A stretch of DNA of 64,000 nt from Rhizobium sp. 18065. Its GTDB lineage: Bacteria > Pseudomonadota > Alphaproteobacteria > Rhizobiales > Rhizobiaceae. Numbering within the stretch: position 1 is the stretch's first letter; every line of letters starts with the position of its first letter. The position numbers and the translations under genes are program-made. This document shows, in pieces, positions 1 through 64,000 of this stretch. The DNA lies in contig NZ_CACSJP010000006.1 in NCBI RefSeq assembly GCF_902706095.1, positions 62,001 to 126,000 on the forward strand, read 5' to 3'. The notes beneath the pieces were generated by a model. The model did no database searches. It worked only from the letters and a program-made list of their open reading frames with translations, and was not told where the DNA came from.

Positions 1-1
1 C

Positions 2-928
2 CGCGGCGATCCCGACGTCTGGGCGATCCTGGTCAGCCAGCAGCTGAATTTCAGAGCGCAGCGGCAAAAGCTCTCCAGCGAGATCGCCTTGCTGCAACAG
101 AACATCCGGGCACTCGAGTTCCGCGAAATCGGCTATACAAGGCAACGCGATGCGTCCATCCGTCAGCTTGAACTGCTGAAGGACGAATATGCCGCAAAGC
201 AGATCCTGCTGGAAAAGGGCGTGGCGCGGGCCAACGAGGTCAAGGCGCTTCTGCGGGCCATCGCCGAGGCGGACGGCCAGATCGGACGGCTGGAGGCGGA
301 AATCGCCGAGACCCAGGCGCAGCGCACGAAGGGCGAGCAGGAGGTGCTGCGCGCGGAAAGTGCCTATCGCGAAGATGCACTTGAGCGCCTGCAGGCCATA
401 CAGGGCGAGCGCGACATGGTGCGGGAGCAGCTGCGGGAAGCGGCCAATATCCTCGAGCGCGCGACGATCAATGCGCCCGTTTCAGGCACGGTTGTCCGGA
501 TACACTACCATACCAATGGCGGTGTCATCGAAAGCGGCAAGGCGATCCTCGAAATCCTGCCAGCCGGGGTGCCGCTGATCATCGAGGCACAGATCCCGCG
601 CAACGATATCGACAGCGTCAAGCTGGGCCAGGCAGCAACCATACGGCTGGTTGCCCTGAACCAGAGAACGACGCCGGTGCTGACGGGCGACGTCTTCTAC
701 CTGTCGGCGGACGCGCTCCAGCAAACCGGCAATACGTCGTCTGCGCCGCACGACGTCTATCTCGCCCGGATCAACATTGCACCGACGGAACTGGCACGGG
801 TTGATGGCTTCACGCCGACACCTGGCATGCCGGCCGAAGTGATGATCCAGACCAACGAAAGAACATTCCTCAACTATATCACCAGACCGATTACCGACAG
901 CATGTCACGCGCCTTTTCGGAGCAGTGA
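2..928 (+). CDS. HlyD-family type I secretion periplasmic adaptor (5' end outside window)
   Basis: This is the C-terminal part (about 308 residues) of a membrane fusion protein of the HlyD/PrtE/PrsE type. Such proteins bridge an inner-membrane ABC exporter and an outer-membrane channel. The reading frame is open from the first bases, so the true start and the N-terminal membrane anchor lie upstream. A long, charged alpha-helical hairpin with coiled-coil character is followed by the lipoyl-like half motif TINAPVSGTVVRI and then the beta-barrel segment around PAGVPLIIEAQIPRNDI. It ends normally with TGA. The partner ABC ATPase gene, expected upstream, is not in the window. The family call is strong; the substrate is unknown. 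Confidence 0.9.
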   Translation, partial: RGDPDVWAILVSQQLNFRAQRQKLSSEIALLQQNIRALEFREIGYTRQRDASIRQLELLKDEYAAKQILLEKGVARANEVKALLRAIAEADGQIGRLEAEIAETQAQRTKGEQEVLRAESAYREDALERLQAIQGERDMVREQLREAANILERATINAPVSGTVVRIHYHTNGGVIESGKAILEILPAGVPLIIEAQIPRNDIDSVKLGQAATIRLVALNQRTTPVLTGDVFYLSADALQQTGNTSSAPHDVYLARINIAPTELARVDGFTPTPGMPAEVMIQTNERTFLNYITRPITDSMSRAFSEQ

Positions 929-1185
929 CACTTCGGCAAAAGACGGGCACGGTGGGCACCGCATTCTGGAAACATACGTCGCCGAGAGCGGCGACGCCTT
1001 GCAATCAGTCCTGGTTGTCGTGTCGATGCAGGGCGCTATTGTGCGCGTCGATGAGGTTTCATCAGCCCGATTGCTGACGAGGCTTCTGCCAACCGCCTCC
1101 ACTTGACCGGAAACCGCTGTGAGCGATTTTTTCGTCATCGGTCAGCCGGGCACATGCAATGTTCACGGAAATTTATCCCCTTGCG

Positions 1186-1200
1186 GAACACATATGGAAC
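1186..1200 (-). promoter_or_regulatory. LexA (SOS) box, perfect alphaproteobacterial consensus
   Basis: The sequence GAAC-ACATATG-GAAC is an exact GAAC-N7-GAAC, the complement of the GTTC-N7-GTTC operator known for alphaproteobacterial LexA. It lies 45 bp before the lexA start codon and next to a candidate -10 element, the expected position for autorepression. Confidence 0.85.
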
Positions 1201-1211
1201 ATATAGTGTCT

Positions 1212-1226
1212 GTTCTGTATTTGTTT
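1212..1226 (+). promoter_or_regulatory. Second, imperfect LexA box
   Basis: GTTC-TGTATTT-GTTT differs from GTTC-N7-GTTC at one base and lies 19 bp before the lexA ATG, in the opposite orientation to the perfect box upstream. It could give cooperative autoregulation. The single mismatch makes it less certain. Confidence 0.55.
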
Positions 1227-1245
1227 CACCAATGGGGCATCGCAT

Positions 1246-1965
1246 ATGCTGACGCGCAAGCAACAGGAACTGCTTCTTTTCATCCACGAACGGATGAAGG
1301 AATCCGGCGTGCCTCCCTCTTTCGACGAAATGAAGGACGCGCTCGACCTGGCGTCGAAGTCGGGCATTCACCGCTTGATCACGGCGCTCGAGGAGCGCGG
1401 ATTCATACGTCGCCTGCCGAACAGGGCCCGCGCGCTTGAAGTCATCAAGCTGCCGGAGGCCTATACGCCAAGCCTGCAGCCACGGCGCGGCTTTGCGCCC
1501 AGCGTGATAGAAGGCAGCCTTGGCAAGATACCGCCAGCACCCGCTGCACCGACCCGATCTTCCAGTGATGGCAATTCCTTGTCGGTCAGCGTACCTGTCA
1601 TGGGCCGTATCGCCGCCGGCGTGCCGATCTCGGCCATCCAGAACAACACACATGATATCACCGTGCCGGCCGAAATGATCGGCTCGGGCGAACATTATGC
1701 GCTGGAGGTCAAGGGCGATTCGATGATCGATGCCGGTATTCTCGACGGCGACACCGTGATCATCCGCAATGCCTCGAATGCCAATCCCGGCGACATCGTC
1801 GTTGCCTTGGTGGACGACGAAGAGGCTACGCTGAAGCGTTTCCGTCGGCGTGGCGCATCGATCGCGCTGGAGGCGGCCAATCCGGCCTACGAGACGCGGA
1901 TCTTCGGGCCTGACCGGGTTAAGATCCAAGGTAAGCTCGTCGGTCTCATCCGGCGCTATCACTGA
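1246..1965 (+). CDS. lexA: LexA, SOS response repressor and self-cleaving protease
   Basis: LexA represses DNA-damage genes and cleaves itself when RecA filaments form. The 239-residue protein has an N-terminal winged-helix DNA-binding domain (about 1-65), a variable linker (about 75-115) and the S24 peptidase domain. The cleavage site is Ala124-Gly125 in RIAAGVP. The catalytic pair is Ser159 (in KGDSM) and Lys197 (in ATLKRF). The ATG start is preceded by two LexA boxes, which supports autoregulation. A hairpin terminator follows directly. comEC lies convergent downstream, an arrangement I recall from other rhizobia. Confidence 0.97.
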
Positions 1966-1971
1966 CACATC

Positions 1972-1998
1972 GGGCCAGCATCTGCTGGCCCTTTTTTT
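1972..1998 (+). terminator. Rho-independent terminator of lexA
   Basis: A perfect 9-bp stem (GGGCCAGCA with TGCTGGCCC) is followed by seven T residues, starting 6 bp after the lexA stop codon. Confidence 0.9.
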
Positions 1999-2033
1999 GT
2001 TTGTGTCATTCGCGCTTGTCCTGGTTTCCCGGA

Positions 2034-4574
2034 TTACTCGTCGAAGGATTGATCTGCCGAGTGGCTGCCGGCTTGCGAGCCGCTGCGCCAGTCATACAGG
2101 CGGTGGCGGGTCCAGGGACGCGGTGGACCGGCAAAGGACGGGATGATCGTCAATGTCCGGCTGGAGCGTTCACGAAGTAAAATTTCCAGACTTCCCGTGC
2201 TCCGCAGGCTATCGGCTGAAATCAGTCGCGCGCCGGAACGGCAACTGGCAAAACCCGGGCGCTGGGCAACGATGACAAGATCGGCAAGATCACAGGCAAT
2301 GCCCGTCACCTCGTGACGATCGAGCGTGATGATGCGCCAATCGTGAAGCACGGCGGCGCAAGCGCCCTTGATACAGGTGAAATGCTGATCGTGGGCAGAG
2401 GCCAGAAGATCTCGGAGCCTCTGACGGGCCATCGAGATTTCCGCCTCGGACAGGGGCGTTCGTCTTGGCCTGTCTGGCGACACAAGCTCGGCTGCCGGAC
2501 CGGTCATTGCCGGACCGGTCATTGCTGGGGTGGTCATCGGCTGCGGCGCGATGGCGGCAGTGAAGCCCAGAGCGGGCTGCCATTGATCGAAGATGAACGC
2601 GGGCGGTCGGAGGCGATTGGCGGCAATCTGGTCGCCAGCCGTCCGCATGGTCGCGGTACCCGGCCAAAAACCGACGAGCCGCCCGTCTTCGCTAACGGCC
2701 AGATCAGCCCTTGGTGCCTGGCTCGAAAGTCCCGCCACAAGCAGCGTGACAGCAATCACCAGCGGCCCTGCATGGCGCAAACGGGTGCGCAGCAGCGTCA
2801 ACAGCAGAAAGCCGGCGACGGTCATCGGCAGGAGCCATGCGGGTTGACGCATGAAGGCATAGCCGTCTCCCCATCCGGAAATCTCCTCGGCAACAACCAG
2901 CACCCATTCCAGGCCAGACCCCATGACAATCAAAAACGGGGCGTCGAGCCCCAGCGGCATGAGGATCATCGCGATGAAGCCCGCCGGCATTACGATCAGC
3001 GAAATCAAAGGCATGGCTATCAGATTGGCCTCAAGGCTGTGGGTCGAGAGCCGATGAAAATGGCTGATCGCAAAAATCGCCGTGGCCAGTCCGCCGATCA
3101 GGGAGGTGGCGAGAGTCCCGCCGAAAAAACGACCCAACGTCGCAAGCAAGACGAATTTTCGCGCGCGAAAGCGTGGAAGGACATGCCTGGGCCTTGATCG
3201 CCAGCCGGCATAACCGGCGATCAAGGCGGCGGTTGCGGCAAAGGACATCTGGAAACTTGGCCCCAACACGGCCGATGGCTGGACAATCAGGATGAGGGTT
3301 GCAGCCAGAGCAAGGTTGCGCAGGCTGATCGCGGGACGGTCGACAAGTACCGCCACCAGCATGATCGAGGTCATCAGATAGGCCCTGACCGCCGAGACCT
3401 GATAACCGGAAATAAGCACATAGCCGGTGACCGCCAGAAGCGCGCCGGCGGCGGCGATCTTCTTTACCGGATAGGTCTGGGCCAAGACCGGAAACAGACT
3501 AAGGCCCGCACGCAGGCCGACAAAGAAGATGCCAGCAGCGAGCGCCATGTTGAGGCCGGAAATCGCCGTAATATGGGCAAGCCCGGATAGGCGTAGCGCG
3601 TCCGTTGAACCCTTCGACATCGAGCGCCTCTCACCGGTGATGATCGACGCCGCAAATGCGCCGGGATCGCCCGGCACGACGGTTCGGATGCGGGTGGAGA
3701 TCTGGTCGCGCAGCGCAAACAGCGACTGATCTGCAGTCAGCCAGAATTCACGCCAGAAATCATGTGAAACTTCGGCTCCTGAGGCCACCGGGTGCGAAGA
3801 TGTGACCTGAGCCCGAGCGACTGCGACCGGTGGCCCGAGAAAGAAACCAACGGCACCGATGCCGGAGAAATAGCTGGCGAAGGCGAAATCGTTCATTCCG
3901 GGCAGTGCTGGTCCTGACGGCGGCGACAGGCGGGCACGACCGGTTGCCGCTGCACCGATCGCCAACGGGTCATGGCGGCTGCGGGCAAGGACGGAAATAC
4001 GTTCGGGCGGGCGGCGCAGCGTCGGCTCAACGGTGCCGGTCAGGCGCATGATATAGCGCCATTCGCCGGCAGATCCCGCCTCCCTGCGTTCGACGACCCC
4101 GGTGACGATCGTCACCACCGGCTGGTCAAGCATGGTGGTCGCGGCTCTCCGCGTTTCCCATTCCGCAAGAAGCATGCCGGCGCAGGTCAATGCCGCAGCA
4201 CAGAGCATGGCATGTCTTGCCGTCGCGGGCGCCGTCTGGAACCAGATGCCGGCCAACAGGGCGGTAAATATGCAGGCGACGACGGTTGCCGGTGGTGGTG
4301 CCGGGAGCACGAACCAGACGGCGGCACCCGTCCCGAGGCATACCGGGACGAAGTGAAACAGATGGCCATGCCGCGCTTCAAGCGCGAGAGCGGCGGCACA
4401 TGCAGCGGGAAGTCTGGCAACGCGCTCACGCCAATAGATCAAGGGCGGGTTTGTCCGCTTTACAGCGGTGGCCGGTCGCCTGACCGTAGGCGAACTTTCG
4501 GGCAGCGCAGCACCATCCTGCGCCGCTGCTTCGGCCATTGCGGTCTCGCCCTGCGCCAAGTCTGACACGTGCAT
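2034..4574 (-). CDS. comEC: ComEC/Rec2-family DNA-uptake channel protein
   Basis: ComEC forms the inner-membrane channel for single-stranded DNA in natural transformation; many rhizobia carry it without known competence. The 846-residue product has several hydrophobic segments (from about 60-120), an N-terminal DUF4131-like part, and the central competence domain around LSGLAHITAISGLNMALAAG and SGYQVSAVRAYLMTS. The C-terminal part is soluble and lacks an obvious complete metallo-beta-lactamase metal motif, as in the shorter alphaproteobacterial forms. The linker near 2493-2537 contains a threefold 15-bp repeat. The ATG at 4574 has GAAGGA just upstream; a second Met at residue 13 is possible. 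Family confidence is high; real DNA uptake is unproven. Confidence 0.9.
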   Translation of the reverse strand: MHVSDLAQGETAMAEAAAQDGAALPESSPTVRRPATAVKRTNPPLIYWRERVARLPAACAAALALEARHGHLFHFVPVCLGTGAAVWFVLPAPPPATVVACIFTALLAGIWFQTAPATARHAMLCAAALTCAGMLLAEWETRRAATTMLDQPVVTIVTGVVERREAGSAGEWRYIMRLTGTVEPTLRRPPERISVLARSRHDPLAIGAAATGRARLSPPSGPALPGMNDFAFASYFSGIGAVGFFLGPPVAVARAQVTSSHPVASGAEVSHDFWREFWLTADQSLFALRDQISTRIRTVVPGDPGAFAASIITGERRSMSKGSTDALRLSGLAHITAISGLNMALAAGIFFVGLRAGLSLFPVLAQTYPVKKIAAAGALLAVTGYVLISGYQVSAVRAYLMTSIMLVAVLVDRPAISLRNLALAATLILIVQPSAVLGPSFQMSFAATAALIAGYAGWRSRPRHVLPRFRARKFVLLATLGRFFGGTLATSLIGGLATAIFAISHFHRLSTHSLEANLIAMPLISLIVMPAGFIAMILMPLGLDAPFLIVMGSGLEWVLVVAEEISGWGDGYAFMRQPAWLLPMTVAGFLLLTLLRTRLRHAGPLVIAVTLLVAGLSSQAPRADLAVSEDGRLVGFWPGTATMRTAGDQIAANRLRPPAFIFDQWQPALGFTAAIAPQPMTTPAMTGPAMTGPAAELVSPDRPRRTPLSEAEISMARQRLRDLLASAHDQHFTCIKGACAAVLHDWRIITLDRHEVTGIACDLADLVIVAQRPGFASCRSGARLISADSLRSTGSLEILLRERSSRTLTIIPSFAGPPRPWTRHRLYDWRSGSQAGSHSADQSFDE
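2493..2537. repeat. Three tandem copies of a 15-bp unit inside comEC
   Basis: Two identical 15-bp units (TGCCGGACCGGTCAT, 2493-2507 and 2508-2522) are followed by a diverged third copy (2523-2537). On the coding strand they give the in-frame repeat PAMTG in a poorly conserved linker. The array keeps the frame and looks like replication slippage. Confidence 0.7.
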
Positions 4575-4693
4575 CCGTCCTTCGCCGAAGCCGGAAAAAG
4601 CCCGGCTAAAGCCCAGAGACTAAAGGATTTCCGTCAACAATCAATGCGTGCATAGCGCCCCGCCCTGAAAGCCTTTGCGACTTCAATCGGTTA

Positions 4694-4707
4694 GAACCGA
4701 TCGGTTC
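4694..4707. promoter_or_regulatory. 14-bp perfect palindrome upstream of gltA (possible operator)
   Basis: GAACCGATCGGTTC is a perfect dyad located 141 bp before the gltA start and 120 bp before the comEC start, in the divergent control region. The core CGGTT also occurs once more just upstream (4688-4692). The size and symmetry fit a TetR- or MarR-class repressor site, but no regulator is known. Confidence 0.35.
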
Positions 4708-4847
4708 GATTGTTGCCGATTTCGCGATGCACAATTTGCCCTTTGGATAGCTTGGCATTAACTTCCGTATCATATAGCTACATCCATACGCTTAACCGAT
4801 GGCGCCTTTTTATCGAGACGCCGTCCCGCCAATTCCGGAGGATTAGC

Positions 4848-6137
4848 ATGACGGACAAGAGCGCTTCTTTGAAACTCGGGGAACAGACGGTTGACCTGAC
4901 CGTCAAGGGCGGAACCATCGGCCCTGACGTGATCGACATCGCTGCCCTGTACAAGCACACCGGCGCCTTCACCTACGACCCCGGCTTCACGTCGACGGCG
5001 TCGTGCGAATCCAAAATCACCTATATCGACGGCGATGAAGGCGTTCTGCTGCATCGCGGCTACCCCATCGAGCAGCTGGCAGAAAAGGGCGACTTCCTCG
5101 AGGTTTGCTATCTGCTGCTCTACGGCGAATTGCCGACCGCTGCCCAGAAGAAGGACTTCGATCACCGCGTCACGCATCACACCATGGTGCATGAGCAGAT
5201 GAGCCGCTTCTTTACCGGCTTCCGTCGCGACGCCCATCCGATGGCTGTCATGGTCGGCACCGTTGGCGCGCTCTCGGCCTTCTATCACGACTCGACCGAC
5301 ATCACCGATCCGCACCAGCGCATGGTCGCGTCGCTGCGCATGATCGCCAAGATGCCGACGATCGCCGCCATGGCCTACAAGTACCATATCGGCCAGCCGT
5401 TCGTTTACCCGAAGAACGACCTCGACTATGCGTCGAACTTCCTGCGCATGTGCTTTGCCGTTCCTTGCGAGGAATACAAGGTGAACCCGGTTCTGGCGCG
5501 CGCCATGGACCGGATCTTCATCCTGCATGCCGATCATGAGCAGAACGCCTCGACTTCGACCGTTCGTCTTGCCGGCTCGTCGGGCGCGAACCCGTTCGCC
5601 TGCATCGCGGCCGGCATCGCCTGCCTCTGGGGCCCGGCGCATGGCGGCGCCAATGAAGCGGCTCTCAACATGCTGATGGAAATCGGCACCGTTGACCGTA
5701 TTCCGGAATATATCGCCCGCGCCAAGGACAAGAACGATCCGTTCCGCCTGATGGGCTTTGGCCACCGCGTCTACAAAAACTACGACCCGCGCGCCAAGAT
5801 CATGCAGAAGACCATGTACGAAGTGCTGGAAGCGACCGGCCATGGTGACGACCCGCTGATGCAGGTCGCTCTTGAGCTCGAGAAGATCGCGCTCAACGAC
5901 CCGTATTTCAAGGAAAAGAAGCTCTACCCGAACGTCGACTTCTATTCCGGCATCACGCTGCGCGCGCTTGGCTTCCCCACGACGATGTTCACCGTGCTGT
6001 TCGCGCTTGCCCGCACAGTCGGCTGGATCGCCCAGTGGAACGAAATGATCGAGGACCCGCAGCAGCGCATCGGCCGCCCGCGTCAGCTCTACACAGGTTC
6101 GCCGCAGCGCGACTACCTGCCGGTGCCCAAGCGCTGA
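4848..6137 (+). CDS. gltA: Citrate synthase
   Basis: The enzyme condenses acetyl-CoA and oxaloacetate to citrate, the entry step of the TCA cycle, in the cytoplasm. The product has 429 residues, the usual length of type II (hexameric, NADH-sensitive class) bacterial citrate synthases. Diagnostic stretches are [29 protein letters not shown] with a catalytic His, [15 protein letters not shown] with the second His, and the DFYSGI segment with the catalytic Asp. The ATG at 4848 has a strong GGAGGA at 4837-4842; the frame is open further upstream but without a good start. In many rhizobia gltX precedes gltA and lpxB follows it; neither is here. Confidence 0.97.
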
Positions 6138-6171
6138 TCGTCCGCAATCCTGGACCAATGAAATAAAATGG

Positions 6172-6204
6172 GGCCGGCGGAGCAATTCGCCGGCCTCTTT
6201 GTTT
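6172..6204 (+). terminator. Rho-independent terminator of gltA
   Basis: An 8-bp perfect stem (GGCCGGCG/CGCCGGCC) with an 8-nt loop is followed by a T-rich tail, 34 bp after the gltA stop. It lies between gltA and the convergent ATPase gene. Confidence 0.85.
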
Positions 6205-6222
6205 GTCGCCTCGATGCTGGCC

Positions 6223-8847
6223 TCAGACGCGCATGCGGCGACGTTCAAGGGCCTTGTCGATCTCACTGACAGCCAAGACCAGCATTGCGATGCCGAGAAG
6301 CATGAGCCAGTCGGTTGCCGCGATCGGGGCAATGCCGAGCACGTCGCTCAGGCCCGGCAGATACATGGCCGCCAGATGCAGCGCCTGGGAGCCGAGGATG
6401 CCGAGCAGCAAATACGGATTGGAGAAGGGCGACTGGCTGAAGACCGAGCGCCGTTCGGAGCGGCTGGCCAGACACTGGACATTCTCGAAGAGGATAAACA
6501 GCACCAGCAGAAGATTGCTTGCCTGGAGTGACGTCATGCCGGCATCCAGCAGGGCATAAAACAGGGCGAAACCACCGAACCCCATGACCAATGTCGCCAC
6601 GACAAGACGGCGCAGCATCAGCCGGTCGAAGAGCGCCTCATCCGGCCGTCGGGCCGGGCGGGTAAGTTCATCGCCTTCCGCAGGCTCGGTCACCAGAGCC
6701 ACGTCCTGAACGCCATTGGTAACAAGGTTCAGCCACAGCAACTGCACGGCACTGAGCGGCATGGGCATTCCGAGCACCATGGCCAGCAGGAACAGCAGCA
6801 CTTCTGCCGCACCGGTGGCACCGAGCATAAAGACGACCTTGCGGATGTTGCCATAAGCCACCCTGCCCTCGACAATGCCGGCGACGATGGAGGCGAAATT
6901 GTCATCGGTCAGGATGATGTCGGCACTGTCCTTGGCGACATCCGTACCCTTCAGGCCCATCGCCACACCCACATGCGCATGCTTGAGCGCCGGGGCATCG
7001 TTGACCCCGTCTCCGGTGACCGCAACGAAGTGGCCATTGCGGGCCAGTGACCGGACGATGGAGAGCTTCTGCTCGGGCTTCACGCGAGCAAAGACACGGA
7101 TATGTCGTGTCAGCCGATCCAGTAGACCTTCGCCCTTTGCCAAGGCCTCTGCCACCTCGTCACCGGTCGCCACGGAACGATCATCGACCGCAATCCCCGC
7201 CCTTTCGGCAATCACCCTTGCCGTGCGCGGATCGTCACCGGTGACTACGACGACACCGATGCCCGCAGCATTGCAGGCAGCGATGGCGGAAGGAACCTCC
7301 GGCCGGATCGGATCCTGCATGCCGGCCAGTCCGAGGAATGTCAGATCCACCAGCAGATGACCACCGAGGCCATCCTGGCCGACATGCTCCATCTCGCCTT
7401 CGGCAAAGGCAAGCACACGCAGCCCGTCGCAGGCCATGTCGGCAATCTGGCGCTCCAGCAGATTTGGATCAAGCGCGACGACCTGTTCCCCGAACTGCAT
7501 GCTGGAGCACATGGCCATCAAACGTTCCGGCGCACCCTTGGCAAAGATGCGCAGCCGATCTTCTGCATGGTGGAAGGAGGCGGCATATTTCTGCTCCGGC
7601 TCGTAAGGCAGGCGCCGATGCAGCGGGAATTCTTCCAGAAGCCTGGCTTTCGACATGCCAGCCTTATGGGCAGCGGCCAGCAAGGCGATATCGACGGTGT
7701 CGCCGCTCGGATCCCACAGACCGTCACGGCCCGCAAGCTCGGCTTCATTGGGCAGGCTTGCGGCGCGCAACAACAGTGATACGGCTTCGCTCGCCTGGGC
7801 ATGTTTGCCATCGCGGGTGCGGATCGCGCCATCGGTCGCCTGACCGCCCGCATCGATCAGCCAATGGGTTTCGTCAGGTAGCCGGATGTCGGTGACGGTC
7901 AGTTCATTCAGCGTCAGTGTCCCGGTCTTGTCGGTCGCGATCATCGTGCAGGAGCCGAGTGCCTCGACTGCCGGCAGATGGCGGACAATGACATGGGCTT
8001 TCGCCATGCGACGCATGCTGATGGCCAGCGCCACCGTGATCGCAATCGGCAACCCCTCCGGGATGGCACTGACGGCCAGACCAACCGACATGGTCAGCAG
8101 GTCCACCAGCGGCATACCCCGCCAAAGCCCGATAAATACGAGAACGACGATCGCCACACCGACCGCATAGGCGATCTGGCGGGTAAACTGCTCCATACGG
8201 ATCATCAAAGGCGGCTTGGCACTGGAAGGCGCCAGAATGGCACCGGCAATGCGGCCAAGCTCGGTGCGGCTGCCCGTTGCCTGAACGCGGCACGTCGCCC
8301 GTCCCCGTGTCACCATGGTGCCGGCATAGGCGAGTTCGCCGACCGCTTTCGCCACTGGCTTTGATTCGCCCGTATGGGCGGCTTCGTCGCATTGCAGGCT
8401 TTCCACTTCAAGCAACTCGATATCGGCGGGCGTTCTTTCGCCACTTTCCATGAGGACGATATCGCCGGGCACCAGTTCGACCGCGTCCAGCCTCTGGCGC
8501 ACGCCATCCCGCACAACGGTTGCCTGTGGCTGCTCCAGGGCTCTCAAGGCCTCTGCGGATTTGCCTGCAGAATGCTCCTGAAAAGCGCCAATCATGCCGT
8601 TGATCGCAAGCACGATCGCGATGAAGCCGGCGTCCGCTGTCTCGCCAAGCAGAAGGGAAAGACCGGCGGCGGCCAGCAGGATGTAGATCAGCGGACTGAA
8701 AAACTGGCGCAACAAGACGTTGAAGAATGTTGGCGACGCCGCCACAGGCAAACGGTTCGCGCCCCATCTGGCGCGCAAATCGGCCACCTGAGAGGCATTC
8801 AGGCCGCGGGAGATATGCGGAGCGACTTCACGCATTCGTGTGTCCAT
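6223..8847 (-). CDS. P-type (P2, Ca2+-ATPase-like) cation-transporting ATPase
   Basis: This is an inner-membrane pump that uses ATP through an aspartyl-phosphate intermediate. The 874-residue protein has the N-terminal cation-ATPase domain, the TGES dephosphorylation loop (AAHTGESKPVAK), the P2-class PEGLP motif in the fourth membrane helix, the phosphorylation site DKTGTL, the hinge GDGVNDAPALK, and six C-terminal hydrophobic segments. SERCA-type pumps have NLVTDG near helix 6; here it is NLVTNG, so the ion (Ca2+, Mn2+, Mg2+ or Na+) cannot be assigned. I chose the ATG at 8847 over the adjoining GTG at 8850. It stands alone between convergent gltA and divergent ppiD. Confidence 0.88.
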   Translation of the reverse strand: MDTRMREVAPHISRGLNASQVADLRARWGANRLPVAASPTFFNVLLRQFFSPLIYILLAAAGLSLLLGETADAGFIAIVLAINGMIGAFQEHSAGKSAEALRALEQPQATVVRDGVRQRLDAVELVPGDIVLMESGERTPADIELLEVESLQCDEAAHTGESKPVAKAVGELAYAGTMVTRGRATCRVQATGSRTELGRIAGAILAPSSAKPPLMIRMEQFTRQIAYAVGVAIVVLVFIGLWRGMPLVDLLTMSVGLAVSAIPEGLPIAITVALAISMRRMAKAHVIVRHLPAVEALGSCTMIATDKTGTLTLNELTVTDIRLPDETHWLIDAGGQATDGAIRTRDGKHAQASEAVSLLLRAASLPNEAELAGRDGLWDPSGDTVDIALLAAAHKAGMSKARLLEEFPLHRRLPYEPEQKYAASFHHAEDRLRIFAKGAPERLMAMCSSMQFGEQVVALDPNLLERQIADMACDGLRVLAFAEGEMEHVGQDGLGGHLLVDLTFLGLAGMQDPIRPEVPSAIAACNAAGIGVVVVTGDDPRTARVIAERAGIAVDDRSVATGDEVAEALAKGEGLLDRLTRHIRVFARVKPEQKLSIVRSLARNGHFVAVTGDGVNDAPALKHAHVGVAMGLKGTDVAKDSADIILTDDNFASIVAGIVEGRVAYGNIRKVVFMLGATGAAEVLLFLLAMVLGMPMPLSAVQLLWLNLVTNGVQDVALVTEPAEGDELTRPARRPDEALFDRLMLRRLVVATLVMGFGGFALFYALLDAGMTSLQASNLLLVLFILFENVQCLASRSERRSVFSQSPFSNPYLLLGILGSQALHLAAMYLPGLSDVLGIAPIAATDWLMLLGIAMLVLAVSEIDKALERRRMRV

Positions 8848-9096
8848 CACGGCATATCCATCCCGGTTTCGACCATCTTGCCATGCAGTATGAAAGCATC
8901 AGGCACCGGCTGCTTTGCGCGATGTCAAGCGAATGGAACTTGCAAGCGTGGCCGCCGAGTCAGCCGGGCCGCGACGCCTTCGCCTCCGGTTGCAGGCTTT
9001 TCGCCAAACGAGCCTTCATTTCCTCGGCGGTTTGATTTAAGGAAGTCCACCCGCTTCGCCCGATGCGAAGGTTTGTCATGAGGTAATTGCGTTCCG

Positions 9097-10986
9097 ATGC
9101 TCGTCATTTTGAGAAAAGCTTCCCAAACCCTGGTCGCCAAAGTGCTTATGTCGATGCTTGTCATCTCATTTGCCGTCTGGGGCGTTTCCGCCTCCCTGTT
9201 CAGCACCACGTCGAACTCCGTGGTTACCGTTGGCGATCAGACCGTATCGGCGAACGACTTCGCGTTTGCCTATCAACGGCAGGTCACCGATCTCAGCCGA
9301 CGCTTCGGCACGCAGCTGACCACGGAACAGGCACGCGCGCTCGGCATCGAAACACAGGTGTTCTCGCAGCTTGCAGCCGGGGCCGCACTTGACCAGCTCG
9401 CAACCGACATGAATCTCGGCCTGTCGCAGGATCGCCTGGCACAGCTGATCGCCGAAGATCCGGCCTTCAAGAACGCCGCCGGTAGTTTCGATCGCCAGCT
9501 GTTTGCCTCGCGTCTCGCCAATGCCGGCCTGCGCCAGGACGACTATATCGAGGAGCGGTCGAAGGTGGCGATCCGCAGCCAGATCGTCGATGCGACGGCG
9601 GACGGGTTCACGGCCCCCAAGGTTCTTGTCGATGCGCTGAAGGCCTATCGCTACGAAAATCGCGACGTCAATTATGTTCTCCTGACCAATGCCAATATCG
9701 ATCCGGTCAAGGCCCCGGACGATGCAACACTGGCCGCATGGTTCCAGACAGCCAAGGCCGGGTTTCGCGCGCCTGAATATCGCAGCTTCACCTATGTGAA
9801 ACTGGAACCGGCCGACATTGCCGACAAGGCGGCAATCTCGGATGAAGCAATCCGCGCCGACTATGAGAAGCGCAAGGCAAGCTATGAAATCGCCGGGACG
9901 CGCACGATCGAGCAACTCACGTTCGAGACACGCGAACTGGCTGACGCCGCCGCCGCCGAACTGGCGTCAGGCACGCCCTTCGACCAGCTTGTGTCCGATC
10001 AGGGCAAGACCGCAAGTGACGTGCTTTTGGGCGATTTCTCGCGCGAGAAGCTGCCTGATGTTACACTCGCCAATGCTGCCTTTGCCGTCGTCAAGGAAGG
10101 CGGCACGACGCCTGTTGTCGAAGGCGCACTCGGGCCGGTGATCCTGCGCGTCACCAATATCAAGGAAGGCCGCACACGGCCGCTGGAAGAGGTCAAGGAA
10201 GAAATCCGCGAGGCGCTGGCGGAATCCGCCGCGATCGCCGATATCACCACGGTCCACGATCAGTTCGAAGACCTGCGGGCCGGCGGCACGGCACTCAAGG
10301 AAGCCGCCGAGCAGCTGAAACTCAAGCCGATCACGGTTGACCTCATCGATCGTCGCGGTCTGGATGGCCGTGACACGGAAGTTGCGGGCATCCCGGAACG
10401 TGATGCGCTGCTCGCCGAAGTCTTCAAGACCGATATCGGTGTCGAGGCCCTGCCGGTCAATGTCGGCAATAGCGGCTACATCTGGTTCGATGTGACAGAC
10501 ATCAAGCCGGAACGCGATCGCGAACTGGCGGAAGTGCGTGAAAAGGCTGTAGCCGACTGGACAGCCGAGCAGCAGAAGATTGCGCTTGGCGCCAAGGCCG
10601 AAAGCCTGCGCAAGCGCGTCGCAGACGGTGGAAAGCTGGAAGATATCGCGACCGAACTCGGTGTTGCGGTTGAAAGCAAGGCCGGCCTGACGCGCCGGAG
10701 CGAAGACGCCGTTCTCGGTTCGGCGGCCATCGTTGCTGCTTTTGGCGGCCCGGTTGGCACGGTTGCAAGCGCTGCAGGCGCCGACCCGACAACGCAGATC
10801 CTGCTGGTGGTCACTGCCGTGCGCGATCAGCCGAGTGGCAGTGTGCTCAATAATGAGGACGAGCAGATCGTGTCCATGGCCAATGCGGCCGGCGACGACA
10901 TTCTCGACCAGATGGTGACCCAGCTGCAGACCGACTATGGCGTGACCTTCAATCAGGCACTGGCCCAGCAGGCCATGGTCCGCTAA
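9097..10986 (+). CDS. ppiD: Periplasmic peptidyl-prolyl isomerase/chaperone, PpiD-SurA type
   Basis: PpiD-like proteins are anchored in the inner membrane, face the periplasm and help newly exported outer-membrane proteins fold. The 629-residue product has a short cytoplasmic N-terminus, one signal-anchor helix (about residues 12-33), a SurA-N-like domain, and a parvulin-type region around 250-360 ([20 protein letters not shown]). It is first in a co-directional run with trpD, trpC, moaC and moeA, an order I recall as typical of rhizobia. The intergenic gap to trpD is 22 bp, so co-transcription is likely. The exact start is uncertain because the ribosome-binding site is weak. Confidence 0.9.
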
Positions 10987-11008
10987 CAGCAGCCCGGGGG
11001 GAACTAAA

Positions 11009-12031
11009 ATGTCCGGCTTGAAGCCCTTCATCGCGAAGATCGCCACCCGTCAGTCGCTGACGCGCCAGGAAGCGAGTGACGCCTTCGAAATCCTGATGTC
11101 CGGCGAAGCCAGCGCGGCCCAGATCGGCGGTTTCCTGATGGGGCTTCGCGTGCGTGGCGAAACCGTCGACGAAATCGCCGGCGCCATCTCGATCATGCGC
11201 CAGAAGATGGTCACCGTAGAAGCGCCGGCAGATGCGATCGACATTGTCGGGACCGGCGGCGACGGTACCAATACCTACAACATCTCGACGCTGGCCGCCC
11301 TGATCGTTGCCGGGGCTGGTGTTCCCGTTGCCAAGCACGGCAACAGGGCCTTGAGCTCGAAGTCGGGAACGGCCGACGCGCTTTCGCAATTGGGCGTCAA
11401 ACTGGATATCGATCCCGACATGATCGCCCGTTGTATCCGCGAAGCGGGCATCGGGTTCATGTTCGCGCAGTTGCACCATCCGGCCATGCGCCATGTCAGC
11501 CCGACGCGGGTGGAGCTTGGAACGCGGACGATTTTCAACATTATCGGCCCGCTGTCCAGCCCGGCCAATGTCAAGCGTCAGCTGTTCGGCGTCTATTCGC
11601 CGGAATGGCTGATCCCAGGTGCGGAAGCGCTGCGCGATCTCGGACTGACGAGCGCCTGGGTCGTGCATGGCAGTGGCCTCGACGAAATCACCACCACCGG
11701 GCCGTCGCAGGTCGCGGCGCTGAAAGATGGCGAAATCACCACGTTCGAACTGACGCCGGCAGACTTCGGTGTGCCGACTGTCGGACTGGACGCCATTCGC
11801 GGCGGTGACGGTATCGTCAATGCAGCAGCGCTGCTCGATGTACTGAACGGGGCCAAGACCGCCTATCGCGACGTGGCTTTGTGCAATGCGGCGGCCTCGC
11901 TGATCGTTGCCGGCAAGGCTGCCGATATCACCGAAGGCATGCATCTCGCCAGCCAGTCGCTCGACACCGGCAGTGCTCGCTCTGCTCTCGAAAAGCTGAT
12001 CGCCATTTCCAATTCTGCCGTGTCGAGCTAA
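11009..12031 (+). CDS. trpD: Anthranilate phosphoribosyltransferase
   Basis: TrpD transfers the phosphoribosyl group of PRPP to anthranilate, the second step of tryptophan synthesis. The 340-residue protein shows the glycine-rich PRPP loop [14 protein letters not shown] (about residues 80-93), the [15 protein letters not shown] motif, and the conserved [12 protein letters not shown] segment. A strong purine-rich site (GGGGGGA, 10995-11001) precedes the ATG. The gene is separate from the glutamine amidotransferase component. trpC follows after 9 bp, consistent with one operon. Confidence 0.97.
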
Positions 12032-12040
12032 GCTTCAGTC

Positions 12041-12856
12041 ATGACCGACATTCTCAAACGCATCGAAATCTACAAGCGCGAAGAAATAGCAGCGGCCAAG
12101 GCCGCTCGCCCGATCGAAACTCTCAGGGCGACGATCGAGACACAGAGCGCGCCACGCGGCTTTTACAAGGCGCTGGTCAGGGCACAGGCCGAGGGGCGTT
12201 TTGGCCTGATTGCCGAAATCAAGAAGGCGAGCCCGTCAAAGGGCCTGATCCGTCCCGATTTCGATCCGCCGTCGCTGGCGGCGGCTTACGAGGCGGGCGG
12301 CGCTGCCTGCCTCTCCGTGCTGACCGACACGCCGAGCTTCCAGGGCGCACCGGAGTTTCTTGGGGCTGCCCGCGATGCCTGCGCGTTGCCGGCGCTGCGC
12401 AAGGATTTCATGTTCGAGACCTATCAGATCGTCGAGGCTCGCGCCTGGGGTGCCGACTGCATCCTGCTGATTATGGCTTCGCTGTCCGACGATCGGGCGG
12501 CCGAGCTTGAAGGCGAAGCACTGGCGCTCGGTATGGATGTGCTCGTCGAAGTGCACGATGCCGAGGAGATGGAACGGGCCCTGAAGCTCACCTCTCCGTT
12601 GATCGGCATCAACAACCGAAACCTTCGCACCTTCGACGTCAGCCTCACGGTCAGCGAAGAACTCGCGCCCATGGTGCCGGCCGACAGGCTGCTGGTCGGC
12701 GAGAGCGGTATATTCACCCATGCCGACTGCCAGCGAATGCAGGCGGTCGGTATCACCACCTTCCTGGTCGGCGAAAGCCTGATGCGCCAGGACGACGTGG
12801 CGGCAGCCACCCGTGCCCTGCTGACCGGCGCGTCCGGCGCGCTGGCCGCCGAATGA
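12041..12856 (+). CDS. trpC: Indole-3-glycerol phosphate synthase
   Basis: TrpC closes the indole ring from CdRP, the fourth step of tryptophan synthesis. The 271-residue TIM-barrel protein has [11 protein letters not shown] near residue 60 (catalytic Lys), LRKDFM with the second conserved Lys, [11 protein letters not shown], and the phosphate-binding VGESGI. It is a stand-alone protein, not fused to TrpF. Its stop overlaps the moaC start by 4 bp (ATGA), so translational coupling between tryptophan and molybdenum cofactor genes is likely. Confidence 0.97.
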
Positions 12857-13350
12857 GCAGCGACCGAACCGGCCTCACCCATATCGGCGCGTCCGGCGAA
12901 GCGCATATGGTCGATGTCGGCGACAAGGCCGAGACGGTTCGCGTGGCGATGGCCGAAGGCCAGGTACGCATGGCAGCCGAGACGCTGCAGATCATCCGTG
13001 ACGGCAATGCCAAGAAAGGCGACGTGATCGCCACGGCGCGCATTGCCGGAATCATGGCGGCGAAGCAGACCTCGAACCTCATCCCGCTGTGCCATCCGTT
13101 GATGCTGTCGAAGATCACAATCGACATCAGCGAACTGCCGGAACTGCCGGGCCTCAGGGTCGTCGCAACCGTGAAGCTGACCGGCAAGACCGGGGTCGAG
13201 ATGGAAGCGCTCACGGCGGTTTCCATCGCCTGCCTGACGATCTACGACATGGCAAAGGCTGTCGACAAGACAATGGAGATCGGCAACATTCGCGTGCTGG
13301 AAAAGACTGGCGGCAAGTCAGGCCCTTTCCGCCACCCGGAGGCCGAATAG
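12853..13350 (+). CDS. moaC: Cyclic pyranopterin monophosphate synthase (molybdenum cofactor step 1b)
   Basis: MoaC converts the MoaA product to cyclic pyranopterin monophosphate. The 165-residue protein is full length for the family. It shows the [12 protein letters not shown] motif, [19 protein letters not shown], and the C-terminal KTGGKSG that contributes the active site. It overlaps trpC by 4 bp and ends directly before the moeA ATG (TAG-ATG), so the last three genes of the run are tightly packed. Confidence 0.97.
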
Positions 13351-14574
13351 ATGTCGCTTCTACCGGTCGAGGAGGCACAGGCTCGACTGCTGTCGACGGC
13401 AAGACCGATCGTCGATGTTGAGCACCTCTCTCTGCATGACTGTGACGGTCGGGTGCTCGCCGACGATCTGGAAGCGCGGCTGACGCAACCTCCCTTCGAC
13501 GCCTCGGCCATGGATGGCTATGCGCTCAAGGCTGTAAATGCGGCAGAGCCCGGCGCTGTTTTGCGCGTTGTCGGCGAATCGGCCGCCGGCCATGGCTTTG
13601 CCGGCCTGGTAGGCGAAGGCGAAGCGGTTCGGATCTTCACCGGCGCGCCCGTGCCCGCGGGCGCAGATGCCGTACTCCTGCAGGAAGACGCCGAAAAGCT
13701 GGATGGCGACCTGATCCGGACTACGTTTCCGGTAACCCTCGGACGCCATATCCGGCCGCGCGGCCAGGACTTCAGGCAAGGTGACGTTGCGCTGAACGCA
13801 GGAACCGTCGTCGATTTCACCCGGATTACCCTGGCTGCTGCGATGAACCACGCGTCACTGCCTGTCTACCGACGGCCGCGCGTGGCGATCATTGCAACGG
13901 GAGACGAACTCGTTTCTCCGGGCGGCCAACCCGGCCCAAGCCAGATCATCGGCTCGAACACATTCGGCATTGCCGCACTTGCCCGGGCAATCGGCGCCGA
14001 CGTCATAGATCTTGGCATCGTCACGGATGATCGCGCCAAAATCACCCATGCGATTGCGCAGGCACAGATGGCCAGGGCCGATGTCGTGGTCACGCTGGGT
14101 GGTGCGTCGGTCGGCGATCACGATCTCGTCCAGTCTACCTTTCTGGCGGCCGGCATGAGGCTCGATTTCTGGAAGATCGCAATGCGGCCGGGCAAACCGC
14201 TGATGGTCGGCAGTTTAGGTTCGACCCATGTGCTCGGCCTTCCCGGCAATCCGGTGTCGAGCATGGTCTGCGGTCTGCTGTTCCTCGAACCGCTCCTGGC
14301 CAGGCTCGGTCATCAACCATATCCCGATCGCATGACGACCGCCCGTCTTGCCGCGCCGCTTGCAGCAAACGACCGGAGACAGGACTACCTTCGGGCGCGG
14401 CTTTCCCGCAATCCTGCCGGGGAATTGCGGGTGGAGAGCTTCGGCAAGCAGGATTCGTCGATGATGAATATCTTCGCGCAATCCGACTGCCTGATCGTAC
14501 GGCCACCGTATGCACCGGCACTGGATGCAGGCGAGTTCTGCCCGATCCTGATGCTTCGGCCATTTATCGGCTAG
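13351..14574 (+). CDS. moeA: Molybdopterin molybdenumtransferase
   Basis: MoeA inserts molybdate into the adenylylated pterin to make active molybdenum cofactor. The 407-residue protein has the N-terminal FDASAMDGYAL motif, the central MoCF_biosynth domain with IATGDELV and GGASVGDHD, and a C-terminal beta-barrel domain (about 330-405). Its ATG abuts the moaC stop. In the rhizobia I recall, lexA follows moeA; here a convergent methyltransferase gene does, with only 6 bp between the stops. Confidence 0.96.
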   Translation: MSLLPVEEAQARLLSTARPIVDVEHLSLHDCDGRVLADDLEARLTQPPFDASAMDGYALKAVNAAEPGAVLRVVGESAAGHGFAGLVGEGEAVRIFTGAPVPAGADAVLLQEDAEKLDGDLIRTTFPVTLGRHIRPRGQDFRQGDVALNAGTVVDFTRITLAAAMNHASLPVYRRPRVAIIATGDELVSPGGQPGPSQIIGSNTFGIAALARAIGADVIDLGIVTDDRAKITHAIAQAQMARADVVVTLGGASVGDHDLVQSTFLAAGMRLDFWKIAMRPGKPLMVGSLGSTHVLGLPGNPVSSMVCGLLFLEPLLARLGHQPYPDRMTTARLAAPLAANDRRQDYLRARLSRNPAGELRVESFGKQDSSMMNIFAQSDCLIVRPPYAPALDAGEFCPILMLRPFIG

Positions 14575-14580
14575 TTCTGC

Positions 14581-15186
14581 TCACGGTTTGACAGCCGTCA
14601 CATGGAGCCATGTGGTGCTTTCACCATCATAGCCGCTACCGGGGTTCGTCTTTATGTGAAGGCTGTTCCACGACGAGTTGCGATAGATGTCCTCAAGCTG
14701 CGGCGCAGACGGATTGTTGTAGTAGCGACCGAAACGGTCCCTGCCCTCAGCCTGACCTGATTTGTAGCTGGCATAAAATCGACCCTCCGGTTTCAGGGCG
14801 GTGTTGATGCGTGCAATCACATCGGCGAGGTCCTGCAGCGGGACATGCAACAGGCAGGCGCTTGCCCATATCGCGTCAAACTCGGAAACTGCCGACAGGT
14901 CGCCGGCTGCCAAGACGGACACCGTGCGCGCAAGGCGGCTCGTTGCGCTTGCTGCCAGTTCAGGGGACGCATCCGTTGGGGTCACGTCAAAGCCGCGGGC
15001 AATCATGGCGGCGCTGTCGCTGCCAGCACCACATCCGAGTTCAAGGATTCGCGCATTCGCGCTGAGGTCTGACAAAAAGAGATCAAGGTGGCGGCTTGGC
15101 TCCGTGCAGGACCAATGAACGTAGGTTGTCGCTTCGCGAGCATAAAACTCCAGCGTCTGGCGATCCTCAGACACGTGTTGAACCAT
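14581..15186 (-). CDS. Class I SAM-dependent methyltransferase
   Basis: The protein (about 200 residues) shows a class I Rossmann methyltransferase core: motif I ILELGCGAGSDS, an acidic residue in VTPTDASPE, the motif IV region FDAIWASACLLHVP, and FYASYKSGQ after it. The substrate is not evident. The frame is open further upstream, but those residues are low-complexity Arg/Ser and overlap the preceding gene. I therefore place the start near MVQHVSEDRQ (15186), which overlaps the upstream gene end by about 20 bp; ATGs at 15201 and 15207 or a downstream GTG are possible. Co-transcription with the upstream small gene is likely. Confidence 0.82.
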   Translation of the reverse strand: MVQHVSEDRQTLEFYAREATTYVHWSCTEPSRHLDLFLSDLSANARILELGCGAGSDSAAMIARGFDVTPTDASPELAASATSRLARTVSVLAAGDLSAVSEFDAIWASACLLHVPLQDLADVIARINTALKPEGRFYASYKSGQAEGRDRFGRYYNNPSAPQLEDIYRNSSWNSLHIKTNPGSGYDGESTTWLHVTAVKP

Positions 15187-15604
15187 CCTCAGCGCCAGCA
15201 TTCTCATCGAAGCCCAACTGGCGTTTGATCGACTGCTCGATCTCCGCCTCGATCGCCTTGCGCTCCTCTTCCGGGAGTGCAGCAAGATCCTCCTCCGTCA
15301 TGCCGTGACTTTCAAGATAGTCGTCCCGGATTCTTTCGGCCGCAGTCTTGTCCGAAAGTTCTCGGAACTGGTTCGCAAGATCGTCTTTGCCCGCAGCCGC
15401 TGTTTCGGCATCTTTCGAATAATAGATATCGGTCTGGAGCAGCCAGAGGTTGCTGGTCAGGCTTTTTGCCGAGGTATCCGACTCAACCCCGACCGAAGAC
15501 GTAGTCGCCGATGAGGTCGATGCGGGAAGTGCCGCATCAGCGGAACTCTTCTTCGGCTGGACGGCGTAAGCGTTGGAATAGATAGAATTTTCACCGATTC
15601 GCAT
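15167..15604 (-). CDS. Conserved-looking small protein of unknown function
   Basis: I do not recognise a named family. The ATG at 15604 has a clear AAGGAGAT site upstream, which fixes the start and gives 145 residues. The N-terminal half is Ser/Thr/Ala-rich and probably disordered. The C-terminal half is acidic and helical, with LTSNLWLLQTDIYYSKD and then GMTEEDLAALPEEERKAIE, which ends in a predicted amphipathic helix. There is no signal peptide or membrane segment. It overlaps the start of the methyltransferase gene, suggesting translational coupling, and stands directly downstream of the pyrG terminator. Confidence 0.75.
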   Translation of the reverse strand: MRIGENSIYSNAYAVQPKKSSADAALPASTSSATTSSVGVESDTSAKSLTSNLWLLQTDIYYSKDAETAAAGKDDLANQFRELSDKTAAERIRDDYLESHGMTEEDLAALPEEERKAIEAEIEQSIKRQLGFDENAGAEDGSTRV

Positions 15605-15670
15605 GGCAATCTCCTTGAATATCCGCGGAGATTGCGTCGGATAACTTGCGCGGAGCTTGGACCGGGCAAC

Positions 15671-15696
15671 AAAAAACCCGGCACAAAGGCCGGGTT
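15671..15696 (-). terminator. Rho-independent terminator of pyrG
   Basis: On the reverse strand an 8-bp stem (AACCCGGC/GCCGGGTT) with a 6-nt loop runs into a T-tract of six, 24 bp after the pyrG stop. Confidence 0.9.
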
Positions 15697-15719
15697 TGTC
15701 GAATTGCGGTGACCTCGTC

Positions 15720-17390
<1,671 letters not shown>

Positions 17391-17438
17391 TTAATGACTC
17401 TGTCCCACATATTTTTATGGGATCGGCGGAATTCAGAC

Positions 17439-17471
17439 AAAATAAAACCGGCGGACCCGAGAGTCCGCCGG
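17439..17471 (-). terminator. Rho-independent terminator of secG
   Basis: On the reverse strand a 9-bp perfect stem (CCGGCGGAC/GTCCGCCGG) with a 6-nt loop is followed by TTTTATTTT, 20 bp beyond the secG stop codon. Confidence 0.9.
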
Positions 17472-17491
17472 AGCGATTGGATGCGTTCCGA

Positions 17492-17878
17492 TCAGTTATT
17501 CGGAACAGCGTTGGGGTCTACCGGCGCCGGAGCAGCCGGAGTGGTTGCCGGTGCCTGGGTTGCAGGTGCTGCACCCGGAAGCTGGTCAAGAACGCTGCCG
17601 CCGCCCTGCGTCGTGCCGTTGCCCGTCGGGATCCGGTCGAGGATATCGGTCGGCTTTGCCTCGTAGCGGGCAAGAATGCCAAGCGCCAGGGAAATGACGA
17701 AGAACAGGGTCGCCAGGATTGCGGTGGTGCGGGTCAGCGCATTGGCCGTGCCGCGAGCGGACATGAAGCCCGAGCCGCCGCCGATGCCGAGACCTCCGCC
17801 TTCAGAACGCTGAATCAAGACGACGCCGATCAATGCGACGACGACCATGAGGTAGATAACAAGCAATACGGTCTGCAT
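17492..17878 (-). CDS. secG: SecG subunit of the Sec protein translocase
   Basis: SecG assists the SecYE channel during preprotein export. The 128-residue product has two hydrophobic helices (about 3-22 and 52-72) around the family loop IQRSEGGGLGIGGGSG. A proline/alanine/threonine-rich C-terminal tail (about 90-128) extends it beyond the E. coli length, as is common in rhizobia. tpiA lies upstream on the same strand with a 104-bp gap. Confidence 0.95.
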   Translation of the reverse strand: MQTVLLVIYLMVVVALIGVVLIQRSEGGGLGIGGGSGFMSARGTANALTRTTAILATLFFVISLALGILARYEAKPTDILDRIPTGNGTTQGGGSVLDQLPGAAPATQAPATTPAAPAPVDPNAVPNN

Positions 17879-17982
17879 GGAATGTCCATCCTGCCCGAAA
17901 AGGCAAAATCAATAAGGTTGGCGGGTCTTTACATGAGAGATGCTGGCAAAGAAAGCCCCTTGCCCGCTTTTCCGGCCCGCTT

Positions 17983-18753
17983 TCAGGCGGTCAGCTCTTC
18001 ATAGACCCGGTATATGGCGAGGAAGTCGCTTGCCTTCAAGCTCGCGCCGCCAATCAGCGCACCATCGACATTGGCGACGCCCATCAGTTCCTTGGCGTTC
18101 GACGGCTTAACCGAACCGCCGTAGAGCAAGCGCATGATCTTTCCTTCGGCGCCAAAGCGCTTGACCAGTTCGGCACGCAAGAAGGCGTGTGCTTCGGCAA
18201 CGTCCGCCGTCGTCGGCGTCACGCCGGTGCCGATCGCCCAAACAGGCTCGTAAGCAATAACGGTGCGATCCGCCTTTGCGCCTTCAGGAACCGAGGCTGC
18301 CAGCTGGCGCTTGAGAATGTCGAGCGTCTGGCCGGCCTTGCGCTCATTGGCGGTTTCACCGATGCAGATGACTGCGGTCAGGTCTGCTGCATAGGCAGCT
18401 TCCGCCTTGGCGCGCACGAGATGATCTGTCTCGGCATGATCGGTGCGGCGCTCGGAGTGACCGACGATCACATGGGTACCGAAACAATCGGCAATCATCT
18501 CTGCTGCAATGTCGCCTGTGTGGGCGCCAGAGGCATTCTGATGGCAATCCTGGGCGCCGATCTGCAGGGCACTGTCGGTGCACAGCGCGGTTGCCACATA
18601 GAGCAGTGTGGCCGGAGGGCAAATGAGCGTCTCGACCTTTTGCGACAGCGGGCCTTGTACACCTTCTGCAATCGCCTTGATCTGGTCGAGCGAATCCCTC
18701 GTCCCGTTCATTTTCCAATTGCCTGCGACCAGCGGCCGAACATCTGGCGTCAT
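17983..18753 (-). CDS. tpiA: Triosephosphate isomerase
   Basis: TpiA interconverts dihydroxyacetone phosphate and glyceraldehyde 3-phosphate. The 256-residue TIM barrel has the substrate Lys in AGNWKMNG, the electrophilic His in IVGHSERR, and the catalytic Glu in [12 protein letters not shown] chose the ATG at 18753 because a reverse-strand AGAGGTGGG lies 7-8 bp upstream; the GTG at 18765 would lie inside that site. The gene precedes secG. In several rhizobia, as I recall, tpiA faces ppiD, but here the upstream neighbour is an alpha/beta hydrolase gene. Confidence 0.97.
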
Positions 18754-19055
18754 ATCTTTACCCACCTCTATTCATTCAAGCGGAACTAGCAAATTGCAGC
18801 TTCAAAAGAAAGATTGGCCTTCGCTTTTGGCCCGATTTTCGGGCTGTATGGTGAAAATGTGAACCAGAAATGCAAGAATTCACGGCAGACGGCAAAACAT
18901 TAGAGAATTCAACTTTAGATCTTGCGCAAGACCAAGTCTTTGCGGCCCGTTATTCCGCCCTTTCGCGCGGCAAGATCCGCGCAAACAGGCCTGCTAAACG
19001 CCGATGCCGGGCCGGGTGAACAATGTCAGTGGACCGCCGGAGTGCGGTTACGCGC
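18754..19055. other. Intergenic region upstream of tpiA
   Basis: The roughly 300-bp gap between tpiA and the 3' end of the hydrolase gene contains no convincing gene. It holds a 12-bp perfect palindrome, TCTTGCGCAAGA, at 18920-18931, about 170 bp upstream of the tpiA start, which could be a protein-binding site or chance. Confidence 0.4.
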
Positions 19056-19937
19056 CTAACCTATCAGCCAGGACAGGATTGCGCGCCAGTCGCTCATGCG
19101 CACCGGCGTACCATGCGCGCCGGTCTCGAACAGGGTGAACCGCGTCGGGTAGCCGGATTTATGCAAACGGTCGTACAGTGCGACCTGATCGGCTGCTGCA
19201 TAGACACTGTCGCGGCTTCCATGGGTGAACCAGATCGGCAATTTGCGCTTGGCCGCAGAGCTCTTGCCGAAATCGGGATCGGCCGCGCCGCCGAGGATCG
19301 CCATTCCGGACAGTTGCTCCACAGCCTTCGCATCGCGCGCGATGCCCCAGCAAATGAAGCTTCCCATCGAGGCACAGGCGAGCACGACCGGACGGCCACC
19401 GGAGGATACAGAGGCGTGGTCGATCAATGCTGCCACCGCAGACACACCGTTTTCGTCGAAACTGCGGATCGATGGCGCATAGTAAGTGCCGCCATTGGCA
19501 GCAGTGAGGTTCTTCAGCCGGTTGAAATTGCCGCCGAAGGTGATGTCGTTGTTGCCAAGCCGACGGTCACCGCCCCGCCCGTGGATGAAAATCACGGTAA
19601 AGCCCTGTCCGGTATCCTTGCCGATACGGGCAACATCCAGAGGGCCGCTCGGCAATTCAAGTGTCTGATTTTCCTGTACCCGTCGGACGGCCAGTGAAAC
19701 GTATCTGTCCCTGACCCTGCGCTCGGGAATGCTGTCGCGACCGTTGATGTCGCGTAGCTCTTGATAGTCAACAATGGTAAAATCGCCGCCATCGCGGCTT
19801 TCCAGCACCGTCTGGTTGGAAAACAGGTCGTCCTTGAACGGTTTCAGCGGTTCCGCGGCGAATGCCGATGACAACAGAAACGGAAAGAGAACGCACGAAA
19901 TCGCCGCAGTGCGGAAATGAGCTGTGGACATCTGCAT
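19056..19937 (-). CDS. Exported alpha/beta-hydrolase-like protein
   Basis: The predicted protein has a signal peptide (FRTAAISCVLFPFLLSSAFA) and an alpha/beta-hydrolase layout: an oxyanion strand FIHGRGG, a nucleophile elbow CASMGSF that replaces the canonical GxSxG first Gly by Cys-Ala, and a C-terminal His in FETGAHGTPV. An Asp in WFTHGSRDSVY could complete the triad. The substrate is unknown; esterase or dienelactone-hydrolase-like activity is possible. I start it at 19937 (about 293 residues), since upstream residues overlap the parE control region and the signal peptide begins here; 19931 is equally possible. Confidence 0.75.
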   Translation of the reverse strand: MQMSTAHFRTAAISCVLFPFLLSSAFAAEPLKPFKDDLFSNQTVLESRDGGDFTIVDYQELRDINGRDSIPERRVRDRYVSLAVRRVQENQTLELPSGPLDVARIGKDTGQGFTVIFIHGRGGDRRLGNNDITFGGNFNRLKNLTAANGGTYYAPSIRSFDENGVSAVAALIDHASVSSGGRPVVLACASMGSFICWGIARDAKAVEQLSGMAILGGAADPDFGKSSAAKRKLPIWFTHGSRDSVYAAADQVALYDRLHKSGYPTRFTLFETGAHGTPVRMSDWRAILSWLIG

Positions 19938-20156
19938 CGAAGAGGAGCTTCCCTTTGGCTCGCGCCTTGCCATCGACAAGTCAGGCACGCAAAGCTTGAC
20001 CGATTTCACCACGTACCGGCTGCCAAGCCCTTCGCGTATGCCCCGCTTTTCTGGCACATTCCCGGTGATTCGCAAGAGCGATCGGGCCAGCAGATGCGGC
20101 AGTTCGAAGCGAGCAGGTTGATCCGGCACAGCAAAGACAAAGTATCGAACGACGCC

Positions 20157-22235
20157 ATGGACGACAACGATCTCTTTTCCGCCCTGCCAACGGCGCAGAA
20201 GGTTGAGGCCGATTCGGCCCCTGCCCCAACAGCTCCGGCACAGCCACGCCCAGTGGCGGCACAGGCCCCCCTATCAGCCACGCCCGCACCGCCAACGACG
20301 AGCGGCGGCGATGACTATGGCGCGTCCTCCATCCGGGTACTCGAAGGCCTCGAGCCTGTGCGCATGCGTCCGGGCATGTATATCGGCGGCACCGACGAGA
20401 AGGCGCTGCACCACCTGTTTGCCGAAGTCATCGACAATTCGATGGACGAAGCCGTAGCGGGTCATGCAAATTTCATCGACGTGCATCTCGATACCGAAGG
20501 CTTCCTGACGGTTACCGACAACGGTCGCGGTATCCCGGTCGAACTGCATCCGCAGGTTCCCGGCAAGTCGACGCTCGAAGTGATCATGACCAAGCTGCAC
20601 GCTGGCGGCAAGTTCGACGGCAAGGCCTATGAGACCTCCGGTGGTCTGCACGGCGTCGGCGTTTCCGTGGTCAATGCGCTGTCGGACCTGCTCGAAGTCG
20701 AGGTCGCCCGCAATCGCAAGCTCTACCGCCAGCGCTTTTCGCGCGGCGTGCCGATCGGCGGACTGGAAGAACTTGGCGAAGTCCACAATCGGCGCGGTAC
20801 CCGCGTGCGTTTCCATCCCGATCCACAAATCTTCGGTGACCATGCAAAATTCGATCCGGGCCGGATCTTCCGCATGGCACGCTCCAAGGCCTATCTGTTC
20901 GGCGGCGTCGAAATCCGCTGGTCCTGTGACCCCGGCATGGTGGCGGAAGGTGGCGACATTCCGGACAAGGCAGTCTTCCACTTCCCCGGCGGCCTGAAGG
21001 ATTACCTTGCGGCAACGCTCGGCAAGGAATTCACCGTCACCCGCGAAATTTTTGCCGGCAAGACGGAAAAGACCGGCGGCCACGGTGCCATGGAATGGGC
21101 CGTCACCTGGTATGGTGGCGATCCGGCTCTGCATTCCTATTGCAATACGATCCCGACGCCCGAGGGCGGCACGCACGAAGCGGGTCTGCGCATCGCGCTG
21201 ACCAAAGGCCTGAAGAACTACGCGGAACTGACCCAGAACAAGCGCGCCAAGGAAATCACCACCGACGACGTGATGATTTCTGCCGTCGGCATGCTGTCGG
21301 TATTCATCCGCGAGCCGGAATTCGTCGGCCAGACGAAAGACAAGCTGGCGACCGTCGAGGCCCAGCGCCTTGTCGAAAACGTGCTGCGCGACCCGTTCGA
21401 CCACTATCTCGCCGACAATCCCAATGAGGCGGCCAAGCTGCTCGAATGGGTCATCGAGCGCTGCGAGGAGCGACTGCGCCGCCGCAAGGAGAAGGAAGTC
21501 AACCGCAAGACCGCCGTGCGCAAACTGCGCCTGCCGGGCAAGCTGGCCGACTGCGCACAGAACACCGCCGAAGGTGCTGAACTGTTCATCGTCGAGGGCG
21601 ACTCGGCCGGTGGCTCTGCCAAGCAGGCGCGCAACCGAAAGAACCAGGCCATCCTGCCGCTGCGCGGCAAGATCCTGAACGTCGGTAGTGCCAGCCGTGA
21701 AAAGCTGATGGCAAACCAGCAGATCGCCGATCTGATCCAGGCGCTGGGCTGTGGAACGCGGACGAAATATCGCGAAGAAGACCTGCGCTATGAGCGCATT
21801 GTGGTGATGACGGATGCCGATGTCGACGGCGCGCATATCGCATCGCTGCTGATCACGTTCTTCTATCAGGAAATGCCGGAACTGATCCGTGGCAACCATC
21901 TCTATCTGGCCGTGCCGCCGCTCTATGTCATCCGCCAGGGTGCCAAGACCGTGTATGCCCGCGACGACGCACATCGCGCCGAACTGATGGAAACCACCTT
22001 CAAGGGCAAGAAGGTCGAAATCGGCCGTTTCAAAGGCCTCGGCGAAATGATGCCGGCGCAATTGAAAGAAACCACCATGGATCCGGCCAAGCGCACCCTG
22101 CTCAAGGTCGAGATCGACGATGTGGATTTCGAAGGCACGCGCGACGCGGTCGATGCCCTGATGGGCACCAAGCCGGAAGCCCGTTTCAGGTTCATCCAGG
22201 ATCGTGCGGCGTTTGCCGAGAATCTGGATATCTGA
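20157..22235 (+). CDS. parE: DNA topoisomerase IV subunit B
   Basis: ParE supplies ATPase energy to topoisomerase IV, which decatenates daughter chromosomes. The 692-residue protein has the GHKL ATPase fold ([40 protein letters not shown]), the transducer domain, and the TOPRIM region ([18 protein letters not shown] and [12 protein letters not shown]). A proline/alanine-rich N-terminal tail (about 1-55) and strong likeness to alphaproteobacterial ParE favour ParE over GyrB. The ATG at 20157 ([11 protein letters not shown]) is chosen over longer open frame. A terminator follows. Confidence 0.94.
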
Positions 22236-22281
22236 AGATCGCGCATCATCCGAACACCGAGGCCCAGACGACCGGCACTAT

Positions 22282-22300
22282 CCCGCGTCTGGCGGGTTTT
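22282..22300 (+). terminator. Rho-independent terminator of parE
   Basis: A 5-bp GC stem (CCCGC/GCGGG) with a 5-nt loop runs into TTTT, 46 bp after the parE stop codon. The stem is short but all G-C. Confidence 0.65.
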
Positions 22301-22447
22301 CGCATCCGGTGACACAGCCGCGACATTTTCGAGCACTATGGTGGATTTGCGCTGGTGCGCGAGACACACTATGTGAAAGCAGCCAAGTGCGTCTTGCATG
22401 GCGTTGCCACAATCGCCCATAGTGTGAGACTGAAACAACCAGAAAGT

Positions 22448-23659
22448 GTGAACGTGCGTAAGAAAGAGGATCGCAAGCTGCAGGATGCGCCACGCTGGCT
22501 TGGGCCTGTGGCTCCGAGCAGAACGGCACTCGTTACGCCGATTTCGGCTGCACGCTGGCTTCTCGTGCTGATTGCGATCGCCGCCATCTATTTCTTCCAC
22601 GGTTTTATCGTGCCGGTTCTGGCCTCACTGGTCATCGCCTTTGCCAGCTGGCCGGTCTACCGGAAGATTCTCAATCGTGTCGGCGGCAATACCACGATCG
22701 GCGCAACGATCGCGATCATTCTCATCCTCGCGTTCCTGATCGTGCCGATCGGCATTGCCGCCACCTATGCTGTCGGCGAATTGCGCGACTGGATCGGCTG
22801 GGCGCTCGAGGTCAACAAGCATGGGGCTCCGCCGCCGGAGTGGATCCTGGCACTGCCAGGTGTCGGCGAATGGCTGGCCGACCAGTGGATACATCGCATC
22901 GGCTCGCCCGGCGCGATCGGCGAACTGGTCCAGATCGTCAGTGGTGCCAATATCGGCAATATCTACCGGGCAGTGATTGCGCTCGGTGACGGTGCGTTCC
23001 ATCTGCTTCTGACCATGCTGTTCATGCTGATCGCGCTGTTCTTCGTCTTCCGCGATGGAGCCTCCTTCACACGCCAGCTGGACCTGCTCGGCGAACGCAT
23101 CCTACCAGCCCGTTGGGAACGCATCTCGCGCGTTGTGCCCGCGACGATCAGCTCGACCGTCACCGGCATGACGCTGATCGCGATCGGCGAAGGCATCGTG
23201 CTCGGCATTGCCTACTGGCTCGCCGGCGTGCCCTCACCCGTCACCCTCGGCGTGCTCACCGGCGTCATGGCTCTGATCCCCGGCGGAGCGCCGCTTTCCT
23301 TCACGCTGGTCAGCGTCTATCTGATGGCAAGCGGATCGCTGTTCGCCGGCATCGCCCTGTTTGTCTGGGGAACGGTCGAACTGTTCATCGTCGACAAGAC
23401 GGTGCGGCCGAAGCTGGTCGGCGGGCCGATCAAACTGCCCTTCCTGCCGACGTTTTTCGGCCTGATCGGCGGCGTGAAGACGATGGGCTTTCTCGGATTG
23501 TTCATCGGCCCGGTCCTGATGGCTCTGATCGTCTCGATCTGGCGCGAATGGATGCGGGAGGTCGAGCTTTCCGACATACCGGATCCGATGGCGCTTGAGC
23601 CACAGCCGATGCCGAAGACCGCGGACGTGATCGTGACGAAGCAGACCACAGCAGTCTGA
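22448..23659 (+). CDS. AI-2E/PerM-family transport protein
   Basis: The protein belongs to the AI-2E transporter (PerM/YdiK) family of multi-pass inner-membrane proteins, named after autoinducer-2 export but including Na+/H+ antiporters. About eight hydrophobic segments are visible, beginning with WLLVLIAIAAIYFFHGFIV, and the C-terminal half has the family signature GGAPLSFTLVSVYL and FFGLIGGVKTMGFLGLFIGPV. The start is uncertain: no good ribosome-binding site is visible. I use the GTG at 22448 (403 residues); a GTG at 22355 would add 31 residues. It stands alone between parE and a convergent ABC transporter gene. Confidence 0.82.
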   Translation: MNVRKKEDRKLQDAPRWLGPVAPSRTALVTPISAARWLLVLIAIAAIYFFHGFIVPVLASLVIAFASWPVYRKILNRVGGNTTIGATIAIILILAFLIVPIGIAATYAVGELRDWIGWALEVNKHGAPPPEWILALPGVGEWLADQWIHRIGSPGAIGELVQIVSGANIGNIYRAVIALGDGAFHLLLTMLFMLIALFFVFRDGASFTRQLDLLGERILPARWERISRVVPATISSTVTGMTLIAIGEGIVLGIAYWLAGVPSPVTLGVLTGVMALIPGGAPLSFTLVSVYLMASGSLFAGIALFVWGTVELFIVDKTVRPKLVGGPIKLPFLPTFFGLIGGVKTMGFLGLFIGPVLMALIVSIWREWMREVELSDIPDPMALEPQPMPKTADVIVTKQTTAV

Positions 23660-23742
23660 CCCGGCTCAAACGGTCCAGCGAATACCGGACCGACCTTCCG
23701 TGATGGGCCGCAACGCTTTGGCGCCAGCGGCAAGCTTTCCCT

Positions 23743-25470
23743 CTATTCAGCCGCTTCGGCACCGAACTGCGCATGGTAAAGACGCGCGTAAGCGCCGGGT
23801 TGGCGCAGAAGCTCGTCATGCGTCCCGGTTTCAGCAATTCCGCTCTGATCGACCACGACAATACGTGCTGCGTCGCGAATGGTGGCAAGACGATGGGCGA
23901 TCACCAGCGTGGTCCGGCCTTCGGACAGCTCCGACAGCGATTGCTGGATTGCCCGCTCTGTTTCGGTGTCGAGCGCCGAGGTCGCCTCGTCCAAGATCAG
24001 GATCGGCGGGTTCTTGAGGAACATGCGGGCAATGGCAAGACGCTGCTTCTGGCCACCGGACAGCTTGACGCCACGCTCGCCGATCACCGTATCAAGACCA
24101 TCCGGCATGGTGGCGATCACGCCATCGAGCCTTGCCCGACGGGCCGCTTCCAGAATGTCGAAATCGGAGGCGTCCAGCCGGCCATAGGCGATGTTTTCAC
24201 GCACGGTGCCGCCGAACAGGAATACGTCCTGCTGGACAATGCCGATCTGGCCACGCAGGGAGGCCAGGGAGAGCTTGCGGATGTCGATACCGTCCACGGT
24301 GATTGAACCACCGGAAACCTCGTAGAAACGCGGCAGAAGCGAACAGAGTGTGGTCTTGCCCGCACCCGAGGGGCCGACGAAAGCGACAGTCTCGCCTGCG
24401 TGGATCGACAGGTCGATGTCGCGTAGCACGGACTTGTCGGCAGAGTAACCGAAGGAAACCTTGTTGAAGGCGATATCGCCCTTCAGCGCCGGTGCCTCGA
24501 TCGCGTCCGGCGCATCCTCGATATCCGGCTCGGTTTCCATCAGTTCCGTGAAGCGGCGGAAGCCGGCAATGCCCTTGGGATAGGTTTCAATCACCGAATT
24601 GATCTTTTCGACCGGGCGGAAGAAGACGCCGACCAGCAGCAGGAAGCTGACGAAGCCGCCATTGGTCAGTTCACCCCAGAGCACCAGATAGGCCCCGACG
24701 ATCATCACGATCATCTGGATCAGCCGCATGCTCATGTAGGACATCGAGGTGCTGGCCGCCATGATCCGGTAGGCTTCGAGCTTGGTGGTGCGGTAGTTTT
24801 GGTTGTCGCGTTCGAACAGTGCGCGCTCATGGGCCTCGTTGGCAAAGGCCTGCACGACGCGGATACCGCCGACATTCTCTTCGATGCGGGCGTTGAAATC
24901 GCCGACACGGCCGAAGAGCGAGCGGAAATTGTCGGTCATGCGGCGGCCGAAGCGGCTGGTGACAAAGGCGGTCAAAGGTACGACAACGGCGGTCAGCAGT
25001 GCCAGCTGCACATTGATCGACAGCATCAGCGCGAAGGCGCCAAGGAATGTCATCACCGCGATGAACAGGTCTTCCGGGCCGTGATGGGCCACCTCGCCGA
25101 TCTCTTCCAGGTCCTTGGTCAGGCGCCCGACGAGATGACCGGTCTTCTGGTTGTCGAAATAGCGGAACGACAGCTTCTGAATGTGGCTGAAGGCGAGCCG
25201 GCGCATGTCGGTCTCTATATTGATGCCGAGCATGTGGCCCCAATAGGTGACGACCGCCATGAGGCCGGTATTGATCACGTAAATCACAAGCAGGCCGATC
25301 GACGCGGCCAGAATGACACCCCATTGCGCACTCGGCAGCAGGATATCGACAAACAGCTTCACCGCCATCGGAAAACCAAGCTCCAGCAGGCCGGAGATGA
25401 TCGCGCAACCGAAGTCGATCAGGAACAGGCCCCGATACGGGCGGTAAAAGGCGAAGAATTTCTGGAGCAT
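23743..25470 (-). CDS. ABC exporter, fused membrane and ATPase domains (MsbA-like)
   Basis: This half-transporter has an N-terminal six-helix exporter domain (about residues 10-300) and a C-terminal ATPase with Walker A GPSGAGKTT, the signature LSGGQKQR, and Walker B LILDEATSALD. It is expected to act as a homodimer exporting lipid, peptide or drug-like substrates. It resembles the multidrug/lipid A type, but the true MsbA is not certain because no lipid A or lpxK gene is adjacent. I chose the ATG at 25470 (MLQKFFAFYRPYRG); a GTG at 25497 would add nine residues. Confidence 0.88.
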   Translation of the reverse strand: MLQKFFAFYRPYRGLFLIDFGCAIISGLLELGFPMAVKLFVDILLPSAQWGVILAASIGLLVIYVINTGLMAVVTYWGHMLGINIETDMRRLAFSHIQKLSFRYFDNQKTGHLVGRLTKDLEEIGEVAHHGPEDLFIAVMTFLGAFALMLSINVQLALLTAVVVPLTAFVTSRFGRRMTDNFRSLFGRVGDFNARIEENVGGIRVVQAFANEAHERALFERDNQNYRTTKLEAYRIMAASTSMSYMSMRLIQMIVMIVGAYLVLWGELTNGGFVSFLLLVGVFFRPVEKINSVIETYPKGIAGFRRFTELMETEPDIEDAPDAIEAPALKGDIAFNKVSFGYSADKSVLRDIDLSIHAGETVAFVGPSGAGKTTLCSLLPRFYEVSGGSITVDGIDIRKLSLASLRGQIGIVQQDVFLFGGTVRENIAYGRLDASDFDILEAARRARLDGVIATMPDGLDTVIGERGVKLSGGQKQRLAIARMFLKNPPILILDEATSALDTETERAIQQSLSELSEGRTTLVIAHRLATIRDAARIVVVDQSGIAETGTHDELLRQPGAYARLYHAQFGAEAAE

Positions 25471-25672
25471 GATCGTCCAATGCAACTGTAAAGACACAAG
25501 CGACCGCGCACGGCCAAAACCTATGCGCTGATCTCATATTTTCATGACACGGCCAAGTGCGCTTGCATGCAAACACCGGGATTTTACCAAGAACCGGATT
25601 TGACAGCGCCAGATTTGCACCAGAACAGCAATATTGGCCACATGCGGCACCCGCTCGCTGGGCCGGTCGTAT

Positions 25673-26128
25673 TCAGAGCCGCTTTTCCATGAACAGGCTG
25701 AGCGGATCCTGCTCGTAGTCGTCAAAAGGTGCAATATCCACATAGCCAAGCCTGCGATAAAGCGCGATCGCTTCCGGTTGATGAATACCGGTTTCAAGCC
25801 GAATCGCGGATAGATTCGACTGCCGCGCTGCCTGCTCGACAGCCTGCATCAAACACTTGCCGAGCGATTGACCGCGCGCCTGTGCAGCGACGAACAGCCG
25901 CTTGATCTCGCCGGTGCCGTCGGGCTTGCGAACCAAGGCGCAACAGCCTGCAATCTCTCCGTCCCAGCGCGCGACGAAGAAGGATACCCCCGGTTTGTCG
26001 AGGCTATCGAGGTCGGGCGCATGATTGCTGTCGGCCGGGTAGAGCGTCGCCATGTAAGAATCCGACAATTCCAGCAACCGGGCGATGTCGGGTTGGCGAA
26101 CAGGCTCGCATGCGACTTTGACAGTCAT
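25673..26128 (-). CDS. GNAT-family N-acetyltransferase
   Basis: The 151-residue protein has a Gcn5-related acetyltransferase fold: strand GEIAGCCALVRK, the acetyl-CoA-binding motif A around IKRLFVAAQARGQSLGKCLM (in the Q/R-x-x-G-x-G/A position), and the C-terminal motif B region EAIALYRRLGYVDIAPF. The acceptor (small amine, antibiotic or protein N-terminus) is unknown. It is a single gene, divergent from the next small gene. Confidence 0.88.
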   Translation of the reverse strand: MTVKVACEPVRQPDIARLLELSDSYMATLYPADSNHAPDLDSLDKPGVSFFVARWDGEIAGCCALVRKPDGTGEIKRLFVAAQARGQSLGKCLMQAVEQAARQSNLSAIRLETGIHQPEAIALYRRLGYVDIAPFDDYEQDPLSLFMEKRL

Positions 26129-26239
26129 AAAATGCTTCTCCCGCTGGCTTGCAATTTTCTGTCTTGCTTTGGCTGCAATCGTCTTGTTTCGTCAAGCCTG
26201 CATTCCAACCGACACTGCCGCGCAAGGAGCCATTCCGCA

Positions 26240-26647
26240 ATGAAGACAGCTTTGATCCTGATGACGATCCTGGGCTGCGACGACAGTGTCAACGAATGCG
26301 AATATGTGGAGACCCCACCGGAGCGTTTCGTTTCAATCTCGCTCTGCGATGCGGCGGCCGAAACCGTGCTGGAGCGCTATTCCAACATCAGCTACCCGAC
26401 AGCGGTTGCCGTGTGCCAGGAACCGCATCCGGACGGCATTCCTGTCGCCATGCCTGCTCCATCCGTCGAAGCAACGGCTCCGGACGTTGAACCGCCAGAG
26501 GCTGAAAAGAAGACACTTGCTGCGCGCGCTATGGACACGATCCGCGAAGTGCTGCCGGGCACGGCGCAAATCAAGATGATTTTCGAGACACCCATTCATG
26601 TCGTTTCCGACAGCTACTCCTGGGTGGCGAAGAAGATTGTTCGATAG
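26240..26647 (+). CDS. Small cysteine-containing protein of unknown function
   Basis: I do not recognise a named family. The ATG at 26240 follows a strong CAAGGAG (26222-26228), giving 135 residues. The N-terminus (MKTALILMTILGCDD) is only moderately hydrophobic. Four Cys (about residues 13, 20, 36 and 59) sit in the first half. A proline/alanine-rich, acidic linker is followed by a C-terminal helix. It is convergent with the DUF2336 gene, 4 bp away, and divergent from the acetyltransferase gene. Confidence 0.72.
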   Translation: MKTALILMTILGCDDSVNECEYVETPPERFVSISLCDAAAETVLERYSNISYPTAVAVCQEPHPDGIPVAMPAPSVEATAPDVEPPEAEKKTLAARAMDTIREVLPGTAQIKMIFETPIHVVSDSYSWVAKKIVR

Positions 26648-26651
26648 CGGG

Positions 26652-27803
26652 TCAGGCCGCAGCCAGCGCAATGCCTGAGGCGTAGTCACGAGCGAGGCGA
26701 CGCTCCTCGGCGATTGCCAGACGCTCCACCACATCGAGAAGTGCTCTTGCCGCATCGCTGAGATTTGCTTCATTGCGATAGCGGCGGATCAACCTGTCGG
26801 CGATGTGATCAAGATCGAGCCCATGGGTCGATTGGATGAGATCACGCCATTGCATTATGGCATCGACGAACAGTGCGCTCAGATCGCGGCCGAGGCCTGC
26901 TGCTTCCAGCAAGGCACGAACCGCATGAAAACGGCCCGTCGCCAGAATGGAGCGCACCCGGCGCTCTTCCAGGCCTGAAATCGAGACGATCGCCGAGGCA
27001 AAGAAATCGGTACGGCCGGCGCAGAGCGCATGCATGAGAAAGGCCGGTGTCAGGCGACCTGCCTCGCGCAACTGCTCGACAAGCGGCCCCAGTTCATCGC
27101 CGAGAACCGTGCCGACGATCGCCATGGTCGCCGTATCGCTGGCTTCACGCGCCACCCGCTCGATGCGGCGCATTCCAACAGCGCCACGGACGAGATCCGA
27201 GCCTGCCAGGGCTTCAGCGACAAACTGGACCAGCAGCTGTCGAACACCGGCAGGAAGGTCTTCGCGCTCTAGCAGAAGCGCACGGATATGTTCGTTGCGG
27301 CCGTGACGCTCGGCAATGCGGCGCAGGGTGAAACGGGTAAAACAGACGCCGGAATTTTCCAGCAAAACCTCAAGTTCGGCCGCATCGCCGATCTCGGCAA
27401 GGGCTGCAGCTACGCCGACACTGACGGTCTGGCGCGCGGCTACCAGCGCGCGGGTCTCCACCGTGCCACGCCCGGCGATATCGACGAGATCGGCATCGGC
27501 CAGCACCGGCGAGAGGAGAATGACGGCAGAGGCAATCTCTGGCTGATCCTCGGCCAGGGAGATCATGATCGCGCGAGGTGCATTGGGCTCGCAAGCCAGA
27601 ACCTCGGCCAGCGCCAGACGAACCTGTGGCGACGGATCGTCGAGAAGGTAAGTCATGGCCGCCTGGGCTGCCTGCCGCTCGCCGGGAGTGATTGCTGTGC
27701 GCAGATAGGCTCTCGCCAGCGTATTGGCTGCTCGGGCTCGATCCTGAGTCCTTGCCGTTTCAACCCAACGCAGAAAAGTTGCCACGATCACTGTCAAACC
27801 CAC
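26652..27803 (-). CDS. DUF2336 domain protein
   Basis: This 383-residue protein matches the alphaproteobacterial DUF2336 family: a helical, HEAT-like repeat protein with the typical N-terminal block FLRWVETARTQDRARAANTL and the segment LLDDPSPQVRLALAEVLA. No catalytic motif or signal peptide is visible. Function is unknown; repeats of this kind usually serve as protein-protein scaffolds. The first codon is GTG; a second GTG a few codons in would shorten it slightly. No operon partner is visible on the same strand. Confidence 0.85.
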   Translation of the reverse strand: MGLTVIVATFLRWVETARTQDRARAANTLARAYLRTAITPGERQAAQAAMTYLLDDPSPQVRLALAEVLACEPNAPRAIMISLAEDQPEIASAVILLSPVLADADLVDIAGRGTVETRALVAARQTVSVGVAAALAEIGDAAELEVLLENSGVCFTRFTLRRIAERHGRNEHIRALLLEREDLPAGVRQLLVQFVAEALAGSDLVRGAVGMRRIERVAREASDTATMAIVGTVLGDELGPLVEQLREAGRLTPAFLMHALCAGRTDFFASAIVSISGLEERRVRSILATGRFHAVRALLEAAGLGRDLSALFVDAIMQWRDLIQSTHGLDLDHIADRLIRRYRNEANLSDAARALLDVVERLAIAEERRLARDYASGIALAAA

Positions 27804-28019
27804 TCGCTACGAGAAATGCCATAGGCCCGAAGACCTTGATTTCGACGCTAGCGACAAAGTCTTTATGAATTGTTCACCACGTTCGTTAACCGGCTGCATC
27901 TGTCGAATTTTGCGCCCTGACGGCTGGATCAGATGAAATCACGGCGGACAACGAGACCAAGGAGCACGCCGCAAGGCCGCCGTCAGCTGGCGATTTTCGA
28001 TTCGGATGCGGACTGGCGA

Positions 28020-28634
28020 TCAGCCAGCTGTGGGAAGTTTCGGCCTGCCAAGCTCAAAAATGGGACCAATCCCGGCGTAGTCCATATAACCAAGACGCAT
28101 GATCGGCTGGGCGAGCGCCAGGTCGAAACGACCTTCACGGATCACGCTTTCATCGATGTGAATGCCGACGACCTGGCCAAACACTGCATGACTGTCGGTG
28201 TCGGCGCCGTTCATGTCCTTCAATGTCGTGATCGTCGTTACCCGACATTCGAGAGCGGCGACAGCTTCGGCAACGTAAGGCGCATCGACGACGCGGCCAT
28301 CGACCGGTGTCAGACCGGCAATCGCGAATTCGTCAGTGCCATAAGGTACTGCCACCGAAGAGGCGTTCATCGCACCGATCAAAGGGCCAGAGACGAAGTT
28401 TGCTGTAAACACGCCGGTCTCCTCGACATTTCGCAGCGAATCCTTGCGTCCGCTCGACGAGAACATGACGATCTTCGGTCGGTCACTGACGGCATTGAAG
28501 AAGGAGTAGGGCGATAGATTGCGGCTGCCGTCCCTGCCCCTGGAGCCGATCCAGCCAATCGGACGCGGCGCCACGATCGCCTTGAAGGGATCGTGGGCCA
28601 TGCCGTGGGCGTTGCTTTGCGTGTCGTAGAACAT
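28020..28634 (-). CDS. Flavin reductase-like FMN-binding protein
   Basis: The protein (about 204 residues) belongs to the flavin reductase-like (PF01613-type, DIM6/NTAB) family of split-barrel FMN-binding proteins. Typical family stretches are IVAPRPIGWIGSRG, NLSPYSFFNAVSDRP, and FTANFVSG. Members supply reduced FMN to a monooxygenase or act on their own. The start ATG at 28634 shares one base with the stop of the upstream nitroreductase gene (TGATG), strong evidence of translational coupling. The substrate is unknown. Confidence 0.9.
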   Translation of the reverse strand: MFYDTQSNAHGMAHDPFKAIVAPRPIGWIGSRGRDGSRNLSPYSFFNAVSDRPKIVMFSSSGRKDSLRNVEETGVFTANFVSGPLIGAMNASSVAVPYGTDEFAIAGLTPVDGRVVDAPYVAEAVAALECRVTTITTLKDMNGADTDSHAVFGQVVGIHIDESVIREGRFDLALAQPIMRLGYMDYAGIGPIFELGRPKLPTAG

Positions 28635-29218
28635 CAATCGTCACCGCCCTGCCAGGTCACGACATCGGCAAGTGCCGGACGCGGACGCTCGATGATCGGA
28701 AAGGTCGTCGAGCCGATATGAATGAAGCCGGCTACCTTCTCACCCGGATTAACGCCCAGCAAAGGATAGGCCTGCTGATCGAAGGCGAACCATTCGCTCA
28801 GCCAATTTGAGACGTATCCATGTGCATTGGCAGCCATCAGCAGATTGAGGCATACGGCACCGGCCGACATGATCTGCTCCCATTCCGGGATCTTGAAATG
28901 GGGAGCCGCTGTCGAGATCACGGCGATGACGACCGGCGCACGGGTAAACCGGTTGCGCTCGACCTCGATCATTTCGGCCGACAGGTCGGGATTTTTTGTG
29001 ATGGCCATGGCCAGAAGCTCCTCGCCAAGGCGAGCCCGCTCTGCGCCGCGATAGACCACAAAGCGCCAAGGCGCGATCTTGCCATGGTCCGGTACGCGTA
29101 CTGCCAAAGTCAGAATCGCTTCGATCTCTTCGCGATTCGGACCGGGCTCACACATCTGAAAAGCAGGGACAGAGCGACGGACGCTCAAATAATCCACTAA
29201 TTTGATATCATTTTTCAT
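28634..29218 (-). CDS. Nitroreductase-family protein
   Basis: The 194-residue protein has the nitroreductase FMN-binding fold: N-terminal [10 protein letters not shown] with the phosphate-binding Arg/Ser, the hydride region [14 protein letters not shown], and a C-terminal [17 protein letters not shown] loop. Members reduce nitroaromatics, quinones or enones with NAD(P)H. It is the first gene of a coupled pair with a flavin reductase-like protein, so both may serve one redox reaction. An exported-protein gene lies divergent upstream. Confidence 0.9.
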
Positions 29219-29327
29219 CTTGAAACACCTTAGAAAGCCTTCGGGTGGCAGACTTGTCTTGAAATTGCCACCACGTTCGGATTGAACTTGCTGGCATTGG
29301 ACAGGAAGTCAACCAACAGTGCATCGC

Positions 29328-30278
29328 ATGACAGGCCATCGAAATGTGACCCGGCTCGCTCTCGGGTTTTGCGCGACCCTCGTGGTCGCGGGAACAAGTT
29401 ATGGTCAGGAAGCCTTCGAGACCTTCAAGCAACTCAACGGCTCGACCAAAATGCCGAAGCTCAAAGCGTTCTCGGCACCAGATGCCACAGCGCTCGCACC
29501 GGTGATCCAGAGCCGCAGCGTCAAGCTTGAAGCCAAGCTGACCAATGACGGCGACCCGATGCAGCATGGCCTGTCCTGGCGCGTCTTCAGCCCTATTCCC
29601 GGCCCGGACGGAAAACTGCCGCTTCTGGCCAGTGCCGAAGGCGGTTCTGCCGATTTCCAGCTCGCCCCGGGAGACTACTTCGTCAATGTTTCGTTTGGAC
29701 GCGCCGGCGCGACCAAGAAACTCTCGATCCCGAACCAGGGCGATGTCGCGGATCAGGTCATGGTCCTGGATGCGGGTGGTCTGCTGCTCAGCGCGATATC
29801 CGGGCCGGACACGCAGATCCCGGACAAGGACCTCAGCTTTGACATCTACTCGACCGAGATGAAGGAGGATGGCGAGCGAGGCCTGGTTCTGGCCGACGTG
29901 AAGCCGAACACGATCATCAGGCTCAATGCCGGGACCTATCACGTGGTATCGGAATATGGGACGATCAATGCAGCGGTGCGCGCCGATATCAAGGTCGAAG
30001 CCGGAAAACTGACCGAAGCGACGATCCAGCACCGCGCATCCCAGATCGGCTTCAAGCTGGTCTCGGACGAAGGCGGCGAGGCAATCGCCGACACGGCCTG
30101 GTCTGTCCTGACATCCGGTGGCGACGTCGTTGCCGAAAGCGTCAGTGCATTTCCGTTCATGGTCCTGTCGGAAGGCGACTATACCGCCATCGCGCGCAAC
30201 AAGGACAAGATCTACCAGCGGGATTTCAAGGTCGTGGCAGGACGCAACAGCGATGTCGAACTGCAGCTGACCAAATAG
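29328..30278 (+). CDS. Exported protein with repeated beta-sandwich-like segments, unknown function
   Basis: The 316-residue product begins with a signal-like stretch (RLALGFCATLVVAGTSYG). The mature part contains three or four similar segments such as MQHGLSWRVFSP, GGLLLSAISGP, IGFKLVSDEGGEAIADTAWSV, each with a following aromatic-Tyr strand (GDYFVNVSFGRAG; GTYHVVSEYG; GDYTAIARNKD). This pattern resembles carboxypeptidase-regulatory or Ig-like folds of periplasmic structural proteins. No enzyme motif is seen. I use the ATG at 29328; a GTG three codons earlier is possible. It is convergent with the acyltransferase gene. Confidence 0.75.
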   Translation: MTGHRNVTRLALGFCATLVVAGTSYGQEAFETFKQLNGSTKMPKLKAFSAPDATALAPVIQSRSVKLEAKLTNDGDPMQHGLSWRVFSPIPGPDGKLPLLASAEGGSADFQLAPGDYFVNVSFGRAGATKKLSIPNQGDVADQVMVLDAGGLLLSAISGPDTQIPDKDLSFDIYSTEMKEDGERGLVLADVKPNTIIRLNAGTYHVVSEYGTINAAVRADIKVEAGKLTEATIQHRASQIGFKLVSDEGGEAIADTAWSVLTSGGDVVAESVSAFPFMVLSEGDYTAIARNKDKIYQRDFKVVAGRNSDVELQLTK

Positions 30279-30281
30279 GCT

Positions 30282-31121
30282 TCAGCCCGCCTTGCGGAAT
30301 GCCCGGCGCGGCGGTGGCGCCATGCTGAACACGGCACCAAAGAGCTTCGACAGAAGATCCTTGCGATCCTGCAAGGCGCTCAATTCGTCCCATGTCATCA
30401 TCTGGCCGACACGCGCACGGATGGTCGAGCCGGAGAGCCGGCGAAATTCGCGAATGAGCAGCGAGACGCGCAGGGTCAACGAGAGCTTGCTGGCCAGGTG
30501 GAAAAGTCGGCCATTCTGGCCTTCGAAAAACACCGGAACGACGTTCGCCTTGGCTGCCTGGATGAGTTTGGCGGGAAAGATCTTCCACGGCAGGTCTTCG
30601 GCTCGGCCAAAACCCTTTTTTGCGGTTGCGACGCCACCAGCGGGGAAAATCACCACGGTGACGCCTTCCTTCAACAGCCGCACCGCTTCATGGCGGGTCC
30701 GCATGTTGATCGCCAGCGCATCCTTGGTCTCCTCGAACGACACCGGTAGTGAATACGGCGCCAGTTCCGGAACCTTGAGAAGCTCGTTATTGATGAGGAC
30801 GCGAAACGGACGGCCTAGTTGCTCGGCAAGCGCCAGCACAGCAATGCCATCGCCGATGCCGAACGGATGGTTGGCGACGATCACGATCGGGCCATCCGGT
30901 ATCCTGGCAGGTGGCCATTCGCCCTGCACTTGCAGGTCGACATTGATCAGATCGAGCATCTTGCCGAAGACACGCTCGGTCTTGCCGACAATGTCATGGC
31001 GCCAGATGTCATAGAGGCGGGTATATCGGTCGCGTCCGGAAAGGCCTTCGATGGACCGGATGAACCATCGCTTCAGGCGCGGATCGCGTTCGTTGGCATA
31101 GGAGAGTTCTTTGAACTGCAC
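30282..31121 (-). CDS. Lysophospholipid-acyltransferase-like protein (PlsC superfamily)
   Basis: The protein (about 279 residues) has an acyltransferase core with a His-Asp active-site motif in VANHPFGIGDG (with five residues between His and Asp, a variant spacing), a second block INNELLKVPELAPY, and the glycine-bearing VVIFPAGGVATAKKGFG. Members transfer acyl groups to glycerolipids, ornithine lipids or lipid A, and several rhizobial ones are of this type. The exact acceptor is not evident. I chose the GTG at 31121, which has a GAGG six bases upstream; a TTG at 31133 is also possible. It lies downstream of thrS on the same strand. Confidence 0.8.
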   Translation of the reverse strand: MQFKELSYANERDPRLKRWFIRSIEGLSGRDRYTRLYDIWRHDIVGKTERVFGKMLDLINVDLQVQGEWPPARIPDGPIVIVANHPFGIGDGIAVLALAEQLGRPFRVLINNELLKVPELAPYSLPVSFEETKDALAINMRTRHEAVRLLKEGVTVVIFPAGGVATAKKGFGRAEDLPWKIFPAKLIQAAKANVVPVFFEGQNGRLFHLASKLSLTLRVSLLIREFRRLSGSTIRARVGQMMTWDELSALQDRKDLLSKLFGAVFSMAPPPRRAFRKAG

Positions 31122-31186
31122 TGGCCACCTCAATCGACCGTCGGACTATCTTGCCAATTGCATTATCGCATTTCGATGACACATTT

Positions 31187-31219
31187 CTGACAGGGCCGGA
31201 CACGTCCCGGCCCTGTCAG
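31187..31219. terminator. Perfect 13-bp inverted repeat between thrS and the acyltransferase gene
   Basis: Arms CTGACAGGGCCGG and CCGGCCCTGTCAG (7-nt loop) form a very stable hairpin 27 bp downstream of the thrS stop. On the reverse strand, in which both genes run, no T-tract follows, so it may be a termination/stability hairpin rather than a canonical intrinsic terminator. Confidence 0.55.
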
Positions 31220-31245
31220 CGGTTCTTTTGCCGCCTATTGTCGTG

Positions 31246-33246
31246 TCAGCGGGCTGCCCGGGCCGCGAGCTTGCGCTTGACGTCCGGCGGGGTCGCCTCA
31301 CCGGCCAACACGGCAACAGCTTCGGCCAAGTTCATCGACACCTGCTCCTGCGAGCCGAGACGACGGATATTGACCGTCTGCTCTTCCGCTTCGCGCTTGC
31401 CGCAGACGATGATCACCGGAACCTTGGTCACCGAATGCTCGCGGACCTTGTAGTTGATCTTCTCGTTGCGGAAATCGGTCTCGACCTGCAGACCGGCATC
31501 GCGCAGTTGCTCGGCGACTTCACGACCATAGTCGTCGGCATCCGAGGTGATGGTGGCAACGACGACCTGCAGCGGCGCAAACCACAGCGGCATGTGGCCG
31601 GCGAAGTTTTCGATCAGAATGCCGAGAAAACGCTCCATCGAACCGCAGATGGCACGGTGGATCATCACCGGCTGCTTCTTTTCCGATGCCTGGTCGATGT
31701 AGAAGGCGCCGAAGCGTTCCGGCAGATTGAAGTCCACCTGCGTCGTGCCGCACTGCCATTCGCGTCCGATTGCGTCCCGCAGGGTATATTCGAACTTAGG
31801 ACCGTAGAACGCGCCCTCGCCCGGCATGATGCCGGTCTTGATACGGCCACCCGACTGTTCCTCGATAGTCTTCAGAACATCCAGCATGACGCTTTCGGCG
31901 CGATCCCAGAGGTCGTCGGAACCGACGCGTTTCTCCGGACGGGTCGAAAGCTTCACGACGATCTCGCTGAAGCCGAAGTCCTCGTAGACCGAGAGAATCA
32001 GGTCGTTGATGCGCAGGCATTCGGCTGCCATCTGCTCTTCCGTGCAGAAGACATGGGCGTCGTCCTGCGTGAAGCCGCGCACACGCATCAGGCCATGCAG
32101 CGCGCCGGATGCCTCGTAGCGATGGACCGTACCGAACTCGGCGAGCCGAACGGGCAATTCCCGGTAAGACCTCAGCCCGTGCTTGAAGATCTGCACGTGG
32201 CCAGGGCAGTTCATCGGCTTGAGCGCGAAAATCTTCTGGTCCGCTTCCTTGTCATCCGGATGGGTGAAGGCATGCGCCGATTTCACCGCGAACATGTTCT
32301 CCTGGTACCAGCCCCAGTGACCGGACGTTTCCCAAAGCGACTTATCGAGAACCAACGGTGCGTTGACTTCCTCGTAGGAGCCATTCAGGCGGCGGCGCAT
32401 GTAGGCGGTGAGGGTCTGGAACATGCGCCAGCCCTTGCCATGCCAAAAGACGACGCCCGGACCCTCTTCCTGGAAATGGAAAAGATCCATCTCGCGGCCA
32501 AGCTTACGGTGGTCGCGCTTTTCCGCTTCCGCAAGAATGTGCAGATAGTTGTCGAGTTGCTCCTGCTCGGCAAAGGCCGTGCCGTAGATGCGAGTCAGCA
32601 TGGGGTTGTTGCTGTCGCCGCGCCAATAGGCGCCGGCGACCTTCATCAGCTTGAACGCCATGCCGATCTGGCCCGTGGAGGCCATGTGCGGACCACGGCA
32701 CAGGTCGAACCAGTCGCCCTGATAGTAAATCTTCAGATCCTGGTCTGCCGGGATCGCATCAACCAGTTCGACCTTGTAGGCCTCGCCCTTGGCCGCGAAA
32801 ACTTCCCGGGCCTTGTTGCGCGGCCAGATTTCCTTGGTGAACGGCTTGTTGCGCTGGATGATCTCCTTCATCCGCTTTTCGATCTTGGGCAGATCTTCCG
32901 GCGTGAAGGGCTCATTCTTGGCAAAGTCGTAATAGAAGCCGTTCTCGATGACCGGGCCGATGGTCACCTGGGTGCCGGGCCAAAGCTCCTGCACGGCTTC
33001 GGCCATGACGTGAGCCGCATCGTGACGGATGAGTTCCAAAGCGCGGGCGTCGGTGCGGGTGACGATTTCGATCAGGCCGTCGACGACGGGATCGGACAGG
33101 TCGCGCAAAGTGCCGTCCAGCGCAATCGCGACAGCCTTCTTTGCAAGCGACTTGGAAATGGCTTCGGCGACCTCGCGACCGGTCGTGCCTGCGGCATACT
33201 CACGGACGGAACCATCGGGGAACTTCAGGGAAACGGTATCAGACAT
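31246..33246 (-). CDS. thrS: Threonyl-tRNA synthetase
   Basis: ThrRS charges tRNA-Thr and edits mischarged seryl-tRNA. The 666-residue protein has the N-terminal TGS domain (about 1-65), the editing domain with [11 protein letters not shown] and [13 protein letters not shown], the class II catalytic core with the zinc Cys in [10 protein letters not shown], motif 2, and the C-terminal anticodon-binding domain. The ATG at 33246 ([13 protein letters not shown]) has a strong AAGGAGAC just before it; the frame is open for 61 codons further upstream but without a site. Confidence 0.97.
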
Positions 33247-33382
33247 GGTAGTCTCCTTATCCAGTCCCGCCAACGAATGCGGGTGGTGAAAGTTGCCGGG
33301 TGATTTGCCCGGCCATTGAACGCCGGCTTGATAAGCCGAAAGGCGCTTTGAGTAAAGGAATTTGCTGGCGTCTCCAGGCGGC

Positions 33383-33754
33383 TCAGTCGTGGCTCTGGCG
33401 GCCGATTTGCCAATAGGTCCAGGGCGCATACCAGCGGATGGAAAGCGGCATTGCTTCCGGCACGGGGTCTACACCCCAGGTACCACCTGGGCCACAACGG
33501 GAAACGCGAAACAGCGTCATCCAGCCGCCGCCCCACAGGCCGTGACGGGCGACAGCTTCATAGCCATATTCCGAACAGGTCGGCATGTGGCGACAGGAAC
33601 TGCCGATCAGGCTGGAAAGGCTGAGCTGGTAGAGCCTGATCATCGCCATGCCGAAAATGCGGCCGGGTGTCTTGCGGAAAGGGCCGGACCAGTTGCGGCC
33701 TTTCGACAAAGACCGCGACGGCGGGTGCTGGCCACAATCAGACCCGTCACACAT
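33383..33754 (-). CDS. yidD: YidD, membrane protein insertion efficiency factor
   Basis: YidD assists YidC-dependent membrane insertion. The 123-residue product contains the family core: an amphipathic helix ([20 protein letters not shown]), the cysteine-bearing [11 protein letters not shown], and the [14 protein letters not shown] segment. The N-terminal 35 residues are unconserved and the true start may be downstream. It follows the IscU-like gene with a 2-bp gap, so the two are probably co-transcribed. Confidence 0.93.
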
Positions 33755-33756
33755 GA

Positions 33757-34203
33757 TCAGCTGGCCTGAGCCGGCATGGCAGCATGCTCGATCTGATCGA
33801 GACAGTCGACCACTGCGTCGAAGGTCAGCATGGTCGAGGCATGGCGCGCCTTGTAGTCGCGAACGGGCTTGAGGAATCGCATGTCTTCAAAGCGTCCGCT
33901 CGGCCCCTCGCCGCCCTCTTTGAGCATTGCCAGCATATCGACGCGGGCCTGGCGTATCTCCGCCGGTGTCGCACCGATGACATGCCTTGCCATGATCCCG
34001 GACGAGGCCTGGCCGAGCGCGCAGGCCTTCACCTCATGGGAGAATTCACTGACCATGTCGTTGTCGACCGACAGATGCACGCGCACCCGCGATCCGCAAA
34101 GCTTCGAGTGTTTCTCCGCCGTTGCCTGCGCATCGGGCAGAATGCCGACATGGCTGATATTGCCGGCAAATTCGAGGATTTTGGTGTTGTAGATGTCGTC
34201 CAT
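33757..34203 (-). CDS. IscU/NifU-like iron-sulfur cluster scaffold-type protein
   Basis: The 148-residue protein resembles the IscU/SufU scaffold fold, beginning MDDIYNTKILEFAGN. Two of the three cluster Cys of IscU are present, Cys36 (SKLCGSRV) and Cys61 (KACALGQASS). In the position of the third, HASTMLTF has His121 where IscU has Cys; another Cys is at 134. The canonical start at 34203 is supported by homology of the N-terminus; the frame continues upstream without a good site. The role (Fe-S scaffold, accessory or sulfur transfer) is unproven. Confidence 0.85.
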   Translation of the reverse strand: MDDIYNTKILEFAGNISHVGILPDAQATAEKHSKLCGSRVRVHLSVDNDMVSEFSHEVKACALGQASSGIMARHVIGATPAEIRQARVDMLAMLKEGGEGPSGRFEDMRFLKPVRDYKARHASTMLTFDAVVDCLDQIEHAAMPAQAS

Positions 34204-34492
34204 TGTCGATCCGTGCAGCCCGTAGATGTCATATATTGCGCGGTGTGGATGCTGCCAGGCTGTCAGCACCTTTGCCACAGTCCGTCGCAATCCATTCCCT
34301 TTTCAGGGCCTTTGGTGAAACTATATTGCATGTGTGTCGCTGCGCCAAATGTTACAAGAGTGCTGGCCGCAGATGATGTGTCGCAGATGTTAATTGGCAG
34401 AACGGACTTGCAATATGAACCGCATTGCGCATTTACAGTCTGAAAAAGCGAAACAGGCGGTCCGCGACAGTCAGGACCGGGAGATCAAAGGC

Positions 34493-35098
34493 ATGGATGC
34501 CATCGTCAAGAAGTTGACCGCGGAAGCGCCGCGCCCGACGCGCGAGGAAGCCGAACAGGCCGTTCGCACCCTGCTGCTCTGGGCCGGCGATGATCCGGAG
34601 CGCGAAGGCCTGCAGGATACGCCGGCGCGCGTTGCCAAAGCCTATGGCGAACTGTTTTCAGGTTACGGGGCGGATATCGAAGAGGTTCTTGGCCGGACGT
34701 TCGAAGAGGTCGGCGGATACGATGACATGGTTCTCGTCCGCGACATTCCGTTCTTCTCGCATTGCGAGCACCATATGCTGCCGGTGATCGGCAAGGCTCA
34801 TGTAGCCTATCTGCCGAAGGGCCGCGTTCTCGGCCTCTCCAAGATTGCCCGTGTCGTCGACGTCTTCGGACGGCGCCTGCAGACGCAGGAAAACATGACG
34901 GCGCAGATCGCCCATGCGATCGAGGGTACCTTGAAGCCACGCGGGGTTGCGGTTTTCATCGAGGCCGAGCATATGTGCATGGCCATGCGGGGCGTCCAGA
35001 AATCTGGCTCCACGACACTGACCACAACCTTCACCGGCGCTTTCAAGGACAATGCTGCCGATCAGGCGCGCTTCATGTCCATGGTGCGGAGCCGGTGA
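34493..35098 (+). CDS. folE: GTP cyclohydrolase I
   Basis: FolE makes 7,8-dihydroneopterin triphosphate from GTP for folate synthesis. The core shows [12 protein letters not shown], the zinc-ligand block [22 protein letters not shown], and the [14 protein letters not shown] segment with the second Cys ligand. I start it at the ATG at 34493 (MDAIVKKL, 201 residues), which has GGAG and AAAGG upstream and a start I recall from other rhizobial FolE; ATG 34415 is open too. hisI follows 23 bp later, on the same strand, and may be co-transcribed. Confidence 0.95.
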
Positions 35099-35121
35099 GC
35101 CTCTGAGGGTTTCGCCTGCCA

Positions 35122-35574
35122 ATGACCAGCATCGACTTCGACGCCCCCTCCTCCGACAAGACCGTTCTTGAAGAGGGGCTGGCCTTCACGCCTAAATTTG
35201 ACGCTCATGGATTGGTGACCGCCGTTGTCACCGACGCGCGCGACGGCGTCCTGCTGATGGTGGCCCACATGAACGCCGAAGCGATCGCGCTGACGCTGGA
35301 GACGGGCATTGGCCACTATTACAGCCGTTCGCGGGCTAAGATCTGGAAGAAGGGCGAAAGCTCCGGAAATCTGCAGTCGGTCAAGGAAATCCGCGTCGAC
35401 TGCGACCAGGATGCGCTCTGGCTGAAGGTCGAAGTGGCCGGCCACGATGCCACCTGCCACACCGGGCGACGTTCGTGCTTCTATCGGCAGGCGCTGATCG
35501 TCGATGGAGCGCCGGCGCTGACGATTGCCGACGATCACCGGCACTTTGATCCGGATTCTGTCTACAAGGCTTAG
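35122..35574 (+). CDS. hisI: Phosphoribosyl-AMP cyclohydrolase
   Basis: HisI opens the adenine ring of phosphoribosyl-AMP in histidine synthesis. The 150-residue protein has the family motifs [35 protein letters not shown], the Asp/Cys ligand block [12 protein letters not shown], and [11 protein letters not shown] with zinc-ligand Cys. It is the mono-functional form, not fused to HisE. The neighbouring upstream gene is folE. Confidence 0.96.
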
Positions 35575-35643
35575 TCCGGTCACCTTGAACTAAACGAAAT
35601 CGTAAGCATAGAGTGTCCTAATACGAGCCGGAGTGTTCAGCTT

Positions 35644-36618
35644 GTGAGGGATACGGAGATGCTGAACTGGAGTTTAAGATCCAGCGGAGCCGGGCGTGAA
35701 GCGCCTTCGGTCGGGGAAGCGAGCGGCCTGGGATCCGGTCTGCCGACCCAACCCCAACCACCGAAGAAACCCAAGGTCGCCTTGGCTCTTGGCGGGGGAG
35801 CGGCCCGCGGATGGGCCCATATCGGCGTTCTGCGTGCCCTTGACGAGGAAGGCATCGAAGTCGGCATGATTGCCGGCACGTCGATCGGTGCGCTGGTCGG
35901 CGGTTGCTATCTCGCTGGCAAACTGGACGAGCTTGAAGTTTTCGCCCGCTCGCTGACCATGCGCCGCATTGCCTCCCTGCTCGACCTGACAATCGGCGGC
36001 GGCGGCCTGCTCGGCGGCATGCGCCTGACCAAGCGGATGCAGGAACATCTGCAGGGGCTGATGATCGAGGATCTGCCCAAGCCATTCGTGGCGGTGGCAT
36101 CGGAACTCAACAGCGGTCATGAAGTGTGGATCGACGGCGGACACCTGATCACGGCGTTGCGGGCATCGTACGCCCTGCCCGGCATTTTCGAGCCTGTGCG
36201 CTGTAACAATCGCACGCTGATCGATGGAGCGCTGGTCAATCCGGTACCGGTCTCTGTGTGTAGGGCGCTCGAGCAACCGATCGTCATGGCGGTCAACCTC
36301 AACTACGACCTGTTCGGCCGCTCGGCCGTGGTCAAGCATCGCGCTGGCGAACTGGTGGAAACCACCAGCGAACCCGTCCGGGATCCGAACCGCATGGGCC
36401 TGACCGGCGTCATGGTCCAGGCTTTCAATATCATCCAGGACCGGATTTCGCGGGCTCGCCTTGCCGGAGACCCGCCGGATCTGGCGCTTCATCCGCGCGT
36501 CAACGATATCGGACTTTCGGAATTTCACCGGGCTGGCGAAGCGATCGAGCGCGGTTATGCGGAAACCAAGTCCCGAATCACCGAAATTCGACGCATGCAG
36601 GAAGCAGTCGCCCGCTGA
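35644..36618 (+). CDS. Patatin-like phospholipase (RssA/YchK type)
   Basis: The protein (about 324 residues) carries the patatin fold: the oxyanion loop LALGGGAARGWAHIGVL, the serine lipase elbow GTSIGALVGG, and the catalytic Asp in IDGALVNPVPV. It is expected to be a serine acyl hydrolase of membrane lipids. It has no signal peptide. I chose the GTG at 35644, with GGAG about 12 bp upstream; ATG 35659 is also possible. It stands alone after hisI. Confidence 0.9.
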   Translation: MRDTEMLNWSLRSSGAGREAPSVGEASGLGSGLPTQPQPPKKPKVALALGGGAARGWAHIGVLRALDEEGIEVGMIAGTSIGALVGGCYLAGKLDELEVFARSLTMRRIASLLDLTIGGGGLLGGMRLTKRMQEHLQGLMIEDLPKPFVAVASELNSGHEVWIDGGHLITALRASYALPGIFEPVRCNNRTLIDGALVNPVPVSVCRALEQPIVMAVNLNYDLFGRSAVVKHRAGELVETTSEPVRDPNRMGLTGVMVQAFNIIQDRISRARLAGDPPDLALHPRVNDIGLSEFHRAGEAIERGYAETKSRITEIRRMQEAVAR

Positions 36619-36683
36619 CCGGACGGATTGCGACAGCGAGCGGCGCCTTAATCCTGCACGCAGAGGTGCATGAGAAATCCGGG

Positions 36684-36703
36684 GTAACGCTGTCGGGCGT
36701 TAC
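36684..36703. terminator. Hairpin between convergent genes
   Basis: GTAACGC and GCGTTAC form a 7-bp stem with a 6-nt loop between the patatin-like and CBS-domain genes. It lacks a T-run on either side, so termination is only suggested by its position. Confidence 0.4.
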
Positions 36704-37138
36704 TTATCCCGCAATATAAGCCTTGATCTGTTCGGCCTCAGTCTCGATCTCGCGGATGCGGGACTTTACCACGTCGCCGATCGAGATGATTCCCGACAAT
36801 TTGCCATTGTCTTCCACCGGCACGTGGCGAAAACGCCGGGCGGACATCATTTCCATCAGTTCATTGACGCTGGTGTCCTCGCGGCAACGATAGACGTTGG
36901 CGGTCATCAAGGTGGAAATCGGCTGATCAAAGGCATCACGGCCGTTCTGACCGATGGCACGCACGACATCGCGTTCCGTGAAAATCCCGACGATCCGGTT
37001 CTCCATGCCGACAACCACGACCGCACCGATCTTGTTTTCTTCCAGGATATGGGCGGCTTCACCCAGTGTGACGTTCGGACCGACAGTTACGACGTCACGG
37101 CCCTTCTGTTCGAGTATGCTTCTGGCAGATGCTGTCAT
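36704..37138 (-). CDS. CBS domain-pair protein
   Basis: The 144-residue protein is essentially two CBS motifs: TVGPNVTLGEAAHILEENK to IFTERDVVRAI, and TANVYRCREDTSVNELMEM to GIISIGDVVKSRI. CBS pairs bind adenosyl ligands such as AMP or ATP and regulate partners. No catalytic domain is attached. The ATG at 37138 has GAGGAGGA upstream; open frame continues further but without a good site. The rhomboid gene lies upstream on the same strand, about 108 bp away. Confidence 0.9.
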   Translation of the reverse strand: MTASARSILEQKGRDVVTVGPNVTLGEAAHILEENKIGAVVVVGMENRIVGIFTERDVVRAIGQNGRDAFDQPISTLMTANVYRCREDTSVNELMEMMSARRFRHVPVEDNGKLSGIISIGDVVKSRIREIETEAEQIKAYIAG

Positions 37139-37246
37139 GCTTTCCTCCTCACATTCATCACGTCTGGACTCACCGCTAGCCCGTCCCAAAGCGGCGATCC
37201 ACAAATGGTGCATGTTATTCAAGAGGAATGCAATATTTAGATATTT

Positions 37247-38008
37247 TTAGCGATTTCGCACCGATCTGCTGTAGGGATCGAAGGGGCGGAAGCAGAGGAA
37301 TCCGAACAGGAAACCACCGATATGTGCGTCCCAGGCGATCATGCCGGCATAATCTCCGAACAGTGGCAAGCCGAAGGCGACGGCGACATTGCCGAGAAAC
37401 CAGACGATGATGAAAACCCGGACCGTGCGATCGGCCAGTGCCGCCGGCACCGAAAGCAAGGGCGGCTCGATGCCGAATGCCTGCAGGTAACCGCGCTGGC
37501 GTCCACCAAAGGCAAAGCGGCAGGCTGCTCCCATGAGCGCCGAGATCACGCCGGAGGCGCCGACCATCAATGACGGCGAGCCCCAGTTGACGACAGCGTG
37601 CAGGCCCGCCCCAGCCATGGACGAAATCACCCAGAAGATAACAAAACGAACTGCCCCGATCCGGCGGTAGACCGGGGTGCCGAAGGCTGCGAGCCAGAGG
37701 CCGTTGAAAGCCAGATGTTCAAAACTGCCATGCAGCAGCGAGTAGGTCACCGGCGTCCAGATCCAGGCCAGCGTCTGGTCTGCCAGCGGATAGACATAGC
37801 GCAGCGGCGAGAAACCGAATTCAAATGCGATCCAGGCATTGGTATCTTCGCTGAAGACCAGAGCCTGCAGGGCATAGATGACACTGAGCACTGCGAGCGA
37901 CAAAAGGATGCCGCCCGGCAGGTTGAAGATCGGCACAGAGCCCTTTTGATGCGCGGTGTCGGCCGGCCCGGCTTGGGGCTCTTCGGGCGGCCCTGAATTT
38001 TCCTGCAT
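37247..38008 (-). CDS. Rhomboid-family intramembrane serine protease
   Basis: The 253-residue protein has six predicted membrane helices and rhomboid hallmarks: His residues in LLHGSFEHLAFNG, the catalytic Ser in VGASGVISALMG, and the catalytic His in WDAHIGGFLFGF. It should cleave membrane helices; the substrate is unknown. The N-terminal ~25 residues are hydrophilic and cytoplasmic. A strong terminator sits about 50 bp upstream of its ATG on the same strand (see the small-RNA entry). Confidence 0.9.
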   Translation of the reverse strand: MQENSGPPEEPQAGPADTAHQKGSVPIFNLPGGILLSLAVLSVIYALQALVFSEDTNAWIAFEFGFSPLRYVYPLADQTLAWIWTPVTYSLLHGSFEHLAFNGLWLAAFGTPVYRRIGAVRFVIFWVISSMAGAGLHAVVNWGSPSLMVGASGVISALMGAACRFAFGGRQRGYLQAFGIEPPLLSVPAALADRTVRVFIIVWFLGNVAVAFGLPLFGDYAGMIAWDAHIGGFLFGFLCFRPFDPYSRSVRNR

Positions 38009-38059
38009 CTCTGGCTCCTTGCGGCATTGCTAAGCAACCTGTTAGCCCAGACGCGCACC

Positions 38060-38090
38060 AAAAAAAAGCCACCCGGAACGTCCGAGTGGC
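38060..38090 (-). terminator. Strong orphan intrinsic terminator
   Basis: The reverse-strand 9-bp stem (GCCACTCGG/CCGGGTGGC) with loop ACGTT and eight T residues lies about 52 bp before the rhomboid start codon and does not terminate any visible gene. Confidence 0.85.
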
Positions 38091-38215
38091 TGCTGGGGCA
38101 TGCTGCGGAACCTCCGCGCGCCTCGAGTTGGTGCCGAAAGCGAACCTTCGGGAAGTGATGGCCGTTTTTGCCACAGTCCCGCCGCAGCCGCAATCTCAAC
38201 CAATCCTTAACCTTA
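38060..38215 (-). ncRNA. Candidate small RNA or leader ending in an orphan terminator upstream of the rhomboid gene
   Basis: On the reverse strand, an intrinsic terminator (stem GCCACTCGG/CCGGGTGGC, one G-T wobble, 5-nt loop, eight T) lies at 38060-38090, with no protein gene upstream on that strand. Two smaller hairpins precede it: CCGAA/TTCGG near 38145 and GCGGA/TCCGC near 38110. This layout fits a stand-alone small RNA of about 100-150 nt, or an attenuator in the 5' leader of the rhomboid gene. The 5' end is a guess. No known family is recognised. Confidence 0.45.
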
Positions 38216-38325
38216 ACCGCCGGACATAAATCGGAAAAGGCGGAACAAAACCAAGGGTCACAGCAAACGTTATGTTAACGGCTTGCCGATAATCATTTCG
38301 TAACCGCGAAATAGACAGATCGCCC

Positions 38326-38940
38326 ATGATGTATTCATCGCAGACCAGCCAGAGCAACACGATCGCCTCGCCGGGACAGCAGCGCGCCTTCCAGCGCGTC
38401 GCGGTCAGCCTGCAGGGTCGTCTTATGATGGCCGACTACGAAGAATATGTGTGCAAGGTCATCGACATGTCGCCGGGCGATGTCCGCTTCGCCTGCGCCG
38501 GCCGGCCGCGCCCGAATGAACGCATCATCGCTTACATCGACCATCTCGGCCGGATCGAAGGCACAGTCGTCAAGCTGACCGAGGACGGTTTCGTCATCTC
38601 GATCAACGCGACCGTGCGCAAGCGCGAGAAGCTTGCGGCGCAATTGACCTGGATTGCCAACAAACATGAACTCGGCCTGCCGGAAGACCGTCGCCACGAT
38701 CGTCTGACGCCGCGTAACACGCGGACGGAACTGACGCTCGAAGACGGCAAGCGCTATCCTTGCCGCCTGATGGACCTTTCGCTGTCCGGTGCCGCCGTCG
38801 ATATCGACATCCGTCCGCCGCTCGGCACAGCCGTTCGTCTGGGCAATATGCGTGGCCGTGTGGTTCGCCATTTCGCGGAAGGTGTTGCGGTAGAGTTTCT
38901 GTCGCTGCAGTCACGCGAAGCGCTTACCGAGTTTCTCTGA
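38326..38940 (+). CDS. Tandem PilZ-domain protein (c-di-GMP binding candidate)
   Basis: The 204-residue cytoplasmic protein consists of two PilZ-like halves. The C-terminal domain has the c-di-GMP motif R122-x3-R126 (RRHDR) and D150-x-S-x-x-G155 (DLSLSG). The N-terminal domain has R20-x3-R24 (RAFQR), but its second motif is DMSPG, one residue short, so it may not bind c-di-GMP. PilZ proteins of this class regulate motility or exopolysaccharide. No effector domain is visible. It starts at the double ATG 38326/38329. Confidence 0.88.
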   Translation: MMYSSQTSQSNTIASPGQQRAFQRVAVSLQGRLMMADYEEYVCKVIDMSPGDVRFACAGRPRPNERIIAYIDHLGRIEGTVVKLTEDGFVISINATVRKREKLAAQLTWIANKHELGLPEDRRHDRLTPRNTRTELTLEDGKRYPCRLMDLSLSGAAVDIDIRPPLGTAVRLGNMRGRVVRHFAEGVAVEFLSLQSREALTEFL

Positions 38941-39455
38941 TTTAATTTGCTAGTTGCCTTTGCGGCGTCAGCGGTCCCTCCGCTGGCGCCGCATGTCGTT
39001 CAAGCACGGTCCCGCATCTCGATGTACCGGCGTGTATTTTTTGCCCTCGGCAAAAAATAAATTTCTGCATCAAAATAGAACATCGCCTCACCACTTCTAT
39101 CAGATCGCCCTCAAGGCACCGATGTCACCACGGATGCGCCGACGGCAGATGTCCGACGCGGCGGCAGCGCGGTGTGATCATCTCGGAAACACCGTCAACG
39201 CACGGCATATTAAATCCCATATTTTCAACAACTTGCAGAGATTTCATCGCGAATGAAACGCATGCGGAATCCAAATTTGGCTCAAATTTGATTGGAATTT
39301 TATTCTTATTTTCTTCAAAAAATACTCAAACAATAATTAAATACATCTAAATATAAAATCGTCTTATCATCAACTTTACCTCGATTTGTACTTCGGATTT
39401 TCGCGAGAGATCAAAAACTCGATGTCATGTTGGCTCCATCACGGGGAGACAACCA
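38941..39455. other. AT-rich intergenic region before the transglutaminase-like gene
   Basis: The 515-bp stretch holds no convincing gene. After the PilZ gene there is a 13-bp stem hairpin (38962-38992, GCGGCGTCAGCGG with one wobble) without a T-run. An 11-bp perfect inverted repeat follows (39035-39059). Two copies of CAAATTTG (39272-39279, 39283-39290) are spaced 11 bp apart. The stretch from about 39250 is markedly AT-rich and ends with the promoter side of the next gene. Confidence 0.6.
38962..38992. terminator. Hairpin after the PilZ gene
   Basis: A 13-bp stem with a 5-nt loop (one G-T wobble) begins 22 bp after the PilZ stop. No T-tract follows, so factor-independent termination is only a possibility. 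Confidence 0.4.
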
Positions 39456-40067
39456 ATGACAACAAAGATAAATCTGGGTATTGGACTTCTGACCGCCGCA
39501 ATCGTCGGCTGCCTGGCAATGCCGGCTGCGGCCACATCTGCGAACATGCGCGTCATCGGCAAGGCCAATCCGCCGATCGGCCACTACGAATTCTGCAAGA
39601 CCTATAGCGGCGAATGTTCGAAAACCGGAAGCGACACTGGCCCACTAGGCCTGACCGAGCCGCTGTGGAAAGAGATCCTCGAGATCAACTACACCGTCAA
39701 CAGCCAGATCACGCCACTGACCGATATGGAGATCTATGGCGTAGAAGAACGCTGGGCCTATCCGCGCACCGTCGGCGACTGCGAGGACTACGCGCTTTTG
39801 AAGCGCAAGATGCTGATCGACAAGGGCGTGGATCCATCCAACCTGCTGATCACCGTCGTCCTCCAACCGAATGGTGAAGGCCACGCCGTGCTGACGATCA
39901 GAACCGATCATGGCGACTTCGTACTGGACAACATGCGCAACAAGGTGCTGCTCTGGTCCGACACCGAATATACCTATCTGAAGCGCCAGTCGTCTGAAGA
40001 TCCCGCGCGTTGGGTCAAGCTTCAGGATGGACGCGCGAGCGTTGTCGGCAGCGTCTCGTCCAACTAG
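39456..40067 (+). CDS. Bacterial transglutaminase-like cysteine peptidase
   Basis: This 203-residue exported protein belongs to the BTLCP (PF06035-type) family, to which the Pseudomonas periplasmic protease LapG belongs. It has a signal-type N-terminus (GIGLLTAAIVGCLAMPAAA), the catalytic Cys in TVGDCEDYALLK, the His in GEGHAVLTI, and the Asp in FVLDNM. Such enzymes release adhesins or process surface proteins under c-di-GMP control; the adjacent PilZ gene is suggestive but not proof. A strong terminator follows. Confidence 0.9.
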   Translation: MTTKINLGIGLLTAAIVGCLAMPAAATSANMRVIGKANPPIGHYEFCKTYSGECSKTGSDTGPLGLTEPLWKEILEINYTVNSQITPLTDMEIYGVEERWAYPRTVGDCEDYALLKRKMLIDKGVDPSNLLITVVLQPNGEGHAVLTIRTDHGDFVLDNMRNKVLLWSDTEYTYLKRQSSEDPARWVKLQDGRASVVGSVSSN

Positions 40068-40144
40068 CGCGCACCTGCCAGCAACTCGTTTTACAATCTG
40101 GCCCGGTCTGTCCCCCGCATACCCGTCCCCCGACCGGAGCCACT

Positions 40145-40184
40145 GAGCCGGTCCCGTCCAACCGGGACCGGCTCTCCTTTTGTC
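40145..40184 (+). terminator. Rho-independent terminator of the transglutaminase-like gene
   Basis: A perfect 12-bp stem (GAGCCGGTCCCG/CGGGACCGGCTC) with a 6-nt loop is followed by a T-rich run, 77 bp beyond the stop codon. Confidence 0.85.
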
Positions 40185-40304
40185 ACGCCGCCACCAATGA
40201 TCATTTACGCAAGATTAACCATAATCGCCGAACGTCTGGCCTTCATGATATGGAATCGGCGCTCGCACATCTTGTTGCCGTCCGCCATACAGGCGAGGTC
40301 AGGC

Positions 40305-41096
40305 ATGCAGAGCGAAACAGCCGAAACCGATCCTCACGATCACGCGCCGTTGATCTCGACACGGTTCCTGGTCGTCGCAACTTGTCTGGTGTTTTTTCTT
40401 GCCATCGCATCGGTCGCCATCAGCTATGCAGGGCGAATCTATGGCGAGCAGCTCTCCCTCGCCGGCCATAGCGGAAGCCGCGAGATCCTGACCATCACGA
40501 TTGGTCGCGACCAGCTTAGTCTTCCCACGAATACGATCCGGTTCGAACAGCAGCGCGTCAGCGGCCCTGCCGAACAGATCGACCTCTACCTGCTCTGGCC
40601 GGAAATGACGGGCTACGACAAAGGCCTGCGCCGGCGGTTCGACGATCTTGCCCAGGAAAAATCCCTGATTTTCCTTCAGATTTCCCAAAGCACCATGTCT
40701 CGCGATATGTCGGGACGGGTCGGCGCAATTTACGCACACCTTCTCGAATCCCGATCGGAACCCGGGCCTGCCGGTCTCACTCTGAAGCGCTTTGAGCGGG
40801 GCGCGGGATACGACGGCGAGGCATTGCTCACCGCCAGCCGGGTCGGAGATGACGACTACGCGGTTCGCTGCCTTTTGCCGGCAAAGGCTTCACAAGCTAC
40901 CGACGGCGACTGCCAGCGGGACATCCATGTCGGCGACGACCTGACCGTCATGTACAGGTTCTCAAGCCGCAGACTCGGCGACTGGGCGAAAATCGATCAA
41001 GCCGTTCGCAGCTATGTCGGCACGCGCGCAACGCCGGCACCCAGCGACAGCTCGCATAAAATGCGCCCGATCACGTCAACTAAAAGTTCATCATAA
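40305..41096 (+). CDS. Membrane-anchored protein of unknown function
   Basis: I do not recognise a family. The ATG at 40305 has GAGG six bases upstream, giving 263 residues; open frame continues upstream to 40197 but without a site. One N-terminal transmembrane helix (STRFLVVATCLVFFLAIASV) anchors a periplasmic domain with a mixed alpha/beta pattern (TITIGRDQLSLP, EQIDLYLLWPEM, SLIFLQISQSTMSRDM). No enzyme motif is visible. A CtrA-like half-site TTAACCAT lies at 40215-40222. It precedes a carboxypeptidase gene on the same strand, with 46 bp between them. Confidence 0.75.
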   Translation: MQSETAETDPHDHAPLISTRFLVVATCLVFFLAIASVAISYAGRIYGEQLSLAGHSGSREILTITIGRDQLSLPTNTIRFEQQRVSGPAEQIDLYLLWPEMTGYDKGLRRRFDDLAQEKSLIFLQISQSTMSRDMSGRVGAIYAHLLESRSEPGPAGLTLKRFERGAGYDGEALLTASRVGDDDYAVRCLLPAKASQATDGDCQRDIHVGDDLTVMYRFSSRRLGDWAKIDQAVRSYVGTRATPAPSDSSHKMRPITSTKSSS

Positions 41097-41142
41097 ACCT
41101 CTTGGTAAGGCTAAGACCCTACCTTGTGCGGAAGTGGTCGCG

Positions 41143-42669
41143 ATGGGGGAGCGTCCGGTCCGCAATGGTCATAGCTTGAAGAGTCTCGTGGTGCATAAAT
41201 TATACGGAAACCTCTATTTCGCCTCTCGTATCCGCAGGCTGGCCGTTGCCACCCTGACGCTTGTGATGATGACGAGCTTCAGTGTCTCCGTCGCGCAAGC
41301 GGCGCCGAAATATGCGGGCGTGGTCATCGACGCCAAGACCGGCAAGGTGCTTTACAGCGAAGATGCCGACAGTCTCCGCTACCCTGCGTCATTGACCAAG
41401 ATGATGACCCTTTACATGGTCTTCGAGGCGCTTGAGGCCGGACGGATCTCGCTGGATACCAAAGTACCGGTATCCAAGCATGCTGCCGCAGAGCCTCCGT
41501 CAAAACTCGGTGTCGGTGCTGGTCGCAGCCTGACTGTAGAGCAGGCCATCCAAGCGCTGGTCACCCGGTCCGCGAATGACGTCGCGACCGCTCTTGGCGA
41601 ATTTCTCGGTGGCTCGGAACAGCGTTTCGGCCAGATGATGACGGCCAAGGCGCGCAACCTCGGCATGACCAAGACGACCTATCGCAATGCCCATGGCTTG
41701 CCGAACACGGCCCAGATGACGACCGCTCGCGATCAGGCGCGCCTCGGCATCGCCCTTCGCCAACACTTTCCGCAGTATTACGGATACTTTTCAACCCGCA
41801 GCTTCAAGTTCGGCAAGCAGGTGATCGGCAACCACAACCGTCTTCTCGGCAATGTGCGCGGCGTCGATGGCATCAAGACCGGTTACACACGCGCCGCCGG
41901 CTTCAATCTGGCAACGTCTGCCGAAGCTGATGGACGCTCGATCGTCGCAGTCGTCCTTGGCGGCAAGTCCGGCGGCAGCCGGGACACCACGATGCGCAAG
42001 CTCGTCGCCGCCTATCTGCCGAAAGCCTCAGGATCTCGCAGCGGCAGCAATTTGATTGCCGAAACCAATACGTCTGTTGCCCCGGGCATGGCGGCGACAG
42101 CGTCGCTCGCAACATCGGCCCCGAGCCTGCCGTCCACCGGTCCGATGCCGGAAACCCGGTATGAAACAGCACCCGAGACCGCATTTGCGGCACCTCAGCT
42201 CGGAAACGCTGCCAGTGCGGCCTTGGCCAAAGCAACGACAACACAGACGAATTCACAGGCTGAATCATCTGCAGCAGCCATTCCTGTGCCGCAGCCGGCT
42301 CCGGCCTATATGCCCGACAGCGGTGCGTCGATCGCGCCGGTGGCGCCGACACAATCCGTTGCCGAGTCTGCAGCAACGCCGCAGGGCATCGACACGACAA
42401 CCACTGCCTCCACCGCGCCGTCTGCCGGCTGGGTCGTCCAGATCGGCACCTCACCGGACAAGGACATGGCAATGACCCTTCTGCGCAATGCGCAGGAAAA
42501 AGGCGGAAAGGTATTGCGTTCCGCCACCCCCTTTACGGTCGCCTATGATGCGGGTTCGCAGCAGCTCTACCGGGCACGGTTCGGCGGCTTCGACGACCAG
42601 AAAACAGCGGTCAACGCATGCAAGGCTTTGAAGAAAAAGGGGATCGGATGCTGGGCCGCTGCCCAGTAA
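41143..42669 (+). CDS. D-alanyl-D-alanine carboxypeptidase with C-terminal SPOR domain
   Basis: This periplasmic low-molecular-mass penicillin-binding protein trims peptidoglycan stem peptides. Motifs are Ser83-x-x-Lys86 (SLTK), Ser143-x-Asn145 (SAND) and Lys245-Thr-Gly247 (KTGYT). A Ser/Ala/Pro/Thr-rich linker (about 280-430) leads to a C-terminal SPOR domain (GWVVQIGTSPDKDMAMT onward), which binds denuded septal glycan and would target it to the division site. The signal sequence (about 30-55) is unusually deep; a later GTG start is possible. It belongs to the family with DacA/DacF; the exact name is not certain. Confidence 0.92.
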   Translation: MGERPVRNGHSLKSLVVHKLYGNLYFASRIRRLAVATLTLVMMTSFSVSVAQAAPKYAGVVIDAKTGKVLYSEDADSLRYPASLTKMMTLYMVFEALEAGRISLDTKVPVSKHAAAEPPSKLGVGAGRSLTVEQAIQALVTRSANDVATALGEFLGGSEQRFGQMMTAKARNLGMTKTTYRNAHGLPNTAQMTTARDQARLGIALRQHFPQYYGYFSTRSFKFGKQVIGNHNRLLGNVRGVDGIKTGYTRAAGFNLATSAEADGRSIVAVVLGGKSGGSRDTTMRKLVAAYLPKASGSRSGSNLIAETNTSVAPGMAATASLATSAPSLPSTGPMPETRYETAPETAFAAPQLGNAASAALAKATTTQTNSQAESSAAAIPVPQPAPAYMPDSGASIAPVAPTQSVAESAATPQGIDTTTTASTAPSAGWVVQIGTSPDKDMAMTLLRNAQEKGGKVLRSATPFTVAYDAGSQQLYRARFGGFDDQKTAVNACKALKKKGIGCWAAAQ

Positions 42670-42718
42670 ACGATCCTGCCGGTAACCCTCGATTTGTATT
42701 GCGTACGAGGTAGTCAAT

Positions 42719-42991
42719 ATGGCGTTGAACGAGACCCACTTCGGTCGCACGAGCGACCAGGATAACCACGGTGACCTGGCTGCGAGCCACGGGCTTCATC
42801 CGCTGCATCAGGCGGCCTTTGGCCTTGCCGAGCTTGGATTGAAGCCGAAGCGCTCGAAGACCAAGGATCTGATCGGATTGTTGTTGTGTCATGGCGCGCG
42901 TGCATGGCGCTATTCCCAGCCGGAGGCGAAGATCCATTTGCATGTGTCATCGCAAAGCGGACGGTTTCCGATTATTCTGCGCCTGCGCTAA
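42719..42991 (+). CDS. Possible small protein (low confidence)
   Basis: The 90-codon frame starts with ATG eight bases after a clean GAGG (42707-42710) and ends at TAA. The translation has no recognised motif, and the opposite strand is also open here (42611-42943). Codon use is mildly GC-rich at third positions. The surrounding 340-bp region (42670-43009) shows no other convincing feature, so this is listed only because of the ribosome-binding site. Confidence 0.3.
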   Translation: MALNETHFGRTSDQDNHGDLAASHGLHPLHQAAFGLAELGLKPKRSKTKDLIGLLLCHGARAWRYSQPEAKIHLHVSSQSGRFPIILRLR

Positions 42992-43009
42992 TTAGCGAAA
43001 GGCCTAATC

Positions 43010-43540
43010 ATGCCCGTCTATGCTCTCGGGGACCGCACCCCTCGCCTGCCCGCACAGGGCCGATTCTGGATCGCGCCGGATGCCCATGTCATCGGCGACG
43101 TGACCTTGGGCGATGATGTCGGGATCTGGTTCGGGGTGGTGCTGCGCGGCGACAATGATCCGATCGTGATCGGCGCCGGCAGCAATATCCAGGAAGGCAC
43201 GATGGTGCACACGGATATCGGCTTTCCCGCCACCATCGGTGAAGGCTGTACCATCGGCCACCACGCCATCATCCATGGCTGCTCGATCGGCAACAACTCC
43301 CTGATCGGCATGGGCGCAACGGTGCTGAACGGTGCCCGTATCGGCGACAATTGCCTGGTTGGTGCCAATGCGCTGGTCACCGAAGGCAAGCATTTTCCGG
43401 ACAATTCCCTGATCGTCGGATCGCCGGCACGGGTCATCCGGACACTGGACGACACCGCCATTGCCGGGCTCAGGCGCTCGGCGGAAAACTATGTGTGCAA
43501 CTGGCAGCGCTTCGCGCGTGACCTGCGACTACTCCCCTGA
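43010..43540 (+). CDS. Gamma-class carbonic anhydrase-like protein
   Basis: The 176-residue left-handed beta-helix protein repeats hexapeptide units (for example IGDVTLGDDVGIWFGV). Metal-ligand His are H67 (MVHTD), H84/H85 and H89 (TIGHHAIIHGC). It matches the gamma-carbonic anhydrase/acetyltransferase family (YrdA/CaiE/PaaY type), in which catalytic activity is variable. It is convergent with zur with no gap (43540/43541). No Zur-like palindrome precedes it. Confidence 0.9.
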   Translation: MPVYALGDRTPRLPAQGRFWIAPDAHVIGDVTLGDDVGIWFGVVLRGDNDPIVIGAGSNIQEGTMVHTDIGFPATIGEGCTIGHHAIIHGCSIGNNSLIGMGATVLNGARIGDNCLVGANALVTEGKHFPDNSLIVGSPARVIRTLDDTAIAGLRRSAENYVCNWQRFARDLRLLP

Positions 43541-43936
43541 TCAGGCGCATTCGGCGCACAGTCCGCGAATTTCGATCGTTGTCTTCTCTGCCTTGAACTT
43601 CATGTCCCTGGTAATATCATCGAGACGGTGATCGATGGCGTGATCGTGGAACTCGGTGACACGGGTGCATTTGTGGCAGATCACGAAGGCAACCGTGCCG
43701 TGGCCGGAGCAGCCGTCATGCGGATGGGCGCAGGCGACGAAGGCATTGATGCTTTCCAGCCGGTGCACCATGCCGAATTCAACCAGTTTTTCGAGAGCCC
43801 GGTAGACCTGCAGGGGCGCCCGGAAACCATGATCGCGCAAACGGTCGAGCAGCGTATAGGCTGACAAAGGACCATCGGATGCCGACAGAGCGTCAAACAC
43901 CAGAGACTGGTTCTTGGTGAGATCGGTCTTGGCCAT
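43541..43936 (-). CDS. zur: Zur, zinc-responsive Fur-family repressor
   Basis: The 131-residue Fur-family regulator has a winged-helix domain (about 1-80, FRAPLQVYRALEKL) and a metal-binding C-terminal domain with the structural zinc pairs Cys87-x2-Cys90 (ICHKC) and Cys127-x2-Cys130 (CAEC), plus several His (HPHDG, HDHAIDH). Position at the end of the znuCB operon (2-bp gap from znuB) makes Zur rather than Fur or Mur the likely identity. The operator sites are proposed at 45712-45728 and 46857-46871. Confidence 0.93.
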   Translation of the reverse strand: MAKTDLTKNQSLVFDALSASDGPLSAYTLLDRLRDHGFRAPLQVYRALEKLVEFGMVHRLESINAFVACAHPHDGCSGHGTVAFVICHKCTRVTEFHDHAIDHRLDDITRDMKFKAEKTTIEIRGLCAECA

Positions 43937-43938
43937 GG

Positions 43939-44754
43939 TTATCCTCGTGAATTGGTATCAACAGCTTTCGACCCCGGACGGGGTAGAAGGCTGATCAGGA
44001 ACAGCAGCAAAGCCGCGACGACGATCGACGGGCCGGATGGTGTGTCATAGGTCAGCGAACCGAACAGGCCGATGATCACGGCAAAGGCACCGATCACCGA
44101 GGCCATCACGGCCATCCATTCGGGCGTGGCGGCAAAACGTCGGGCCGCCGCCGCCGGTATGATCAGCAAAGATGTGATCAGCATGATGCCGACAATCTTC
44201 ATGGCAATCGCGATCACCAGCGCCATCAGCAGCATGAAGATGACACGCGCTCGCTCGGGCTGCAGCCCCTCAGCCTCGGCAAGCTCGGCATTTACTGTGG
44301 CGGCAAGCAGCGGACGCCAGAGATAGGCAATGACAGCGACCACAATCACGCCGCCGATCCAGACAAAGGCAACATCCGCCGGCGTCACGGCCAATATGTC
44401 GCCGAACAGGAAGGCGATGAGATCGAAGCGAACCCAGGTCATAAAGGCGACCATGACCAGGCCGATCGCCAGCGTTGCATGGCTGAGAATGCCGAGCAGC
44501 GCGTCGGCGGAAAGCCCCTGTCGCTTCTGCAGCACGATCAGGATCAGCGACACGAGAGCCGCAACGACGAAGACGCTGACCATCAGGTTGAGCGAGAAGA
44601 AAAGCGACAGCGCCACGCCAAGCAAGGCGGAATGCGCCATGGTATCGCCGAAATAGGCCATGCGGCGCCAGATGACAAAACAGCCGAGCGGACCGGTGGT
44701 GAGTGCCAGACCAATGCCGGCCAGCATGGCGCGGATGAAGAAATCATCGAACAT
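43939..44754 (-). CDS. znuB: ZnuB, membrane subunit of zinc ABC importer
   Basis: ZnuB is the integral membrane permease of the high-affinity zinc importer. The 271-residue product has eight or so hydrophobic helices and family segments such as RRMAYFGDTMAHSALLGVAL and IVGIMLITSLLIIPAAAARRFA. The start at 44754 (MFDDFFIRAML) is chosen; the upstream open frame overlaps znuC in a His/Asp-rich repeat. It overlaps the znuC end by 11 bp and precedes zur. Confidence 0.95.
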   Translation of the reverse strand: MFDDFFIRAMLAGIGLALTTGPLGCFVIWRRMAYFGDTMAHSALLGVALSLFFSLNLMVSVFVVAALVSLILIVLQKRQGLSADALLGILSHATLAIGLVMVAFMTWVRFDLIAFLFGDILAVTPADVAFVWIGGVIVVAVIAYLWRPLLAATVNAELAEAEGLQPERARVIFMLLMALVIAIAMKIVGIMLITSLLIIPAAAARRFAATPEWMAVMASVIGAFAVIIGLFGSLTYDTPSGPSIVVAALLLFLISLLPRPGSKAVDTNSRG

Positions 44755-45649
44755 GGACGTGCTCCTCATGTCCGGAATTCTGATCCTGAGACTCCGACTG
44801 GTGATGATCATGATGCCCGTGATCATGGTCATGGTCATGGTCATGATGGTGACCGTCGTCCGGATGGCAATGATCCGTCACGGAACCGTCACCATGCAGG
44901 ACACGACCATCGGGCAGATGGGTGTGGTCGTGATCATGGCTGTAGACCGCAAGCGTGCTGCCGGCCTTGGCACCGAAGAGCCGCATATATTCCGGGCTGC
45001 TGCTGACGGCGGCCGGGGTACCGCGGCAGCAGACATGGCCATTCAGGCAGATCACTGTATCGGTCTCGGCCATCACCACATGCAGGTCATGGGAGATCAG
45101 CAGGATGCCGCAACCTGTCGAATTGCGGATCGAGGTGATCAGATCATAAAGCGCGATCTCTCCGGAAAAATCGACGCCCTGGACCGGCTCGTCGAGGACA
45201 AGGATATCGGGCTTGCGGGCGATCGCGCGGGCGAGCAGCGCGCGCTGGAATTCACCGCCGGACAGGTGCTGCACCTCGGCGCCGGCCAGATGGCCGATAC
45301 CCACGGCATTCAGTGAGGCGTCGATATCTGCCGGTGGCAAAGGCCCGGTGAGCGTCATCAGGCGGCGCACGGTCAGTGGCATGGTCCAGTCGACGGCCAG
45401 CTTCTGCGGCACATAGCCGACGCGCAGGCCGGGCTTGCGCTCCACCCTGCCCTCGTCGGCCCGCAATACACCGATGGCGAGCTTGGCACTGGTCGACTTG
45501 CCGGATCCGTTCGGGCCGATCAAGGTGACGATTTCACCCGGGCGGACGGAAAAATCCACGCCTCTGACCAGCCATCGGCCATTGCGATAGACCCCGGCAC
45601 CGTTGAGCGAAACAAGCGGTGCGGCCTGATTGTTTTTCAATGCGGACAT
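44744..45649 (-). CDS. znuC: ZnuC, ATPase of zinc ABC importer, with histidine-rich tail
   Basis: ZnuC drives zinc uptake through ZnuB. The 301-residue protein has Walker A GPNGSGKS (45-52), signature LSGGE (129-133), Walker B LVLDE (150-154), and a switch His in ISHDLH. After the usual end (about residue 237) there is a tail of about 64 residues with some 21 His, mostly His-Asp repeats, that could bind zinc. The ATG at 45649 is followed in the operon by znuB and zur. A Zur box lies about 65 bp upstream, shared with divergent znuA. Confidence 0.95.
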   Translation of the reverse strand: MSALKNNQAAPLVSLNGAGVYRNGRWLVRGVDFSVRPGEIVTLIGPNGSGKSTSAKLAIGVLRADEGRVERKPGLRVGYVPQKLAVDWTMPLTVRRLMTLTGPLPPADIDASLNAVGIGHLAGAEVQHLSGGEFQRALLARAIARKPDILVLDEPVQGVDFSGEIALYDLITSIRNSTGCGILLISHDLHVVMAETDTVICLNGHVCCRGTPAAVSSSPEYMRLFGAKAGSTLAVYSHDHDHTHLPDGRVLHGDGSVTDHCHPDDGHHHDHDHDHDHGHHDHHQSESQDQNSGHEEHVHVR

Positions 45650-45711
45650 CACATTCCCGGAAATTTGCTGTTGCGTGAAGCTATGCCACACGTTATAGCA
45701 TTACGCAATCA

Positions 45712-45728
45712 ATGTAATATTATTACAT
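45712..45728. promoter_or_regulatory. Zur box candidate between znuC and znuA
   Basis: ATGTAAT-ATT-ATTACAT is a perfect 7-bp-arm dyad in the divergent region, 26 bp before the znuA start and about 63 bp before the znuC start. A near-identical dyad precedes the COG0523 GTPase gene. Both match the general Zur/Fur-family palindrome style. Confidence 0.75.
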
Positions 45729-45753
45729 AACGACTTCAATCGGAGCATCCCGC

Positions 45754-46794
45754 ATGAAACGCACCCGCCTTGCCCTTGCTGCCACAACGGCAACTCTCCT
45801 GTTTTCGCCGGCGCTGGCCTTGGCCGCGCCACAGGTCGTGGTGTCGATCAAGCCGATCCATTCGCTCGTCGCCTCGATTATGAAAGGCGTCGGCGAGCCG
45901 GCCCTGATCGTCGAAGGGGCGGCCTCGCCGCATACCTACAGTCTCAAGCCATCCAACGCGCGTGCACTGGAGAATGCCGATGTGGTCTTCTGGGTCGGGC
46001 ACGGGCTTGAGGCATTTCTCGAAAAGCCGCTGGAGGCGCTTCCCGCAAAGGCCAAGATCGTCGAACTGGAAGATGCGCCGGGACTGGTGAAGCTGCCCTT
46101 CCGCGAGGGTGGCGCATTCGAGGCCCATGACCATGGCGAGCACGGATCCGTAGAGCATGCGCATTCAGAGGAAGGTCACGACCATGCCGAGGAAGGTCAT
46201 GACCACGCAGAGGAAGCCGGGCATACCGGGGAAGAACATGCCGGGGAAGAACGCGCGGCAGAAGAGCACGAGCATGGCGGGACCGACATGCATCTGTGGC
46301 TTGATCCGGCCAATGCCAAGGCAATGGCGGCGGAAATCGCCAGCACGCTGATTGAGGCCGATCCGAACAACAAGGCGATCTATGCAGCGAATGCCAAGGC
46401 GCTGGACAGCGAGATCGATGCGCTGGATGCAGAGATCGCCGCAACAATCGCACCGGTCGCGGACAAGCCTTTCGTGGTCTTCCACGATGCCTACCAGTAT
46501 TTCGAGAAGCGCTACAAGGTGCGGGTTGCCGGTTCTGTCACGGTCAGCCCGGAGACGATGCCGGGCGCCGAGCGTCTGTCGCAGATCCATGCAAAGATCG
46601 CTGAACTGAAGGCCGGTTGCGTGTTCGCCGAACCGCAGTTCGAATCCAAGCTGATCGCTGTTGTCACGGAAGGCACTGATGCCAAGAGCGGCACGCTGGA
46701 TCCGGAAGGCGGTGCACTCACCGAAGGGCCAGACCTCTATCCGCTACTGATGCGAAATCTTGCAACCTCAATGGCCGCGTGCCTGTCGAAATAA
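45754..46794 (+). CDS. znuA: ZnuA, periplasmic zinc-binding protein
   Basis: ZnuA binds periplasmic zinc and delivers it to ZnuBC. The 346-residue product has a signal peptide (LALAATTATLLFSPALALA), the cluster 9 fold with metal His60 (SPHTYSLKPS), an acidic, His-rich flexible loop (about residues 125-178) with repeated GHDHAEE, His180 (MHLWLDP), the FHDAYQYFE segment, and a C-terminal Asp in TEGPDLYP. It is divergent from znuC across a Zur box and followed by a terminator. Confidence 0.97.
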   Translation: MKRTRLALAATTATLLFSPALALAAPQVVVSIKPIHSLVASIMKGVGEPALIVEGAASPHTYSLKPSNARALENADVVFWVGHGLEAFLEKPLEALPAKAKIVELEDAPGLVKLPFREGGAFEAHDHGEHGSVEHAHSEEGHDHAEEGHDHAEEAGHTGEEHAGEERAAEEHEHGGTDMHLWLDPANAKAMAAEIASTLIEADPNNKAIYAANAKALDSEIDALDAEIAATIAPVADKPFVVFHDAYQYFEKRYKVRVAGSVTVSPETMPGAERLSQIHAKIAELKAGCVFAEPQFESKLIAVVTEGTDAKSGTLDPEGGALTEGPDLYPLLMRNLATSMAACLSK

Positions 46795-46812
46795 CACGAT
46801 CCTCCCAGGTCG

Positions 46813-46844
46813 GCGGAGGCGGGGCTGAGGTTCCGCCTTTTTTC
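46813..46844 (+). terminator. Rho-independent terminator of znuA
   Basis: A GGCGGA/TCCGCC-type stem (an alternative AGGCGG/CCGCCT pairing also exists) runs into six T residues, 18 bp after the znuA stop and before the Zur box of the next gene. Confidence 0.7.
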
Positions 46845-46856
46845 ACATCAGTATGT

Positions 46857-46871
46857 GTAATGTTATTACAT
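46857..46871. promoter_or_regulatory. Zur box candidate upstream of the COG0523 GTPase
   Basis: TGTAAT-GTT-ATTACA (perfect 6-bp arms) ends 15 bp before the GTPase ATG. It differs from the znuC/znuA box only in the 3-bp centre, supporting a common Zur operator. Confidence 0.75.
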
Positions 46872-46886
46872 TAATCGGAGCAAAAT

Positions 46887-48077
46887 ATGCAAAAGCTTCC
46901 CGTCACAGTCCTGTCCGGTTTTCTCGGCGCCGGCAAGACAACCCTGCTCAACCATGTGCTCGCCAATCGCGACGGCCTGCGCGTGGCGGTCATCGTCAAT
47001 GACATGAGCGAAGTGAATATCGATGCGGCGCTGGTTCGCGGTGGTAATGCGGCACTGTCGCGCACCGACGAGCAACTCGTCGAGATGAGCAATGGCTGTA
47101 TCTGTTGCACGCTGCGGGATGACCTTTTGAACGAGGTGCGGGCACTGGCCGAACAGGGACGCTTCGATCACCTGCTGATCGAAGCAACCGGTATTGCCGA
47201 ACCCCTGCCGATTGCCACCACGTTCGACTTCCGCGACGAGGACGACCGCAGTCTCTCCGATATCGCCCAGCTGGACACAATGGTCACTGTGGTCGATGCC
47301 GCCAATCTCGTGCGTGACTATTCGTCCAGCGATTTCCTGGCCGACCGGGGCGAGACCGCAGGCGACGACGACAAACGGACGCTGGTCGACCTGCTCGTCG
47401 AGCAGATCGAGTTTGCCGATGTCATCATCCTCAACAAGATCGGTACGGCGACGCCGGTGCAGCTCGACGCCGCGCGAAAGATCATTGCCGGATTGAATGC
47501 CGATGCACGCGTGATCGAAACCGATTTTGCCGAAGTTTTGCCGAAGGACATTCTCGGGACCGGACTGTTCGACCTGGCAAAAGCCGAGACACATCCGCTG
47601 TGGTTCAAGGAGTTGCACGGTTTTCGCGATCATGTGCCGGAAACGGAAGAATACGGCATCCGCTCCTTCGTGTATCACGCCCGAGCGCCCTTCGATCCCG
47701 GCCGGTTCCAGGCATTTATCAACCGTACCTGGCCGGGCGTTATTCGCGCCAAGGGATTTTTCTGGCTGGCAACACGACCGCACTATGTCGGCGAGCTCAG
47801 TCAGGCGGGACCACTGGTGCGCACCAGCCGCATGGGCCGATGGTGGGCATCCGTGCCAAAACAGAACTGGCCGGATGATCCGGGCTTCCACAAGGCCATG
47901 GCCCCGTACCTCGACAAGGAATGGGGTGATCGCCGGCAGGAAATCGTCTTCATCGGTGCGGACCCGATGGACGAGACGCAATTGCGGGCGGAACTCGATG
48001 CCTGCCTTGTTGCGGCTGAGCGTTTCACACCGACGGCCTGGGAAGCCATGGCCGATCCGTTCGCCGCGTGGAGTTAA
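46887..48077 (+). CDS. COG0523-family zinc-linked GTPase (metallochaperone type)
   Basis: Members of COG0523 (ZigA/YciC/YeiR/CobW type) are GTPases that bind zinc or cobalt and are thought to deliver metal to client enzymes under starvation. The 396-residue protein has Walker [10 protein letters not shown] (11-19), the metal-binding CICC (71-74), the ATGIAEP region, and the NKIG guanine-specificity motif, with a CobW_C-type C-terminus. A Zur-type palindrome just before the start argues it is zinc-regulated (ZigA-like). The ATG at 46887 has CGGAG upstream. It is convergent with lpxB, 18 bp away. Confidence 0.92.
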
Positions 48078-48095
48078 GCTGGACTGGGAGGCCGG

Positions 48096-49271
48096 TTACA
48101 GCTTGCCCTTCTGCTGCAGAAGTTGAATGAGGATCTCAGCACCGGCCTCACCGGCCGGTGTCTCGGTGCTGAGGCGATCCCAGACATCATCATAGCCGGA
48201 GAGCATTGACACACGCTGCGGCGTGTCGCCGGACATACGCTCGGCCCAGCGCACCATGCTGGCAGGACGCACGACCTCGTTCAGGTATTCCGGCACGACG
48301 GCATAATCGGCAATCAGATTGGGCAGCGCACCGGTCCAGGTCTTGATCCGGTGGCTGATCAGCTTGATGATCCAGTCGGTCTTGTAGGTCGACATGACCG
48401 GTACATAGGCCAAGGCCAGTTCGAGGATCACCGTTCCGGACGTTGCGATCGCGGCATCCGCATCGGCAAAGGCCTGCCATTTGGCGGCATCACCGATGAG
48501 GATCTCCGGCCGCAAGCTCCAGCCAGCCACGATCTCACGCACGCGCGCCTCCTGGCGCGGCACAGTCGGCAGCAGAAAGCGGGTCGGCCCGTTGCGGCGG
48601 ACAAACTCCTGCATCGCGTCGCCGAAAATGGGCAGCATGGTGGTGATCTCGCTGCCTCGCGAACCGGGTAGAAGCAGGATCGTGTGCTGCTCGCCCTTTG
48701 CCTTTGGCGCCTTCACCTTGCGCGCATTGCGAACCCTGACGATATCGGGATGGCTGCTGAGGCGGTGGCCGATGAAATGCGTTTCTGGACCGCCAAGACG
48801 GCGCATGACCTCCGGCTCGAAGGGCAGAACGGCGAGTACCGCGTCGACATAGGCGAGCATCGCGGTTGCACGATATTCCTTCCAGGCCCAGACGCTCGGG
48901 CAGACATAGTTGACCACCGGCAGGTCCGGCAATTGCTGCCTGACCTTCTTCGCGACCCTATGGGTAAAATCGGGGCTGTCGATGATCAGCAGCACATCCG
49001 GCTTTGCTTCGACAATGGCCTTCGCCGTCTTCGATATCAGACCGATCAGGCGCGGAAGCTTGGACAGAACTTGGGTTATGCCCATGATCGACAGTTCGGA
49101 GAAGTCGAACATCGACTTCAGTCCCTCGGCCTCCAGCGCCTCCCCGCCGACGCCGATCAACTCGATCGGTCCGCCATGGCGCGCCTTGAGTGCTGCAATC
49201 AGATCACCGCCGAGCAGATCCCCGGACACCTCTCCTGCAATCACCGCGATCTTCAAGGGCATGGGTGTCAT
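48096..49271 (-). CDS. lpxB: Lipid A disaccharide synthase
   Basis: LpxB joins UDP-diacylglucosamine with lipid X to form the lipid A disaccharide at the inner membrane. The 391-residue GT19-family protein has IAVIAGEVSGDLLGG at the start, the DSPDF and SVWAWK motifs, and the LLLPGSRGSE region. The start at 49271 (MTPMPLK) shares an ATGA overlap with the lpxI stop, so it is translationally coupled. It is the last gene of the lpxD-fabZ-lpxA-lpxI-lpxB run. Confidence 0.97.
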   Translation of the reverse strand: MTPMPLKIAVIAGEVSGDLLGGDLIAALKARHGGPIELIGVGGEALEAEGLKSMFDFSELSIMGITQVLSKLPRLIGLISKTAKAIVEAKPDVLLIIDSPDFTHRVAKKVRQQLPDLPVVNYVCPSVWAWKEYRATAMLAYVDAVLAVLPFEPEVMRRLGGPETHFIGHRLSSHPDIVRVRNARKVKAPKAKGEQHTILLLPGSRGSEITTMLPIFGDAMQEFVRRNGPTRFLLPTVPRQEARVREIVAGWSLRPEILIGDAAKWQAFADADAAIATSGTVILELALAYVPVMSTYKTDWIIKLISHRIKTWTGALPNLIADYAVVPEYLNEVVRPASMVRWAERMSGDTPQRVSMLSGYDDVWDRLSTETPAGEAGAEILIQLLQQKGKL

Positions 49272-50143
49272 TCTCCGGCTCCCTTGAGACCCCGATCGAT
49301 ACCGACGACAAACATGCCCGCTGCATTGGCTGCGGCGACCATGGCCTCGCGTTCGATGACCAGCGCCCGGCCGGCCTCGACCGCGATGCCGGCAAGGCCG
49401 GCAGCACGGGCATTCTCCACCGTCGATATGCCGACGGCCGGCAGATCTGCGCGCACATCCTGCTGTGGCTTGCAGAGCTTGACCAGAACACCCTTGCGGC
49501 GCTGCGATATGCGCCCCTCGGTGCGCAAACGCGCCACGCGGGCAAGCATGGCATCTGTGCCTTCGACGCCTTCGAGCGCAACGATCCGGCCTCCGACACA
49601 GACAGCACCCTGACCGACGTCCAGACGTCCCAGCGTCTCGGCGGCGTCCGCAGCGCGCTCGATATCGCGCCAATCGTCACTTGAAGGCTCCACGTTGCCG
49701 ATCGGCCCCGTCGTCGCCAGCAGAGCGGGCAGGATCTCATGCGCACCGATGACATGGCAGCCTTGCGCCTCGATCAGCGAGATGACCATCTTCAGCACCG
49801 CATCATCGCCGCCGGCCAGAAGGGTCCTGAGTGCCATCGGCAATTTCAAGATCGATTTCCAATTCACATGGATTTCGCCAAGCGACGGACGCTTCTTCAC
49901 AGCGCCCGACATTACGACGCGGCTGATCCTGTGCTTCTGGAAGAGAGCCGAAAGTCCCGACATGTCGCCGACGCCGACGAGCGCAGAATCGAAATCGTCC
50001 CAGATGGGATCGGCTTCGTTCTTCAAACGCAGAATGAAGGGGTTCTCGCCGGCCTCGCGCGCCGCTTCGGCAAGAAAGAGCGGCAGCTTGCCGCTGCCCG
50101 CAATGATCGCCAGACGGCCTTCGGTTGCCCCGGCCAGTGCCAT
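49268..50143 (-). CDS. lpxI: LpxI, UDP-2,3-diacylglucosamine pyrophosphatase
   Basis: LpxI (former DUF1009) replaces LpxH in alphaproteobacteria and releases lipid X from UDP-2,3-diacylglucosamine. The 291-residue product has N-terminal LAIIAGSGKLPLFLAEAAREAGE, the SRVVMSGAVKKRPS block, and the C-terminal DAMLARVARLR and GIAVEAGRALVIERE segments typical of this family. It lies between lpxA (3-bp gap) and lpxB (4-bp overlap). Confidence 0.95.
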   Translation of the reverse strand: MALAGATEGRLAIIAGSGKLPLFLAEAAREAGENPFILRLKNEADPIWDDFDSALVGVGDMSGLSALFQKHRISRVVMSGAVKKRPSLGEIHVNWKSILKLPMALRTLLAGGDDAVLKMVISLIEAQGCHVIGAHEILPALLATTGPIGNVEPSSDDWRDIERAADAAETLGRLDVGQGAVCVGGRIVALEGVEGTDAMLARVARLRTEGRISQRRKGVLVKLCKPQQDVRADLPAVGISTVENARAAGLAGIAVEAGRALVIEREAMVAAANAAGMFVVGIDRGLKGAGE

Positions 50144-50146
50144 GCT

Positions 50147-50962
50147 TCAGCTCTTGCCGCGAAACGGCGACGACAAGGCGCGGTCGCTCTCAGCCGCGAT
50201 GAAATCGAGAATCTCGATCACCTGCGGGCACTCGAGATACTCGTCCCGGATTGCTTCGGCATTTTTCCGGGCAGAACCTTCGCCTTCGAAGATCTGCTTG
50301 TACGCACGGCGCACGGTGTGAATGACCGAACGCTCGATGCCCGCACGGGTCATGCCGACCACGTTCAGACCGCCGAGTACCCCGGGGTTGCCGTTCAGAA
50401 TGCCGTAGGGAATGACATCATAGGCAACCGCCGACAGTCCGCCGATAAAGGCCTGCCGGCCGATCCGGGTGAACTGGTGCACGGCGCAACCGCCGCTAAG
50501 GATTGCACGATCTTCGATCCGCACATGGCCCGCAAGCATTACGTTGTTGGAAAGAATGATGTCATTGCCAAGAATGCAGTCATGCGCGACGTGGGAGTTC
50601 GTCAGCAAATGGCAATTGTCACCAATGCTGGTGATACCACCGCCACCGACCGTGCCGGCATTCATCGTAACGCCTTCGCGCATCGTGCAGTTTTCGCCAA
50701 CCACCAGGCGCGAATCCTCTCCGGCCTCATGCAGGCTCTGGGAAACACCGCCGATAACCGCCATGGGATAAATCCGGCAGCCTCGGCCGATCTCGGTCAA
50801 ACCGGTGACGACCGCGTTCGATACGAGTTCAACATTGGCGCCCAGCGTTACCCGCGGACCGACATGGCAGAATGGCCCAATGCGCACGTTTTCACCGATC
50901 TGGGCGCCGTTTTCGACGACGGCCATCGGGTGAATCACGGCACTTGCTGCAATCTGGCTCAT
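50147..50962 (-). CDS. lpxA: UDP-N-acetylglucosamine acyltransferase
   Basis: LpxA adds the first 3-hydroxyacyl chain to UDP-GlcNAc in lipid A synthesis. The 271-residue left-handed beta-helix protein has hexapeptide repeats from residue 5 onward ([20 protein letters not shown]), the catalytic His in the [14 protein letters not shown] stretch, and the C-terminal helical domain. It overlaps the fabZ end by 4 bp. Confidence 0.97.
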
Positions 50963-51426
50963 TTCGCATCCTTGCGCATGATCATCGCGCCGATATCGGC
51001 CTCCGCTGCAAGGGCGCCATCGACCTTGGCTTCGCAGTGGAATTTCCAGATATTGCCGCGCTGCTTCTGCTTGACGACATGGTATTCGACCCGATCACCC
51101 GGAACGACAGGCTTGCGGAAGCGGGCATTGTCGATGGTCATGAAGTAGACGAGGTTGCCGCCCTCACCCTGCTTGCGCGCGCAGATGGCGCCAGCGGTCT
51201 GGGCCATGCCTTCAACCAGCAGCACGCCGGGCATGATCGGCGAATCAGGGAAATGGCCGGTAAAATGCGGCTCGTTCGCGGTCACATTTTTGATCCCGAT
51301 GGCGGAATCATCGCCGTTAATCTCGATGATCTTGTCCACCAGCAGGAACGGATAGCGGTGGGGCAGAAGCTTCATGATCTCGAGGATATCAGCCGATCCC
51401 AATTCGCTGGTCGCGATGTCAGTCAT
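50959..51426 (-). CDS. fabZ: 3-hydroxyacyl-ACP dehydratase
   Basis: FabZ dehydrates 3-hydroxyacyl-ACP in fatty acid elongation and competes with LpxA for acyl-ACP. The 155-residue hot-dog protein shows the catalytic His in [14 protein letters not shown] and Glu in [14 protein letters not shown]. It overlaps lpxD by 8 bp and lpxA by 4 bp, indicating a tightly coupled lipid A operon. Confidence 0.97.
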
Positions 51427-52483
51427 TGCTGGTTCCTTTTTCCTTGGCGCGGGCGTCGTAGCGGCTCAGCGTATCGGCCACCTCGCGCAGATAATCCTTC
51501 ATCGGGCGGGCCGGAACACCGCCATAACGTTCACCCGGTGGAACATCCGACAGGACGCCGCTCATCGCAGCGATCTGGGCACCATCACCGATCGTGATAT
51601 GGCCATTGATGCCACAGGCACCGCCGATCATCACACCATCGCCAAGGCGCGTGCTGCCGGCAATGCCGACCTGGCTGACGATGCCGCAATGGCGGCCGAT
51701 GCGAACGTTGTGACCAATCTGGACAAGGTTGTCGATCTTCGTGCCTTCGCCGATCACCGTGTCATCCATGGTGCCACGGTCGATCGTTGTATTGGCGCCG
51801 ATCTCGACGTGATCCTGGATGATGACACGCCCAACCTGGACGATCTTGATCATGCCGCGCGGTCCCGGCGCATAGCCGAAACCGTCCTGGCCGATCCGCG
51901 CACCGTTGTGGATGATGACATTGTTGCCGATCAAGGCGACCTGAACGGTGGCGCCGGCTGCAATGGTGCAATCGCGGCCGATGCGGACGCCGGGGCCAAT
52001 GACGGCACCAGGACCAATGCGGGTCCCCTCGCCGATCTCGACATCCGCGCCGATGACCGCCATCGGCTCAACTTCGACGCCCGCCTCGAGGCGCGCGGTC
52101 GGATCAACAAATGCGGCTGGCGAAATCGCCGAAGCTTCGCTGGTCATGCGCGTCGGACGCATAGCCGGCGGATGAAACAGCGCGCCTGCCAGAGCAAATG
52201 CCGTGGCTGGAGCCTTGGTCAGAAGAACGGGAATATGATCGGGGATCAGCGAAAGCAGTGCCTTGTCGCAAAAGATCGCCGAAGCCTCGCAGGTCTTCAA
52301 CTCGTCCTTGCTACGGCGCGACAGGATGTAACATACATCGCCCGCCTTGGCGCGAGATACCGGCGACACGGATCCAACGATCCGTTCGCCAGCCTCTGCA
52401 TTCTGCAAATCCGCCCCCGTGTGTGCCGCAAGCATTGCAAGCGTCACCCCGGCATGGGGCGGAAAGAAATGATTATGCTCCAT
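51419..52483 (-). CDS. lpxD: UDP-3-O-(3-hydroxyacyl)glucosamine N-acyltransferase
   Basis: LpxD adds the second 3-hydroxyacyl chain in lipid A synthesis. The 354-residue protein has an N-terminal uridine-binding domain, then a long run of hexapeptide repeats (about 100-300), with the catalytic His in the [13 protein letters not shown] stretch. GGAG lies about ten bases before the ATG at 52483. bamA is upstream with a 50-bp gap. Confidence 0.96.
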
Positions 52484-52533
52484 CAGAAAACGCTCCAGAA
52501 CGTCATTCAGTCAGCAGTTCTGGACCGCCAGTC

Positions 52534-54888
52534 TTAGAACTGGTTCGCCATGCTGAAGCGGAACTCCTGCACTTCGTCGAAGTCTTCCTTGGCAACCGGA
52601 ACCGCGTAGTCGAGGCGCAGGGCACCGAAAGGCGAATTCCACAGGATACCCGCACCGACCGACGCACGGATCGTCAGATCCGTACCGACGACACCTGCAC
52701 TGTTCGAGACGTCGTTACCGTAAAGGGTACCGGCATCTGCGAAGACTGCGCCGCGGAAGTTGAGATCCTGCGGGATGAGAGGCATCGGGAAGGTCGCTTC
52801 GGCGGATGCAGCGAAGTAAGTCGTGCCACCGATCGAGTCGCCACCGATGCGCGGACCGATACCATCGTTTTCGAAGCCACGGATTTCCTTGCCGCCGATC
52901 TTGAACTGATCGAAGACATTCAGATCGCCGTTGGTCGGCATGACGTGACCAGCAGATGCTGCGATCGAACCGACCAAGTCGTATTCATCCGACAGCGTGT
53001 GGTACATGCGGGCGCGGCCATAGAGCTTGTAGAAGTCGGAATCACCGCCCAGGCCTGCATATTCCTGCGTGACGCTGACAAAGAGGCCATCATGCGGGTT
53101 CTGCCTGTCGTCCACGGTGTTGTAGACGAACGTGTTGCCGAGGATCGACTGCTTCCACGGGCTGCCATCGATCAGATCGATATAAGGCGCAGCAAGCTGG
53201 TCATCGCCACCACCGGAGACACCATCGGCACCGTAAGCGCCATCATTGATGTACTCAAGCTCCTTGTAGGTGTAGCGGATCGTGGTCGCCAGATCTTCGG
53301 TGATCGGCGCGGTCACACGGATCGTGCCACCCTGCTCTTCGTAGTCGTAGTAGGAATTGCTGCTGGTCGAGCTCTTGAAGAGGTCGAAGCCGGCGGCAAG
53401 ACGGTAACCGAGGAAATAAGGCTCGGTGAACGAGAAGTTGTAGGTCTGCGTATCGTCGAAGCCGCCACCGGCAGCCACGCGGATGAACTGGCCACGACCA
53501 AGGAAGTTCTTTTCTTCCACCGATGCTTCCAGAACCAGTCCACCATCGCCGACGGAATAACCGGCGCCAACACCGAACGAACCGGTCGGCTGATCCTGAA
53601 CGTCGACAATCACGATGACGCGGTCAGATGCACTGCCGGCCTGGGTCGAGATGTTGACGGACGAGAAGAAACCGAGGGCTTCAAGACGACGCTTGGCACG
53701 CGAAATGGTTTCCTGGTTGAAGGCGTCGCCTTCGGAAATATCGAATTCGCGGCGAATGACGAAGTCACGGGTACGGGTGTTGCCACGAACCTCGATGCGC
53801 TCGACATAGGCGCGTTCACCCTGATCGACCAGATAGGTGACGCCGATGGTGTTGGTTTCAAAATTGCGGTCACCACGCGGAACAACGCGGGCGAACGGAT
53901 AACCGGCAGCCGAGACACGGCGCGAGATGGCTTCCATCGACTTCTGTACGTCGCGAGCGCTGTAGGTGCTGCCCGGATTGGTTTCCAGCAGACCTTCAAG
54001 CTCCTTGCCATCGATGCCGTCAACGGTGGATTCCACCGCGACATTGCCGAACTTGTAGCGGGCACCTTCATCAACAGTGATATTGATGACATATTCGTTG
54101 CCAGCTTCATTCAGCGTCGCCTCAGACGAGATCACGCGGAAGTCGGCATAACCGTGGTTGTAGTAGAACTGGCGCAATACTTCTTCGTCCGCGCGCAGCT
54201 TGTCCTCGTTATAGACGTCTTTGCGAGTCAGGAAGGACAGCATGCCCGATTCCTTGGTGTTCAGCACGGAAGCCAGACGACCATCGGAATAGGCGTTGTT
54301 GCCAACAAAATTGATTTGGCTGATCTTGGTGCGCTCACCTTCGTTGATGACGAAAGCAAGATTGACGCGACCTTCAGTGACCGGGACCACCTGCGTGGTC
54401 ACATCGACGTCACTGCGACCGATCGCAGCATAAGCTTCCTTGATGCGCTGAATGTCAGCCGCAATCAGGCTGTCGCTATACGGACCCATCGGCTGCGTCT
54501 GAACCAGACCGACCAGCTTGTCGTCCTTGATCTTGCGGTTACCGTTGAACACCACCTGATTGATCAGCTGATTTTCCACGACCGTCACGACGAGCGTGCC
54601 GCCGGACACTGAAATGCGCACATCCGAGAAAAAGCCGGTGGCATAAAGCTGCTTGACCGATTCATCGATGTCGGCGTTCGAGAAGCTCTCGCCCGTCTTG
54701 ATCGACAGGTTGGAGCGAACAGCCTCGGCGCCAACTCGCTGGGCGCCACGCACATCGATACTGCGAACCACTGCGGCCTCGGCTGCTACAGCCGATACAA
54801 GTACGGCAACACCCGCTCCCGAAGACACGATACCAGCAGACAGCGCGACCGCCGATACTGCGTTCAAAAATCTTGAACCAGCCTTCAT
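52534..54888 (-). CDS. bamA: BamA, outer-membrane protein assembly factor
   Basis: BamA inserts beta-barrel proteins into the outer membrane. The 784-residue product has a signal peptide (about 1-40), five POTRA domains (for example VVRSIDVRGAQRVGAEAV, INQVVFNGNRKI, ISQINFVGNNAYSDG, YKFGNVAVES, YVERIEVRGNTRTRD) and a 16-strand barrel ending in an aromatic-terminated strand (FRFSMANQF). Neighbours rseP and lpxD/fabZ/lpxA form the conserved envelope cluster. Confidence 0.97.
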   Translation of the reverse strand: MKAGSRFLNAVSAVALSAGIVSSGAGVAVLVSAVAAEAAVVRSIDVRGAQRVGAEAVRSNLSIKTGESFSNADIDESVKQLYATGFFSDVRISVSGGTLVVTVVENQLINQVVFNGNRKIKDDKLVGLVQTQPMGPYSDSLIAADIQRIKEAYAAIGRSDVDVTTQVVPVTEGRVNLAFVINEGERTKISQINFVGNNAYSDGRLASVLNTKESGMLSFLTRKDVYNEDKLRADEEVLRQFYYNHGYADFRVISSEATLNEAGNEYVINITVDEGARYKFGNVAVESTVDGIDGKELEGLLETNPGSTYSARDVQKSMEAISRRVSAAGYPFARVVPRGDRNFETNTIGVTYLVDQGERAYVERIEVRGNTRTRDFVIRREFDISEGDAFNQETISRAKRRLEALGFFSSVNISTQAGSASDRVIVIVDVQDQPTGSFGVGAGYSVGDGGLVLEASVEEKNFLGRGQFIRVAAGGGFDDTQTYNFSFTEPYFLGYRLAAGFDLFKSSTSSNSYYDYEEQGGTIRVTAPITEDLATTIRYTYKELEYINDGAYGADGVSGGGDDQLAAPYIDLIDGSPWKQSILGNTFVYNTVDDRQNPHDGLFVSVTQEYAGLGGDSDFYKLYGRARMYHTLSDEYDLVGSIAASAGHVMPTNGDLNVFDQFKIGGKEIRGFENDGIGPRIGGDSIGGTTYFAASAEATFPMPLIPQDLNFRGAVFADAGTLYGNDVSNSAGVVGTDLTIRASVGAGILWNSPFGALRLDYAVPVAKEDFDEVQEFRFSMANQF

Positions 54889-55081
54889 GTGTATACTTTA
54901 CCTTCTTCAATTGTCCCGCAGCCGTACCCCGACTCCGGCCCGTGTGTGGTTTTAACGGGTTTTACCCTACAAGCAAGTGCGGACGTTAATTTCTGTTTAC
55001 TTCATTTCAATCAGTGGCCTAATCGCCACTACGAGTTTGAAACAGCGTAAACAAATCCTTTCGCGCAATACAAGTCAGGCC

Positions 55082-56215
55082 CTATCCGATCAACCGGCTA
55101 ATGTCATTCCAGGTCGCAAAAACCATCAGCGACAGGATCATTGCCAGTCCAATACGAAAGGCGATTTCCTGCGCACCGGGACCGACTGGTCTGCCTCGCA
55201 CAGCTTCAATCGCGTAGAGAACCAGATGCCCGCCGTCAAGGACCGGAACTGGCATCAAATTCAAAAGCCCCAGGGAAACCGAAAGAACAGCAGCTAGATT
55301 TAACAGAGCGATAACGCCCAGCGTCGCCATTTCACCCGAGGCTTGAACGACGCGTACCGGACCGCCCAACTGGTCAGCATTCATACGGCCGGCAATCATG
55401 TTGCCGATGTAATCGAACGTGCCCGTGATGATGTGACCGGTCTGGCGAAAGCCCTCCCAGACGGCCTGGAGTGGCGACAGTTCGACGACGCGGAAGTTGC
55501 CGGAACTTTGATTGGTGATAATGCCGATCTGGCCAACTTCCATCTCGTTGCCGAAGCTGTCGGCGATCACCGCACGCCGGGGCACCATGTCGAAGTCGAG
55601 TTCGCTTTCGGCACGCCGGACGGTTACCTTGACCGGAAGCTCCGGACGCATGCTGATATAGCGCACGACCTCATCGAAGGTTTCAATGCGCCTTCCATCC
55701 AGGGCGACCAGAATATCGCCGGGCTTGATGCCGACCGCTTCCGCCACGCTGCCGGGCTTCAATTCGGCAACGACAGGATCTGCAACCGATTTCCCCATCG
55801 TCGCAAACATGACGGCGAAGATGAAGATCGCGAGGACGAAATTGGCGATCGGTCCTGCGGCAACAGTAACTGCACGCTTCCACAGCGCGGCACCGCCAAG
55901 CGTCTGCGCCTTCTCTTCATCGGTCAGTTGCGCCAGTTCCTCGCTGTCCGGCCGGCTTGCAGCATCTGCATCGCCGAAAAATCGAACATAGCCGCCAAGC
56001 GGAATAGCTGAGATTTTCCAGCGTGTTCCGTGCTTGTCGGTAAAGCCGACCAGTTCCGGACCGAAGCCGACGGAAAACGCCAGAACCCGAATGCCCGACC
56101 ACCGACCCGCCAGATAGTGCCCAAGCTCGTGGATGAAGACGAGCAGCGACAGGATGACGATGTAGGGAAGAATGTAGCCGCCGAGAAAGCCGAAGACTGA
56201 GGTGATGTGATCCAT
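55082..56215 (-). CDS. rseP: RseP-type site-2 zinc metalloprotease
   Basis: RseP cuts membrane-spanning anti-sigma factors and signal peptides. The 377-residue product has the zinc motif HExxH in LVFIHELGHYLAGRW, a PDZ domain (LKPGSVAEAVGIKPGDILVA), and the C-terminal MPVPVLDGGH motif with the Asp ligand. One PDZ is clear, fewer than the two of E. coli. It lies between cdsA and bamA, as in many Gram-negative bacteria. Confidence 0.95.
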   Translation of the reverse strand: MDHITSVFGFLGGYILPYIVILSLLVFIHELGHYLAGRWSGIRVLAFSVGFGPELVGFTDKHGTRWKISAIPLGGYVRFFGDADAASRPDSEELAQLTDEEKAQTLGGAALWKRAVTVAAGPIANFVLAIFIFAVMFATMGKSVADPVVAELKPGSVAEAVGIKPGDILVALDGRRIETFDEVVRYISMRPELPVKVTVRRAESELDFDMVPRRAVIADSFGNEMEVGQIGIITNQSSGNFRVVELSPLQAVWEGFRQTGHIITGTFDYIGNMIAGRMNADQLGGPVRVVQASGEMATLGVIALLNLAAVLSVSLGLLNLMPVPVLDGGHLVLYAIEAVRGRPVGPGAQEIAFRIGLAMILSLMVFATWNDISRLIG

Positions 56216-56281
56216 GTTCCGTTTCCAAACGGCCTATGGCCGCGAAAGGTTAAACGTCAGCCCTGCCCCGATCAGCCATAT

Positions 56282-57124
56282 TCAAAGGCCGAACAGGAAG
56301 GCTCCCAGAGAGACTACCGAGCCGCCGCCGCCTGCGGAGAAACCTATGGCAAGAAAGAATGCTGCAAAACAGGCAAATACAAGGCCGTCGACACGATCCA
56401 TGACGCCGCCGTGCCCAGGAATCAGCTTGCTGGAGTCCTTCACACCAAATCGGCGCTTGATAAAGGATTCGAACAGGTCGCCAATCTGGCTCGAAACAGA
56501 CAGCGCCAGAGCGACCGCCGGTATCCAGACACCCACATCCTGAAAATGCATCAGCGCGACGCCGATGCCGCCAGCTACACCAGCAACGGTCCCGCCAATC
56601 GCGCCGGACCATGTCTTGCCGGGCGAGATGCGGGGCGCAAGCTTCGGGCCGCCGATCGCGCGCCCGACGAAATAGGCGAGAATGTCGGTCGACCAGACGA
56701 TGATGAACACGAACAGCATCGCGACCAGGCCGAGCGTATCTTCCCCGCGGATCGCGGACAAAGAAATCGCGCTCAAGCCGGAATAGAAAATGCCGCCGGC
56801 CTGCCACCAGCTCCAGCGTCCGAAGAGAGAAGGCAGCGCTGCGGTGACCACTAGCCCGGCAAACAGCGGCACATTGAGGTCCGCCGCGCCGAAAACAAGG
56901 TTCAGAGCAATCAGCACCATCGAAAACCAGCCGAACGCATGTCCGCGCATGTTGTGCTCGGCAAGGCGTGTCATTTTGGACCACTCGTAGTAGACGAGCA
57001 GGCCTATGACAGCCGCCAGGATGCGGAAGGCGACGCCGCCGAACCAGGTTGCAACCAGCACAACCAGGATCATGACGATGGCGGAATAGATGCGGAGCGT
57101 CAGTTCTCGGGACATCCTGGCCAT
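56282..57124 (-). CDS. cdsA: Phosphatidate cytidylyltransferase
   Basis: CdsA makes CDP-diacylglycerol, the precursor of all phospholipids, in the inner membrane. The 280-residue protein has several hydrophobic helices and the C-terminal signature region SSQIGDLFESFIKRRFGVKD and LIPGHGGVMDRVDGLVF. The ATG at 57124 shares one base with the uppS stop (TGATG); a GTG at 57127 is possible. The two genes are translationally coupled. Confidence 0.96.
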   Translation of the reverse strand: MARMSRELTLRIYSAIVMILVVLVATWFGGVAFRILAAVIGLLVYYEWSKMTRLAEHNMRGHAFGWFSMVLIALNLVFGAADLNVPLFAGLVVTAALPSLFGRWSWWQAGGIFYSGLSAISLSAIRGEDTLGLVAMLFVFIIVWSTDILAYFVGRAIGGPKLAPRISPGKTWSGAIGGTVAGVAGGIGVALMHFQDVGVWIPAVALALSVSSQIGDLFESFIKRRFGVKDSSKLIPGHGGVMDRVDGLVFACFAAFFLAIGFSAGGGGSVVSLGAFLFGL

Positions 57125-57864
57125 CACGAGCCGGTCGCCATGGCGGGCGCAATGCCCCCGAAACGCCGGTCGCGTGCGGCATAACGTTCCAAAGCCGCAT
57201 AGAAGATTTCCGGCGTGAAATCCGGCCAGTATTCCGGCACGAACATCAGTTCGGCATAGGCCGCCTGCCAGAGGAGGAAATTCGACAGCCTCTCCTCGCC
57301 ACTGGTGCGGATGATCAGGTCCGGATCGGGAATGCCCGCCGTATCGAGACTGTCGTTCAGCTTCTGCGCATCAATTTCATCTGCTTTGAGCCGGCCGGCC
57401 TGGACTTCTGCAGCAAGGTGCGCCGCTGCGCGTGCAATCTCGTCCCGCGCGCCATAGTTGAATGCGATGACCAGTGTGAGGCCTGTGTTGGCGGTGGTGG
57501 CTTGTTCCGCTTCCAGCAGCAGGTCACGAATGTCGTCGCGCAGACGCACGCGATCACCGATGATGCGGATGCGAACATTGCCGCGGTTCAAATCCGCAAG
57601 GTCCCGACGGATGAAGGTCTTCAGCAGGCCGAAAAGTTCGTTGACCTCCGCTTCCGGCCGACGCCAGTTCTCGGAAGAAAAGGCAAACAATGTCAAGAAG
57701 CCGATGCCTGCCTCGCGTGCCGCGCGCACCGTCTCGCGCACCGCTTCGACGCCCTTGCGATGGCCAAGGGCCCTGGGCAGGCCACGGGCATTGGCCCAGC
57801 GGCCGTTGCCATCCATGATGATCGCAACATGCTCCGGAGCGGCGCGATTTTGTGCTGTCGACAT
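57124..57864 (-). CDS. uppS: Undecaprenyl diphosphate synthase
   Basis: UppS makes the C55 lipid carrier for peptidoglycan and O-antigen. The 246-residue cis-prenyltransferase has [10 protein letters not shown] with the catalytic Asp, the [13 protein letters not shown] region, FSSENWRRP, and the basic C-terminal [20 protein letters not shown]. The start is ATG at 57864; a TTG upstream is open but unlikely. It overlaps cdsA. Confidence 0.97.
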
Positions 57865-57912
57865 GTGGTTCAGGTCCAAGCGGCAATACAGGTCCAGATG
57901 CGCAAATGCATC

Positions 57913-58473
57913 CTATACCTGCATGATTTCCTTTTCCTTGTCGGCGAGCAAGCGATCGACGTCAACAATCGTGTCGTCGGTCATCTTTTGCACCTTCTCG
58001 GACTTCGAACGGCTTTCGTCCTGGCCGATCGTGCCATCCTTCTCGGCCTTCTTCAGGCCTTCCATGCCGTCACGACGGACGTGGCGGATCGCAACCTTGG
58101 CCTTTTCGGCATAGTCATGCGCAACCTTGACAAGCGACTTGCGGCGCTCTTCGTTCAGTTCCGGCAAGGGAATGCGCAGGTTCTGGCCGTCCATGATCGG
58201 GTTCAGGCCGAGATTGGCTTCGCGGATCGCACGGTCGACGGCGCTGACCATCGACTTGTCCCAGACGGAGATGCCAAGCATGCGCGGCTCGGGAACGGTG
58301 ACGTTGGCCACCTGGTTCAACGGTACGCGCGAACCGTAGGCGTCGACGGTGACCGGATCGAGAATATTGGCCGAGGCACGGCCGGTGCGCAGCGACGCGA
58401 TATCGTGCTTGAAGGCATTGATGGCGCCGTCCATGCGACGCTTCAGATCGTTGAGATCAACCCCTGCAGTCAT
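57913..58473 (-). CDS. frr: Ribosome recycling factor
   Basis: RRF splits post-termination ribosomes with EF-G. The 186-residue protein is full length, with [20 protein letters not shown] at the N-terminus and the conserved [22 protein letters not shown] stretch split across the hinge and helical domains. It is between pyrH and uppS, the usual order. Confidence 0.98.
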
Positions 58474-58530
58474 AATGGCTCTCCCATTGGTCTTGCGGCC
58501 GGCGGCTCCTCAGAGCGCGCCCTGGCCATT

Positions 58531-59253
58531 TCAATTGTCGGTGACGATGGTCATCAGACCACGACCCGAAAGGATCTCGCCGAAACCGCCCTTTTCATGG
58601 ATGGAAAAGACGATAATCGGAATATGATTTTCGCGGGCCAGCGCAACCGCAGCCACATCCATGACGGCAAGCCCCTTCTGCAGGACTTCATCATGGGTCA
58701 GGCGATCGAAGCGGGTGGCCGCCGGGTCCTTCTTCGGATCGGCGGAATAGATGCCGTCGACCTGGGTGCCCTTGAAAATGGCCTGCGCACCCATTTCGGC
58801 AGCGCGCAGGGCGGCAGCGGAATCGGTGGTAAAGAACGGATTGCCGGTGCCGCCGGCGAAGATCACCACCCTGCCCTGGGACAGATGGTGGATCGCGACG
58901 CGCTGGGAAAAGCTCTCACAGATCTCCGGCATGGCAATCGCCGACAGGACGACCGTGTCGATGTCGAGCTTGCGCAGAGACGTCGCCAGCGCCAGCGCGT
59001 TGATGACCGTCGCCAGCATGCCCATGTGGTCGCCGGTGACCCGGTCGCCGCCCTTGGAGGCAACAGCCACGCCACGGAAAATGTTGCCGCCGCCGACAAC
59101 GATACCCACTTCGACGCCCATGTTGCGGGCTTCGGCAATATCACCCGCGATGCGGTCGGCGACCGCAACATCGATCCCGAATCCCTGGCTGCCCATCAGG
59201 GCTTCGCCGGAGCACTTCAGGAGAACGCGTTTGAACAGTGGTTTGGCAGTCAT
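58531..59253 (-). CDS. pyrH: UMP kinase
   Basis: PyrH phosphorylates UMP to UDP and is allosterically controlled. The 240-residue product has KRVLLKCSGEALMG, the glycine-rich VVGGGNIFRG, the FAGGTGNPFFTTDSAAALRA and DGIYSADPKKDP motifs of the amino acid kinase fold. I chose the ATG at 59253, which has GGGAG directly upstream; a TTG six codons earlier is open. Confidence 0.97.
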   Translation of the reverse strand: MTAKPLFKRVLLKCSGEALMGSQGFGIDVAVADRIAGDIAEARNMGVEVGIVVGGGNIFRGVAVASKGGDRVTGDHMGMLATVINALALATSLRKLDIDTVVLSAIAMPEICESFSQRVAIHHLSQGRVVIFAGGTGNPFFTTDSAAALRAAEMGAQAIFKGTQVDGIYSADPKKDPAATRFDRLTHDEVLQKGLAVMDVAAVALARENHIPIIVFSIHEKGGFGEILSGRGLMTIVTDN

Positions 59254-59291
59254 GTAAGCTCCCGAATTCAACTCTCAGCCGGATACACGAA

Positions 59292-59317
59292 GGGCACCGC
59301 GTTGTCACGCGATGCCC
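59292..59317. terminator. Hairpin between tsf and pyrH
   Basis: A 10-bp stem (GGGCACCGCG/CGCGATGCCC, one wobble) with a 6-nt loop lies in the tsf-pyrH gap, about 34 bp after the tsf stop. There is no long T-tract, so it may give partial termination. Confidence 0.45.
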
Positions 59318-59350
59318 GATGTTTTCCCTAAAGAAGGAGCGTGTTTGCAA

Positions 59351-60277
59351 TCAGCCCTTGGCGACAGCGGCCACTTCGGCAGCGAAGTCGCTTTCTTCCT
59401 TCTCGACGCCTTCGCCGAGGAGAAGACGTGCCATGCCGGTGACTTCGATCGATGCGCCGGCTTCCTTTTCGGCAGCCTTGATCGCATCGCCGACCGTCAG
59501 GTCGGGGTTGATCACGAAAGCCTGCGACAGAAGGGCTACTTCTTCGAAGAACTTGCGCATGCGGCCTTCGACCATCTTTTCGATGATCGCTTCCGGCTTG
59601 CCGGATTCGCGTGCCTGCTCGATGAAGACGTTGCGTTCGCGCTCGGCGACAGTCGCATCAACTTCCTCGGCGCGGATGGCGAGCGGGTTGGTCGCCGCGA
59701 TGTGCATGGCAACCTGGCGGCCGATGGAGGTCAGGACAGCCTTGTCGCCTTCCGACTTCAGGGCAACCAGAACGCCGAGCTTGCCGATGCCGTCGCCGGC
59801 AGCGTTGTGGATGTAGGTCGCAACGACGCCGTGCTCGACTTCGAGCTTGGCTGCACGACGCAGCGTCATGTTCTCGCCGATGGTCGCGATCGCGTCCTTG
59901 ATGGTATCGACAACCGGCTTGCCGGAAGCCGGATAGGTTGCGGCCGAAATGGCTTCAACCGAACCGTCGGTGGACAGGGCAACATTGGCAATGCCGCGGA
60001 CGAGTTCCTGGAAGGCATCGTTACGGGCAACGAAGTCGGTTTCCGAATTCAGCTCGACGATGACGGCCTTGTGACCGGCGCCGGCAATGGCGACCAGGCC
60101 TTCAGCGGCGGTGCGGCCAGACTTCTTGTCGGCCTTGGAGATGCCCTTGGCGCGCAGCCAGTCGATCGAGGCTTCGACGTCGCCGTTGTTCTCGATCAGA
60201 GCCTTCTTGCAATCCATCATGCCTGCGCCGGACTTTTCGCGCAGTTCCTTTACCAGTGCTGCAGTGATTTCAGCCAT
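59351..60277 (-). CDS. tsf: Elongation factor Ts
   Basis: EF-Ts recycles EF-Tu-GDP to EF-Tu-GTP. The 308-residue protein has the N-terminal UBA-like domain with [18 protein letters not shown] and the TDFVARND signature, followed by the dimerisation domain. It is the second gene of rpsB-tsf, 266 bp from rpsB with hairpins in the gap. Confidence 0.98.
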
Positions 60278-60460
60278 TGTGTGCCTCTTGTCTGTTCAGG
60301 CGGTGCACCAATCATCCGCGGGGATCATGGACTGCACCCTGTTTGGGGGACGAAATGTACCCGGAAGTGTGACAACGTGATGAAGCGGGTCACCACGGAA
60401 AAAATCAGCCGTCTTCGATGGCCTGCTCTCACGCAGAAAGCAAATGCCGGAAGAACGGAA

Positions 60461-60493
60461 GCCGCCCGTTGCTCAAGCGAGCTTGCGGGCGGC
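60461..60493. terminator. Hairpin in the rpsB-tsf gap
   Basis: GCCGCCCG and CGGGCGGC form an 8-bp perfect GC stem with a long loop, downstream of rpsB. Together with the nearby 60513-60536 hairpin it probably tunes read-through to tsf. No T-run follows. Confidence 0.45.
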
Positions 60494-60512
60494 AGTTCCC
60501 TGTTCGGGAAGT

Positions 60513-60536
60513 CGCGGCGGACGCAAATCCGCCGCG
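60513..60536 (-). terminator. Hairpin just after rpsB
   Basis: A perfect 9-bp stem (CGCGGCGGA/TCCGCCGCG) with a 6-nt loop starts 7 bp beyond the rpsB stop codon. It lacks a T-tract, so partial termination or mRNA 3'-end protection is more likely than full termination. Confidence 0.55.
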
Positions 60537-60543
60537 TGAAGCA

Positions 60544-61311
60544 TCAAGCTTCGGATTCAGCTTCCAGAGCCGGCTCGATCGGCGTTTCGGCAGATGCGCC
60601 GATATCACGACCGGAAGCGCCCTGCTGGCGAGCGATGCCGTCGATGGCAGCGCGTGCGATCAGGTCGCAGTACAGAGCGATGGCGCGCGAAGCGTCGTCG
60701 TTGCCCGGGATCGCGTAATCGATCAGGTCCGGATCGCAGTTCGAGTCGATGACGGCAACAACCGGGATGCCGAGGCGCTTGGCTTCGTCGATCGCGATCT
60801 TTTCCTTGTTGGTGTCAATGATGAACATCAGGTCCGGCGTGCCGCCCATGTCCTTGATACCGCCGAGGGCCTTGTCGAGCTTTTCGCGTTCGCGCTCGAG
60901 GTTCAGGCGTTCCTTCTTGGAATAGCCGGAAGCGTCCGAAGCGAGAATTTCGTCGAGCTTGCGCAGGCGAGCGATCGAGTTCGAAATGGTCTTCCAGTTG
61001 GTCATCATGCCGCCGAGCCAGCGGGAGTTGACGTAGTACTGGGCCGAACGCTTGGCGCTGTCAGCGATGATTTCCGACGCCTGGCGCTTGGTGCCGACGA
61101 ACAGAACGCGACCGCCGCGAGCAACGGTGTCGGACACGACCTGCAGGGCGCGCGACAGCATCGGTACGGTCTGAGCCAGGTCGATGATGTGAATGTTGTT
61201 ACGATCGCCGAAGATGTACGGCTTCATCTTCGGGTTCCAGCGGTGAGTCTGGTGGCCGAAGTGAATGCCAGCTTCGAGAAGCTGGCGCATAGAGAAATCG
61301 GGCAATGCCAT
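60544..61311 (-). CDS. rpsB: Ribosomal protein S2
   Basis: S2 is a small-subunit ribosomal protein. The 255-residue product has the family blocks [32 protein letters not shown] and [12 protein letters not shown], and a short acidic C-terminal extension. It heads the envelope/translation supercluster. A promoter and leader lie upstream. Confidence 0.98.
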
Positions 61312-61436
61312 GCCTAGTTATCCTTTTCCGGTTGAACCTCCGCAAGGCGAACAGCATCCTCTTCGAAGATGCCACCGGGCGGAACCATCCGGATTTCTCC
61401 CGGACAATCCCAAGCCTTACGTGTGGAATGAAGCCG

Positions 61437-61465
61437 CCCATACAGGGGCAGGCGGTGAAAATCAA
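61437..61465 (-). promoter_or_regulatory. Candidate sigma-70-type promoter of rpsB
   Basis: On the reverse strand, TTGATT (-35) and TATGGG (-10) are separated by 17 bp, about 126 bp upstream of the rpsB ATG. The leader between them and the gene contains the perfect short inverted repeat TCCGG/CCGGA near 61390-61405, a possible site for S2 autoregulation. The -10 is weak. Confidence 0.4.
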
Positions 61466-61508
61466 GCACTATCGGCGGAAAACCTCAACAGCAACCCGGT
61501 TTCGCAAC

Positions 61509-62339
61509 CTATTTGCAGTCGCCATCCGTCTTGCCGAGCAGTTCCAGCTTGGTCAGCTTTCCCGACAGAATGAAGTCGCCATAGTCCAGGGTCAGATCAC
61601 GGGTGACGCCATTGTCGTAAAGCTTGAAGGACTGGCTGTAGATCGGCAACTGATCGCCCTTCGCCTTTTCGTCGAAATAGGCAATCGAGACCGGCCAGTA
61701 GTCGGCACCGGCCAAGGGCGCGACGGCCTTGACCTCGGGATCGGCACCGGTCGCCTTTTGCGCTGCGCCAACGACGGTGGTGGTCAGGAATGTCTGGTCG
61801 CCGTCTTCCGAACCATCGAAGATGCGCGATTCGAACACACGCTGGCCCTTGCGCGCCAGGGCGATCACTTCCAGCATATGTTCGGCGGGAAACCGGCTGT
61901 CTGCCAGTTCGACGGCACGCTTGTCGGGACCGGTCAGTTCGATCTTGACCTTGCCGTCGGTATCGGAAGCCGCACCGGTGACATCCTTGTCCAGCTGATC
62001 GTCGGTGAAGGACTTGTTGTCGAAACGGAACTTGCCGCCGGCGACATCCTCGAAGGTCGAGCTTCGCTGATCGGTCACCCGGACGCCGTCGCCGACATCG
62101 ATGCGGGTGACGAAACGAAACTGGGTATTGTAGCCCTTGCAGGTCGAGCCGTTGAACTCGTAGACCATGCGACCGCGCACGCTTTCAATGCCGGAGCGGT
62201 CGGAGGCTTCCTTGAGAACGACGTCGTAGATGGCACGATGAGGTGCCAAACCGATCACGCCCGCAGCTTGCACGGGACCAAGCCCCATGCTTGACGCAAG
62301 GGTGGCTGTGGCGACAAGGGCCATGCGGGAACGAAACAT
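61509..62339 (-). CDS. eipB: EipB-family (DUF1849) periplasmic envelope-integrity protein
   Basis: EipB proteins of alphaproteobacteria form a periplasmic beta-spiral protein needed for envelope stability in Brucella. The 276-residue product has a signal peptide (about 1-25), the repeated strand pattern of the family (HRAIYDVVLKEA, GRMVYEFNGSTCKGYNT, TTTVVGAAQKATG), and two Cys (in STCKGY and DGDCK at the very end) that can form the conserved disulfide. It stands alone, divergent from the RidA gene. Confidence 0.92.
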   Translation of the reverse strand: MFRSRMALVATATLASSMGLGPVQAAGVIGLAPHRAIYDVVLKEASDRSGIESVRGRMVYEFNGSTCKGYNTQFRFVTRIDVGDGVRVTDQRSSTFEDVAGGKFRFDNKSFTDDQLDKDVTGAASDTDGKVKIELTGPDKRAVELADSRFPAEHMLEVIALARKGQRVFESRIFDGSEDGDQTFLTTTVVGAAQKATGADPEVKAVAPLAGADYWPVSIAYFDEKAKGDQLPIYSQSFKLYDNGVTRDLTLDYGDFILSGKLTKLELLGKTDGDCK

Positions 62340-62456
62340 CGATCACCTCCTGTTGGACTCGCCATCGATGTTATAAGAACACATTCGGCAAAAGCGAGAC
62401 ATGCTTTTGTCCGCGTTCTCTTTCGCACTGTTTATCAACAAGACCGGGAAATTCAC

Positions 62457-62927
62457 ATGTCCGATACCATCGACAGCCGCCTCCAGGCATTGGGAATCAC
62501 CCTACCCGAAGCAGCAGCGCCAGCGGCCAACTATGTGCCTTATGTGATCAGCGGCAATCTGCTTTATCTGTCGGGCCAACTACCCATCGAAGGCGGCAAA
62601 ATTGCGGTCACCGGCATTGTCGGTGCCGATGTCATGCTGGCCGATGCCCAGCGCGCGGCCGAACTCTGCGCCATCAACATCCTGGCCCAGGCAAGCGCTG
62701 CGCTTGCCGGAGACCTGTCGCGCATCACCCGTGTCATCAAGCTGAATGGCTTCGTCGCCTCGGCTCCGAGCTTTGTCGAACAGCATCTGGTGATCAACGG
62801 CGCATCCAACCTGATCGCCAAGGTTCTCGGCGAAGCCGGCAAACATGCGCGCGCCGCAGTCGGCATGGCCTCGCTGCCGCTCAATGCTGCCGTCGAGATC
62901 GACGCCATCCTGGAGATCAAGCTGTGA
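62457..62927 (+). CDS. RidA-family protein
   Basis: RidA-type proteins hydrolyse reactive enamine/imine intermediates. The 156-residue protein has the family features: N-terminal IDSRLQALGITLPEAA, the YLSGQLPIEGGKIAVTG strand, the LAGDLSRITRVIKLNGFV block, and the Arg-bearing HARAAVGMASLPLNAAVEID. It may belong to a less studied RidA subgroup. Its stop overlaps the GTG start of the phosphodiesterase gene by 4 bp (GTGA), so translational coupling is likely. Confidence 0.9.
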   Translation: MSDTIDSRLQALGITLPEAAAPAANYVPYVISGNLLYLSGQLPIEGGKIAVTGIVGADVMLADAQRAAELCAINILAQASAALAGDLSRITRVIKLNGFVASAPSFVEQHLVINGASNLIAKVLGEAGKHARAAVGMASLPLNAAVEIDAILEIKL

Positions 62928-63655
62928 GCAGCACCGACTGGATCAAAAACGTTCCGGTCGCCCATCGCGGTTTCCACGACATGAACAAGGCCGTCTGGGA
63001 AAATACGCTTTCGGCGTTTTCACGGGCGATCGAGGCCGGCTTTGCCATCGAATGCGACATCCAGCTGTCGTCCGACAGCGTGCCGGTCGTGTTTCACGAC
63101 CATGACCTGCAACGGCTGTGCAGCCTTGCGGGCGAGGTTCGCGAGCGTACCGCGGTAGAACTGGGCATGATGTCGATCGGCGGCACATCCGACCGGATCC
63201 CGACATTGAAGAAGATGCTGAACCTTGTGAACGGCCGCGTACCGCTGGTCATCGAACTCAAGGGCATCGACGCCGAGCAGGACGATGGCTTCGTTGAAAG
63301 CGTCCTTGAGGTCCTGGAGGGTTATCAGGGCAAGGTGGCGCTGATGAGCTTCGACTATCACCTGTTGCGTGCGTTGAAGGCCGTGGACTGCCCCTACCCG
63401 GTCGGTCTTACGGCCGAAGGGGCGCGGCCAGAGCAGTTCGAGGCGCATGAAGAGGCGATGGCGCTCGGGCTCGATTTTGTCTCCTACGCGGTCGCGCATC
63501 TGCCCAATAGCTTTATCACCGCCTTGCGTGAAAAAGGCACACCGGTCATTACCTGGACCGTCAGGGATGAAATCATGCGGGCGCAGACCTATACATATGC
63601 TGATCAGATGACATTCGAAGGCTTCGACCCGCGGACCTCGCCGGCGATTGCCTGA
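62924..63655 (+). CDS. Glycerophosphodiester phosphodiesterase
   Basis: The enzyme hydrolyses glycerophosphodiesters to an alcohol and sn-glycerol 3-phosphate. The 243-residue TIM-barrel protein has the catalytic VAHRGFH, ENTLSAF, the metal-binding ECDIQLSSDSVPVVFHDHDL, and the C-terminal VITWTVRDE. The GTG at 62924 has GGAG about eight bases upstream and overlaps the ridA stop. No signal peptide is seen, so it is the cytoplasmic UgpQ type. Confidence 0.93.
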   Translation: MSSTDWIKNVPVAHRGFHDMNKAVWENTLSAFSRAIEAGFAIECDIQLSSDSVPVVFHDHDLQRLCSLAGEVRERTAVELGMMSIGGTSDRIPTLKKMLNLVNGRVPLVIELKGIDAEQDDGFVESVLEVLEGYQGKVALMSFDYHLLRALKAVDCPYPVGLTAEGARPEQFEAHEEAMALGLDFVSYAVAHLPNSFITALREKGTPVITWTVRDEIMRAQTYTYADQMTFEGFDPRTSPAIA

Positions 63656-63665
63656 CGGGAGATCC

Positions 63666-64000
63666 ATGGCAGACGAGGTAACGATCCGCATAGTCCGTTC
63701 CTTTTCGGAAATCGATCCGGCGAAATGGGCCAGATTGTCCGGAGCTTCACGCTCCGGACCAAGCTACAATCCCTTCAGCTCGCATGCCTTCCTGTCGTCG
63801 CTGGAGGAGTCCGGCTCAGCCGTGGCGGAGACCGGCTGGCTTGGCCATCACCTGCTGCTCGAGGATGACGGCGAACTGATCGGGGCGATCCCCTGTTATC
63901 TGAAGAGCCACAGCCAGGGGGAATATGTCTTCGACCACAGCTGGGCCGATGCCTTCCAGCGCGCCGGGGGCAAATACTACCCCAAGCTACAGGCGTGCAC
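63666..64000 (+). CDS. GNAT/FemAB-like (COG3146-type) acyltransferase, 3' end outside window
   Basis: About 111 codons of a gene start at ATG 63666 and run past the window end. The N-terminus (RIVRSFSEIDPAKWARLSG, FNPFSSHAFLSSLEESG-like region, GELIGAIPCYLKSHSQGEYVFDHSW) matches the DUF482/COG3146 family of GNAT-fold proteins. The function in this family is not established. It is 10 bp from the phosphodiesterase gene, on the same strand. Confidence 0.85.
   Translation, partial: MADEVTIRIVRSFSEIDPAKWARLSGASRSGPSYNPFSSHAFLSSLEESGSAVAETGWLGHHLLLEDDGELIGAIPCYLKSHSQGEYVFDHSWADAFQRAGGKYYPKLQAC

Follow-up and report, generated by a model that had tools for sequence, protein, structure and literature searches.

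Which transcript ends at the strong terminator that lies on the reverse strand shortly before a rhomboid protease gene in the window, the whole stretch of 64,000 nucleotides of Rhizobium sp. 18065 DNA analysed here? From the letters alone, an initial annotation had described a textbook terminator that ends no visible gene and is preceded by two smaller hairpins, and had read the arrangement as either an independent small RNA or an attenuated leader. Of these two readings, the first is supported by our analysis and the second is disfavoured. Judged from the sequence, the element is very probably a trans-acting small RNA about 100 nt in length that is transcribed independently, running from about 38160 to the terminator at 38091-38060 and possibly under CtrA-type control. 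Synteny, a gap-free promoter block, covariation and the clean absence of the element from some loci support an independent small RNA, and the variable distance to the rhomboid gene, together with the persistence of that gene without the element, speaks against a leader.

Anatomy of the element and its promoter block

The terminator was borne out: its hairpin occupies 38091-38067 and its eight T occupy 38067-38060, the terminator scan counting the first T of this run as paired. The 9 pairs and 5-nt loop originally given are a trimmed form of the same hairpin, to which the scan assigns 11 pairs and a loop of 3 nt. Both smaller hairpins are present in the fold (about 38151-38134, and 38122-38097), and the distance of about 50 bp to the rhomboid gene is likewise confirmed, with 51 nt between the end of the T-run and the ATG at 38008. 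As a class, terminator-like sites are not enriched in 36000-40500 (6 found, 5.2 expected). The lone terminator and the two hairpins before it make up one conserved gene on the reverse strand (about 38160-38060), in which a short tail, hairpin 1, an unpaired GGCACCAACU linker, hairpin 2 and the terminator with its eight U follow each other in 5'→3' order in the RNA. Its intergenic position, its end at an intrinsic terminator and its conserved structure are those by which trans-encoded small RNAs are recognised. The 3' end is set by the T-run, and the 5' end, estimated at 38160 ± 4, is derived from promoter spacing only. All features are collected in the table below.

Table. Features of the predicted small RNA gene and its neighbours (positions of the window)
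Feature	Position	Strand	Basis
Predicted small RNA, about 100 nt	38060..38160	-	covariance model R1, 86.4 bits, sole match in own genome; the window's sequence is itself part of R1
5' unpaired segment CAUCACUUC, candidate seed	38152..38160	-	common to many, not all, members (by eye)
Hairpin 1 (CCGAAGG UUCG CUUUCGG)	38134..38151	-	fold; 4 of 6 counted pairs change on both sides
Unpaired linker (GG)CACCAACU, candidate target-pairing seed	38123..38133	-	GCAC invariant in 30 of 30 genus sequences
Hairpin 2, sequence-variable	38097..38122	-	seen in six folds
Hairpin 3, intrinsic terminator with eight U	38060..38091	-	terminator scan; 7 of 10 pairs change on both sides
Promoter box TTAAGGTTAA	38207..38216	-	exact in 58 of 59 aligned promoters; recurs at orthologous promoters
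CtrA-like site, box TTAAGGTTAA plus N7-TT	extends to 38198	-	resemblance to CtrA consensus
TTG, putative -35	38191..38193	-	59 of 59, exactly 13 nt after box
TGGCA, putative atypical -10 region	38169..38173	-	17 nt after TTG
Rhomboid protease gene, downstream neighbour	37247..38008	-	Pfam PF01694, E 2.7e-21
-10-like element, probable separate rhomboid promoter	38041..38046	-	promoter role inferred
PilZ-domain gene, divergent neighbour	38326..38940	+	Pfam PF07238, E 2.2e-17

Upstream of the RNA, 59 sequences align without a single gap over a block consisting of TTAAGGTTAA, 13 nt, TTG, 17 nt and a TGGCA-like element, in which the five letters are kept in 57 (T), 57 (G), 47 (G), 57 (C) and 59 (A) of the sequences. 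Because the 30 rows from the genus were identified by way of the box or one of its variants, its presence in them is a matter of selection. The 29 distant rows come from covariance model R1 alone, which starts downstream of the promoter block, and all 29 carry the exact box and the TTG at the same spacing. R1 itself is based on 30 non-identical sequences of the genus and has hairpins 1 and 3 as its structure. A scan for the sigma-70 consensus found no promoter in 36000-40500. According to the available part of PMC3616915, the motif that Schluter et al. took for RpoD promoters keeps only TTG, and a motif of this type would fit the promoter of the RNA.

Conservation, synteny and covariation

The initial annotation had named a lack of conservation in relatives as the observation that would speak against the element; this was examined and conservation was found. 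At the DNA level, 21 of 100 genomes (own included) were matched; they all belong to the same genus, and some of the matches are short, with at least one (G020) lying away from the locus. The rhomboid gene was matched in 35 genus genomes, of which 30 (own included) had loci that were read upstream, and the complete block of promoter box, hairpin 1, linker, hairpin 2 and terminator precedes the rhomboid gene in 22 of these. Named carriers of the element include Rhizobium sp. PDO1-076, Peteryoungia aggregata and Ciceribacter selenitireducens. One locus (L008) has the box and an R1 match and was left out of alignment A1 and the promoter count because its T-run is interrupted. The remaining eight loci retain the rhomboid gene without the RNA. 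In three of them (L006, L010 and L012) PilZ is kept as well (86% identity), the TTAAGGTTAA box and the RNA are both gone, and a GTTAACATA box beside PilZ and, by eye, the -10-like element of the rhomboid gene are retained; in L026-L030 no PilZ match was found in the flanks fetched. The eight element-less loci give no R1 match, and the 60 remaining sources give exactly one apiece, half of these sources having gone into the model. The locus appears cleanly deletable, and some genomes of the genus already do without the RNA.

In the larger of two draws, R1 matched 53 of 394 genomes of the family, in 12 of 109 genera, at E≤1e-4 with one match each; in the first draw, which shares most of its genomes with the larger one, 51 of 297 were matched at E≤0.01. 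A second match was obtained in one genome of the first draw (G226, E 0.0099). The named relatives suggest that this family is Rhizobiaceae. Matched lengths range from 92 to 113 nt. Synteny was checked in 29 fetched loci (L069-L097) of the 51 R1 matches other than the window's own, and in all 29 PilZ lies upstream and the rhomboid gene downstream of the RNA. A CBS gene lies within the fetched stretch in 26 of the 29. Also in 26 of the 29, a gene with a common N-terminus is placed between PilZ and the RNA, the one tested being PAS_5 (PF07310); the window's genus has no PAS_5 gene at this place. Outside the family, R1 gave six weak matches (E 7e-5 to 0.009), and their fetched flanks contain no match to rhomboid, PilZ or CBS; being weak and non-syntenic, these six were treated as chance and not as members. 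A single-copy RNA with one address in a dozen genera and a rigid promoter is likely to be useful to the cell.

These comparisons bear directly on the attenuator, according to which the element is the leader of the rhomboid mRNA that either ends at the terminator or reads through on a signal. The element does lie on the rhomboid strand with its T-run 51 nt before the ATG, and the two adjoin in all 29 distant loci examined. However, a leader would be expected at a constant short distance, and the spacing between terminator and rhomboid gene varies from about 23 to 313 nt over the 19 distant loci that allowed a measurement. The rhomboid gene also persists without the element in 8 of 30 genus loci, and a -10-like TA at a fixed distance past the T-run (positions 16-17, in 21 of 21 genus rows) points to a probable promoter of its own. 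Moreover, the promoter, linker and hairpins of the element are kept across genera. We therefore consider the attenuator improbable and prefer the independent small RNA.

The fold of the window's RNA is only modestly more stable than that of shuffled sequences (z -1.98, 8 of 200 shuffles as good), and the same applies to 38058-38215 (z -1.63, 13 of 200). For the 59 relatives, folding z averages -3.5 and falls below -2 in 51 of them. It is the conservation, seen in the folding z over relatives and in covarying pairing, and not the fold of the window alone, that sets the element apart from chance. The compensatory base changes that the initial annotation had proposed to look for in relatives were found in alignment A2, which comprises 60 members (58 distinct) fitted to the model structure, half of its rows being in R1. 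Here 94.9% of the cells are paired, and compensatory change on both sides was seen for 4 of 6 pairs in hairpin 1 and 7 of 10 in the terminator, giving 11 of 16 overall. No value of the five measures was equalled in 500 shuffles, and pairing drops to 33-55% when the partners are slid. The genus alignment, which was not fitted to the model, gives a weaker signal: its five pairs changed on both sides are reached by 68 of 500 shuffles and its number of further pair types by 491 of 500; the percentage paired, the cells changed on both sides and the covariation score are each reached by none of 500. RNAalifold on this alignment retains only the terminator.

With regard to the unpaired parts, the mean unpaired probability over the 59 sequences is 0.64 for the 5' segment compared with 0.43 overall. 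From CAC on, the linker reaches 0.78 compared with the same average and exceeds 0.7 in 44 of 59. The individual minimum-energy folds of these sequences are mixed, with three domains in 30, four in 20 and two in 9, and a helix ends at the linker in only 33 of 59.

The shared box, the divergent gene and the proposed action

Box sites were surveyed in 11 genomes that had all been selected for carrying the RNA. Of the 44 sites, 40 were fetched and clustered by flanking translated similarity, with one member per protein cluster named by Pfam. Four orthologous clusters hold 31 of the 40: this RNA (11 sites), a transporter region (9), ddl (5; L132, L139, L159, L166 and L170) and an M23 peptidase (6; L137, L145, L151, L160, L162 and L163). 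The rest fall into two pairs (4 sites) and 5 single sites. As read from the translations, ftsQ and ruvX appear to be among the neighbours of box sites. Upstream of ddl and the M23 peptidase, TTAAGGTTAA-N7-TT is kept in several genera. The transporter-adjacent box occurs in nine genomes (L133, L138, L140, L146, L147, L148, L149, L158 and L161) and is directly preceded by a AACGTAAACC- or AATGTAAACC-type stretch in eight of them. Genome-wide, the box shows no overall excess over its reversed control (10 vs 5 sites; 34 vs 36 in a second set), so the evidence lies in its recurrence at orthologous places.

The available part of PMC3616915 gives TAA-N7-TTAAC as the CtrA consensus of S. meliloti. Within 65 nt, a stretch with at most one mismatch to it was found at 30 of the 31 clustered sites, compared with 138 of 5000 background stretches. 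Ten of the 11 small RNA promoters come this close, as do 6 of the 9 unclustered box sites. Part of this resemblance is built in, because the box itself contains TTAA. A fairer measure is TT at exactly N7, which was observed at 21 of the 22 small RNA, ddl and M23 sites taken together; in this direction it occurs at none of the nine transporter sites and at four of the nine other box sites. From this resemblance, CtrA would be the most likely binder of the box. That the RNA represents an unlisted Rhizobiaceae family within the CtrA regulon, switched together with ddl (of the ftsQ operon) and the M23 peptidase through TTAAGGTTAA-N7-TT, is a tentative proposal that we put at somewhat below even chances. 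If true, such an RNA would add an RNA output to the rhizobial division programme, and if the box is a CtrA site, it would tie the rhizobial cell-cycle circuit to post-transcriptional control.

At the loci whose direction was read (L132, L139 and L137), the ddl and M23 genes face the opposite way from the box. For this reason, the box at the present locus may work for the RNA, for the divergent PilZ or PAS_5 gene, or for the two together. Taken further, the conserved DNA would be mainly promoter or operator of the divergent gene and the RNA a by-product with a guard terminator. The orientation of the box relative to PAS_5, which is the same as at the ddl and M23 loci read, agrees with this, as does the distance of 84-147 nt between the box and the PAS_5-like start, taken over the 26 distant loci (of 29) in which this gene is recognised. 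Nevertheless, the spacing is exact towards the RNA and loose towards the divergent gene, PilZ is kept in L006, L010 and L012 although box and RNA are gone, and the body of the RNA itself covaries, all of which makes this explanation very unlikely.

On the divergent side, GCCGTTAACATAACGTTTG lies beside PilZ at 38264-38282 (-), is kept even in the three PilZ-containing loci that lack the RNA, and is probably a PilZ promoter or operator. In other genera, the interval from the PAS_5 gene to the RNA contains an inverted repeat (TGTGCC...GGCACA in L070, L071, L072, L075 and L077; CGGCACGTCATGTGCCG upstream of the RNA in L080, L093 and L096). This repeat looks like an operator and was not seen in the window.

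Returning to the independent small RNA, we infer transcription, base pairing and control by CtrA as follows. Transcription would start near 38160 on the reverse strand and stop at the terminator at 38091-38060, leaving exposed between hairpins the linker, which reads GGCACCAACU in this genus, and the 5' tail (AUCACUUC) of many genera. One or both of these could pair with mRNAs, the layout being the usual anatomy of an mRNA-pairing RNA. As TTAAGGTTAA with N7-TT fits a CtrA-type cell-cycle box, the RNA and the ddl and M23 genes may be expressed jointly in one defined cell-cycle phase. Searching five genomes for the exact linker complement (AGTTGGTGCYG) gave 28 sites, five of which are the gene itself; the reversed control gave 60. 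Two of the contexts are each shared by a pair of genomes (L119/L125 and L105/L107), neither near the start of the frames listed, and no shared 5'-end target was recognised when the positions among the matches listed for the five genomes were read. An mRNA for a small peptide or a dual-function RNA, to which the short open frames of some members might point, is extremely improbable, since no frame is common to the six members inspected and the matched lengths vary in steps that are not multiples of three.

Comparison with known small RNAs

The initial annotation recognised no known family, and the covariance-model search that it recommended agrees for Rfam 15: no family, including Qrr, isrD, Atu_C7 and suhB, matches at its curated gathering threshold over the RNA in the window or in 10 relatives. 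The sole gathering-level match in the window is RF01815 (rpsB sRNA) at 61315-61425 (-), with 47.6 bits, and is unrelated. Atu_C7 (RF02501) is likewise a Rhizobiales small RNA with a strong terminator end and aligns weakly over its full length, but the RNA of the window scores 12.7 bits against a gathering score of 45. The suhB/MmgR family (RF00519), another rhizobial small RNA with a terminator, gives a weak same-strand match over the RNA in L084 (1493-1583, -), but with 25.3 bits against a gathering score of 41, an E-value of 0.27 and in only one of 10 sources searched. The genuine suhB genes of G170, G314, G236 and G145 lie at other loci, and the L084 match is probably due to chance, driven by the terminator. 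The RNA would be of the trans-encoded kind and outside Rfam 15, and it could be matched to no named Sinorhizobium small RNA in the parts of published main texts compared.

For the comparison with S. meliloti, the position of the locus was interpolated between proS and a tandem suhB pair, giving about 1.49 Mb (G314, G170) or 1.54 Mb (G236). The collinearity behind this interpolation is supported by cobalamin riboswitches and suggests that g112 is Sinorhizobium-like. The SmelC165 family resembles our RNA in being restricted to Rhizobiaceae and in its complete microsynteny, for which it was first taken as the ortholog. In the available parts of PMC3927594 and PMC7143759 it is described as 116 nt long and without relatives in A. 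tumefaciens, and differs by an RpoN motif and an atypical terminator stem. It was rejected as the ortholog since it lies at 910 kb and not at about 1.49 Mb, a distinction by position and not by sequence. An identification of the divergent gene as SMc00999 was likewise dropped on account of position: SMc00983/SMc00982 are placed at 954 kb in the accessible part of PMC2573895.

The portion of PMC2873474 at hand tabulates SmelC302, 306, 311, 337, 365, 378 and 381 at 1.458-1.637 Mb. A named neighbour is given there for just two, SmelC337/sm30 (beside sda) and SmelC378/sm9 (SMc02080 as upstream ORF), so one of the other candidates could be the ortholog. These candidates aside, the parts of published main texts compared, which also span PMC2245857, PMC2881028, PMC3738593, PMC4433202 and PMC2877005, give no conserved S. 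meliloti small RNA family with stated coordinates near 1.49-1.54 Mb; supplementary lists may hold the RNA, and one S. meliloti candidate list comprises 1,125 candidates according to its abstract. Our literature search found no paper joining rhomboid or PilZ with a rhizobial small RNA, and nothing related on the box letters with CtrA, Sinorhizobium or rhomboid. R1 can serve as a ready covariance model for annotation, and the RNA is a directly testable candidate.

Among small RNAs with a described role, EcpR1 (SmelC291) and GspR (SmelC775), the cell-cycle RNAs of S. meliloti, are similar in size and in their hairpins. In the available parts of PMC4414408 and PMC5928217, their reported targets are dnaA, gcrA, ctrA and cspA5, and EcpR1 is reported to be conserved in Rhizobiales with a microsyntenic locus in Rhizobiaceae. 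Their loci, divK-pleD/rpmG and SMc03844/SMc03845, differ from the one described here. Likened by description, and with a link to CtrA that consists of promoter resemblance only, our RNA may also be compared with CcnA, the Caulobacter non-coding RNA that modulates CtrA and GcrA and is tied to the CtrA circuit (PMC8959179, in the part available).
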